Virus record (IMG/VR): IMGVR_UViG_3300046817_000616 | Coordinates: 1-35,620 of that record | Source of the DNA: a virus | Length of the DNA stretch: 35,620 bases | Reading direction: 5' to 3' (one strand) | Part shown: in pieces, positions 1-35,620 of the stretch | How the letters are laid out: every line of letters starts with the position of its first letter | Numbering within the stretch: the first letter of the stretch is position 1 | Translations under genes and position numbers: made by a program | The notes under the pieces: model-generated | What the model was told of the DNA's origin: nothing | What the model saw: only the letters and a program-made list of their open reading frames with translations | The model's database searches: none

Positions 1-57
1 GTACCCGAACCTGACAGAATAGTTTACCCAACAGCAGTTGCCAACGTTGTAGGGTTT

Positions 58-86
58 GCCCCTGACTTCCGGGTCAGGGGCCTTTT
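58..86 (+). terminator. Rho-independent terminator upstream of the PEP-CTERM gene
   Basis: A perfect 9-bp stem (58-66 with 73-81) with a six-base loop is followed by four T residues at 83-86. It would end rightward transcription from the left of the window and insulates the PEP-CTERM gene, as is common for phage morons. Nothing else is clear in bases 1-57; one frame stops at 20-22 and could be the tail of an upstream gene. Confidence 0.8.
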
Positions 87-91
87 ACGTG

Positions 92-140
92 AGCAGCGGC
101 ATAGGTCTTCTGGGTCTATGCCGCCGCTCAAGTTGAGCGG
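92..140 (+). promoter_or_regulatory. Leader with two mutually exclusive hairpins before the PEP-CTERM gene
   Basis: Hairpin 1 pairs 92-104 with 116-128 (12 of 13 pairs, 11-base loop). Hairpin 2 pairs 124-130 with 134-140 (7 perfect pairs, 3-base loop). They share bases 124-128, so both cannot form in full at once. Hairpin 2 ends seven bases before the AAGGAG ribosome binding site. The arrangement resembles an attenuator or translational switch. No known riboswitch class was recognised and no good sigma-70 promoter was found here. Confidence 0.5.
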
Positions 141-159
141 TAACCTGAAGGAGAAAGTC

Positions 160-771
160 ATGAAGAGAAAGCTTTCCTTGGTCGCGGGGGCCGTCTTGGC
201 TCTTGCAGCCGCGTCGGCGAACGCAGTTGTCATCTGCAATGCCTGTGCGTACGTCAACGGGCAAGCCGCGACCAACTTGGGTATCCACAACCCGGGTACT
301 TTCGACGGCAGCACGTTCGCCAATTCGACCACCGGCCAGAACGGTGACTTCGACAATACCTGGGTCTTCAGCGTCGATCCGGCCGGGAAGGCCTCACTCG
401 ATGTGATCTTCTTGCCGATCCAGAACATCAGCAACTTCGCAGTACGGTTGTTCGATGTGTCCAGCTTCTCGTGCGGCGCCGCTGGTTCGGGGTGCAGTGC
501 GTTGACGCTGGGTGGCCTTCTGGCAACCAGCACGACGAACCCGACCTACGCTTCAGTACTGGACTTCTTCGGTCCGCTCAAGGGCACCTACGCCTTCGAG
601 GTGACGGGCACGGTCAGCGGTCTGACTGAAGGGCAACCGGCATCCTACGCCGGCAATCTGCAGACGGTGTCGGCGGTTCCGGAGCCCGAGACCTTTGCGC
701 TGTTCGGTGCTGGTCTGGCCACTCTGGCCTGGCTGCAACGGCGTCGCCAGAAGAAGAACCAAGAAGCCTAA
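160..771 (+). CDS. PEP-CTERM sorting domain protein (phage-encoded surface or secreted protein)
   Basis: This is a 203-residue exported protein. Residues 1-22 are a classic Sec signal peptide: MKRK, a hydrophobic core, and an Ala-rich cleavage region near ASANA. The middle is Gly/Ser/Thr/Asn-rich with an F-x-N-T-W segment near 64-68, like the FxDxF-type PEP-CTERM families. The C terminus (173-199) has VPEPETFALFGAG, a short membrane helix and an RRRQKK tail, the full exosortase recognition signal. In bacteria such proteins are processed by EpsH-type exosortases and linked to exopolysaccharide. No exosortase is seen here, so host machinery would be needed. ATG 160 was chosen over the in-frame ATG 118 because AAGGAG sits just upstream and the signal peptide starts there. 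Terminators on both sides mark it as a self-contained cargo gene. A role in surface change or superinfection exclusion is inference. Confidence 0.9.
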   Translation: MKRKLSLVAGAVLALAAASANAVVICNACAYVNGQAATNLGIHNPGTFDGSTFANSTTGQNGDFDNTWVFSVDPAGKASLDVIFLPIQNISNFAVRLFDVSSFSCGAAGSGCSALTLGGLLATSTTNPTYASVLDFFGPLKGTYAFEVTGTVSGLTEGQPASYAGNLQTVSAVPEPETFALFGAGLATLAWLQRRRQKKNQEA

Positions 772-772
772 G

Positions 773-791
773 AACTCGGGCCCGAGTTTTT
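773..791 (+). terminator. Rho-independent terminator after the PEP-CTERM gene
   Basis: A 16-base perfect palindrome (773-788) can fold as a 6-bp stem with a GGCC loop and runs into five T residues (787-791). It begins two bases after the stop codon, so transcription of the PEP-CTERM gene would end here. Confidence 0.75.
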
Positions 792-802
792 GAGAGGTAA
801 CT

Positions 803-824
803 GACCCCGGCTTCGGCCGGGGTC
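803..824 (+). promoter_or_regulatory. UUCG-capped hairpin before the exonuclease gene
   Basis: A perfect 9-bp stem (803-811 with 816-824) is closed by an extra-stable C(UUCG)G tetraloop. No T tract follows, so it is not a standard terminator. It lies just before the AAAGGA ribosome binding site of the exonuclease gene and may stabilise the mRNA 5' end or mark a processing site. Confidence 0.55.
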
Positions 825-838
825 TTCAAAGGACAAAG

Positions 839-1393
839 ATGCTTGAAGTAGTATTTGACTTTGAGTCAAAGGAAATAGAGAATAGACCAAAATACCCGCC
901 GGAACCGGTAGGTCTAGCTCTTCATATTACTGAAGGGTTCATGAAGCAAACCAAGTATTATGCTTGGGGACATCCGGAAGGCAACAACTGCACAGAGGAA
1001 GACGCCAAATATGTCACGTGGACCCTCCTCCAAGATCCCATCACTTTCTGGATCGCCCACAACACGGCCTTCGACGCATCTATCATCGAAGAGAAGTGGG
1101 AACTCGCATTTCCTTATGACAGAAGCGCGGATACAATGCTTCTGGCATTTCTCCATAATCCATACGGCGAGCTGTCCCTTAAGCCGCTCGCAGCGAAGCA
1201 CCTCGGTCTTCCGCCTGAAGAACAGGACGCAGTACAGCAATGGCTTATCACCCACGGCGTGGTGCGAAGCAATGACAAGCAATGGGGTGCCCACATTTCT
1301 AAGGCACCTGCTCAGGTTGTTGGACCGTACGCAATCGGTGACTGTATCCGCTGCAAGGGTCTCTTCGACTTCTACCGGGCAGTAGGTGTATGA
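839..1393 (+). CDS. Stand-alone 3'-5' exonuclease (DnaQ-like, DEDDy; polymerase proofreading domain)
   Basis: This 184-residue protein holds the three motifs of DEDDy exonucleases. Exo I is FDFES with Asp7 and Glu9, Exo II is AHNTAFDAS with Asp79, and Exo III is YAIGD with Tyr164 and Asp168. These four acidic residues bind two metal ions that cleave the 3' terminal nucleotide. The domain corresponds to the proofreading part of family A polymerases. The stop codon overlaps the polymerase start as ATGA, so translation is coupled and the two proteins probably work together. A single fused protein is usual in T7-like phages; here it is split. ATG 839 has AAAGGA in front. Confidence in the fold is high; the physical complex is inference. 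Confidence 0.88.
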   Translation: MLEVVFDFESKEIENRPKYPPEPVGLALHITEGFMKQTKYYAWGHPEGNNCTEEDAKYVTWTLLQDPITFWIAHNTAFDASIIEEKWELAFPYDRSADTMLLAFLHNPYGELSLKPLAAKHLGLPPEEQDAVQQWLITHGVVRSNDKQWGAHISKAPAQVVGPYAIGDCIRCKGLFDFYRAVGV

Positions 1394-2619
1394 ACCCAGA
1401 ACAACTTGAATACAAGCTCATGCCGGTGATCAACCGGATGGAGCGTCGCGGCATCAACCTGAATGGCCCCCTTCTCAAAGCTGACACCGACTTCTATTGG
1501 ATGAAGCTCGAGGAAGTCGACGAAGAGATATGGCGAATTCTGGGAAAGCAGGTTGACATTGATAGCAATGAAGATCTTGCCAATGCACTTGAAGCTGCAG
1601 GCAAGTCTAAGGGCTTTCTCAAGACGCCAAAAGGAAGGCGTTCGGTCTCCAAAGAATCATTGACCCAGGCGATTGGTGACGATGAACTACTTTGCAACCT
1701 CCTCATTCGCTCAGCCCTCGGTACCTCACTTCGGACGTTCATGCAGCCATGGGTCGTCCAGTATGATCGGCATGGTCGGCTATTTCTTCGATGGAATCAG
1801 TTCCGTAACTACTCGGATACAGGTGCTAGAACAGGGCGGCTCTCGTCGAGCCCGAACCTACAGAATATCCCAGTTGAGTGGGAAGAGCTCCGTGACACTT
1901 TCAAGCGGCTCGGGTACACCCCCGCTTTCGAGTTACCATCTATACGACAGTATATCATACCCGATCCAGGTATGGTGTTCGTGGGGGGTGACTACAAAGC
2001 GCAGGAGATGCGACTACTGGCACACTTCTCACAAGGAGTCCTTCTCGAGTCGGTACGGGCTCAACCCGATGCCGACATTCATGAAGTTGCTGCAAAGATT
2101 GCAGGCGTTACACGTCGTGTCGCTAAGACACTCGGTTTCGCGGTCCTCTATGGTGCAGGCGTCGGCAGGATTGCGGAATCACTCAACATTGGCGTTGCGG
2201 ATGCGGCTCGCATCAAAGAGCAATATCTCCGCGCCTTGCCCGACATCAAGAGGTTTCAGAAAGCGCAGACAGATATTGGGAAATCGGGCGGCTATGTCGA
2301 GACTTTGAATGGTCGCAAGTACTACACCGATCCGACCATTAAGGTAATCAACGGCCGAGTAGTTGAGTTCAGCTACAAACTAGTCAACTACAAGATTCAA
2401 GGTTCAGCAGCCGACCAGACTAAGCTAGCTATGGTCGACTATGACGATATGGACGAAGGCGAGCTAGTCCTATCAGTGCATGATCAGCTCGTATCACAAG
2501 TGCCAATCGGCACATCCAGCGACAAACTTGTTAAGGCGATGGCAGGTTCGTTCCAGGATGTCCTTCGTTACCAGGTAACGGTGGATCCATCAACTGGCTA
2601 CAACTTTGCGGAGCTTTAA
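1390..2619 (+). CDS. Family A DNA polymerase, polymerase domain only
   Basis: This 409-residue protein is the replicative polymerase of the phage. It carries the TGRLSSSPNLQNIP block (148-161), motif A GGDYKAQEMR with catalytic Asp201, motif B RRVAKTLGFAVLYG (242-255) with Arg242, Lys246, Phe250 and Tyr254, and motif C VHDQ with His364 and Asp365. Motif C normally reads HDE; here the Glu is Gln366. The Asp that binds metal is kept, so activity is expected. Phe250 matches the Phe of E. coli Pol I at the sugar-selectivity site. There is no exonuclease domain; it is supplied by the upstream overlapping gene. The length matches the palm, fingers and thumb of Klenow-type enzymes. Confidence 0.95.
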   Translation: MNPEQLEYKLMPVINRMERRGINLNGPLLKADTDFYWMKLEEVDEEIWRILGKQVDIDSNEDLANALEAAGKSKGFLKTPKGRRSVSKESLTQAIGDDELLCNLLIRSALGTSLRTFMQPWVVQYDRHGRLFLRWNQFRNYSDTGARTGRLSSSPNLQNIPVEWEELRDTFKRLGYTPAFELPSIRQYIIPDPGMVFVGGDYKAQEMRLLAHFSQGVLLESVRAQPDADIHEVAAKIAGVTRRVAKTLGFAVLYGAGVGRIAESLNIGVADAARIKEQYLRALPDIKRFQKAQTDIGKSGGYVETLNGRKYYTDPTIKVINGRVVEFSYKLVNYKIQGSAADQTKLAMVDYDDMDEGELVLSVHDQLVSQVPIGTSSDKLVKAMAGSFQDVLRYQVTVDPSTGYNFAEL

Positions 2620-3281
2620 TGTACACAGAACCCTGGGGTTTTTCCAAACTCGACACCTTTCAGCAATGCAAGAAGCGCTTCTTCTTCCAGTATGTTCAGA
2701 AGTTGCCATCGCCATCAAATGCGGCAATGGAACGTGGAGGCAAGATCCATGAGACCATCGAATCCTACTTACAGGGTTGGATCACCTCTATGCCGGAAGA
2801 TCAGGTACCGGCAGTCTGGAAGCCTCGGCTGGATGAGCTCAAAGCTATGCCAAACTTCACTTCTGAGCAAGCCATCGGTCTTGATAAGAACTGGCGGCCA
2901 CTTAAGGACTGGTTCCAAAAGGAAACCTGGCTTCGTGCCAAGATGGATGCGAAGTCAACACCCCGTCCAGAGCACCTTTCAGTGGTGGACTTCAAGACAG
3001 GCAAATACCGCGTACCATCTGATGAGCAGATAGAGCTGTACGCCATTGTCGGCCAAGCACAACACCCAGAAGTGGAAGTAGCTACGGCGGAGTTCTGGTT
3101 CATAGATCTTGACGATGTCTATAGTAAGACATTTCAAGGTCCGGCGCTCTTGGCACTTCGGAAGAAGTATGAGAATCTTGCAGATCAAATCTACAAAACG
3201 GAGGTGTGGATCGAAGAACCAAGTCGTGAGTGCAAGTGGTGTCCCTACTCCAAGTCAAGGGGTGGGCCATGCAAGTTCTAG
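2619..3281 (+). CDS. PD-(D/E)XK exonuclease with probable Fe-S cluster (Cas4/RecB-like)
   Basis: This 220-residue protein has the layout of Cas4, AddB and related phage nucleases. The N terminus has FSKLDTFQQCKKRF with Cys17, then GGKIHETIE with His44. The catalytic core is Asp110, then VVDFKTGK with Asp124 and Lys126, then the QIELYA helix with Gln137 and Tyr141. The C terminus has C-x2-C-x9-C (Cys205, Cys208, Cys218). Together with Cys17 these four residues are the standard ligands of a 4Fe-4S cluster that staples the fold. It probably trims DNA ends during replication or recombination. The ATG overlaps the polymerase stop by one base (TAATG), giving tight coupling. Confidence 0.88.
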   Translation: MYTEPWGFSKLDTFQQCKKRFFFQYVQKLPSPSNAAMERGGKIHETIESYLQGWITSMPEDQVPAVWKPRLDELKAMPNFTSEQAIGLDKNWRPLKDWFQKETWLRAKMDAKSTPRPEHLSVVDFKTGKYRVPSDEQIELYAIVGQAQHPEVEVATAEFWFIDLDDVYSKTFQGPALLALRKKYENLADQIYKTEVWIEEPSRECKWCPYSKSRGGPCKF

Positions 3282-3583
3282 AGTCGGAGATTGAAAGAAA
3301 ATGCACAACAATAGCGGCGAAGCACCGATGTATCCTGCTGAAGGTCGAGAAGCGGAAGGGGTGGCCCGACCGAATCTTGATGTGCCCGAACGGGCAGATG
3401 GCCTGGCTCGAGTTCAAGCGGCCGGGGGAGATGCCGACGAAGTTCCAGGAACACATTCACATGGAACTGCGAGCGATGAATTTCAGAGTCTACGTGGTGG
3501 ACAACTATTCGGAGTTCATGACGGCACTTCTATTGTTGAAGGGTTTGGACCACCCACCTGGATCCCCGTTAACTACCAAGTGA
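3269..3583 (+). CDS. VRR-NUC domain nuclease
   Basis: This protein has about 104 residues. It has the VRR-NUC signature of GWPDR (31-35), a beta strand ending LEFKRPG with Glu48 and Lys50, and a following KFQ helix with Gln60. The family is a PD-(D/E)XK-type nuclease found in phages next to helicases and in Fan1. ATG 3269 was chosen over 3230 because it follows AAGGGG at a good distance and leaves only 13 bases of overlap with the previous gene. The end of this gene overlaps the SNF2-like frame, and the two may act as one nuclease-translocase unit. See the findings for a possible frameshift. Confidence 0.82.
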   Translation: MQVLESEIERKCTTIAAKHRCILLKVEKRKGWPDRILMCPNGQMAWLEFKRPGEMPTKFQEHIHMELRAMNFRVYVVDNYSEFMTALLLLKGLDHPPGSPLTTK

Positions 3584-4914
3584 GAGGTGTAGAATGGCTA
3601 AGCGAGCGTCCTGGCTCGGCCCTCTTTCTGAAACCCGGCTCTGGCAAGACCTCAGTAGTTCTTGCCTCGGCCCTTCGCGTGCAAGACATATGGAAGAAGC
3701 GCGCAAGAATGCTGGTGATCGCCCCCCTGACAGTGGCAGTGACCACGTGGATGGCGGAACCCAAGAAGTGGAAACAGTTTTCTGGCCTAAAGGTGGGATT
3801 AGCACGGGGCCCGGAACGGGAGTCCATCCTCCAAGACGTTACGCTCGACGTAGTCGTTACTAACTACGACGCCCTTGAATGGGCCGCGCCGATCCTAATG
3901 CAAGGGCACAACTTCGACATTCTTTGTGCCGATGAAATCACACGCTTGAAACATATTCAATCAAAGAGATTCAAGCGTTTGAAGCCATTGCTGCCGACGT
4001 TCAAGTATCGGTGGGGCCTTACGGGCACGCCAGCCGCCAATGGCTTGCTGGACCTCTTCGGGCAGATCATGGTTCTAGACTACGGTCAGCGATTGGGTCG
4101 GTTCATTACCCATTTTCGCATGACGTACTTCTACCAGAAGCCTTGGGATCAGTACCGCTTCTATATTAGCGATCAGATGGCGACCAAGCTGATAGAGAAG
4201 ATCAGCGACATCTGCATGTACCTGGACAACGACGAGGAGATGGAACTTCCTCCCTTGATCGATGTACTCCGGCAGGCCCCCTTCAACCAGGCAGTGAAGA
4301 AGCAGTATGACGAGCTCGAGGAAGAGTTCATCTTGCGTCTTGAAACCGGTCTAGTAACGGCAGCCAATGCGGGGGTGCTCACCAGCAAGCTGCGACAGTT
4401 CACTGGTGGGGGTATATACTCGAGTTCAGCTGATCGCTCTTGGTCCGAAGTACATAGAACAAAGATCGAGCTCCTTGATGATCTGGTCGAGGAGCTTGCA
4501 GGGGAGCCACTGATGGTGGCATATCAGTTCGAGCACGAGTTCGAGCGTTTGACCAAGGAGTATCCCAAAGCCTTGTACATCAAAGGAGGAATGTCAAAGA
4601 AACAGTTGCAAGAGACAGTGGAACAATGGAACACAGGCGATCACCCCCTTATGCTCGTTCAACCTTCGGCGGCAGCGCTGGGTTTGAATTTGCAGTTCGG
4701 TGGTAGCAACGTTGCGTGGTATACCTTGACCTACAATTTGGAGGAATATATCCAGTTGATAGCACGGTTGCTGCGCAAAGGCCAAACCAAGACGGTCATG
4801 AACTACATCCTTGCGGTGGAGAAGACGATCGACGCGGTAGTAGCAAAGGTGCTGGTCGAGAAGAACATAACACAAGATAAGGTCTTTGAAGCGCTCCAAG
4901 GACTCAAAGTGTAA
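3580..4914 (+). CDS. SNF2-like superfamily 2 DNA-dependent ATPase/helicase
   Basis: From GTG 3580 this is 444 residues. It has Walker A PGSGKT (3634-3651), motif II CADE (3925-3936), motif III LTGTP near 4018-4032, and motif VI QLIARLLRKGQ near 4753-4785. These are the two RecA-like lobes of SNF2-type DNA translocases. GTG 3580 forms a GTGA overlap with the VRR-NUC stop, like several other pairs in this genome. However, the same frame is open from 3301, and just upstream of 3580 it reads WIPVNYQ, continuing into VRGVEWL. That looks like the conserved Q motif, and it would be lost with the GTG start. No good in-frame start lies between 3403 and 3580. The true N terminus may therefore come from a long overlap (ATG 3301) or from frameshifting. 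Confidence 0.85.
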   Translation: MRGVEWLSERPGSALFLKPGSGKTSVVLASALRVQDIWKKRARMLVIAPLTVAVTTWMAEPKKWKQFSGLKVGLARGPERESILQDVTLDVVVTNYDALEWAAPILMQGHNFDILCADEITRLKHIQSKRFKRLKPLLPTFKYRWGLTGTPAANGLLDLFGQIMVLDYGQRLGRFITHFRMTYFYQKPWDQYRFYISDQMATKLIEKISDICMYLDNDEEMELPPLIDVLRQAPFNQAVKKQYDELEEEFILRLETGLVTAANAGVLTSKLRQFTGGGIYSSSADRSWSEVHRTKIELLDDLVEELAGEPLMVAYQFEHEFERLTKEYPKALYIKGGMSKKQLQETVEQWNTGDHPLMLVQPSAAALGLNLQFGGSNVAWYTLTYNLEEYIQLIARLLRKGQTKTVMNYILAVEKTIDAVVAKVLVEKNITQDKVFEALQGLKV

Positions 4915-4970
4915 CATTTGTAACAAACGTAACGAAACAGTTTACACGGAGGCATTGGGCACGTTATAAT
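4911..4970 (+). promoter_or_regulatory. Sigma-70-like promoter with triple GTAAC array
   Basis: Three GTAAC copies start at 4911, 4920 and 4929, an exact 9-bp period. They are followed by TTTACA at 4941-4946 and TATAAT at 4965-4970 with an 18-bp spacer. Transcription would start near 4977 and serve the gene at 5019 and the nucleotide cassette. The first GTAAC overlaps the stop codon of the SNF2-like gene. Very similar elements occur at 34780 and, with weaker -35 regions, at 31461 and 32598. Confidence 0.85.
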
Positions 4971-5018
4971 GAATATCTACGCAGCAATCTCGCTCCGTAG
5001 GGCACCTGGAGTAATAGC

Positions 5019-5672
5019 ATGGATTTCAAGGGCATGAGCATGTCCCAACTGATCGAGGAGCACAACAAGCTGGCGCAGATCGCCGGTGTGCCCCAAGAAT
5101 CCGAGTTCAAGAACTTGGCCGCTGCTCGGACGGCTATCACCAACCTGGAGATGAAGATGACAGAAGCAGTCGAAGGCGGCGAAGCCGTCACGGTCACTGA
5201 AGGCGATGTCGGTACGGTTCCGGCCGGCGTCTCGACGACCGACAGCAAGTACAGCACGGTCGGCAAGCGCGGTCCGACGCAAGGCGTTGGCGAGTTCGCC
5301 AAAGACCTCCTGAGCAAGGGCATGGCCACCGGCGACGTTCTGAACGCCGTCCGCACGCAGTTCCCGACGGCGAAGACCAGCGCCTCGTGCATCGCCTACT
5401 ACAAGGCGGCGCTCAAGAACCCGCTCTTGGGCAAGCGCAAGGGGGGTGCTGTCGCAAGCGATCCCGCCGCGCTTCGCGCCAAGGCCGCCGAGCTGATGGC
5501 TCAGGCGCAACAAGCCGAAGCGGCGAACGCGGCACAGGCCGTCGAGAACGCCAAGAAGGCAGTGGCTGCGGCCGAAGAAGCCAAGAAGATCGCCGAGGCG
5601 GCGCTCGCGGCTCAAGCGGCTCTGCAAGCGCAGCAAGCGCAAGCGCCGGTCGAAGCACCTGCCGCTGGATGA
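5019..5672 (+). CDS. KTT-CIAWYK domain protein with Ala-rich coiled-coil tail
   Basis: This 217-residue protein has three parts. Residues 1-50 are helical (SQLIEEHNKLAQIAGVP and following). Residues about 85-135 hold the domain shared with the products at 31097 and 31566: GVGEFAKDLL, then FPTAKTSASCIAYYK. The C-terminal third is almost all Ala, Glu, Gln and Lys and is probably a long helix or coiled coil. I do not recognise a named family. The shared domain is small, helical and basic at its end, and could bind nucleic acid. The gene is first behind a GTAAC-array promoter, as are its two relatives. GGAG precedes ATG 5019. Confidence 0.85.
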   Translation: MDFKGMSMSQLIEEHNKLAQIAGVPQESEFKNLAAARTAITNLEMKMTEAVEGGEAVTVTEGDVGTVPAGVSTTDSKYSTVGKRGPTQGVGEFAKDLLSKGMATGDVLNAVRTQFPTAKTSASCIAYYKAALKNPLLGKRKGGAVASDPAALRAKAAELMAQAQQAEAANAAQAVENAKKAVAAAEEAKKIAEAALAAQAALQAQQAQAPVEAPAAG

Positions 5673-5673
5673 C

Positions 5674-5952
5674 GTGAACCGCCAGCGCTACCTGGAGCTC
5701 ATCGAACCAGCGCTCCAGGTTGTGGTGAAGAAGCATGAGGACTACGGAGTAGCGTCCGTAGGCCTCAATGCCTATTTCCCATTTGGTTCAAAGTCTTATG
5801 TCCAGATGCTGCATGTCAAGTGCCAGCGCCTGGTTTCGTTGGCGTCAAGTGATCGCCCCCCGAACTTCGAATCCGTACAAGATTCGTTGAACGACATGAT
5901 CAACTACGCCATCTTTATGTTGGATGCCATTGATAAAGGCGAAATCAAGTGA
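5674..5952 (+). CDS. DUF1599-like small helical protein
   Basis: This 92-residue protein contains KKHEDYG, KCQRLVSL, and a final ESVQDSLNDMINYAIF helix. That pattern fits the DUF1599 family, which is often found in phages and is linked to nucleotide modification cassettes; the family match is from memory of its pattern. GTG 5674 begins one base after the preceding stop, and the end overlaps the next gene as GTGA, so it belongs to the nucleotide operon. It may act on a nucleotide together with the next three enzymes, but no catalytic residue can be assigned with certainty. Confidence 0.75.
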   Translation: MNRQRYLELIEPALQVVVKKHEDYGVASVGLNAYFPFGSKSYVQMLHVKCQRLVSLASSDRPPNFESVQDSLNDMINYAIFMLDAIDKGEIK

Positions 5953-6773
5953 CCAACTATGAGTTAGACTATCTCGACCTTGTCACTAAGACGGTCGAGT
6001 TGGGTGAGTATCGCGAATGTCGCAATGGCGAGACGCGGGCTCAGTTCGGCCAAACCCTGGTCATTGAGGAGTTGGAGCATGGCATGTTCCCGATCCTCAC
6101 AACGCGCCAGATCTTCTACAAAGGCATCCTCGGCGAGTTGGCTGCCTTCGTGAGGGGAGCCACCAAGATCAGCGACTTCAAGAAGTGGGGTTGCAACTAC
6201 TGGGACGAGAACGCCGAGGCGTGGGTTGGCAACCTTGGTCTCGAGCTCAAGGACATGTCGATTGGTCAGGTCTACGGCGCGCAATGGCGCAACTGGCGAA
6301 AGTCTGGCTATGATCAGTTGCAGCACATGCTTGACGGCCTGCTCAAGGACCCGCATGGTCGGCGGCACGTTATGACTACTTTCGATCCCACCGAGAAGTC
6401 ATGTCTGCCCCCATGTCATCTGTTATGTCAGTTCTTTGCCAGTAGCAGAGGGCGCCTGGACTGCACGGTCTACATGCGCAGTGTGGACCTCATCCATGGT
6501 CTGCCATCCGACGTCGTGCTCTACGCAGCGCTCATGTGCATTGTCTCGAACTACATTGAGATGATGCCAGGTAGGCTGACCTTCTTCCTCGGTGACACCC
6601 ATGTCTACGAAAACCACGTAGACAAGTTCATGATGCTTCAGAAGAATCGCTCGCTCCTGAAGATGCCATCTTATGGCATGATGCCGAACTCAGTCTTCGA
6701 CTTTGAGCCGGTCCATCTCAGTTTGTTTCAGTATAACTATGCTGAAGCCATCAACTATCCTTTCAACGTCTGA
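5949..6773 (+). CDS. Thymidylate synthase-fold enzyme, probable dCMP (hydroxy)methyltransferase
   Basis: This 274-residue protein has the thymidylate synthase layout: LTTRQ near 50, WDE at 85-87, VYGAQWRNW near 108-116, the LPPCH active site with Cys156, RSVD (177-180), and GDTHVYENH near 215-223. In true thymidylate synthase the segment after RS.D reads GLPFN, and the Asn selects dUMP. Here it reads GLPSD with Asp188. In the family, Asn-to-Asp at this position switches preference to dCMP, and T4 dCMP hydroxymethylase has Asp. The likely product is therefore 5-methyl- or 5-hydroxymethyl-dCMP for modified phage DNA; which one cannot be told from sequence. The start is GTG in a GTGA overlap. 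The cassette also encodes a pyrophosphohydrolase and a dCMP deaminase, the same kind of partners T4 uses. Confidence 0.85.
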   Translation: MTNYELDYLDLVTKTVELGEYRECRNGETRAQFGQTLVIEELEHGMFPILTTRQIFYKGILGELAAFVRGATKISDFKKWGCNYWDENAEAWVGNLGLELKDMSIGQVYGAQWRNWRKSGYDQLQHMLDGLLKDPHGRRHVMTTFDPTEKSCLPPCHLLCQFFASSRGRLDCTVYMRSVDLIHGLPSDVVLYAALMCIVSNYIEMMPGRLTFFLGDTHVYENHVDKFMMLQKNRSLLKMPSYGMMPNSVFDFEPVHLSLFQYNYAEAINYPFNV

Positions 6774-6775
6774 TC

Positions 6776-7171
6776 ATGAAATCCAACTTCAAGCAAGTCG
6801 CAGACTTCCATACCGAGGTTCTTGGTCTGGAACATCCGGAAATCCCCACCTTCCGCTCGCCGGAGTGGATCATTGAACGCACGAGATTCATGCTGGAGGA
6901 AGTGCAAGAGTTCACAGGCTCGGCAATCTCTGGTGACATGGTCGAAGCAGCCGATGGTCTCGCGGACGTCGTCTATGTAGCGCTAGGTACTGCGTGGATG
7001 ATGGGCATCCCCTTCGACAAGATCTTCAATCATGTGCACAACTGCAACATGAAGAAGATACGCGGCACAACGAGCAGAGGGAACGCCGTCGATGCCCAGA
7101 AACCTCCTGGTTGGGTATCGCCGAACCAGGGGATTGCGAAAATCCTGGAGGATGATCTTGACGAGGCCTGA
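6776..7171 (+). CDS. All-alpha NTP pyrophosphohydrolase (MazG-like)
   Basis: This 131-residue protein has the metal-binding pattern of MazG/dUTPase-like enzymes: LEEVQEF with Glu41, Glu42 and Glu45, then VEAADGLADVVYV with Glu57, Asp60 and Asp64. The C terminus has the conserved HNCNMKKI and KPPGW segments. Such enzymes cleave dNTPs to dNMPs and pyrophosphate. In this cassette it could supply the dCMP used by the flanking enzymes or remove unmodified dCTP, as T4 gp56 does. The gene starts two bases after the preceding stop and its end overlaps the deaminase gene by about 20 bases. Confidence 0.85.
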   Translation: MKSNFKQVADFHTEVLGLEHPEIPTFRSPEWIIERTRFMLEEVQEFTGSAISGDMVEAADGLADVVYVALGTAWMMGIPFDKIFNHVHNCNMKKIRGTTSRGNAVDAQKPPGWVSPNQGIAKILEDDLDEA

Positions 7172-7613
7172 TATTCAGCAAACGATGCTGGAAATCTGCT
7201 ATGTCTTGGCCCAGCGCGCTACCTGTGCAAAGTTGAAAGTAGGATGCGTGCTGGTGGATAAACATCACAGGATCATTGGAAGTGGATACAACGGAGTTGC
7301 TAGAGGCCAAACTCATTGCATTGATACTCCATGCCCGGGGGCTGGCGCACCGCGAGGGGCCGACCTCTGCGAGGCTGTACATGCAGAGCAAAATGCCCTA
7401 CTTGTCTGCAGGGATCCAGATCGCATTCTTATCTGCTACACCACTCACGCCCCTTGTCTCCGCTGCACTAAATTACTCCTCAATACCGGATGCGAGTGGA
7501 TTCACTTTGTCAATGGAGAACATGTTGAACCAACTGCACCTAGGATCTGGAGAGGAGCCAACCGAGGATGGTGGCAGCACCCCCTTAGTTTGGAAGAAAG
7601 TGCCAGGCTATGA
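7152..7613 (+). CDS. dCMP deaminase (zinc cytidine deaminase family)
   Basis: From ATG 7152 this is 153 residues. The zinc site is complete: VHAEQNA with His77 and the proton-shuttle Glu79, and PCLRC with Cys102 and Cys105. The upstream CIDTPCPG and GADLC segments are typical of phage dCMP deaminases. It converts dCMP to dUMP for thymidylate synthesis. The start could also be TTG 7158, which has GGAGG at a better spacing; the open frame continues upstream to 7092 but only inside the pyrophosphohydrolase gene. Its presence next to a dCMP-specific synthase-fold enzyme means both enzymes would compete for dCMP, as in T4. Confidence 0.88.
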   Translation: MILTRPDIQQTMLEICYVLAQRATCAKLKVGCVLVDKHHRIIGSGYNGVARGQTHCIDTPCPGAGAPRGADLCEAVHAEQNALLVCRDPDRILICYTTHAPCLRCTKLLLNTGCEWIHFVNGEHVEPTAPRIWRGANRGWWQHPLSLEESARL

Positions 7614-8058
7614 CGAGTTCGAAGTCAATGAAGAAGGAGGCATCAGAGAGAACGGAGGCCCTGCTCGTATACGAGTGGCTGGATCAGGGCATATCTACGT
7701 CTTACGGACCCATTCGCGACCCGCACTTCTCGTCCACCGTGGCGTACTCCTTGCTTTCGAGGGGCCCTGCCCTCCGGGACATGTTTGTCGCCACCTCGAT
7801 GACAACCCCGCTAACAATAAGCGCTCTAACCTAAAGTGGGGCACTAAGAAGGAGAACGCAGAAGATCGCGTTACCAATGCTCGGCTGAAGCCGGGGTGGA
7901 CAGATGAACGCAAACTACTTGAAAGGATCAAGGAGCTAGAAGAACACAATCTCTATCTCAAGACCCAGAACATGAAGTTCAAGGCCACAATCATGAACTT
8001 CATCGCTAACCGTGACCACCGCGTCACTCAATCTCTTTTGAAGGAGCTAGGCCTGTGA
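7522..8058 (+). CDS. HNH homing-type endonuclease with NUMOD4 motif
   Basis: From ATG 7522 this is 178 residues. The N-terminal part has VWKKVPGYDEFEVNEEG (23-39), the NUMOD4 pattern of homing endonucleases. The HNH core follows: VHRGVLLAFEGP, CRHLDDN and a NN-x3-SNLKWGT block (71-108). The C terminus (130-178) is a charged helix, perhaps DNA binding. ATG 7522 has GGAG three bases upstream and overlaps the deaminase gene by 92 bases; ATG 7513 is also possible. Such genes are often selfish insertions in phage nucleotide-metabolism operons. No intron is visible in the neighbours. Confidence 0.82.
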   Translation: MLNQLHLGSGEEPTEDGGSTPLVWKKVPGYDEFEVNEEGGIRENGGPARIRVAGSGHIYVLRTHSRPALLVHRGVLLAFEGPCPPGHVCRHLDDNPANNKRSNLKWGTKKENAEDRVTNARLKPGWTDERKLLERIKELEEHNLYLKTQNMKFKATIMNFIANRDHRVTQSLLKELGL

Positions 8059-8264
8059 ATTTGACTGACCTCACCAAAGAAGATACCCAAGCCATCCTCG
8101 ATGGACTTGCGGCTCTGCCCCTTGCGCGTGCTTACAACACCTTTAACAAGGTGATGCAGCAAGTTCAAGCAGAGGAGCGTCTCACTGCTCCCCGCGATCC
8201 CGCAGGAATTTCTGGTACGCAGCAGCTTGCTTCGCTCGTTCCGCAGGGGACCACCCCTTCGTGA
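8055..8264 (+). CDS. Small hypothetical protein, last gene of the left plus-strand block
   Basis: This is a 69-residue protein starting at GTG in a GTGA overlap with the HNH gene. The first half is helical (LTKEDTQAILDGL, ARAYNTFNKVMQQ) and the second half is Pro/Gly/Thr-rich and probably disordered. No family was recognised. Its last 83 bases overlap a minus-strand gene tail to tail. Confidence 0.55.
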   Translation: MNLTDLTKEDTQAILDGLAALPLARAYNTFNKVMQQVQAEERLTAPRDPAGISGTQQLASLVPQGTTPS

Positions 8265-8382
8265 ACGAGATGTTCGGCGCTGATGCAGGTGGCGCCGGAG
8301 GAGGGGGTGGCTTCGGTGCCAGGATGCCCCCTCCTGTACGTGCACGATCAATGCGCGCTTGTTCTTCCTCTTCTGGTGTCAT
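8182..8382 (-). CDS. Small proline-rich protein, last gene of the virion block
   Basis: This is a 66-residue protein read leftwards. It has an acidic start (MTPEEEEQARIDRA), a run of prolines in the middle, and a basic helical end (AERAKQAAAYQKFLRDRGEQ). TAGGAG lies at a good distance before its ATG, which supports it as a real gene. It follows the tail fibre gene by nine bases. No family was recognised; its position suggests a minor virion or late protein. It overlaps the plus-strand gene that ends at 8264. Confidence 0.6.
   Translation of the reverse strand: MTPEEEEQARIDRARTGGGILAPKPPPPPAPPASAPNISFTKGWSPAERAKQAAAYQKFLRDRGEQ
8235..8269. terminator. Stem-loop at the convergent gene junction
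   Basis: A 7-bp outer stem (8235-8241 with 8263-8269) encloses a GGGG/CCCC inner stem (8246-8249 with 8254-8257). It lies where the two converging operons meet. No T tract follows on either strand, so it may only weakly slow or end transcription. Confidence 0.35.
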
Positions 8383-8391
8383 GATTCGCTC

Positions 8392-10515
8392 CTAAGCTGT
8401 ACGGATGTAGAGACAAATGTTGCCGCCAGCACTAATGCAACCAAGGTTACGCCAAGTACCAGCATTGATAGTAGTATTAGTGCCTGCACCAGCGGTAAGG
8501 ACAGTCATCAAGTTCGTGGTGCCATTAGCAACAATGGTACCTAGTGCATTGACAATAACACCAGCAGTAACGCTAGCCATGACGATACCACCAACAGGGA
8601 TACCGGATCCTGGTGCTGCGCCAGGGTCTCTAGCGATCATCAGACCACGATAGTCAGTGATCGGGGCACCGACGCCGGCTGTAGCTGATACCTCACTGAC
8701 AGTCAGTAGTGCCAGGTTGTAGGTATGATTTAGGACTTGGAAGTCATCTGCACAAGCACGCAGATATTTATCTGGTTTTGACTGCGCACCATTGTTGCCA
8801 TGCATCTTGAAGTTTGCACCAGCAGCACCGGTATCGTTGAGCACCAGTGAACCGTTGCTCGTTGCAGTTCCTGTGATCTGCACTCCGCCTGTGGTAGTAG
8901 TTAGCGTAATAAGTGGGGAGGTGACGATTACTGATACTGTGCCAGAACCTTGACCGCCAGTTGCACGCAGCCACTCAGTAGCTGCACCAGCATTGTCACT
9001 GATCCAGAGCCCGTAGAGTGCCGTTGCGTCCTTGTACCACTCATGGCACCGGTTGTTGGCACTAGCTGTAAAGTTGCAAACACCAAGTGCAACGTTGTAC
9101 AAGTACGACTGTGATTCAGTGACACTGCCCGACCATGGACGTCCTGCACCAATGACTTGAATAGCAGACGCAGGGAACCGAATTCCAAGACCACCACTTG
9201 GTGCAATCGTGGGGTTACCACCTGCCGAGCCTGCAACAGCAAGATAGTTCGTAGCTCCAGCAACATGTGAAACTACGAACTGCGCGCCACCACCAGTAAA
9301 GAAGGCATGTACGCCGTTGCCTTTGGAGAAGTGGTTAAACTGGATGTTTGCATCCCCGCCTTCGACTGAGAGATTTGGACCAGTGCCTGTTATAGCCTGT
9401 GTCATTTGAACGTAGTTCACTGCGCTGGCAAGCCTAACCAGCTTCAGCATGTACGCGCCACCTGACGTGAAGTCAATGTTGCCGGTATTTGCAGTGGAAA
9501 GACCCCATGTAACCATGGCACTACCAAGACCACTTGGTATGCCGAAGGTCCCAGCAGCAGACGCAGTACCTGGATTAATGTAGTAGTTCAGGGCATAGGC
9601 GTTTGCACCACTAACGAAGTCGCTCGATGCACCAAGTATGCCATTGACTTGCGTCGTGCCATTGATTGTAGTGGTACCATTGATGACATGGCCACCAGAC
9701 GTAGGCGTGACGAATGTCACCCCACCTGTAGCTGCTATATCTACACGCTTGGTTGCATTGGTAAAAAGACCAAGCGCAAGCGCTGTGTTACCGCCAATGA
9801 CATTAGCAGTATTACTCGTTGCTACTTGCAGTAGAACCTGCGAGTAAGCATTGTTGAGCATGCGGATAGTTGATGCATTGACAGCAGCATTGCCCACTAG
9901 ATCAGTTGCAAAGCCGTCAACATTTGAAAAGAAGACGGTTGTAGGTACACCAGTACCTACTGCTGCATTTACCCGCAATGTGCCATTGATATCAATGTGC
10001 ACGCGCTGCAAACCACCAGTAGCGAAGCCTAGGTCGTCAGCACCTATCGAGTACATCCCCGTATTGGGATCGGCAGTGAAGCTATACGACGGAAGAAGAG
10101 CTGTACCGGCTGCAGCAAGGAGTTGACCAGTAAACGTCGTTGCACCAGTGACAGTGAACGTCCCACCTACTGTGTAGTTCCCTGAGACGGCGAAGTCACC
10201 GGTGATACCTGCACCAGTAGTATCCCAAGTCTGCCGAGACACCCCCGCCACAGACATCCCCACAGTGTTGGGTGATAGCCGATATAGGCCAGAAGATGGC
10301 GACGTGGAGAAGGCGATGCCTGGTAGCGCAACTGTGCCATTGACGAACAACACCGGCTGAGTTGGGCCAAGTAGGCCATCTCGCGTAAGGACGTTGTTCA
10401 GTTGGACCGCAAGGTCCGCCATCGTGTCATTAGCCCAGTCGGCTTCAATGACAGTGCCGCTGACGACCGGATTCCCGGTCGGGAGGGTATAAGCACCTGC
10501 TGAGTCGCGCGGCAT
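8392..10515 (-). CDS. Tail fibre protein
   Basis: From ATG 10515 this is 707 residues. The N-terminal MPRDSAGAYTLPTGNPVVSG, followed by VIEADWANDTMADLAVQLN, is the typical virion-attachment start of podovirus fibres. The body is rich in Gly, Thr, Ala and Asn. It has fibre repeats such as STSPSSGLYRLSPNTVGMSV and TADPNTGMYSIGADDLGF, and a long beta-helical stretch of TTT-INGT type. The C terminus (GTWRNLGCISAGGNICLY) probably forms the host-contacting tip. It likely trimerises and determines host range. An in-frame ATG at 10578 exists but lies inside the preceding gene; ATG 10515 follows that gene's stop directly and has AAGGGA upstream. Confidence 0.85.
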   Translation of the reverse strand: MPRDSAGAYTLPTGNPVVSGTVIEADWANDTMADLAVQLNNVLTRDGLLGPTQPVLFVNGTVALPGIAFSTSPSSGLYRLSPNTVGMSVAGVSRQTWDTTGAGITGDFAVSGNYTVGGTFTVTGATTFTGQLLAAAGTALLPSYSFTADPNTGMYSIGADDLGFATGGLQRVHIDINGTLRVNAAVGTGVPTTVFFSNVDGFATDLVGNAAVNASTIRMLNNAYSQVLLQVATSNTANVIGGNTALALGLFTNATKRVDIAATGGVTFVTPTSGGHVINGTTTINGTTQVNGILGASSDFVSGANAYALNYYINPGTASAAGTFGIPSGLGSAMVTWGLSTANTGNIDFTSGGAYMLKLVRLASAVNYVQMTQAITGTGPNLSVEGGDANIQFNHFSKGNGVHAFFTGGGAQFVVSHVAGATNYLAVAGSAGGNPTIAPSGGLGIRFPASAIQVIGAGRPWSGSVTESQSYLYNVALGVCNFTASANNRCHEWYKDATALYGLWISDNAGAATEWLRATGGQGSGTVSVIVTSPLITLTTTTGGVQITGTATSNGSLVLNDTGAAGANFKMHGNNGAQSKPDKYLRACADDFQVLNHTYNLALLTVSEVSATAGVGAPITDYRGLMIARDPGAAPGSGIPVGGIVMASVTAGVIVNALGTIVANGTTNLMTVLTAGAGTNTTINAGTWRNLGCISAGGNICLYIRTA

Positions 10516-10516
10516 G

Positions 10517-12193
10517 TTAGTATCCCTTGGATGGTTTGTCCGGCACCGTTGTAGGCAGATCAGCACCTGCACGAGCACCGAAAGTACCTGCTTGTTCTAT
10601 AGAGAACTTGAGCATCTGTTCAGTGGTTGTCAGCGGTAGATTGGCCGCTACCTTGTTCTTGACGTTATCCACCATGTTCATGAACTTGTCAGGATCCAGT
10701 AGCGCTTCGTCAACGGCCTTCGTGGTCTTGTCCCGATTGGCACTGACCATCTGATTGAAGAGTGCTCGTGCTTTCCAGATCTTTGACGAGTTGAACTTGA
10801 TCGAAGCAGCATTCAACCCTGCTGATACACCTTGATTAAGCAAGCTGGTAGTATCAGGCGTAGTAGCACCAACACCTTGCGGAACCACACTACGCTGACC
10901 TAGGTCATCAGCTAGTTTGACAAACGCATCACGCTCTACATCACTCAGGTGAGGCGAGAGTTCACCAAGTGCCTTGCGCAATGGGCGCGCCGTAATCACC
11001 GGTACAGCATCCGCCCCCTTACCGAAGGTTTGTTTGGTCTGAGGGATGTCGTTCCGCATGAACCGCATCCTCAGAGCATCGCCGGCCTCTGTCTTGAAGC
11101 GATCTGGTATGTCATTGAGCACGTCCCAGGCACTACGTGCTACGTGCTCATCATGTGCGGCAAAATCGCCCCCTAGTGACCTGTTACGAGCACCTCGTTC
11201 AAGTGCTCCGAGGGGGGCCGATTCGGCCATTGTTGCAGTGGTGTGGGGAATCACTGATGGATCGGCGTTTGTCATGGCGCGGTACGCATCCATGATGTTC
11301 TCTTCGCCTATCGTGTTCTTGATTGCATCGTAGGCCTTCTTCTCCAGAGCAGTCGCCCCCTCAGCGAGCTTCGGAGCTAGCTTGTTTCCGATCCAAGAAC
11401 CTGCTTGAATAGGCAAAGCAACAAGCTTCATCAGTAATGGCGCACCGACAGCACCTAAGCCCATGCCTCTAGCTACATCGTCAGCCCGATCAGCCAGTGT
11501 CTTGTCTGAACTCTCACCGACTAGGCCGGCAGACGTACCACCTTGCACTGCGCCCTTCGCAGCATTACCAAGGTTGAGATACTTCCCACCGACTTTGCCG
11601 AGCTCAAGGGCCTTAGGGAGGAACCGGCCGAGTGCAGCTTTCCCGAGACCCTCTACACCAGCAGCTTCTGGTCCTGTGGCAAGCGCTTCACCACCAATCT
11701 CACCAAGTGTACCCCAGCCGCCGAGGGGACCTTTGATCTTGTCCCATTCCTGGCGTTCGTCAAGTTCCTTTGGCGAAGCTTGGCCGAAGAGGTCCTTCAT
11801 GCCTGCTACACTGGACATTAGTCCACCAAACCCACCAACGGCGAGCTTCTCGCCTGGACCCATGCCCTTTGCGGGGCTGTACCGCTGTTTGTCAGCGGCT
11901 CGCATGTCATCGATCTCTTTCTGAGTTGGGGCTCTAGACCGTGGTGGCGGTGTAGGTTGCGGCAGTGGCGCTGGTGGCGGAGGAGGTGCTGCGGTAGGGC
12001 CAGGCGTTGGCGGCGGTACAGGCGTACCTGGCATAGGCGAAGGTAGATCCTGTACCTCGCTACGGAAGTCATTAGCACGACGCATCATGTCAGGACGAAT
12101 CTTCGTCTTGAACAGCATGGCTGCTTCTGTGTCATCCTTGGCCTCGAATTGACCAGAACGACCATCAGATAGCTGAAATGGATAGACAGGCAT
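10517..12193 (-). CDS. Large virion protein, probable ejection (internal) protein
   Basis: This 558-residue protein starts with MPVYPFQLSDGRSGQFEA, a common N-terminal module of phage and plasmid structural proteins. A proline-rich linker follows (about 50-95). The centre is Gly/Ala-rich with weakly hydrophobic helices (for example GLMSSVAGMKDLFG and VGAPLLMKLVALP). The rest is long helices (KFMNMVDNVKNKVAANLP). Podoviruses carry three such proteins between the tail and fibre genes that enter the cell with the DNA. TAGGAG precedes the ATG. The assignment rests on position and composition, not on a recognised family. Confidence 0.7.
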   Translation of the reverse strand: MPVYPFQLSDGRSGQFEAKDDTEAAMLFKTKIRPDMMRRANDFRSEVQDLPSPMPGTPVPPPTPGPTAAPPPPPAPLPQPTPPPRSRAPTQKEIDDMRAADKQRYSPAKGMGPGEKLAVGGFGGLMSSVAGMKDLFGQASPKELDERQEWDKIKGPLGGWGTLGEIGGEALATGPEAAGVEGLGKAALGRFLPKALELGKVGGKYLNLGNAAKGAVQGGTSAGLVGESSDKTLADRADDVARGMGLGAVGAPLLMKLVALPIQAGSWIGNKLAPKLAEGATALEKKAYDAIKNTIGEENIMDAYRAMTNADPSVIPHTTATMAESAPLGALERGARNRSLGGDFAAHDEHVARSAWDVLNDIPDRFKTEAGDALRMRFMRNDIPQTKQTFGKGADAVPVITARPLRKALGELSPHLSDVERDAFVKLADDLGQRSVVPQGVGATTPDTTSLLNQGVSAGLNAASIKFNSSKIWKARALFNQMVSANRDKTTKAVDEALLDPDKFMNMVDNVKNKVAANLPLTTTEQMLKFSIEQAGTFGARAGADLPTTVPDKPSKGY

Positions 12194-12202
12194 AGCAAGC
12201 TC

Positions 12203-13510
12203 CTAACGCCCTGGGCCTATCATATCGCCTGGTTGTCCGCCTGGTACTTGGCGCCAACCCTCTGGCATATTGGGTTGTCGTTGTGGTACCTGCGGTATCG
12301 TCGGTGCCTTCTCCATACCAGACACGTCACTGAAGCTCTCTGGCCGGGCTTGGAATGCCTCGCCAATGGCGGGGTGACCAGCTATGGTGTACTGCTGACG
12401 CACTCGGTTGAAGAACTTGTTAGAAAGCTCCGCTCGAGTCTTCAGGTACGTTGCCACGAGCTCTGGCGGCGTAGTCTTGGTGATGGTTGCTGCTTCCCAA
12501 GCTCTGCGCTCAGGGTCAGTGAAGGCAGAACCGAACATTGCATGTCGACGGATCAAAGCAGATTGATCCTCGTAGTTAGTCCACCAGGTCGCAGCTTCCT
12601 TCTGCTGATCACTACTCAGCATGGAGGGGGCCATCTTGGCCCAAGCAGCTCCGCCACCACCTATCCAGCCCGAGTACTCAGGTTTGTAGGCAGAGTACGC
12701 CTGTGTGATGCCATCAGCTGCTTGCTCAGCATCTGTCATCTTGGTCATGATAGAAGCAGGTACTGGTGTCGATTTCAAACCAGCTGCCTTGAGCTTATCA
12801 TGTGCAATCTCGAGCCGCGTTTCTGCATCGTTGTATGCAATATCACGCTTCGTTTGATTCTTCATCTTCTCGATCTCAGTATGAGACTCGAGACTACGGG
12901 TCTTGTCAGCAGACGCAAGGTTCAGCTGATCCATCTTGTATTTGGCAGTCACACCAATCTGCTCGAGCTTGGACTGACGAGCCTTCTTGGATTCCTCTTC
13001 GCGCCATGCACGCAGTGCCTCGCGCTCTGGTGCTTGCACCATCTGATCCTGCATGAAGGACGACGCAAGTGCCTTAGATAGCGGGTTCTTCAGACCTTGG
13101 CCTGCCCAGTTGATCTGGTCATCTCTGGTAGGCTGCGTGGTCTCTGTAGCCATGCGAGTCTTGTTGAGGGGGCCGAATTGGCCTTCGGGCATTGGACCTG
13201 GTGCTTCGGTATCCGGTACCACCTCCGATGTGGTAGTGGTCTTCGGACCAGGACGGCTCTTGAGCCAGTCTGCCATGTCCTGTTGAGTACTTTCAGCAAG
13301 GCCCTTCTGTTCCTTCTCAGCCTTGCCTTGAACAAATCCGCCGAGCGCTTGATTGACCGCAGGACTCAGCTGCTCGGCCCAGGAAGGTGCAACGAAGTGT
13401 CCACCAACCATCTTGCCTTGCGGTGTCTCGTTGTCCTGGCGCAATGCCAGGGCCTGCGCAAACATGCGCTTGATTCGGTCGTTTTCTGATTCGTAGTCGG
13501 TGATAGGCAT
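12203..13510 (-). CDS. Large helical virion protein, probable ejection protein
   Basis: From ATG 13510 this is 435 residues; TTG 13519, overlapping the preceding stop, is an alternative. The central part (about 165-260) is charged and helical, with segments such as EIEKMKNQTKRDIAYNDAE that suggest a coiled coil. The last 50 residues are Pro/Gln/Gly-rich. The gene stands second of three ejection-type genes. No enzymatic motif was seen. There is no clear ribosome binding site, so translation is probably coupled to the preceding gene. Confidence 0.7.
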   Translation of the reverse strand: MPITDYESENDRIKRMFAQALALRQDNETPQGKMVGGHFVAPSWAEQLSPAVNQALGGFVQGKAEKEQKGLAESTQQDMADWLKSRPGPKTTTTSEVVPDTEAPGPMPEGQFGPLNKTRMATETTQPTRDDQINWAGQGLKNPLSKALASSFMQDQMVQAPEREALRAWREEESKKARQSKLEQIGVTAKYKMDQLNLASADKTRSLESHTEIEKMKNQTKRDIAYNDAETRLEIAHDKLKAAGLKSTPVPASIMTKMTDAEQAADGITQAYSAYKPEYSGWIGGGGAAWAKMAPSMLSSDQQKEAATWWTNYEDQSALIRRHAMFGSAFTDPERRAWEAATITKTTPPELVATYLKTRAELSNKFFNRVRQQYTIAGHPAIGEAFQARPESFSDVSGMEKAPTIPQVPQRQPNMPEGWRQVPGGQPGDMIGPGR

Positions 13511-13515
13511 GATTG

Positions 13516-14841
13516 TCAACCGTAGTTATCAGAAGCCCTGTAAGGATCTTGACCTGGCTGTGGGTTTATGCCATACAGTGGCTGCGCCGCAGTAGCTACG
13601 CCAGCCTTCGGAGACAGCATGCCTCCGATCGCAGCACCCACTTGAGGCATGCCGAAGAAGCTACCTGCAGCTGTGCCTGCGAGCTTCAGTATGCCCCCTG
13701 CCACACCAGCTTTTCGCGCTGCATCTGCATTTGCTTGATCAACTTGTGCTTGGTACGTCTTCTGTGCAGCCCCTTGGACGTCTGCAGCAGCTGCGCCGCC
13801 TGCTTTGTTGTACTGCTCGAACTCCGGACCAACTGGGTTGATCATGCTAGAGATCTGCTTGTACTCGTCCATGGGCCGCTGCCGTGCAGCAAGCGCCTCA
13901 TTCATCTGACGGTTACGCTCAGCTGCCGTAGCATTGTTCTGCGTATACATCTCGCTCAGATCTTGACCCCTGAGCGCATTGGCATACTGACTCGCTTGTT
14001 GCTGGGCGTTCTGCTGAGTACCAAGCAGGTTATTCTCAAAGCCAGAGCCAGTGACTTGGTCGGCAAGTTTCCGAGACACATTCTGGGAGTCATACTGGGC
14101 CTTGTTCAAGTCCTCAGAGGCCCCTTGTTGCCGCGCTTGCAACTGTCTGTTGAAGATGTTGCCGTACTCGGTCGTACCTGCCAACAAAGCTTTGAGACGG
14201 GCGTCATTATCAGCATTGTTCTGCTGAGTCATAACGCCCTGGTAGCCCTGATCGCCCTCACTGAAGCCCATGGCAGCTAGACGCTGCTGTTCCTGCTGCC
14301 GCGCCTTGTCCATGCCCGGCTGTTGCAGGGCCATCATCGCATCTTGGACTTCTTTGACGTTACCGAAGCCGCCATCTGGCATCTGACCTAGGTTACTGAA
14401 ATCCAGGTTTCCGTACTGGCCGAGTTTGGAGGGATCGATATGCTGATATTGGCTCGCATCAGGGGCATTGACATCGCCGCCCTTGGCATGCGCACCACTT
14501 GGATCAAGGCCTGAGACAGCCTGCATCCCACTGGTATCGAGGGGCTTGCCCCACTGGTCCACCAGACCCTGGAAAGACTGATCGGCAGCCCCGCTCAACT
14601 GTTGTTGACGACCTACTTGCTGATCGTACAGAGCCTGCTGTTCAGGTGAGAAGGCTTCCTTCTGACTCCAGGCACCAGTTGTCGGGTCCTGTGAATAGGT
14701 AAGCGTACCCCCCGTCGCCGAAGTCTGGTTGATTCGGTTTGCCTGCGTCTGTTTGTCAACAGCAGCCTGGTTCAAGTCCGCTTGTTGTTTCGCAAGCGCG
14801 GCGTAGTCAGGCGGCGGAGGTGCTTTCGACTTCTTTCCCAT
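13516..14841 (-). CDS. Glutamine-rich virion protein, probable ejection protein
   Basis: This 441-residue protein begins MGKKSKAPPPPDYAALAKQQ and continues ANRINQTSATGGTLTYSQD with FSPEQQALYDQQ. This start is common to a widespread phage virion protein. It is rich in Gln, Asn and Ala, and mostly helical. A glycine-rich hydrophobic segment near the C terminus (GILKLAGTAAGSFFGMPQVG) could insert into a membrane. AGGAG lies six bases before the ATG. It is the first of the three ejection-type genes in reading order. Role in DNA ejection is inferred from position. Confidence 0.75.
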   Translation of the reverse strand: MGKKSKAPPPPDYAALAKQQADLNQAAVDKQTQANRINQTSATGGTLTYSQDPTTGAWSQKEAFSPEQQALYDQQVGRQQQLSGAADQSFQGLVDQWGKPLDTSGMQAVSGLDPSGAHAKGGDVNAPDASQYQHIDPSKLGQYGNLDFSNLGQMPDGGFGNVKEVQDAMMALQQPGMDKARQQEQQRLAAMGFSEGDQGYQGVMTQQNNADNDARLKALLAGTTEYGNIFNRQLQARQQGASEDLNKAQYDSQNVSRKLADQVTGSGFENNLLGTQQNAQQQASQYANALRGQDLSEMYTQNNATAAERNRQMNEALAARQRPMDEYKQISSMINPVGPEFEQYNKAGGAAAADVQGAAQKTYQAQVDQANADAARKAGVAGGILKLAGTAAGSFFGMPQVGAAIGGMLSPKAGVATAAQPLYGINPQPGQDPYRASDNYG

Positions 14842-15247
14842 AGCGGGCTCCTAACCACTTACAATCTTCACGCTTCAGCACCAGTACATGCATGCTGTCA
14901 TCTGGAAAGGCATCTGGTATTACGCAGACTTCCTTGAATCCTAGTCGCCGATCGATATCAAGTGCTAGTTTATTCTTACCAGCTACTTTCCCGATCGCAA
15001 TCTTGCATCCCAATTCCACGAAGGGGTAATAGAAAGCATAATGCAGGAACGCCTTGTTCCACCAACCAGCGGTACCTGCCATGTGCATGTCCACAGCAGA
15101 GCCGTTGTAGTTGTCATACCCTGCAACGCCTAATAACTCCCCTTTCTCGTTGACACTACCAATTGCCATCACCGCAGCAGTTGGTATTAGTTCGAGGCGC
15201 TCGCATAACCAGGCTACGAGCATCGCCTGCTCGTCCGTTTTGATCAT
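14807..15247 (-). CDS. GNAT-fold acetyltransferase-like virion-cluster protein
   Basis: This 146-residue protein resembles the GNAT-like proteins found in the structural clusters of many podoviruses. Features are GVAGYDNYNGSAVDMHMAG, a WWNKAFLHYAF helix, a KIAIGKVAGKNKLALDIDR segment that would bind acetyl-CoA, and a RRLGFKE end typical of the fold. The C terminus has DDSMHVLVLKREDCKWLG. Its target is unknown; a capsid or host protein is possible. It starts in an ATGA overlap with the preceding gene and ends overlapping the next gene by 35 bases. Confidence 0.75.
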   Translation of the reverse strand: MIKTDEQAMLVAWLCERLELIPTAAVMAIGSVNEKGELLGVAGYDNYNGSAVDMHMAGTAGWWNKAFLHYAFYYPFVELGCKIAIGKVAGKNKLALDIDRRLGFKEVCVIPDAFPDDSMHVLVLKREDCKWLGARYGKEVESTSAA

Positions 15248-15954
15248 GCACCGGTGCTTTCGTACTGCTGACCCACACCAGGTGCTTGTTGTTGCGGCTG
15301 AGTACGCAGCGCCTTGGCTTGCGCCATGGCCTGCATCATCTGCGCTGCTTGATCACTCGGCCCAGCGCCACCACCTGGTACCTGCGGTCCTTGTTGCTGC
15401 AGTTGCTGTTGGACCTCCGGCGGTGCATTGCCGAGCAGACCAGTAGCTGAAGGGGGGCTATTTGGTGCGCCTGCATTCGGGTCTGTCATGCCGCCTTGCA
15501 TGCCAGGTTGCACGGCACCTTGTCCTTGCATGGCTTTGGCTTGTTGCCATTGCTGGTAGCCCTGCGGGTTCGCAGCGACGGCCTGAGGATCGATACCAGG
15601 CGGAAGACCACCACCATGGAAACCCATCCGATGCCGACCCCCGAAGCCGGGCGAGTACGCCTGAGCTTGCTGATCCATCACCGGACTGGTACCTACTGAA
15701 GTGGCACCGAAGCCTTGCGGCGTGGCGCCTTGTGCGACGCCACCTGCGCCAACGATCGGGGGCGGACCTGCCGGTGCGCCAGGAACACCTGTGGGTGCTG
15801 ACATGCTCTTTCCTCCTTTGCCACCCATTCCGGGTAGCGGTGGTGCACCAGGGGGTGCGAACTTGCTGAGTGCGCCCAAGCCAGGCGGTACTGGTAGTTT
15901 ACCACCTTTGCCGCCCATTCCAGGCGGCTTCAGATGTTTGGCGATACTTCCCAT
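15244..15954 (-). CDS. Low-complexity Gly/Pro/Gln-rich virion-cluster protein
   Basis: This 236-residue protein is almost entirely Gly, Pro, Gln, Ala and Met. The motif PGMGGKGGK occurs twice (about 11-19 and 41-49). The C-terminal half is Gln-rich with one likely helix (AAQMMQAMAQAKALR). It is probably disordered and may line the virion interior or act as a linker. GGAGG five bases before the ATG supports the gene. No family was recognised. Confidence 0.7.
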   Translation of the reverse strand: MGSIAKHLKPPGMGGKGGKLPVPPGLGALSKFAPPGAPPLPGMGGKGGKSMSAPTGVPGAPAGPPPIVGAGGVAQGATPQGFGATSVGTSPVMDQQAQAYSPGFGGRHRMGFHGGGLPPGIDPQAVAANPQGYQQWQQAKAMQGQGAVQPGMQGGMTDPNAGAPNSPPSATGLLGNAPPEVQQQLQQQGPQVPGGGAGPSDQAAQMMQAMAQAKALRTQPQQQAPGVGQQYESTGA

Positions 15955-15969
15955 TCAAACCTCCAATAG

Positions 15970-17541
15970 TTACAAAGGACCGCCCGTGCGGATCGTATAA
16001 TCAGTACTCACCCACGTAGCTTCCGCTTCCGTGGATAGGTTCGCTGACAGCGCTGCAGTAGTACCCATGCCTTGAGCTGAGCGCCAATCTCTTTGTATGG
16101 CGACACCACCTGACCACATGCCGACGTCCCACAGAGCTTCGTCCCAGTGCGCAAAGGCGCCTGATATCCCTGAACCAGTAGCATCTGGCGATGAGGTTTG
16201 GGCGTAGTCGTAGGTAACAATGGACGCATATCCAACGGGGCGTGCGCCCATGAACGTCATCCGGTACATTCCTACCTGCTTCTGCGCTGTGGGCATGCCG
16301 AAGTTTGAATAGGCCTGCTGTACGCCAGACAGAATGTTGGTACCACCTGCGCCAAGAATGTTTGTCCCGTCTTTGTCGCCGTAAAGTGCTTTCCAAACTG
16401 TACCGTCTGCATCGCCGAAGTACGGTGCGCTCTCGATCCTGTGCCATGTACGCGCATCCATGCCACTGAACGTGCTCCACGCTCTAGTGATGTTGTTAGC
16501 AACTATCTGACCATTACCACCAGCAAAGACTGATGGCACATTGATGAACAGAAGGTTTGGTGCAGGAAAGAAGTCGATCTCCCATCCCTCTAGGTCTTGA
16601 AGATCAGTGAGAAGCTCACTGAGCATGAATTGGATCTTCTGACTGTACGTGTTATTGGCAGAGACGTTCACCTGCGTCGAGGTGACTAGCGTCGCCATCG
16701 ACACCACCCCCGTCAAAGTAAGATAGTACAGATCCCCCGCAAGGTTGCAGAAGTACCGGCGACCACGTGGAGGCGTTCCGATGAAGTAGACTCCGATGAG
16801 GTGCCAGCTGGTTGCGTCGGTGACGTCGATTCCTCCGTAGACAACAGCTTCCCCATTTGATGAAACTGCGACCAGGTAATCGTCTGAACCTTCACCGGCG
16901 TCAACTGTCCATGTTGCCAGCGTAGAAAGGTAACCTCCACGTTTAAAGTTGGCTCCAAAATTGAATGATGCTGCGACTCCATATACTTGATTGGTTGGGA
17001 GGTACCAACCGAGAGTTGTGTTAATTTGGACGCCCCACAGACGCTTCTGGTGCACTGTACCCTGGATAAGCGTCGAAGGATCAACATTCTTCCAGGTATT
17101 GGCAACGACGCCATCACCTAATGAAAGTCGCGCAGGTCCTGTAAGACTGTAGAGAATTGGGTTGTCAGAACCACTGAACATCACTGTATGCGTGCCAGCG
17201 GCGCTAACCATCGAGACACTCTGCCAGAAGTCAGTAGAGAGACCTGAATAGATCGCTGCGCCTACTGGACCAATAGAAGTAATCTCGTAGAACTTGTTTG
17301 CAGAGAAGGCAAAGAACTTCTGGGCACCGGCTAGTGAAACCCAATCAGCCAATGTCTCAACAGGACCAGGCATGCCAGTAGCATGGGCTTGGTAACCCTT
17401 ACGAACAGTACATCCGTAGGGCTGGGCAATCAAGTTGTTCAACCGTATTGCGTCAGTAGGGGGCATCGCCGCCAGATTATCATAGGCGTTGATGCCCCCA
17501 CTCGGCGCAGGGACAGTTGTGACCTTGGCCGTCATCTCCAT
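15970..17541 (-). CDS. Tail nozzle/hub-like protein (P22 gp10-like)
   Basis: From ATG 17541 this is 523 residues. The N terminus has APSGGINAYDNLAAMPPTDA and LNNLIAQPYGCTVRKGYQ, the pattern of podoviral tail hub proteins that bind the adaptor ring. The body is beta-rich with many WYLP, VVYGG and YLV strands, consistent with a beta-propeller hub. It would close the portal vertex below the adaptor encoded by the preceding gene. ATG 17541 follows the adaptor stop by two bases with GGGA upstream; the upstream ATG 17568 would overlap the adaptor gene. Confidence 0.78.
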   Translation of the reverse strand: MEMTAKVTTVPAPSGGINAYDNLAAMPPTDAIRLNNLIAQPYGCTVRKGYQAHATGMPGPVETLADWVSLAGAQKFFAFSANKFYEITSIGPVGAAIYSGLSTDFWQSVSMVSAAGTHTVMFSGSDNPILYSLTGPARLSLGDGVVANTWKNVDPSTLIQGTVHQKRLWGVQINTTLGWYLPTNQVYGVAASFNFGANFKRGGYLSTLATWTVDAGEGSDDYLVAVSSNGEAVVYGGIDVTDATSWHLIGVYFIGTPPRGRRYFCNLAGDLYYLTLTGVVSMATLVTSTQVNVSANNTYSQKIQFMLSELLTDLQDLEGWEIDFFPAPNLLFINVPSVFAGGNGQIVANNITRAWSTFSGMDARTWHRIESAPYFGDADGTVWKALYGDKDGTNILGAGGTNILSGVQQAYSNFGMPTAQKQVGMYRMTFMGARPVGYASIVTYDYAQTSSPDATGSGISGAFAHWDEALWDVGMWSGGVAIQRDWRSAQGMGTTAALSANLSTEAEATWVSTDYTIRTGGPL

Positions 17542-17543
17542 GG

Positions 17544-18278
17544 TTACGGTCCCGTACCTGTATCCCATGAACCATCAGGAATGGACCATGGGCCAATGAA
17601 CAAAGGCGGATAATGCGGCGCCAGAGACAGTTTCGGAGCCCCTTTGCTCTTCCCAGAGAGCGATTGGAAGAGGCGCATGAAGTCTGTCTGCGGCGCAGTG
17701 GTATCGAAGCCCTTTAGCTCGTAGAACTTGAGTTTCAGGTACTTCATGAAGAGCCATGGATGGAACTGGACAAGATCACCATCCAGTTTAATGAGATCTG
17801 CTGGAGTATCAGCCGCAGGAACAGCTGAAATGACCCAGTTCTTAATGACATACTCCATTGCCATCGTGAAAGGCGTTGCACTGGGCACTGGCCAGAGCCA
17901 GAATTGGTTCTGATAGACACGGTACCGCATGCGGGGAGCTGCTGCGAGCAAACCACCTTTCAACCAGGCCCATTCCTGAGCTGTCTTCGGGCCCAGAAGG
18001 GGCCAATGATTCGTCCGATCCCACTGGGTTTGATCTGTGAAGTACAACCAGTCCTCAGGTAGGTCGTAGGAAGCCGTAGCATCGACTGTAGTGAACGTCC
18101 ATTCCTTGATCAGCTGTTCCCAGGTATAGAACAGGACCAACTCGTTGCCTGCCGCGTTCGACAAAGCAACAAGTTGATTGATTTGCACGTCTGTGGACGC
18201 CACGATAGTCGTGGGTACGGGCAGGCCCAACTCTGCAGCTACCTGCGTAATCAACTGAAGAGCGGGCCAGTATGCCAT
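17544..18278 (-). CDS. Head-tail adaptor protein (tail tubular A-like / P22 gp4-like)
   Basis: This 244-residue protein has the common start of adaptor proteins (ALQLITQVAAELGLPVP, then QINQLVALSNAAGNELVLFY), the middle SYDLPEDWLYFTDQTQWDR, and a RVYQNQFWLWPVP strand. It probably forms the dodecameric ring between portal and tail hub. AAGGAG lies six bases before the ATG. The next gene, the hub-like protein, starts two bases after its stop. Confidence 0.8.
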   Translation of the reverse strand: MAYWPALQLITQVAAELGLPVPTTIVASTDVQINQLVALSNAAGNELVLFYTWEQLIKEWTFTTVDATASYDLPEDWLYFTDQTQWDRTNHWPLLGPKTAQEWAWLKGGLLAAAPRMRYRVYQNQFWLWPVPSATPFTMAMEYVIKNWVISAVPAADTPADLIKLDGDLVQFHPWLFMKYLKLKFYELKGFDTTAPQTDFMRLFQSLSGKSKGAPKLSLAPHYPPLFIGPWSIPDGSWDTGTGP

Positions 18279-18281
18279 GAC

Positions 18282-18851
18282 TTACTCCTTCTTCTGCAAC
18301 TTGCCAATGGCAGCTTGCATTTCCACGAGTTGATTCTTGAGCAGGGTAATCTCGTTGTCCCGCTCCTCGATCTTGGCCTGCATCTGCGTGAAGGGGGCGG
18401 TCTCTTTGGCAGCCGCGATGAAGTTTTGAGCCTTCTGGCGAAAGCCCATCATCCCCATCATCTTGCTCATGGCGGTGTCGCTCATAGTTGCCAGCTGCTC
18501 GAGGGTATGGCAGTTCACTGCTTTGAGCTCTGCGATGATACCGACGGTGAGCCAAGGCACCTGCGTGAGCGGGGTACCGTCAACGACCTCTTCCTGCTGC
18601 TTTTCGAACCTGTCCCACTGCTTCGGGAAGCGGCGCTTGTAGCTCTCGTTGACCTTCTGCACCATGACATCGCGAGAACCTGGTGTCATGATGCGGATGC
18701 AGGGCACTTCATCGAAGATCGGTCGTCCCGCCTTCTCTGAAGCAATCTCGTTCTTGATTGGTTCAATGAAAAACTGCACGAAGAGACGCTTGTCGTCCTC
18801 GTATTGCTGGTCTTCCTCGAAGACCTTCTCGTCGTATGCTGCTGTGGCCAT
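18282..18851 (-). CDS. Conserved virion-cluster protein with C-terminal coiled coil
   Basis: This 189-residue protein has the conserved segment FFIEPIKNEIASEKAGRP followed by RIMTPGSRDVMVQKVNE, seen in many podovirus head-tail regions. A helix-hairpin-helix-like stretch follows (VGIIAELKAVNCHTLEQLA). The last 35 residues (AKIEERDNEITLLKNQLVEM) are a clear coiled coil. Function is not established; position suggests a head-tail joining or assembly factor. GGAG precedes the ATG. Confidence 0.75.
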   Translation of the reverse strand: MATAAYDEKVFEEDQQYEDDKRLFVQFFIEPIKNEIASEKAGRPIFDEVPCIRIMTPGSRDVMVQKVNESYKRRFPKQWDRFEKQQEEVVDGTPLTQVPWLTVGIIAELKAVNCHTLEQLATMSDTAMSKMMGMMGFRQKAQNFIAAAKETAPFTQMQAKIEERDNEITLLKNQLVEMQAAIGKLQKKE

Positions 18852-18863
18852 CGCCTGCTCCAG

Positions 18864-19433
18864 TTAAATGCCCAATGTGGGCACGGACTCCAAAATGAAC
18901 CGCACGTTTGTCAAGACGACATCTGATGCTGATCCGTTGATCTTCGCTGCATTTACAGCATAGGTGTAGTTCTGACCATCAGGGCTGGTTGTACCGACGC
19001 TGAACGAGGCATTCGCCACGTTACCGGCCCCCTGACCGGTAACTGTCGTACCGCCAGGGATCGTAAGCCCGTTACGGATGAGGGTAAACGCGACCTCATT
19101 GCCCGTGGTGGTAGCGACATCAGCGTAGAAGCTTATACGGTTGACAGTAGTCGGCAGACCCTGTGCTAGGCGCGTGACCGTACCAGCTGAAGCAAGGACG
19201 GTGTACTCTGGTGTCTGTGCGAGTACAGTGGAGTAGTGCACCACCTGGGGCGTGACACCGAGAGCAAGGAGCGTCGTGGTATCAGCACTCAGGATGCCGT
19301 AACCAGGTGAGAACGAGTCAATGACATCCTTGATCATCTGGCGCACGTCTACAGCCGAGATGTTACCAGCTGTATTGTCCTCGATCGTTGCATCAGCTTG
19401 AGCGAGGAGCGCAAGCATAGTTTTGCGTGTCAT
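18864..19433 (-). CDS. Virion-cluster protein, probable beta-sandwich decoration or fibre-like protein
   Basis: This 189-residue protein has a short helical N terminus (TRKTMLALLAQADATIEDN, SAVDVRQMIKDVID) followed by a Thr/Gly/Val/Asn-rich region of alternating strands. N-terminal helices of this type anchor phage fibre or decoration proteins. It starts in an ATGA overlap with the preceding gene. No catalytic motif was seen. Confidence 0.65.
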   Translation of the reverse strand: MTRKTMLALLAQADATIEDNTAGNISAVDVRQMIKDVIDSFSPGYGILSADTTTLLALGVTPQVVHYSTVLAQTPEYTVLASAGTVTRLAQGLPTTVNRISFYADVATTTGNEVAFTLIRNGLTIPGGTTVTGQGAGNVANASFSVGTTSPDGQNYTYAVNAAKINGSASDVVLTNVRFILESVPTLGI

Positions 19434-19831
19434 GCTGGTTCCAGTGCATCAAAGGCGTTGGAAAAGGCGTTACTGAAAGCGCCTGTATCAGGAGGCGGTA
19501 CGACACCAAAGGAGACCGCCATGCGACCATTGGCAAGGAACGGCAGACCACACCAGTAGTATGCAATTCCAGTATTCTGAACTGAGACGGCGAGTTGACC
19601 GTCTGCAGCGAAGGGCCCATTTACTGGGTTCAAGCCTTGTATGGCGCAAATGCGACCATTTTGGACATAACTCCAACCACCGATCCATTCAGTGGGAGCA
19701 AGCTCGGCAAGGCATAACAGGCCATCGAGCATGGGGGTGCCGCCGTTGAACTCACTCGGCGACGGCACCCCGCTCAGGGTGCACATGACGTGCCCGTTGG
19801 CGTCAGTACGCAGGAGCTGGTGGTTGAGCAC
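19430..19831 (-). CDS. Small virion-cluster protein, function unknown
   Basis: This 133-residue protein is beta-rich, with Trp- and Gly-rich segments (EWIGGWSYVQNGRIC, GLPFLANGRMAVSF) and a repeat near the end (AFSNAFSNAFDAL). The N-terminal DANGHVMCTLSG and the later AADGQLAVS and LANGRMAVS segments look like three copies of one short strand repeat. GAGGAG precedes the GTG start. It may be a minor capsid or tail decoration protein. Confidence 0.6.
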   Translation of the reverse strand: MLNHQLLRTDANGHVMCTLSGVPSPSEFNGGTPMLDGLLCLAELAPTEWIGGWSYVQNGRICAIQGLNPVNGPFAADGQLAVSVQNTGIAYYWCGLPFLANGRMAVSFGVVPPPDTGAFSNAFSNAFDALEPA

Positions 19832-19985
19832 GCGGTCTCCTCAATGCACGGACATGAGCTTTCGCCATGTCCGCCCGATTGAACTCCTGGCCGACGTTCT
19901 GCGGTATCCCCACCTTCTTAGCGAAGGTGGGGTTGTGCGCAACCGCAGCCATCAGCCGCTCTTGTTCAGGCGACTTGCTTGGCAT
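19803..19985 (-). CDS. Small conserved phage protein (MPSKS-type)
   Basis: This 60-residue protein begins MPSKSPEQERLMAAVAHNP and continues FAKKVGIPQNVGQEF. The pattern is common in phage structural clusters and resembles the DUF3008 start. It is basic and probably helical. Its ATG is two bases after the preceding stop and its end overlaps the next gene by 29 bases. Confidence 0.7.
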   Translation of the reverse strand: MPSKSPEQERLMAAVAHNPTFAKKVGIPQNVGQEFNRADMAKAHVRALRRPRAQPPAPAY

Positions 19986-19987
19986 GA

Positions 19988-20638
19988 TCAGCTCGGTGCT
20001 GCGGACGCCGCCGATGCCAGGCCGAAGACCGACTGGCCTGTGGCAATTGACACGCCACTGCGGTTGACGAAACCAGTCTCAACGACTGCGCCATTGGCAA
20101 CCGTGGCCACAGCTGTGACGGTCTTGAGCTTGAAGCCAGTGAAGGCCGGACCTGCACCTGCATCGCGGGAACCACCAGCTGTCGAGAGACCGCCATTGCC
20201 ACCTGCACCAATGCCGAACCCTGCCACGTATGGCACGACTGGCGCCGAACCACCAACATTGGCAGTGCACTTGCCGCCGCCGATATACATGCCAGTGGAG
20301 TTCGCGAAGGGCACAGCTGGATCTGGCGAACTGACGCCGACCGTGTAGTCATCGTCGAAGTTGCCCGGCGACGGCGCGAGAATCTGGTTCGCGTCAAGGA
20401 TCGGCGGAGAGCCGAACCCGATGCCTGTCGCCAGAGCGCCTGTCGAAGCATTGGCATTGGCCACGGCAGCCGTGGTCGTGTCCATCTTGAAGAAGGGCTG
20501 CACTGCGAGAGCATAGTCCTTGTCGTTGTCGAAAGGCGAACCTTTCGGGCCTGAGAGCAGGTCAAACAAGACCGTTGCTCCTTTACTCGGGTTCGCCGAG
20601 TTTTCGGTGGCTGTTGCACCGGGAAAACCTGCTGGCAT
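19988..20638 (-). CDS. Virion-cluster protein, possible head decoration protein
   Basis: This 216-residue protein is rich in Gly, Ala, Ser and Thr, with alternating strands such as FKLKTVTAVATVANGAVV and VGGSAPVVPYVAGF. It lies second after the capsid gene, a usual place for decoration or auxiliary head proteins. AGGAG with a good spacing precedes the ATG. No named family was recognised. Confidence 0.6.
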   Translation of the reverse strand: MPAGFPGATATENSANPSKGATVLFDLLSGPKGSPFDNDKDYALAVQPFFKMDTTTAAVANANASTGALATGIGFGSPPILDANQILAPSPGNFDDDYTVGVSSPDPAVPFANSTGMYIGGGKCTANVGGSAPVVPYVAGFGIGAGGNGGLSTAGGSRDAGAGPAFTGFKLKTVTAVATVANGAVVETGFVNRSGVSIATGQSVFGLASAASAAPS

Positions 20639-20655
20639 TTCTTTCTCCTGTTGAG

Positions 20656-20727
20656 GGGAGACACCCGGCGGGCTAGTTGGTGGAAGCGCTGTGCCTCACC
20701 GCCTAGGGCGATCCCGCCGGGGCTCCC
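20656..20727 (-). promoter_or_regulatory. Three-way-junction RNA structure between virion genes
   Basis: A perfect 9-bp stem (20664-20672 with 20713-20721) is extended by a 5-bp outer stem (20656-20660 with 20723-20727). Inside are a small CGCC/GGCG hairpin and a GGTG/CACC arm. It fills most of the 94-base gap between two genes and ends just before the ribosome binding site of the next gene in reading order. It has no T tract. It could be an RNase III site, a stability element or a translation control. Confidence 0.5.
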
Positions 20728-20732
20728 GAAAC

Positions 20733-21203
20733 TTACTTGGGCGTGGCCGGCACCGGCAGGTACACGACCATCGGCAGCGTCCCTGGCCCGTACCAGAGCA
20801 GCGCCGGCTTCGTGCCTTCTGGCGTCGCGTTCTTGGGTGACGCTCCGGGCAGTGGAAGCACCAACGCAAGCATCACGTTGGTACCGTCCGGAAGCGGCGG
20901 CAAGACGATCGGGTTCTCCGGCCGACCCGGTTGGATCTCAACTGGCGGAAGGCCATTGTCGGGCGAGCCCGGCAAGTAGATCGGCAGCGAGATGCCGATG
21001 TCTTCTTCCGGAGGGACGAAGATCGGCGGGTGCGGCGGCCAGACGACCGGACGCGGAGGCCATGTCCCGACAGGCGGGGGCAGACCTTGATCCGGACGTC
21101 CAGGGGTGCCAGGCAACGAGTTGTCTGGACGACCGCCGAAGCCGGGCAGCGAGTTGTCAGGATGGCCACCAGTTGGCCAGATGACTGCAGGAAACGGATG
21201 CAT
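20733..21203 (-). CDS. Proline-rich repeat protein downstream of the capsid gene
   Basis: This 156-residue protein is about one quarter proline. The unit PDNSLPG occurs twice, with related PDQGLPP and PDNGLPP units later. The C terminus (MLALVLPLPGAS, LPMVVYLPVP) is more hydrophobic. It is probably extended and may attach to the capsid surface or interior. AAGGAG precedes the ATG. It lies between the capsid gene and a structured RNA element. Function is unknown. Confidence 0.65.
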   Translation of the reverse strand: MHPFPAVIWPTGGHPDNSLPGFGGRPDNSLPGTPGRPDQGLPPPVGTWPPRPVVWPPHPPIFVPPEEDIGISLPIYLPGSPDNGLPPVEIQPGRPENPIVLPPLPDGTNVMLALVLPLPGASPKNATPEGTKPALLWYGPGTLPMVVYLPVPATPK

Positions 21204-21215
21204 GAAATCTCCTTG

Positions 21216-21234
21216 AAAGGGACCTGCCGGTCCC
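21216..21234 (-). terminator. Weak terminator or attenuator just after the capsid gene
   Basis: On the minus strand a GGGACC/GGTCCC stem (21219-21234) with a four-base loop is followed by TTT. It lies six bases past the capsid stop. The short T run suggests partial termination, which would keep capsid mRNA above that of later genes. Confidence 0.45.
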
Positions 21235-21239
21235 GTGGG

Positions 21240-22220
21240 TTACTCGGTCATGATCCCCTGGAATTGAAGACCGCACGAGGTGAGGTTACCGGCCCAGGCC
21301 AGGATCTGCACGGCGGCGTCCTGGTTCACCGAGTAGCGTTGACCCGGCGACAGTGGCACCATGTTGCGGTCACGGTGCGGACGGTACTTGAGGTACTTCG
21401 TGTTCAAGAAGTACGCCGTGCTGGCCGGATCGAAGCCGCCGATACCACCGTCGAGGCACACATCGGCGTCCATGAACTTGACAGTGACGAAGCCGAGCTT
21501 CGCCGTGTTCGAGTCCGTGAAGCGCTGAATGGCCTGCAGCGAGGCCATGTAGAAGCCCCAGTAGTTGTTGTCGACCATGATCAGGTCGGGGCGATCGTTG
21601 CCGCGGACGCACTTGGCCCAGAGCCGGTTGAAGTAGCTCTGGATGTTCGCCGCCGTGGTTGCCGCGCCGCCAGTCGCAACAGCTGCGAACACCTGATTGC
21701 GCCAGAACGTCCACGAAACCCGGTCGATGCCGCCAGGCGTGCCTGACGTCGGAACCGCGATGACCTGCTTCTGGAGACCGTCGATCTGCTTGCCACCCGC
21801 GGCCGTGCCGTCCGAGTACAGACCCTGCGCGATCAGGTTGGCCATGGAGGCCTCGCCGACGTTGACACGGGCCTCGAGCAGGTCGATGATCTGTTCCCGA
21901 CCGCTGTTCTGCAGTTGGTCGAGGCCGGAGATGGTCACCGGGCAGGCCGCCTGCTTGATGTCGTACTGCGCAGCGCTGATGACGTCCTGTGCCGCGATGG
22001 GCAGCAGGTCATAGCCAGCGTACCAACCGGCATTGCCGTTGGCCTGGAACGAGAGCTCTTCCAAGATCACGTTGCCGCCCCCGAACGGCTTGATGTTCCC
22101 CTTTTCCTTGAGGCGCATCAAGAGCGCATTGTTCTTGGTGACGTTGTCGGCGATGGTGCCGGTACGCGACTGGATCGTTGTCGCGATGATGTCGCTGATC
22201 GCTGAATTGGCAAATGCCAC
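21240..22220 (-). CDS. Major capsid protein (HK97-like fold)
   Basis: This 326-residue protein has features of podovirus capsid proteins: a helical N terminus (SAISDIIATTIQSRTG) followed by NALLMRLKEKGNIKPFGGG, a LEELSF E-loop start, DIKQAACPVTISGLD, a long helix, the RPDLIMVDNNYWGFYMASL segment, and an ending with LNTKYLKYRPHRDRN and LAWAGNLTSCGLQFQG. It forms the icosahedral shell. The start is GTG with AGGAG six bases upstream. It follows a scaffold-like gene and a tiny basic gene. Confidence 0.88.
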   Translation of the reverse strand: MAFANSAISDIIATTIQSRTGTIADNVTKNNALLMRLKEKGNIKPFGGGNVILEELSFQANGNAGWYAGYDLLPIAAQDVISAAQYDIKQAACPVTISGLDQLQNSGREQIIDLLEARVNVGEASMANLIAQGLYSDGTAAGGKQIDGLQKQVIAVPTSGTPGGIDRVSWTFWRNQVFAAVATGGAATTAANIQSYFNRLWAKCVRGNDRPDLIMVDNNYWGFYMASLQAIQRFTDSNTAKLGFVTVKFMDADVCLDGGIGGFDPASTAYFLNTKYLKYRPHRDRNMVPLSPGQRYSVNQDAAVQILAWAGNLTSCGLQFQGIMTE

Positions 22221-22229
22221 GATGTTCTC

Positions 22230-22388
22230 CTAGGTGGTTGGCGGTTCCTTGCGCATGCGCGCAATTTGCCGGTCATGTCGTACACGAGGTTTGTTTGGGT
22301 CGTTCCGTGTCAACCGAAGAGTGGGTGTAGCGTCGTTCGTCGTCGCTTGGATGATGAACTTATGTAGCTTCTTGAGAAGGCGCAGCAT
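22230..22388 (-). CDS. Small basic protein between scaffold and capsid genes
   Basis: This is a 52-residue open frame on the minus strand. It starts at ATG 22388, four bases after a GGGAGG site that overlaps the scaffold stop, and ends at TAG 22230-22232, nine bases before the capsid start. It begins MLRLLKKLHKFIIQATTND and holds at least eight Arg and five Lys residues. The strong ribosome binding site and exact fit in the gap support a real gene. It may be a head-assembly or DNA-binding protein; no family was recognised. Confidence 0.6.
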   Translation of the reverse strand: MLRLLKKLHKFIIQATTNDATPTLRLTRNDPNKPRVRHDRQIARMRKEPPTT

Positions 22389-22389
22389 G

Positions 22390-23481
22390 CTACCTCCCTG
22401 CTACCTGGCTAAACGCTGCCTCGATCGTCGCTCTGAGGTCGTTCCCTTGATTCGCCCCGCCTACGGGTGAGCCACTTGGACCGCCGCTGACACTGCTGGA
22501 AGCATTGAGCGCCCGCTGAGCACGTGTGTTCAGTTCATGTGCTTGCTGGAGCTGACGTCCGTTCTGTGCCTGCTGCGCCATTTGGGCGCCCCACTCAGGG
22601 TTCATCGCGACAGCTCTACCGTACGCTTGTTGAGGCGTTAGGTAAACCTGTCTCCTGGCATTCATCTCGATGATGTCTGCCATGTCCTCCCGTACTTGTT
22701 CGAAGTACGGGAAATTGATGTTGTCATGTGACATTTGTTCGATGGTCATTGACGCATCTGCCTGGATCCGGTACTCCTGCTGAGCTGCGATGTTAGCTTG
22801 ATTCTGCAGGAAGCTTTGGAGAGGCGTTAGGCGCTCTGACAGCATCTGTTCGAGTCGAGTCTGAACAGGGTCTGCAGAGGGGGCCTGGCCGGCCAGTGCG
22901 TCATCAAGAAGACGGATATCCACCCCGTATTCCTTGATCAGCAGTGCCATGTAGGCAGCACGCTGCTGAGGAGGAGACGAGGAGAGGATGTGGTCCGCCT
23001 TCATGAGTTCGTTCACCGCTTCTAGCGGACTCAAACCTACGGCTCGCATGCGGCCTTCGTAGGGTCGGACGATATCATTGAACGTTGCAACTGCCTGGCG
23101 CATTTGGCCAGTCTCACCGAAGACCCTTGCTACTTCGTTTTCTCTACGTTGAACTTCTTGGCGGACTTCCGCCGGCAGGGACGACCACTTTGCTTGAGCG
23201 GACGCTTTCCATGCTCTGGGCGCAGGTTCGACCTGCACTTGCTTTTGCTGGGCTGGCTTCTCAGTCAGGCGCGCAAAGTCCTGCGGCTTGTTGAGGTCGA
23301 CAACATTAGTCGACTCACGCGCAGGTTCACTCCGCTCCGTGACCCGCTCTTCGCGGACAGCAGGGAGCTGTGAGGGGGCCGATTCTTGCTGTGGCGACTC
23401 GACGAGCGCGACAGCAGAGTCGATAGAATCCCGCAAAGAGACTTCGCGGGATTCTGAAACTTGACCTTCTTCTGGAGGCAT
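22390..23481 (-). CDS. Scaffold-like head assembly protein
   Basis: This 363-residue protein lies directly before the capsid gene. It is acidic and Gln/Glu/Ala-rich, with a disordered N terminus (1-95) and a helical body that includes WSSLPAEVRQEVQRRENEVA and YEGRMRAVGLSPLEAVNELM. The last part is Gln-rich (AQMAQQAQNGRQLQQAHEL). The segment RAWKASAQAKWSSLP with its EV-RR-E helix is common in podovirus scaffold proteins. It would guide capsid assembly and leave the head. GGAG precedes the ATG. Confidence 0.8.
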   Translation of the reverse strand: MPPEEGQVSESREVSLRDSIDSAVALVESPQQESAPSQLPAVREERVTERSEPARESTNVVDLNKPQDFARLTEKPAQQKQVQVEPAPRAWKASAQAKWSSLPAEVRQEVQRRENEVARVFGETGQMRQAVATFNDIVRPYEGRMRAVGLSPLEAVNELMKADHILSSSPPQQRAAYMALLIKEYGVDIRLLDDALAGQAPSADPVQTRLEQMLSERLTPLQSFLQNQANIAAQQEYRIQADASMTIEQMSHDNINFPYFEQVREDMADIIEMNARRQVYLTPQQAYGRAVAMNPEWGAQMAQQAQNGRQLQQAHELNTRAQRALNASSSVSGGPSGSPVGGANQGNDLRATIEAAFSQVAGR

Positions 23482-23490
23482 CGCCTACTC

Positions 23491-23685
23491 CTAATGTAGC
23501 AACACAGGGATACTGATATGCCCAAACAGGGCACCTAGCAGCACGATCAACACAATGAGCGCCAGGACGACCCTGACGACCACATTGAAGGGTGCAGGCA
23601 GTGGGATTTGGTTCACTGCCCAATAGACAACGTAGAAGATCAGTCCGAGGATGATCAGCCAGATGAGAAGATTGATGAGGCCCAT
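23491..23685 (-). CDS. Small membrane protein with two transmembrane segments
   Basis: This 64-residue protein has one helix at about 2-25 (GLINLLIWLIILGLIFYVVY), a short polar loop (NQIPLPAPF) and a second helix at about 36-56. This layout is common in phage structural clusters and in Thivi_2564-type membrane proteins. It could be a holin-like or virion membrane protein, but its place between portal and scaffold genes argues against a standard lysis gene. Confidence 0.7.
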   Translation of the reverse strand: MGLINLLIWLIILGLIFYVVYWAVNQIPLPAPFNVVVRVVLALIVLIVLLGALFGHISIPVLLH

Positions 23686-23686
23686 G

Positions 23687-23980
23687 TCAGTATCCCTTCT
23701 GGTTCATGACTCGGATGATGTCTTCCCGGATTTGCTTCCGATCCGGCGCCACAGGCTGCACTCCCATTGGAAGACCAGCCAGTTCTTGAGTTGGAACAAC
23801 GTCATGACGCCTACAGTGATCACGTATGCCAGCACGGCCTCTAACAATTGTCTTGTCGATAGGCGAAATGAAGTCAGGGCTATCTGGAATGACAAATGGG
23901 CCCACATTAGCCTTGCTTGAGCTAGGCTCGGTGCCTTTTTCATAGGCTACTCCATTGATGTAGACCCAGCACTTTCTCAC
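23687..23980 (-). CDS. Conserved small head-cluster protein
   Basis: This 97-residue protein has WVYINGVAYEKGTEP, DFISPIDKTIVRGRAGIRDH and a basic C-terminal helix (RKQIREDIIRVMNQKGY). This arrangement is found next to portal genes in many podoviruses. No function is established. The GTG start forms a GTGA overlap with the portal stop, and AGGAG lies seven bases upstream. Confidence 0.75.
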   Translation of the reverse strand: MRKCWVYINGVAYEKGTEPSSSKANVGPFVIPDSPDFISPIDKTIVRGRAGIRDHCRRHDVVPTQELAGLPMGVQPVAPDRKQIREDIIRVMNQKGY

Positions 23981-26418
23981 TTTCTAGCTCCTGCAGCTGG
24001 TTTGGGCTTCGCACGAGCCATTGCGCGCATGTTTTGGACCTTCGCAGCGCCTTGTTCTTGCATTTGGCGAGTCTTGACGAGGCCCTCTGTATGCGCCTGC
24101 ATTAGCTGCATATGGCCCTGCATGCGAGCTTGTTCCATCTTTGCTGCACTTTCGTGCAACATCATCTGAATCTTCAGTTGTTGCTCCTGTTGGAACATCG
24201 TGTTCTCCATTTGGAGCTTCTGCATCTCCATCTGGAGCTCTTGACGACCCTGGGTGTCAGCCAACTGCATTTCTTGCTGCTTCGCTTGCAGTTTGAGCTG
24301 AGTTTCTTGCTGTTTGGCCTGCATCTTAGCTTGCAATTCTTGAATCCGCATTGCATGCTCTTGCTGAGACTGCTGCATCTCCTGTTTGGCCTTCTCTGCC
24401 TCAGGATCAGGCTTATCCTCTGGAGGCTGCTTGATCAAGTCATCGAGGGCTTTGTCGAGCATCCCCTCAATATCTCGTGCATTCTTGAACCCGGCGATCG
24501 CCCACTTGAGTATACCCACCAGAAGGGGGGCCGCCTGCGGTTGACTCTGGATCATGCCTCCGGCTGTCTCAAGATAGCCAGACACAGAGGTAAGGAGTTC
24601 GATCCTATCCGCCTTTTCCATGGCGTAGTCGGTTTGGGCAATCTGGTCGGCAGTGACCACAATGCGCCATTCGAACCCCTCTTCAGACTGTAGAAGCTCG
24701 ACGGCTTCCTGAGCGAGGTCCGCATCATCTGTCCGCATAATATTACTCTTGCGGATGATGATTTCCGGGTCAAAGTGCTTAACCTGTATCTCGGCTTTAA
24801 TCCGTAGGAGTTCAGCAGCAAAACGCGCAACCTCGTCCTGAGTGTCTTTGATACGGACCGACGCAAACTTAGCCTTGATTTCCTGTGCACCCAGCGTTTC
24901 AGATGCCTTAGAAGCACCCCGGACAATATCTGCAATGCCAGTAATTTCATAGATCTGGGCCTTGATCCCCTCCCGCGCTTCATAAAGACGCTGGAGCGCA
25001 TTCACAACCTGCTCGAGGGGCAGCCAATCGACCTGGCCCTTGACTCCACCCTTCTCAGCGAACATTGCCCAGTTATCAACTGGAATCAGGGTGTTATCTG
25101 TGCCTTCCAACAGCATTCGCTGAATGCCAGTCGCAGATTGGTCGTAGACGCCGACGACCTTGCATGCTTTGATAAGCATGCTAATGCGGTTGTTGACCTG
25201 ATCGAGTTCGTTGTACTGATCCTGGGTCAAATAGTAATCAGGACGAGGAACGGTGTTAGACGTCGAGATATTGGCCAGGAGAGGACGCGGGCAAGGCTCG
25301 AACCCGACCAGATTCAGGAAATCATCCTTCGAATCCAGGATTTCTGGTTCGTCTTTGCACAACCAGATAACCTTCCGATGAATACGGTCCCAGATCTCGT
25401 AGATCTTCGCCATCTGGATGGCCTGGTTCTGGGGAACCACTCCACCCGGATAGGTATTCAGATTGATGTTCGAGGGACGATGGTTCAGGGGTACCTTTTC
25501 ACCCTTTTCTTTGCCGAACCGCTTTATCAGCTGCGGACGGTCCATATACACCACGCGACCTACCCAACGGCGCTCTTCCCAAACTCTGCAAGGAGACCAC
25601 AGGAAGTCTTCCCAGTAAATGTAGTCAATGGCTACACGCTGGTCTGTGATCCGCTTGTACTTTATGGAAACCGGCGCCGGAGGGGGTGCGACTGGCGCGG
25701 CGGCAGCTGGCGGTTGTCCCGGAGATCCTTGAGGAGGAGCCATGGGAGGCATACCAGCACCACCAGGAGCCCCAGGCATCCCGCCAGGCTGAGGAGGAGC
25801 AGCCCCGGGACCGCCAGGAGGAGCTTCCATGCCGGGTAAGGCTTGTTGTCCTTCATCCGGGGCTGGTCCAGTCTTGAAACCGGAGTATAGTGGGGCGTTG
25901 TGGTGATCATTTTGGCCTTCCAGGCCCTCGCCGACAGACTGAATCTGTCCCTCAAGGATCAATTCGGCATCTTCAGTGTCAGTTTCAAGACGACACCATG
26001 CTTGACCGAGTCCGCTGACGAGACGATCAAGTGCGACATGTCGCATTGTGGGATCGAAAAGGTCCCTAGGATCGTCTCCATCGGGGGATATAGCCCGTTG
26101 TAAGATATTGGCTGCAACCCGCGCGAGTTGATCGTTATAATCAATGAACTTTCTTGTGACCTCAGGTTTTGGTAGTTGGGCATAGAGCGCCGCCTTCATG
26201 ATTTTCGTGTTGGCGTAGAACAAGTTGAACCACTTGTTCGGTGCATCCAGGGCATCGCGCTCGTCTACGAACCTACGGACGCATTGACGCGCCCGCTCAT
26301 GGAACTTCTTCAGCTCCTGTTCAGCGTAAGCAATCTCGGTAATCCAGAGTTCGCGCGGAGTGAGTTTCCGGGCGTCAACAATGGTTGGGGAACCCGACAT
26401 CGGGGTGTCAGAGATCAC
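23977..26418 (-). CDS. Portal protein (P22-like, 813 residues)
   Basis: The N-terminal part has the large-portal pattern of FHERARQCVRRFVDER (39-54) and LFYANTKIMKAALYAQLPKP (66-85). The core has DYIYWEDFLWSPCRVWEERR and the tunnel-proximal LTQDQYNELDQVNNRI. The C terminus (about 665-813) is a Gln/Met/Lys-rich coiled coil resembling the long barrel of P22 portal. A Pro/Gly-rich tract fills residues about 183-250 within the wing. It forms the dodecameric DNA channel and docks the terminase. The GTG start overlaps the terminase stop as GTGA, with AGGAG upstream. Confidence 0.9.
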   Translation of the reverse strand: MISDTPMSGSPTIVDARKLTPRELWITEIAYAEQELKKFHERARQCVRRFVDERDALDAPNKWFNLFYANTKIMKAALYAQLPKPEVTRKFIDYNDQLARVAANILQRAISPDGDDPRDLFDPTMRHVALDRLVSGLGQAWCRLETDTEDAELILEGQIQSVGEGLEGQNDHHNAPLYSGFKTGPAPDEGQQALPGMEAPPGGPGAAPPQPGGMPGAPGGAGMPPMAPPQGSPGQPPAAAAPVAPPPAPVSIKYKRITDQRVAIDYIYWEDFLWSPCRVWEERRWVGRVVYMDRPQLIKRFGKEKGEKVPLNHRPSNINLNTYPGGVVPQNQAIQMAKIYEIWDRIHRKVIWLCKDEPEILDSKDDFLNLVGFEPCPRPLLANISTSNTVPRPDYYLTQDQYNELDQVNNRISMLIKACKVVGVYDQSATGIQRMLLEGTDNTLIPVDNWAMFAEKGGVKGQVDWLPLEQVVNALQRLYEAREGIKAQIYEITGIADIVRGASKASETLGAQEIKAKFASVRIKDTQDEVARFAAELLRIKAEIQVKHFDPEIIIRKSNIMRTDDADLAQEAVELLQSEEGFEWRIVVTADQIAQTDYAMEKADRIELLTSVSGYLETAGGMIQSQPQAAPLLVGILKWAIAGFKNARDIEGMLDKALDDLIKQPPEDKPDPEAEKAKQEMQQSQQEHAMRIQELQAKMQAKQQETQLKLQAKQQEMQLADTQGRQELQMEMQKLQMENTMFQQEQQLKIQMMLHESAAKMEQARMQGHMQLMQAHTEGLVKTRQMQEQGAAKVQNMRAMARAKPKPAAGARK

Positions 26419-27749
26419 AGAATTCTCCTATTCCCGAGCATGTTCGTACGATCTGCATGCAGATCGTCAAGATTGAAGGCATAGTTCCAACCGGAGCTCA
26501 CGGGTTCCGCCGTGGTCTTCGTTGTCACTGTCTTGTACTTCTGATGCGCGACTACACACATGTATCCGAAACTATCTGCGTAGTCAGAGCACCAATCGTG
26601 GAGGGGGACATCGCTAAAGATGAGATGCTTGTCGTCCCAGACTCTTCTGTATCCTTTGAGAGCCTCAATGAGGTCTTCGCAAGCAGCATCTTCGAACGCA
26701 ATAAGAGGAAAGAGGCGACGTGTTGCGGCAATACGATCACGCACCTTGTGGTTCGGGACGAGTCGCGGCCTAATTCCTTCTTTAAGAAATTGCTCAACAA
26801 GCGAACGGCCCGTCTGGAGATTCTTGGCCCTGGCGTCATGGGGGAGCCAGACATCGCCAATCTCTCCTGAGAAAGTATGGATCTTCTCGATATGGTGAAA
26901 GATGTCTTTGCCTTGGGTTGACTCGACATGGACAATCCGCACTGGCAAGTCGCCCCGTGAGTAAGGTCCTTCTTGCCAAAAGATGGCAACGGTTGCATCT
27001 GTGAATCCCAGATCAAAGACAACGTGTGTTTGAAGGTTTGGGTCGTACAGGTTCGCTTTGATTTGTCCATGTAGGAACGCATCATTGAGCTCATCAGCGT
27101 AGATTGCGCCTTTCAATGCCGAATCGAAGCTACACAGGTACTCCTGTGCAAACTCCTCTGGGTCCATGTGCTTGCGGAGTTGCTCTAATTCTCCACGTGG
27201 GATGATTCCTGAAGTATCAGCACGTAGTTCGAGGAAGAACCAATCGGGATCAACCCGGGCCTCTTTAACAACCTGGTAAAACAGGTTCTTGCCCCGAGGG
27301 GTGGATGCGAACACGAACCAACCATTCCTGTCCGATAGAGTCGGACGAATGACCTGTGGGAACACGGAAGGCCGAAATAGTGCATACTCGTCGCCAACAC
27401 CGCCATCAAGATACATTCCTCGCAGGGCGTCGGCATTGTCCGCTCCCAGGACATATAGAGTTCTGTCTCCATGGAGGGTAACCTTGAGCTCAGCTTCCTG
27501 AGGGGGCCGTGACATGTACGGCTCGGCGTAGTCCTTCAGGTAAGTCCATGCGACGCGCTTCGCCTGCGCGTATGTTGGGCCAATATAGGCCAGTTGGGGC
27601 TTGTACAGCTCGCATTCCAGAGCCCCGAAGACAAGGTCGTTCACCAGAGCGACGGTCTTCCCTGCGCGCCGGTGGGTGTTCATGGCACCCCAGCGCTGCT
27701 TGCGATTGTGAAACGCTACGAACTGTTCCCGAGGGACGTACTTAAGCAT
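26415..27749 (-). CDS. terL: Terminase large subunit
   Basis: This 444-residue protein is the packaging motor. The ATPase half has Walker A HRRAGKT (26-32), Walker B GGVGDE with Asp120 and Glu121, and the coupling segment FASTPRGKN (147-155). The RNase H-like nuclease half has VFDLGFTDA with Asp246, WLPHDARAK with Asp305, and a third acidic cluster in the CSDYADSF segment near the end. All key residues are present. It overlaps the preceding gene as TAATG and the portal gene as GTGA. Confidence 0.94.
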   Translation of the reverse strand: MLKYVPREQFVAFHNRKQRWGAMNTHRRAGKTVALVNDLVFGALECELYKPQLAYIGPTYAQAKRVAWTYLKDYAEPYMSRPPQEAELKVTLHGDRTLYVLGADNADALRGMYLDGGVGDEYALFRPSVFPQVIRPTLSDRNGWFVFASTPRGKNLFYQVVKEARVDPDWFFLELRADTSGIIPRGELEQLRKHMDPEEFAQEYLCSFDSALKGAIYADELNDAFLHGQIKANLYDPNLQTHVVFDLGFTDATVAIFWQEGPYSRGDLPVRIVHVESTQGKDIFHHIEKIHTFSGEIGDVWLPHDARAKNLQTGRSLVEQFLKEGIRPRLVPNHKVRDRIAATRRLFPLIAFEDAACEDLIEALKGYRRVWDDKHLIFSDVPLHDWCSDYADSFGYMCVVAHQKYKTVTTKTTAEPVSSGWNYAFNLDDLHADRTNMLGNRRIL

Positions 27750-30001
27750 TAGTTGACTTGAATTCCCTCGTCAAGTCCTTGGTCGAAGAACTTATTCAGT
27801 TCGTCATCTGTAAGTTCATCGAAACGCGACTTCTTACCACCCGTCATCTTTATGATGTTCTCTGTATGTTTTGGATGAGTTCCGCCACCTGGTACAGGCG
27901 GTTCTAAATCTCCGGCGCGCTTCGGACCCTTCCGAATACCTTCATGCAGAGCCTTGATTTCCGCTGCAGTCATTGGCGGAAGCTGTTCGTAGGTGCGCGA
28001 AGCCTCTTTCTGGAGTTTCCGGTAGTCCTTGATGTCGAACCCAAGATGCGGGGCAGCATACATCGAGGACGGCGGGATATCTGCGAGCTCTTGATGGGTC
28101 AAGAACCGCCTTGCATTCGTCACCTCGGCTTGCTGTTCACCAAAGGTGTTGTGGTATAGAGGGAAGTTCTTCCCACCAAGCGCATCAATGATATTCAACA
28201 GCTCTTGACGCTTCTCTGGATGCGGTCCGCGGTTTTTGATGTGCTGCAAACCTATCAATTGGCTTGTATCCATGTTCATGGAATCTACATTTGAGCCCCG
28301 CGGCCAACCGAATTGCTTCTGAAGGGGGTGCTGTATCTCGTGAAGTACTGTGCCCATGAGCTCGTTCATGGTGTACTTGTTAAAGTAGTCACTATTCAAG
28401 TTCATCCTATTCAAATCTTGTTGGAATGAACCTGAGACCCCCTCTTGCATTGGTCCAATAGAGACGCGCGTGTCCTTGAACTGCGGCAGCTTGTCAAACA
28501 GTTCAGGATGGTGCATCATAGAATCCAGTTTGTACCAACCTGGAGTCAAACCGCCATTGTTATCAAACCATGGACCTGGCTTGATATGCGCATCAGTGTC
28601 AGGAATCTCTTTCATGAACCGGTTCTCAGGCGCTCCAGGTACCCTTTCACGACCTGTCACGCGCCAGACACCTTCCGGGTGCATTCCTTCATCCAACAAC
28701 TTCTTCGCCTTCGCCGTCATGGGATCGCGCAAAGTCGATGCCATTAGAACTGCCTTTGCAGCAGCATCAGGATCTTCTGCAGCTGATTGCGGTTTTGCCT
28801 TGTTCGCGGGTGTATCCAGATTCTTGTAGTAGTTACTTGAATCTTGTGGGGTGCCCTGACCTTGTTCGAGGCGCTGCAACCAAGGTGCCTTGGGCGAATC
28901 TTCCTTGATATGACCTTTAAGGGTATTCCAATCATCCCAGTGATCGGTATTGCCCCAATCAAGGTTCAAAAACTCATTCTTCTTGTAGTCAGCAGGATTC
29001 ACCTCGCCATTGATGATCTTTCGAGCCCAATCCGCCTCTGTCTCGTCCCACTTTCCAGTAGTAGTGTCATAGCGACCTACGCCAAAGGTCTCTTTATCCG
29101 CTTTCGGCACCTCTTTCGTACCAAACTTGGCAGTAGAACCAGCTTGTGTGTCAAGCAGGCGCTCGTAGGTGTGCAGAATCTCGTCGTCGCTTCTATCTGG
29201 CCAGCGTTGACGCCCTGCTGTGAGATAGTCATCGATAGAAGGGGGCGTATGTGCCTGACCAAACGTCTCAGGATCGGCGTACCCCTCAGCGGCATGATGC
29301 GCGAGGGTCTTCTCTTCGACCCGACCACGTACTGATCTCCCACCTCTAGACCAATGTGGGAGTTCTTTCTCAACAGCTGTGTCGACGCTGCTCCATCCTT
29401 GGGGCTTCGTTTCCTTCCTTAACGCCCTTACAACTGCTTCCGTTCCTAGGACCCCGCCTCCAAGCGCTGCAGCAGTCCCGCCCTTAAGGAATGTGCGCCT
29501 AGATGCCTGATCTGCGGGGGTGATTGCTCGCGGGGTCACTTTCAATGCGTCTATGGAAGGTTGTAAAAGGTCCTTTGCACCCTCTACGGCGCGCGCACCG
29601 CCTCTCACGGCGCCCCCAACACCTATGGGGACACCAGTGACTTGGCCGATGGTCTCCTCAACCCCCGGTTTCTGCCCTTCCCTGACAGGTGGCATGCTCG
29701 GATCTTGATTCCACAGGTCCGTTGTCCTGAAGAACGGTGTGGGATCCGGCTTCTCCGGCTCGCTATCGGTGGCTCTCCGCAGAGCACCTATACCCGCGTT
29801 GATGGGCGAGAACTTTTCAAGGTCCCCCGAGTGCTTCCGGATCAGTTCTTCGATGTCCCCCGGCAAACCCAGCGTGCCAGTCACAGCGCCGCGCGCGTAA
29901 CCCGCTGGTATGTCGACCAGACGGGTTGCTGCATCTTTCAGGAGCTCACTCCAGGGTCTATCCTGGGTGCCTCCTTCGAAGGGGTTGTACTGTGGACCCA
30001 C
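27749..30001 (-). CDS. Large virion-block protein with HExxH metallopeptidase-like domain (LPD23-like)
   Basis: This 750-residue protein has several parts. Residues 1-150 are Pro/Gly-rich with amphipathic segments. Residues 167-173 read SRRTFLK and are followed by GGTAAALGGGVLG, a near-perfect twin-arginine signal placed internally. The C-terminal domain (about 435-640) has DEGMHPEGVWRVTG, IPDTDAHI, HHPELFDKLPQF, then LHEIQH with His554, Glu555 and His558, and GEQQAEVTNARR with Glu622 or Glu626 as third ligand. This order matches the large polyvalent protein-associated domain 23 type, a predicted zinc peptidase. It may be packaged and injected. It lies between small head-packaging genes and terL. 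The GTG start directly follows the preceding stop. Confidence 0.72.
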   Translation of the reverse strand: MGPQYNPFEGGTQDRPWSELLKDAATRLVDIPAGYARGAVTGTLGLPGDIEELIRKHSGDLEKFSPINAGIGALRRATDSEPEKPDPTPFFRTTDLWNQDPSMPPVREGQKPGVEETIGQVTGVPIGVGGAVRGGARAVEGAKDLLQPSIDALKVTPRAITPADQASRRTFLKGGTAAALGGGVLGTEAVVRALRKETKPQGWSSVDTAVEKELPHWSRGGRSVRGRVEEKTLAHHAAEGYADPETFGQAHTPPSIDDYLTAGRQRWPDRSDDEILHTYERLLDTQAGSTAKFGTKEVPKADKETFGVGRYDTTTGKWDETEADWARKIINGEVNPADYKKNEFLNLDWGNTDHWDDWNTLKGHIKEDSPKAPWLQRLEQGQGTPQDSSNYYKNLDTPANKAKPQSAAEDPDAAAKAVLMASTLRDPMTAKAKKLLDEGMHPEGVWRVTGRERVPGAPENRFMKEIPDTDAHIKPGPWFDNNGGLTPGWYKLDSMMHHPELFDKLPQFKDTRVSIGPMQEGVSGSFQQDLNRMNLNSDYFNKYTMNELMGTVLHEIQHPLQKQFGWPRGSNVDSMNMDTSQLIGLQHIKNRGPHPEKRQELLNIIDALGGKNFPLYHNTFGEQQAEVTNARRFLTHQELADIPPSSMYAAPHLGFDIKDYRKLQKEASRTYEQLPPMTAAEIKALHEGIRKGPKRAGDLEPPVPGGGTHPKHTENIIKMTGGKKSRFDELTDDELNKFFDQGLDEGIQVN

Positions 30002-30262
30002 TTACTTGTGCGTCTTTTCGACCTTCACCGGTTCCTTCTCGACCTTGGGCGCCGGTTTCTTCTCCTTGACGATCGCGACGCGACTGGTCAAGATACGCAA
30101 CAGCTCTCGCTGAGCCGCCAGCTGCGCGACCAGGTAGTCACGATCCTGGACCGAGACCTCCTTGAAGTACGCGTCCGAATCCACGTACGCCGACAGCTTT
30201 TCTGTACGCTCCTCCAAGTCCGCGTACTCGTCCATCAGTCGCTCTTCGTAGCCTTGAGTCAT
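30002..30262 (-). CDS. Small conserved helical protein of the packaging cluster
   Basis: This 86-residue protein begins MTQGYEERLMDEYADLEERT and continues with a helical hairpin (DYLVAQLAAQRELLRILTSR) and a Lys/Glu/Pro-rich tail. Similar short proteins occur near terminase genes or in early regions of many phages. AGGAG lies before the ATG, which starts one base after the preceding stop. Function is unknown. Confidence 0.68.
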   Translation of the reverse strand: MTQGYEERLMDEYADLEERTEKLSAYVDSDAYFKEVSVQDRDYLVAQLAAQRELLRILTSRVAIVKEKKPAPKVEKEPVKVEKTHK

Positions 30263-30263
30263 G

Positions 30264-30632
30264 TCATTCTCCTCTCACTTGAACGTCGATGATCTCATTC
30301 GACTCGTCGCGCTTGTATGACAGGCGCGTGTTAGTCAACCAGGGTACGTCGATGATGACGCCACCTGTACCCTTTGGATCGTTTGCGGGGGGCAACAATT
30401 TGCTGATTGCCTGCACGAAGACTCTGGCGTTCTGGTCGGACTTCGTTGCGAACTCTACGAGCCACGGCGCACCACCAAGGTTGTCAAATGCTTCTCTGAA
30501 GAGCTCGCGGAGTTGGCGGTTCACACGTTGAGGGGAGGCCTCTTCTTGCAGGCTGCCAGGAGGGGCTCGGAATACCGGTGGACCCGGCGGTATCAAACTT
30601 GGCAGCAGTGAGGGGGGCTTGCCGTTGGTCAT
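30264..30632 (-). CDS. Probable terminase small subunit-like protein
   Basis: This 122-residue protein has a proline-rich start (PPSLLPSLIPPGPPVF), a central helix pair (RQLRELFREAFDNLGG and WLVEFATKSDQNARVFVQAI) and SKLLPP. The GG-x-x-x-L helix followed by N-x-x-x-F-x-x-x-I-x-K-LLP is a pattern of small terminase subunits. It is the first gene behind the leftward promoter and lies upstream of terL in the same operon. The assignment is by pattern and position; a clear helix-turn-helix was not seen. Confidence 0.6.
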   Translation of the reverse strand: MTNGKPPSLLPSLIPPGPPVFRAPPGSLQEEASPQRVNRQLRELFREAFDNLGGAPWLVEFATKSDQNARVFVQAISKLLPPANDPKGTGGVIIDVPWLTNTRLSYKRDESNEIIDVQVRGE

Positions 30633-30660
30633 TTTCTGAACTCAGGTGCACGTGGGTATC

Positions 30661-30689
30661 ATTATATCACGAATTCCTTCTCGTGTAAA
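30661..30689 (-). promoter_or_regulatory. Leftward sigma-70-like promoter for the virion operon
   Basis: On the minus strand TTTACA (30684-30689) and TATAAT (30661-30666) are separated by 17 bases, a near-consensus promoter. The start would be near 30654, about 22 bases before the first virion gene. It shares an AGTTTACACGAG-type -35 region and an ATATAATGAT-type -10 region with the promoter at 34801-34830. It appears to drive the whole block to 8182. Confidence 0.85.
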
Positions 30690-30701
30690 CTCCGAAAACA
30701 G

Positions 30702-30762
30702 GCAACAAATCGTAACAAACGTAACGAATCGTAACACTTGGATGTTTATAATAAATTATAAT
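30702..30762 (+). promoter_or_regulatory. GTAAC array and AT-rich segment in the divergent control region
   Basis: GCAAC at 30702 and GTAAC at 30712, 30721 and 30731 form a row with a 9-10 bp period. It is followed by an AT-rich stretch with TATAAT at 30747-30752 and 30757-30762. The array lies upstream of the leftward promoter but in reverse orientation to it, so it could also serve a rightward promoter at one of the TATAAT boxes. No good -35 is present for that. An origin of replication with iterons is another reading. Confidence 0.6.
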
Positions 30763-31096
30763 AAGCAGGCCGAAAACGTGTCCGTATATATACGATCGGC
30801 CGTTTAGGAGCCTTAAACGCGATTGTGGCCCGTTATGAGATATCAAATGGCCTTTTCGAACGGCTGCGACGGCGGCCCGAATCACTTGGAACGATACTGG
30901 TAGCGGAAATTGAAAAATTCTATGTGCATGGCCCGCCGCCCTTCACTCAAGCCCCCCCGCCGCCTTTTGTAACGGAATGCTTCAAATGCAACGAAATGTA
31001 ATAGTGATGTACTTTTTTCTTTTTATAGTACATAATATCTTTACTGACTTGATAAACAATCATCTTGATTGAACAGTCAGTAGATGAAAGATAGAG
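30763..31096. other. Non-coding leader region before the first early gene
   Basis: This stretch has no convincing gene. It contains a 12-base palindrome at 30783-30794, a degenerate GTAAC array (30969, then GCAAC at 30988 and GTAAT at 30998), an ATGTACT/AGTACAT inverted repeat (31007-31013 with 31027-31033) around a T-rich tract, possible -10 boxes (TATAGT 31024-31029 or TAATAT 31033-31038), and nested hairpins at 31042-31082. The last is just before the ribosome binding site of the gene at 31097. Confidence 0.55.
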
Positions 31097-31321
31097 ATGA
31101 ACATCGGACAATTCATTACGTACATGATTCTCAACTCGACGAAGTCGAACACTGAGATTCTCGAACTCGTCAAGAAGAACTTTGACGGATGTAAGACAAC
31201 GATGGCTTGTGTCGCTTGGTACAAGTCGAAGCTCAGGAAAGAAGGAAAGATCGAAGCTGGCCGGACTCAGAAGTTCAAGGTCGAGCTGACGAAGGAAGAA
31301 CTTCAGAAGCTGTGTGACTAA
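31097..31321 (+). CDS. KTT-CIAWYK domain protein, short form
   Basis: This 74-residue protein consists almost only of the shared domain: IGQFITYMILNSTKSNTEIL, then CKTTMACVAWYKSKLRKEGK, then a basic and acidic C terminus. It is about half identical by eye to the product at 31566 over this domain. It is the first plus-strand gene after the divergent control region and is followed at once by a strong terminator, so it is its own transcription unit. Size, charge and position fit a DNA- or RNA-binding regulator, but this is inference. Confidence 0.85.
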   Translation: MNIGQFITYMILNSTKSNTEILELVKKNFDGCKTTMACVAWYKSKLRKEGKIEAGRTQKFKVELTKEELQKLCD

Positions 31322-31326
31322 GAGAG

Positions 31327-31357
31327 AAGAGCCTGGCGAAAGCCAGGCTCTTTTTTT
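31327..31357 (+). terminator. Strong Rho-independent terminator
   Basis: An 11-bp perfect stem (31327-31337 with 31342-31352) is closed by a GAAA tetraloop and followed by T residues to 31357. It begins six bases after the stop of the short KTT-CIAWYK gene. Confidence 0.95.
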
Positions 31358-31460
31358 CTTGAAAGCCCGGGGCGGGTGGGCCAGATCGGGCTGTGAGGGG
31401 CCGGAAAACCCAATCAATCCTGAAAACCTAGCGCGAAGTACAATGCCCTTCCTACCAAGC

Positions 31461-31509
31461 GTAACAATTTGTAAAAAGGCTTCCCCTGTAATTTCCCTTA
31501 CGTTATAAT
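31461..31509 (+). promoter_or_regulatory. Promoter with GTAAC array for the second KTT-CIAWYK gene
   Basis: GTAAC at 31461 and GTAAA at 31471 (10-bp period) are followed by TATAAT at 31504-31509, 33 bases from the second repeat. The -35 region is poor. A GTAA/TTAC dyad lies at 31488-31501, between the repeats and the -10 box. The start would be near 31516, giving a leader of about 50 bases. Confidence 0.7.
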
Positions 31510-31565
31510 TGTTGTTGAAGCAGGAAATAGTTCCTACTTCAATTTGAATCAACAGGAGAGATAGA

Positions 31566-31916
31566 ATGAGCAAAGTGCATCAAGTTGAGAAGCTCGAGGT
31601 TGTGCAGCCCGAAGGGGGCGATATCCCGGCGCAGCAGGAAGAGCAGCAACAAGAGCAGCCGGCGCAGGAGATCAAGCCGGTTGTGCTCGGCATCGGCGCG
31701 TTTGTGCGGCACATGCTGAAGAACAGCACGAAGAGCAATGCCGAGATTCTCGAGCTCGTTTTGAAGACGTTCCCGGGGAGCAAGACCACTCCGGCGTGCA
31801 TCGCGTGGTACAAGACGGATATGCGCAAGAAGGGGCTGCTCGAGGGCGCAGCGCAGCGCGGCAAGAACGTCGTGGTCGAATTTAGCGCAGAGAAGCTCGC
31901 TGAACTCGCGAAGTAA
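31566..31916 (+). CDS. KTT-CIAWYK domain protein with Gln/Glu-rich N terminus
   Basis: This 116-residue protein has a disordered Gln/Glu-rich N terminus (1-42) followed by the shared domain: IGAFVRHMLKNSTKSNAEIL, then FPGSKTTPACIAWYKTDMR. The end is a basic stretch and a short helix (SAEKLAELAK). The domain is close to that at 31097 and more distant from that in the product at 5019. AGGAGAG precedes the ATG. It has its own GTAAC-array promoter and its own terminator-like hairpin. It may be a regulator; no named family was recognised. Confidence 0.85.
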   Translation: MSKVHQVEKLEVVQPEGGDIPAQQEEQQQEQPAQEIKPVVLGIGAFVRHMLKNSTKSNAEILELVLKTFPGSKTTPACIAWYKTDMRKKGLLEGAAQRGKNVVVEFSAEKLAELAK

Positions 31917-31928
31917 CAGTCGTGTATG

Positions 31929-31958
31929 TGCGGCCGCGTTGCACGATACGCGGCCGCA
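31929..31958 (+). terminator. GC-rich terminator-like hairpin
   Basis: A 10-bp perfect stem (31929-31938 with 31949-31958) with a ten-base loop lies twelve bases past the stop codon. It is followed by alternating TA bases and not a clean T run, so efficiency is uncertain. Confidence 0.6.
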
Positions 31959-32006
31959 TATATATATATGATTTTACTGGTAACAATTTAAATTTGTTGA
32001 TTATTT

Positions 32007-32018
32007 TGTGTGCACACA
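32007..32018. repeat. 12-base perfect palindrome TGTGTGCACACA
   Basis: This palindrome lies in an AT- and CA-rich gap between two genes (31959-32059). A single GTAAC is at 31980-31984. It could be a protein-binding site; no promoter with good boxes was found around it. Confidence 0.45.
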
Positions 32019-32059
32019 CATACACAATACACATAGGTGAGAACAAGTTAAGCATTGCT

Positions 32060-32099
32060 GCATTGATTAGCAGCCCCTTAAATGGCGGCTAATCAATGC
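32060..32099. repeat. Perfect 12-bp inverted repeat with 16-base loop
   Basis: The arms GCATTGATTAGC (32060-32071) and GCTAATCAATGC (32088-32099) are exact complements. It may be an operator for a dimeric protein or an RNA hairpin in the leader of the gene at 32136. No T tract follows. Confidence 0.7.
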
Positions 32100-32135
32100 G
32101 AGCATAGTGCATCGCAGATTGGGAGAAGCAGAATC

Positions 32136-32348
32136 ATGGTCGAGCAACCTATTGTGGGCCAGCTTACGGTGTATGTCACAATGGATTACCGGAAGCCCGG
32201 GAAGCACAATGCGCAAAGCACGTGGAGCAAGTTGGTAACGATTCACACGGAGCATCATGTCACAATTGAACAGGCCCATGAGGCTTTGACCGAATGGAAA
32301 AAGGTCAACCAGAACGTCGTCGGGAAGTTCACAGCGGCTCTGTATTAA
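32136..32348 (+). CDS. Small hypothetical early protein
   Basis: From ATG 32136 this is 70 residues: VGQLTVYVTMDYRKPGKHNA, then STWSKLVTIHTEHHVTIEQA and a helical end. The in-frame ATG 32082 lies inside an inverted repeat without a ribosome binding site, so 32136, which has GGGAG upstream, is preferred. No family was recognised. Confidence 0.6.
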   Translation: MVEQPIVGQLTVYVTMDYRKPGKHNAQSTWSKLVTIHTEHHVTIEQAHEALTEWKKVNQNVVGKFTAALY

Positions 32349-32352
32349 GATC

Positions 32353-32589
32353 ATGACAAAAGGATCATCGGGCGCACCCAGGCAATACTGGGAAGGTAGT
32401 CACCCCCTCAAGTGCCAAATCAGGGGTGAGAACATCGTGATGTCGTTCATAGATGGTAGCACAGGCAGTGGGTCCTGGGCTATCATGTGTAACGAGTGTC
32501 ACAAGGTGTTCGGCAAGGGCTTGGGCATCGGCAAGGGTCAGAGGTTCGTCATGCAAGGTGACGGGCGCTTCTTGAAAGTCAGCCCCTGA
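32353..32589 (+). CDS. Small conserved protein with Cys pair, possible zinc ribbon
   Basis: This 78-residue protein has GSWAIMCNECHKVFGKGLGI followed by GKGQRFVMQGDGRFLKV. Cys at the C-x2-C pair is followed by His, with one further Cys (LKCQI) upstream. The pattern CxxC...G.GLG.G.GQ is shared by many small phage proteins of unknown function. It starts four bases after the preceding stop. Confidence 0.65.
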   Translation: MTKGSSGAPRQYWEGSHPLKCQIRGENIVMSFIDGSTGSGSWAIMCNECHKVFGKGLGIGKGQRFVMQGDGRFLKVSP

Positions 32590-32597
32590 CGCTAGAA

Positions 32598-32647
32598 GTA
32601 ACAATTCGTAACAGAGACACACCTAGGAGCCCTGGGTGTGTTATAAT
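32598..32647 (+). promoter_or_regulatory. Promoter with GTAAC pair and dyad in the spacer
   Basis: GTAAC at 32598 and 32608 (10-bp period) precede TATAAT at 32642-32647, which starts 34 bases after the last repeat. No -35 consensus is present. Instead an 11-bp dyad with one G-T pair (32617-32627 with 32631-32641) fills the space and ends against the -10 box. It probably drives the cluster 32670-34772. Confidence 0.75.
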
Positions 32648-32669
32648 AAACAATTAACCGGAGCCCTGG

Positions 32670-32867
32670 ATGAACACCCCCTCAAACAAGCCACAGTCCA
32701 AACCTATCCAGCAGATGACCAAGATTGAGATGGAAGAGGCCATCAAGAAGTATAGGTTTGTATTGCATAAACTTCACAAGGAGATAGCAGATAAAGACCT
32801 GGAAATCGGGCGTTTGAATGACATCATCAACAGGTATGAGAAGAGAGAGGGTAAATCAAATGGCTAA
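32670..32867 (+). CDS. Small coiled-coil protein
   Basis: This 65-residue protein has a polar start (TPSNKPQSKPIQQ) and then a continuous charged helix (KLHKEIADKDLEIGRLNDII) with leucine or isoleucine at heptad positions, a probable dimeric coiled coil. GGAG lies before the ATG. It is the first gene behind the promoter at 32598. No function can be assigned. Confidence 0.7.
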   Translation: MNTPSNKPQSKPIQQMTKIEMEEAIKKYRFVLHKLHKEIADKDLEIGRLNDIINRYEKREGKSNG

Positions 32868-33123
32868 TGGCCAAAACAGAGAAAAGCGGAAGATCACTCG
32901 GGTGAGTGGGTTCACGCAGATCAAGCACACAATCGAGATGTCAATCGATTGGGAAGACTATGCCGCTTGGGAAAACGGCATGCTCATCCAGAATGCGTTC
33001 CCCTATTTGACGCCTGATGAGCGCGAGTTTCTCATGACGGGCATCACCGCTGAAGAGTGGAACAAGGTGTTCGCCAAAGGCCCCGGCAACGAGGTCGAAG
33101 GCGAAGACGGGAGCGAGAAATGA
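32860..33123 (+). CDS. Conserved small early protein (DEREFLMTGIT-type)
   Basis: From ATG 32860 this is 87 residues. It has YAAWENGMLIQNAFPYLTPD and EREFLMTGITAEEWNKVF, a segment frequent in small phage proteins of unknown function. The ATG overlaps the end of the preceding gene, and the stop overlaps the next start as ATGA. An in-frame ATG at 32818 lies inside the coiled-coil gene and is not preferred. Confidence 0.72.
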   Translation: MANGQNREKRKITRVSGFTQIKHTIEMSIDWEDYAAWENGMLIQNAFPYLTPDEREFLMTGITAEEWNKVFAKGPGNEVEGEDGSEK

Positions 33124-33341
33124 GGGAAGCTAGAAAGTTCAGGGACCCTTACGCAGACATCAAGCGCACCAGTGCGATGTCGGGTCCGTGGAAGCGGAAA
33201 CGCGACGGCCGGATCACGGGAGTGATTCTGGCGATTGCAATCGGGTTGCTCATGGCGCTTGCTGTTATGGCATGGGCTACGGAGTGCACCACGGACGCAG
33301 AGTGCAAGTGCACGACTGACTGCTTGGAGCCTGCAAAATGA
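33120..33341 (+). CDS. Small single-span membrane protein with Cys-rich tail
   Basis: This 73-residue protein has a basic N terminus (SGPWKRKRDGR), one transmembrane helix (ITGVILAIAIGLLMALAVMA), and a short tail with four cysteines (ECTTDAECKCTTDC). The positive-inside rule places the tail in the periplasm, where the cysteines could form disulfides. ATG 33120 overlaps the preceding stop (ATGA). A lysis or superinfection role is possible but not shown. Confidence 0.65.
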   Translation: MREARKFRDPYADIKRTSAMSGPWKRKRDGRITGVILAIAIGLLMALAVMAWATECTTDAECKCTTDCLEPAK

Positions 33342-33538
33342 GCATGATCTGTCTTGTTACGTGCTACGATCAGAAGAACGTAGACGAGGAAGAAGATGCG
33401 ATCATGGCGATCTTCATCAGCTCAGATGATGCGCATGAATTTGCAAATGAGCTGATCAAAGCAGGGCGCACAGAAGTGTACGTCGAGGAACGTACGTTGC
33501 ACTCTGGACAACCAAATCGACCAGGCTGGAATCTATGA
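33338..33538 (+). CDS. Small acidic hypothetical protein
   Basis: This 66-residue protein has MSMICLVTCYDQKNVDEEED, a SSDDAHEFANELI helix and a VYVEERTL strand, suggesting a small alpha/beta fold. It overlaps both neighbours as ATGA. No family was recognised. Confidence 0.62.
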   Translation: MSMICLVTCYDQKNVDEEEDAIMAIFISSDDAHEFANELIKAGRTEVYVEERTLHSGQPNRPGWNL

Positions 33539-33651
33539 TCATGATCATTTTGTGCGCACTAGCAGGTGCGTTCTTCGGCGGCTGGTTAGGCCTCGTTTGT
33601 GGGGGTCTGATCGGTCTTGTTTTGATAGCTATCTTTGGAGAAGCTGAATGA
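33535..33651 (+). CDS. Tiny hydrophobic membrane peptide
   Basis: This is a 38-residue open frame that begins MIMIILCALAGAFFGGWLG and ends in a second glycine-rich hydrophobic stretch and FGEAE. It is all hydrophobic except the acidic end. It overlaps the previous stop and the next start, both as ATGA, which strongly supports translation. Glycine zipper-like spacing suggests membrane insertion. It could be a toxin-like, holin-like or exclusion peptide. Confidence 0.65.
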   Translation: MIMIILCALAGAFFGGWLGLVCGGLIGLVLIAIFGEAE

Positions 33652-33935
33652 CAAAGTACAAGGGCCAGTATAAGGCCAAGAATACAGGATCACCGCGGCC
33701 GTTCCAGACGGATTACGCGGGCGCATGGCGCGGGCACTGCAAGACTCGGGAAAGCGCGATCATCGCGGCTACCAAGCACATAGTGCGAGATGGTTACAGC
33801 CGCGCAACCATCACGAACATCGACACTCAACAAGACGTCGCACGCATTCGGCTCAGCACCGATCGTCTGCGTGCCGTGATTGAAGTGGTCAAGCCCTTCA
33901 AGGCAATCACCCCCGCACTGAGGAGAATCAAGTGA
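33648..33935 (+). CDS. Small basic hypothetical protein
   Basis: This 95-residue protein has TKYKGQYKAKNTGSPRPF, then ESAIIAATKHIVRDGYSRAT and an alternating strand and helix end. It is strongly basic and could bind nucleic acid. It is coupled to both neighbours by ATGA and GTGA overlaps. No family was recognised. Confidence 0.62.
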   Translation: MTKYKGQYKAKNTGSPRPFQTDYAGAWRGHCKTRESAIIAATKHIVRDGYSRATITNIDTQQDVARIRLSTDRLRAVIEVVKPFKAITPALRRIK

Positions 33936-34246
33936 ACATCCTCTTCCGCAACTACTTGATTCTCAACGATCATCGGGATGCGACAGCTGGTGATGTCAAG
34001 GAACTGTTTGGGTTGAAGCAGAACACACCATGGCCTGCTGAAGGCATGAAGATCCAGGTGATCCAAGGCACGATTTGCTGGGTCTATCCCCTGCGCAAGG
34101 GCGAGGGCTTCAAGCTCAGGGCATATTGCAGCTGCAGGTTCTGCGGCAAGGCAGTCCCCATCGGCAGGCTTCGCCAGCACGTGGAAGGCCACTCCAACAA
34201 TGAAGTGAACATCATGCGCGTGGAGGCTGAACATGGAAATGCATGA
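33932..34246 (+). CDS. Small protein with C2H2-type zinc finger
   Basis: This 104-residue protein begins MNILFRNYLILNDHRDATAG and carries CRFCGKAVPIGRLRQHVEGH, a C-x2-C-x11-H-x3-H zinc finger, near residues 70-89. Many phages encode a similar short protein with this layout. It may bind DNA or RNA. GTG start in a GTGA overlap with the preceding gene. Confidence 0.7.
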   Translation: MNILFRNYLILNDHRDATAGDVKELFGLKQNTPWPAEGMKIQVIQGTICWVYPLRKGEGFKLRAYCSCRFCGKAVPIGRLRQHVEGHSNNEVNIMRVEAEHGNA

Positions 34247-34772
34247 ACTCATGACCACGGCCGAGATACTTCGGCGGTTGCAGAAGAACAGCACGGCACT
34301 GTTCATTGTGATGGTCGGCCCCCCTGGATCTGGCAAGAGCACACTGGCGCACGAGATCTGTCGGTTCTACGATGTGCGTCGGTTTAGCACAGATGAGAAG
34401 CTCGAGATCTTGCATAAGCATGGTGTGTTGAACGAGAAGAGCTTTCCTAAGATCCCATTTGGCAACCTGATGCGCAAGATGAAGTTTGACATCTGGCAGC
34501 ATGCGAACATGGGCAAGGGGGTGCTAATAGACCAGACCAGCATGACCGAAGAATCTAGGTCATTCAAGATCGAGTGGGCACCCCCTCACTTCTACAAGGT
34601 CTGCATTGACTGCACGGGATTGACCGTGGATCAGATGGATTCGCGTGTTCGCGACAGAGTTGCACGCGGGGGCCGGCATATCCCGAGACATAGGATTGCC
34701 GACATGGTAAGGGCCTACGAACCCCCGGCGCTGAGTGAAGGGTTTGACCTGATCATTCGCCTTCAGCAATGA
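34233..34772 (+). CDS. P-loop kinase (AAA_33 / polynucleotide kinase-like)
   Basis: This 179-residue protein has Walker A GPPGSGKST (29-37), FSTDEKLEIL, the helical KMKFDIWQHANMGKGVLIDQ segment ending in a strand and Asp, and the lid segment RVRDRVARGGRHIPRHRI. This matches the kinase domain of T4 polynucleotide kinase and zeta-type ATPases. No phosphatase domain is attached. It may phosphorylate DNA or RNA 5' ends or a nucleotide. GGAGG lies six bases before the ATG. Confidence 0.82.
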   Translation: MEMHELMTTAEILRRLQKNSTALFIVMVGPPGSGKSTLAHEICRFYDVRRFSTDEKLEILHKHGVLNEKSFPKIPFGNLMRKMKFDIWQHANMGKGVLIDQTSMTEESRSFKIEWAPPHFYKVCIDCTGLTVDQMDSRVRDRVARGGRHIPRHRIADMVRAYEPPALSEGFDLIIRLQQ

Positions 34773-34779
34773 GTGAGGT

Positions 34780-34830
34780 GTAACGAAGGTGTAACACGAG
34801 TTTACACGAGTAGCCGCTGTGCGATATAAT
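34780..34830 (+). promoter_or_regulatory. Strong promoter with GTAAC pair for the primase-like gene
   Basis: GTAAC at 34780 and 34791 precedes TTTACA (34801-34806) and TATAAT (34825-34830) with an 18-bp spacer. The boxes and flanks closely match the promoters at 4941 and 30661. The start would be near 34837, right before a structured leader. Confidence 0.85.
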
Positions 34831-34837
34831 GATTTTA

Positions 34838-34931
34838 CGCAGCCACTCGGCTGTGCGGCTCTTGGTGCAGAGTGTGTCGTGAGACACGGTGGAACAAAGG
34901 CAATGGGGTAGCTCCCCATTGCCTCCACTCT
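34838..34931 (+). ncRNA. Structured leader RNA before the primase-like gene
   Basis: The first hairpin pairs 34838-34844 with 34849-34855. A three-way junction follows: outer stem 34869-34874 with 34926-34931, arm one 34875-34878 with 34883-34886 closed by a GUGA tetraloop, and arm two an 11-bp perfect stem 34898-34908 with 34914-34924. The single-stranded linker between the arms is about eleven bases. There is no T tract. It begins at the expected transcription start and is either a cis-acting leader or a small RNA. No known class was recognised. Confidence 0.6.
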
Positions 34932-34970
34932 TCAGCTAGGGTCTAATCGCTGCACTAACCCGAGATTCTC

Positions 34971-35620
34971 TTGGCCACATTTCTTTTTGCCGCACCTGCC
35001 CCAGCTCCCTGGGATAAAGAATCTGTTGAGTTCATGGAATATGACCTAAGTAGGTCAGTCCTAATTCCTACTGATCTTGGCGCATATCCAATCGCTAAGA
35101 CCAAGTATAGTGCGCCCGCCTACTGCATACCTTATACAGGTAATGACAACCTCTGGCGTTGCCGCATCAATCGAGAAGAAAATAAGTACATCTCCACACC
35201 TGGTGCCACACCAGATTTGTGGCTCCCCCCTGGCACAGATCTTCTTGAGATGTATGAAGGTGACTTATACATCATAGAAGGTGAAAAGAAAGCTGCTGCA
35301 GTTTACAAACACTGGAATCTAGCCTCAGTTGTAGGTATAGGAGGATGCTGGAACGCAGTACGCAAAAGCGAGAAGAACGAAAGCTATAGCTTAATCGATA
35401 AGCTACAGCTTTTGATACAACCAGGACGCACAGTACATGTGATTCTGGATGGGGATGTAATAGAGAATAAGAATGTTGGACGAGCAGCACTGACACTGCA
35501 GTCTTGCATTGAGGCATTGAATGCGACTATGCATCTGTACACCCCACCAGTAGAATGGAAGGGGGTGGACGATTGGATCTTTCAAGATAAAGATGCAGTC
35601 CCAGGTCGCTTAGTTCTAGT
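34971..35620 (+). CDS. Primase-like protein (DUF3854/Toprim-type), truncated by the window end
   Basis: The open frame runs to the end of the window, giving at least 216 residues. It has FMEYDLSRSVLIPTDLGAYP, then KTKYSAPAYCIPY, then the Toprim-like core YIIEGEKKAAAV with the metal-binding Glu, GIGGCWNAV, and VILDGDV with acidic residues. These are hallmarks of phage primase-helicase proteins with a DUF3854 domain. TTG 34971 gives a good N terminus (MATFLFAAPAPAPWD if initiated with Met) but lacks a clear ribosome binding site; ATG 35034 is an alternative. A helicase part may follow beyond the window. Confidence 0.75.
   Translation, partial: MATFLFAAPAPAPWDKESVEFMEYDLSRSVLIPTDLGAYPIAKTKYSAPAYCIPYTGNDNLWRCRINREENKYISTPGATPDLWLPPGTDLLEMYEGDLYIIEGEKKAAAVYKHWNLASVVGIGGCWNAVRKSEKNESYSLIDKLQLLIQPGRTVHVILDGDVIENKNVGRAALTLQSCIEALNATMHLYTPPVEWKGVDDWIFQDKDAVPGRLVL

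Follow-up and report, generated by a model that had tools for sequence, protein, structure and literature searches.

What would a phage gain from encoding a protein that carries a bacterial surface-sorting signal? The question is raised by a gene at one end of the window, the whole 35,620-nt stretch of DNA analysed here, which is a linear IMG/VR contig and stands as L001 among the loci that we compared. The earlier note on this DNA had read from the gene a signal peptide, a VPEPETFALF motif, a membrane helix and an Arg-rich tail, and had proposed a search against PEP-CTERM profiles. That search bears the reading out: the protein scores over the curated cut-offs of PF07589 in Pfam (27.9 bits on residues 172-195 against a cut-off of 20.7, E 2.3e-6), of TIGR02595 (20.5 bits against 16) and, in NCBIfam, of NF038126, the FxDxF family PEP-CTERM profile (74.2 bits against 50 on residues 17-196, E 1.4e-20), and these scores are far above chance. 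VPEPETFALF occupies residues 173-182, with a hydrophobic stretch after it and then the basic RRRQKK, whose RRR is at residues 194-196, and the PEP motif is kept in 14 of 14 family A proteins, the family to which we assign this one. Judged by sequence and conservation, the signal peptide of the window protein consists of MKRK, a hydrophobic core and A-N-A at residues 20-22 followed directly by V. We consider it confirmed, at the level of sequence, that the product of this phage gene bears a signal peptide at one end and the complete PEP-CTERM signal at the other. The coordinates of these and the other features are collected in Table 1; the spacing from the AAGGAG ribosome-binding site to the ATG is 6 nt.

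Table 1. Coordinates of the PEP-CTERM gene, its leader and its genomic surroundings in the window, and of leader hairpins in other loci (locus name before the colon).
Feature	Position	Strand	Basis or remark
Last codons (YPNLTE, stop) of SSB-like gene	2-22	+	Aligns with PYPNLNSDN (L022) and PYPQLE (L015)
CCAACAGCAGTTGCC, identical in sister phage G008/L022 at the equivalent place	28-42	+	Exact match
Terminator-like hairpin (58-81) and T run, upstream of gene	58-86	+	Scan and fold
Leader hairpin type 1, apex RTCTYNYGGGT, covarying stem	96-124	+	Both partners differ at 5 of 12 pairs, three phages
Second small inverted repeat of leader, CGCTCAAGTTGAGCG	125-139	+	Sequence and fold; similar repeats in L022 and L059
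Ribosome-binding site AAGGAG	148-153	+	Sequence
PEP-CTERM gene, family A, 203 aa	160-771	+	ORF and profile matches
Signal peptide, residues 1-22	160-225	+	Sequence; all 14 homologues keep A20 and A22
Mature ectodomain, predicted beta-sandwich, invariant C26, C29, C105, C112	226-672	+	Alignment, predicted structure
PEP-CTERM sorting signal (VPEP, membrane helix, RRR)	673-747	+	PF07589 and TIGR02595 over cut-off
Two terminator-like hairpins after gene (769-792, 803-824)	769-830	+	Fold z-score -3.71
Polymerase 3'-5' exonuclease gene	839-1393	+	PF01612, 22 bits, just under cut-off of 23.6
DNA polymerase A gene	1390-2619	+	PF00476, E 7.4e-54
PD-(D/E)XK nuclease gene	2619-3281	+	PF12705, E 7.4e-18
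SNF2-type helicase gene	3301-4914	+	PF00176 and PF00271
Tail fibre gene	8392-10578	-	Residues 139-629 match G001/G002 fibres
Major head protein gene	21240-22220	-	phrog_9953, E 8e-108
Portal gene	23977-26418	-	phrog_12082
Terminase large subunit gene	26415-27749	-	phrog_2
Second hairpin type, before PEP-CTERM genes	L025:1908-1933	-	Pattern match
Second hairpin type, before PEP-CTERM genes	L026:2939-2965; L030:2102-2124; L031:3390-3416; L049:9512-9540		Pattern match
Second hairpin type, before PEP-CTERM genes	L050:10187-10210; L060:5988-6014; L062:6033-6059		Pattern match

The predicted structure of family A combines a beta-sandwich and a C-terminal helix (mean pLDDT 68.7), and four cysteines (C26, C29, C105 and C112) are invariant across the alignment. 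By TM-score the top solved-structure match is 5sv5, a collagenase pre-peptidase C-terminal domain (TMt 0.73), and the structure matches are beta-sandwiches with low to moderate TM scores. We rejected functional readings drawn from the other beta-sandwich matches, including a clostridial toxin binding domain, as likenesses at fold level only. As modelled, family A may resemble a small binding domain more than it does an enzyme. The NF038126 match indicates a relationship between family A and a bacterial PEP-CTERM family.

The earlier note called the protein phage-encoded and named a host-phage assembly chimera as the finding that would speak against this. A chimera and host contamination are both ruled out by the following: (i) the last codons of an SSB-like gene lie at bases 2-22, so that there are phage genes on both sides; (ii) a second contig, L002, is 97.2% identical to the window over 8.6 kb and also has the family A gene; and (iii) in G008 the same slot between the SSB-like gene and the exonuclease gene holds a PEP-CTERM gene of a second family, B. 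Synteny with the window extends over the whole of G008 (38.7 kb), whose capsid is 94%, terminase 82% and polymerase 76% identical; the look at the equivalent place in related phages that had also been proposed thus turns up a PEP-CTERM gene, of the other family. Among 44 loci, CCAACAGCAGTTGCC has an exact match in the window and in L022 only. In 13 more distant relatives (polymerase 55-67% identical) the slot is empty, the exonuclease gene following the SSB-like gene without a PEP-CTERM gene between them; the family A gene was therefore probably added in the window's clade. L004 and L005, which are near the window, begin downstream of the gene and are uninformative on its presence.

Terminator-like hairpins lie on either side of the gene, and the exonuclease and DNA polymerase A genes come directly after it, in agreement with the description of the gene as sitting between two terminators and next to polymerase genes. 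On the minus strand are the genes for the major head protein, portal and terminase, which are phage hallmarks, and those for tail and fibre. The position of the cassette in the replication half suggests that it is expressed early; no good match to a sigma-70 or sigma-54 promoter was found before the gene, and its independent transcription is putative. With its variable presence between conserved phage genes and its own terminator-like hairpins, the gene has the marks of a 'moron'-type gene. At the other end of the window (34983-35620) is the start of a DUF3854 (primase-like) gene, which in the relatives L008 and L015 precedes the exonuclease gene by about 5 kb. The window therefore lacks a few kb of the genome, which is probably circularly permuted. 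No second PEP-CTERM gene was detected in the window with the A and B profiles, some kb between its end and its start being missing.

The leaders of these genes are structured. The type 1 hairpin lies about 35 nt before the start codon in the window, G008 and G007, and in the 3.05 Mb scanned (both strands counted) it occurs only in these three and in L002. Most other lineages have a hairpin of a second type, placed before the first PEP-CTERM gene of a pair or, in L050, before the A gene; 8 of its 11 distinct pattern matches are directly before a PEP-CTERM gene. Its stem covaries (4 of 8 pairs), with a covariation score that none of 500 shuffles reached, and a covariance model of the hairpin and its flank up to the start codon gave no other match better than E = 0.08. 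The pyrimidine loop of the second hairpin is complementary to the ribosome-binding site, so that a pseudoknot could form. We regard this hairpin as a candidate regulatory RNA; RNA family searches with the leaders gave nothing near a curated score for a known family.

How widely are such genes carried by phages? When 2.9 million viral contigs were scanned by pattern for tails of the VPEPE[TS][FY]AL type, 21 contigs matched, most with family A, family B or both, and profile scans found A in 20 contigs (the window included) and B in 20. Of the 20 with A, 16 have the B gene next to it on the same strand; as several contigs nearly duplicate one another, the independent cases number about a dozen. 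In the alignment, family A homologues show 53-68% identity, except for L003, which is near-identical. The ectodomain of family B differs from that of A (it has FKADGDGFFDW and FLFATHAQGL), the two profiles cross-match weakly (about 50 bits at most, against more than 200 for full-length members), and B reaches 37.6-43.1 bits with NF038126, under the cut-off of 50. The predicted structure of B (pLDDT 78.4) had no significant structure match, and the viral structure library was uninformative. In L056, one of the 16 contigs with the pair, the family A gene is intact and its family B neighbour (3872-4555) is interrupted by an in-frame stop.

The phages concerned differ in both virion and replication modules. 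The capsid of G007 is 94% identical to that of the window and its replication module is diverged (polymerase 37%); its family B protein, 84% identical to that of G008, is encoded before a DNA-ligase-like gene (named from sequence). In G003-G006 (capsid 61-64%) the early region ends with both A and B, which face the fibre gene. G001 and G002 carry A and B, yet the 40 and 60 kb covered gave no match to the window capsid, portal or terminase. Polymerase, primase-helicase, virion and fibre families are all represented in G001, where the A/B pair lies directly before a DNA polymerase gene. The A proteins of G001 and G002 are the nearest to that of the window (66-68% identity), and among the records compared only their fibres match residues 139-629 of the window fibre (46% and 41%); a later scan of low sensitivity for this region added a close relative, L115 (67%). 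It is possible, on these few cases, that a shared host or receptor lies behind both the common fibre region and the similarity of A. The window fibre is itself a mosaic, its N-terminal part following the virion module and residues 139-629 matching phages with other virion genes.

More distant cases were also found. B-like proteins (33-34% identity) are encoded in two large viral contigs. In L072 (G011, 116 kb) a B-like PEP-CTERM gene at 10001-10690 is followed immediately by an unrelated PEP-CTERM gene that extends to about 11400; the pair layout recurs in this distant viral contig, whose phage nature is putative. Another PEP-CTERM protein, with tandem repeats IQTAYSYSWPKEFV, is encoded at 9668-10087 of L092 (IMGVR_UViG_3300036715_002161, 138 kb) and also in L094. 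Genes for thymidylate synthase and for RNA polymerase beta subunits of phage type also lie on L092, a large phage contig, and we take the L092/L094 gene to be an independent phage-borne case. Apart from these, two loci that differ in phage context (L022:619-852 and L030:1796-2029) encode, ahead of the PEP-CTERM gene, a 78-aa protein, MKMHNPTIGENIDMKIRQAEERLQ, which is 78% identical between them and was found in no other locus compared.

Searches outside this set were largely negative. Neither family was found in 50,697 phage records, so the phage-database search proposed in the earlier note succeeded for uncultivated viral contigs (20 with A) and failed for these records. Family A was not found in plasmids, no PHROG matched A or B, and there was no PADLOC model match. 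Scanned by pattern, 84,980 prokaryote species genomes yielded no relatives of A or B; such scans depend on conserved peptides, and distant bacterial cousins may therefore exist. The isolates nearest by capsid are one Stenotrophomonas and two Myxococcus phages (58-64%), a likeness that is not enough to identify the host. No gene for an exosortase was found in any of 13 phage records, and we infer that sorting would be done by the exosortase of the host.

Two further observations bear on what the proteins do. Firstly, the family A genes of the window and L003 have a pairwise dN/dS of 0.11, other A pairs give 0.15-0.39 and B pairs 0.19-0.41; when only the mature part is counted, the values are 0.08-0.43 (A) and 0.16-0.50 (B), and both ectodomains are therefore under purifying selection. 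Secondly, the sorting tails of A and B are more alike within one phage than between phages (8 dereplicated phages, shuffle p 0.00015). Matched tails of this kind fit a tuning to one host enzyme, though recombination or base composition could contribute to the match or account for it.

We favor the possibility, to which we give a probability of about 0.5, that the gene belongs to an accessory ('moron'-type) cassette that remodels the polysaccharide-protein coat of the infected cell and perhaps excludes other phages. The cassette would comprise the leader RNA hairpin, the ribosome-binding site, the PEP-CTERM gene and the terminators, set in the replication-gene half. The family A protein would be exported by Sec and retained in the inner membrane via its PEP-CTERM tail, the host exosortase would process the tail, and the small beta-sandwich would join the exopolysaccharide or outer-surface layer of the infected cell. 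Export by Sec with exosortase sorting seems to us very probable, and remodelling of the coat by the cassette reasonably so. An effect on the cell surface is plausible, given that PEP-CTERM proteins are known to keep exopolysaccharide attached to cells (PMC9850573, PMC12188702); a cyanobacterial exosortase, for one, is required for adhesion to secreted polysaccharide (PMC12188702). Fewer other phages would adsorb to a remodelled coat, and we rank such superinfection exclusion as the likeliest and most economical benefit, with aggregation of infected cells as its main rival; as a claim in its own right it is tentative.

According to that rival, the protein tethers exopolysaccharide and infected cells stick together in flocs, with the result that progeny are released among new hosts or that infected cells are protected. 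Lytic release normally favours free virions, which weighs against aggregation as a benefit, and we find this reading rather unlikely. The binding-domain-like fold predicted for the family A beta-sandwich would suit it. Precedent for such an effect comes from bacteria, where overexpression of host PepA turned soluble polymer into bound polymer and restored flocs; the effect was seen for only one of several PEP-CTERM genes tested (PMC9850573).

It is also conceivable, and in our view improbable, that the C-terminal helix is an inner-membrane anchor and nothing else, the protein acting in the periplasm, for example against DNA entry by other phages, with no part for an exosortase. A signal peptide and a C-terminal helix are enough for anchoring, and the 13 phage records without an exosortase agree with this idea; however, an anchor needs neither the PEP motif that every family A protein has kept nor tails of A and B that co-vary within a phage. 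That the tail is a decoy, occupying the host exosortase and so halting export of host surface proteins, is very unlikely: the A and B tails do match a common recognition signal, but in several comparisons the rest of the protein is no more conserved than the ectodomain (mature dN/dS 0.08-0.16), and a pure decoy has no need of such conservation. We give still less credence to a virion component, such as a decoration protein, that resembles PEP-CTERM proteins by chance; it would be phage-encoded, as observed, but the gene lies among replication genes, on the other strand from the virion genes, is passed among phages whose virion modules are unrelated and has both export and sorting signals. Finally, the location at the contig end and the higher G+C (0.61 for the gene, 0.54 for the window) would suit an assembly chimera or a captured, useless host gene, a reading already contradicted by the phage codons at 2-22, the second contig and the use of the same site in G008, to which can be added homologues in about 20 viral contigs, purifying selection and the failure to find a close bacterial relative.

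Returning to remodelling of the infected cell's coat, the phage genes for surface-tagged proteins, often in adjacent pairs, suggest that the virus redecorates the cell that it infects. More broadly, we lean towards the view that several unrelated phage lineages carry a phage-specific module of two exosortase substrates with structured leader RNAs, through which the host exosortase would install a viral coat.

PEP-CTERM proteins and envelope-directed phage genes are each already known, and the families described here can be set against both. The window protein is like the bacterial NF038126 family in signal peptide and tail design and scores over its cut-off; family A differs in residing in phage genomes, paired with B and with a leader of its own, and no close bacterial relative was found. 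PepA (NF033554) shares the sorting signal, and the Aquincola pepA gene also has a terminator-like hairpin after it (PMC9850573), but the window protein scores 28.3 bits against a cut-off of 80, mainly through its tail, and is not a member; host pepA also has a sigma-54 site, and none like it was found before the phage gene. Envelope-directed moron proteins that act in superinfection exclusion, such as P22 SieA (PMC10883804), are likewise accessory, variably present and encoded between phage genes. Unlike these, the window protein, with its putative function, would use the exosortase route, and its family pairs with another PEP-CTERM family. Proteins of the TIGR03118 type, bearing a putative exosortase-interaction domain, have been listed among hot-spring virus genes acquired by transfer (PMC11003980). 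These too are virus-borne with a possible exosortase signal, but they belong to another family, and the one sentence on them, unlike our analysis of A and B, gives no pair, site conservation or selection analysis. Within the full text of 5.39 million open papers we found no report of a phage-borne pair of PEP-CTERM substrates, that sentence on hot-spring viruses being the nearest.

Exosortase sorting has so far been studied as a bacterial route to exopolysaccharide coats and flocs. If phages supply substrates of their own, the exosortase system becomes contested ground between phage and host, and, if our model is true, a new route for phage takeover of the bacterial surface. Families A and B would also provide small, phage-selected proteins for probing exosortase specificity, and the question is directly testable in floc-forming strains.
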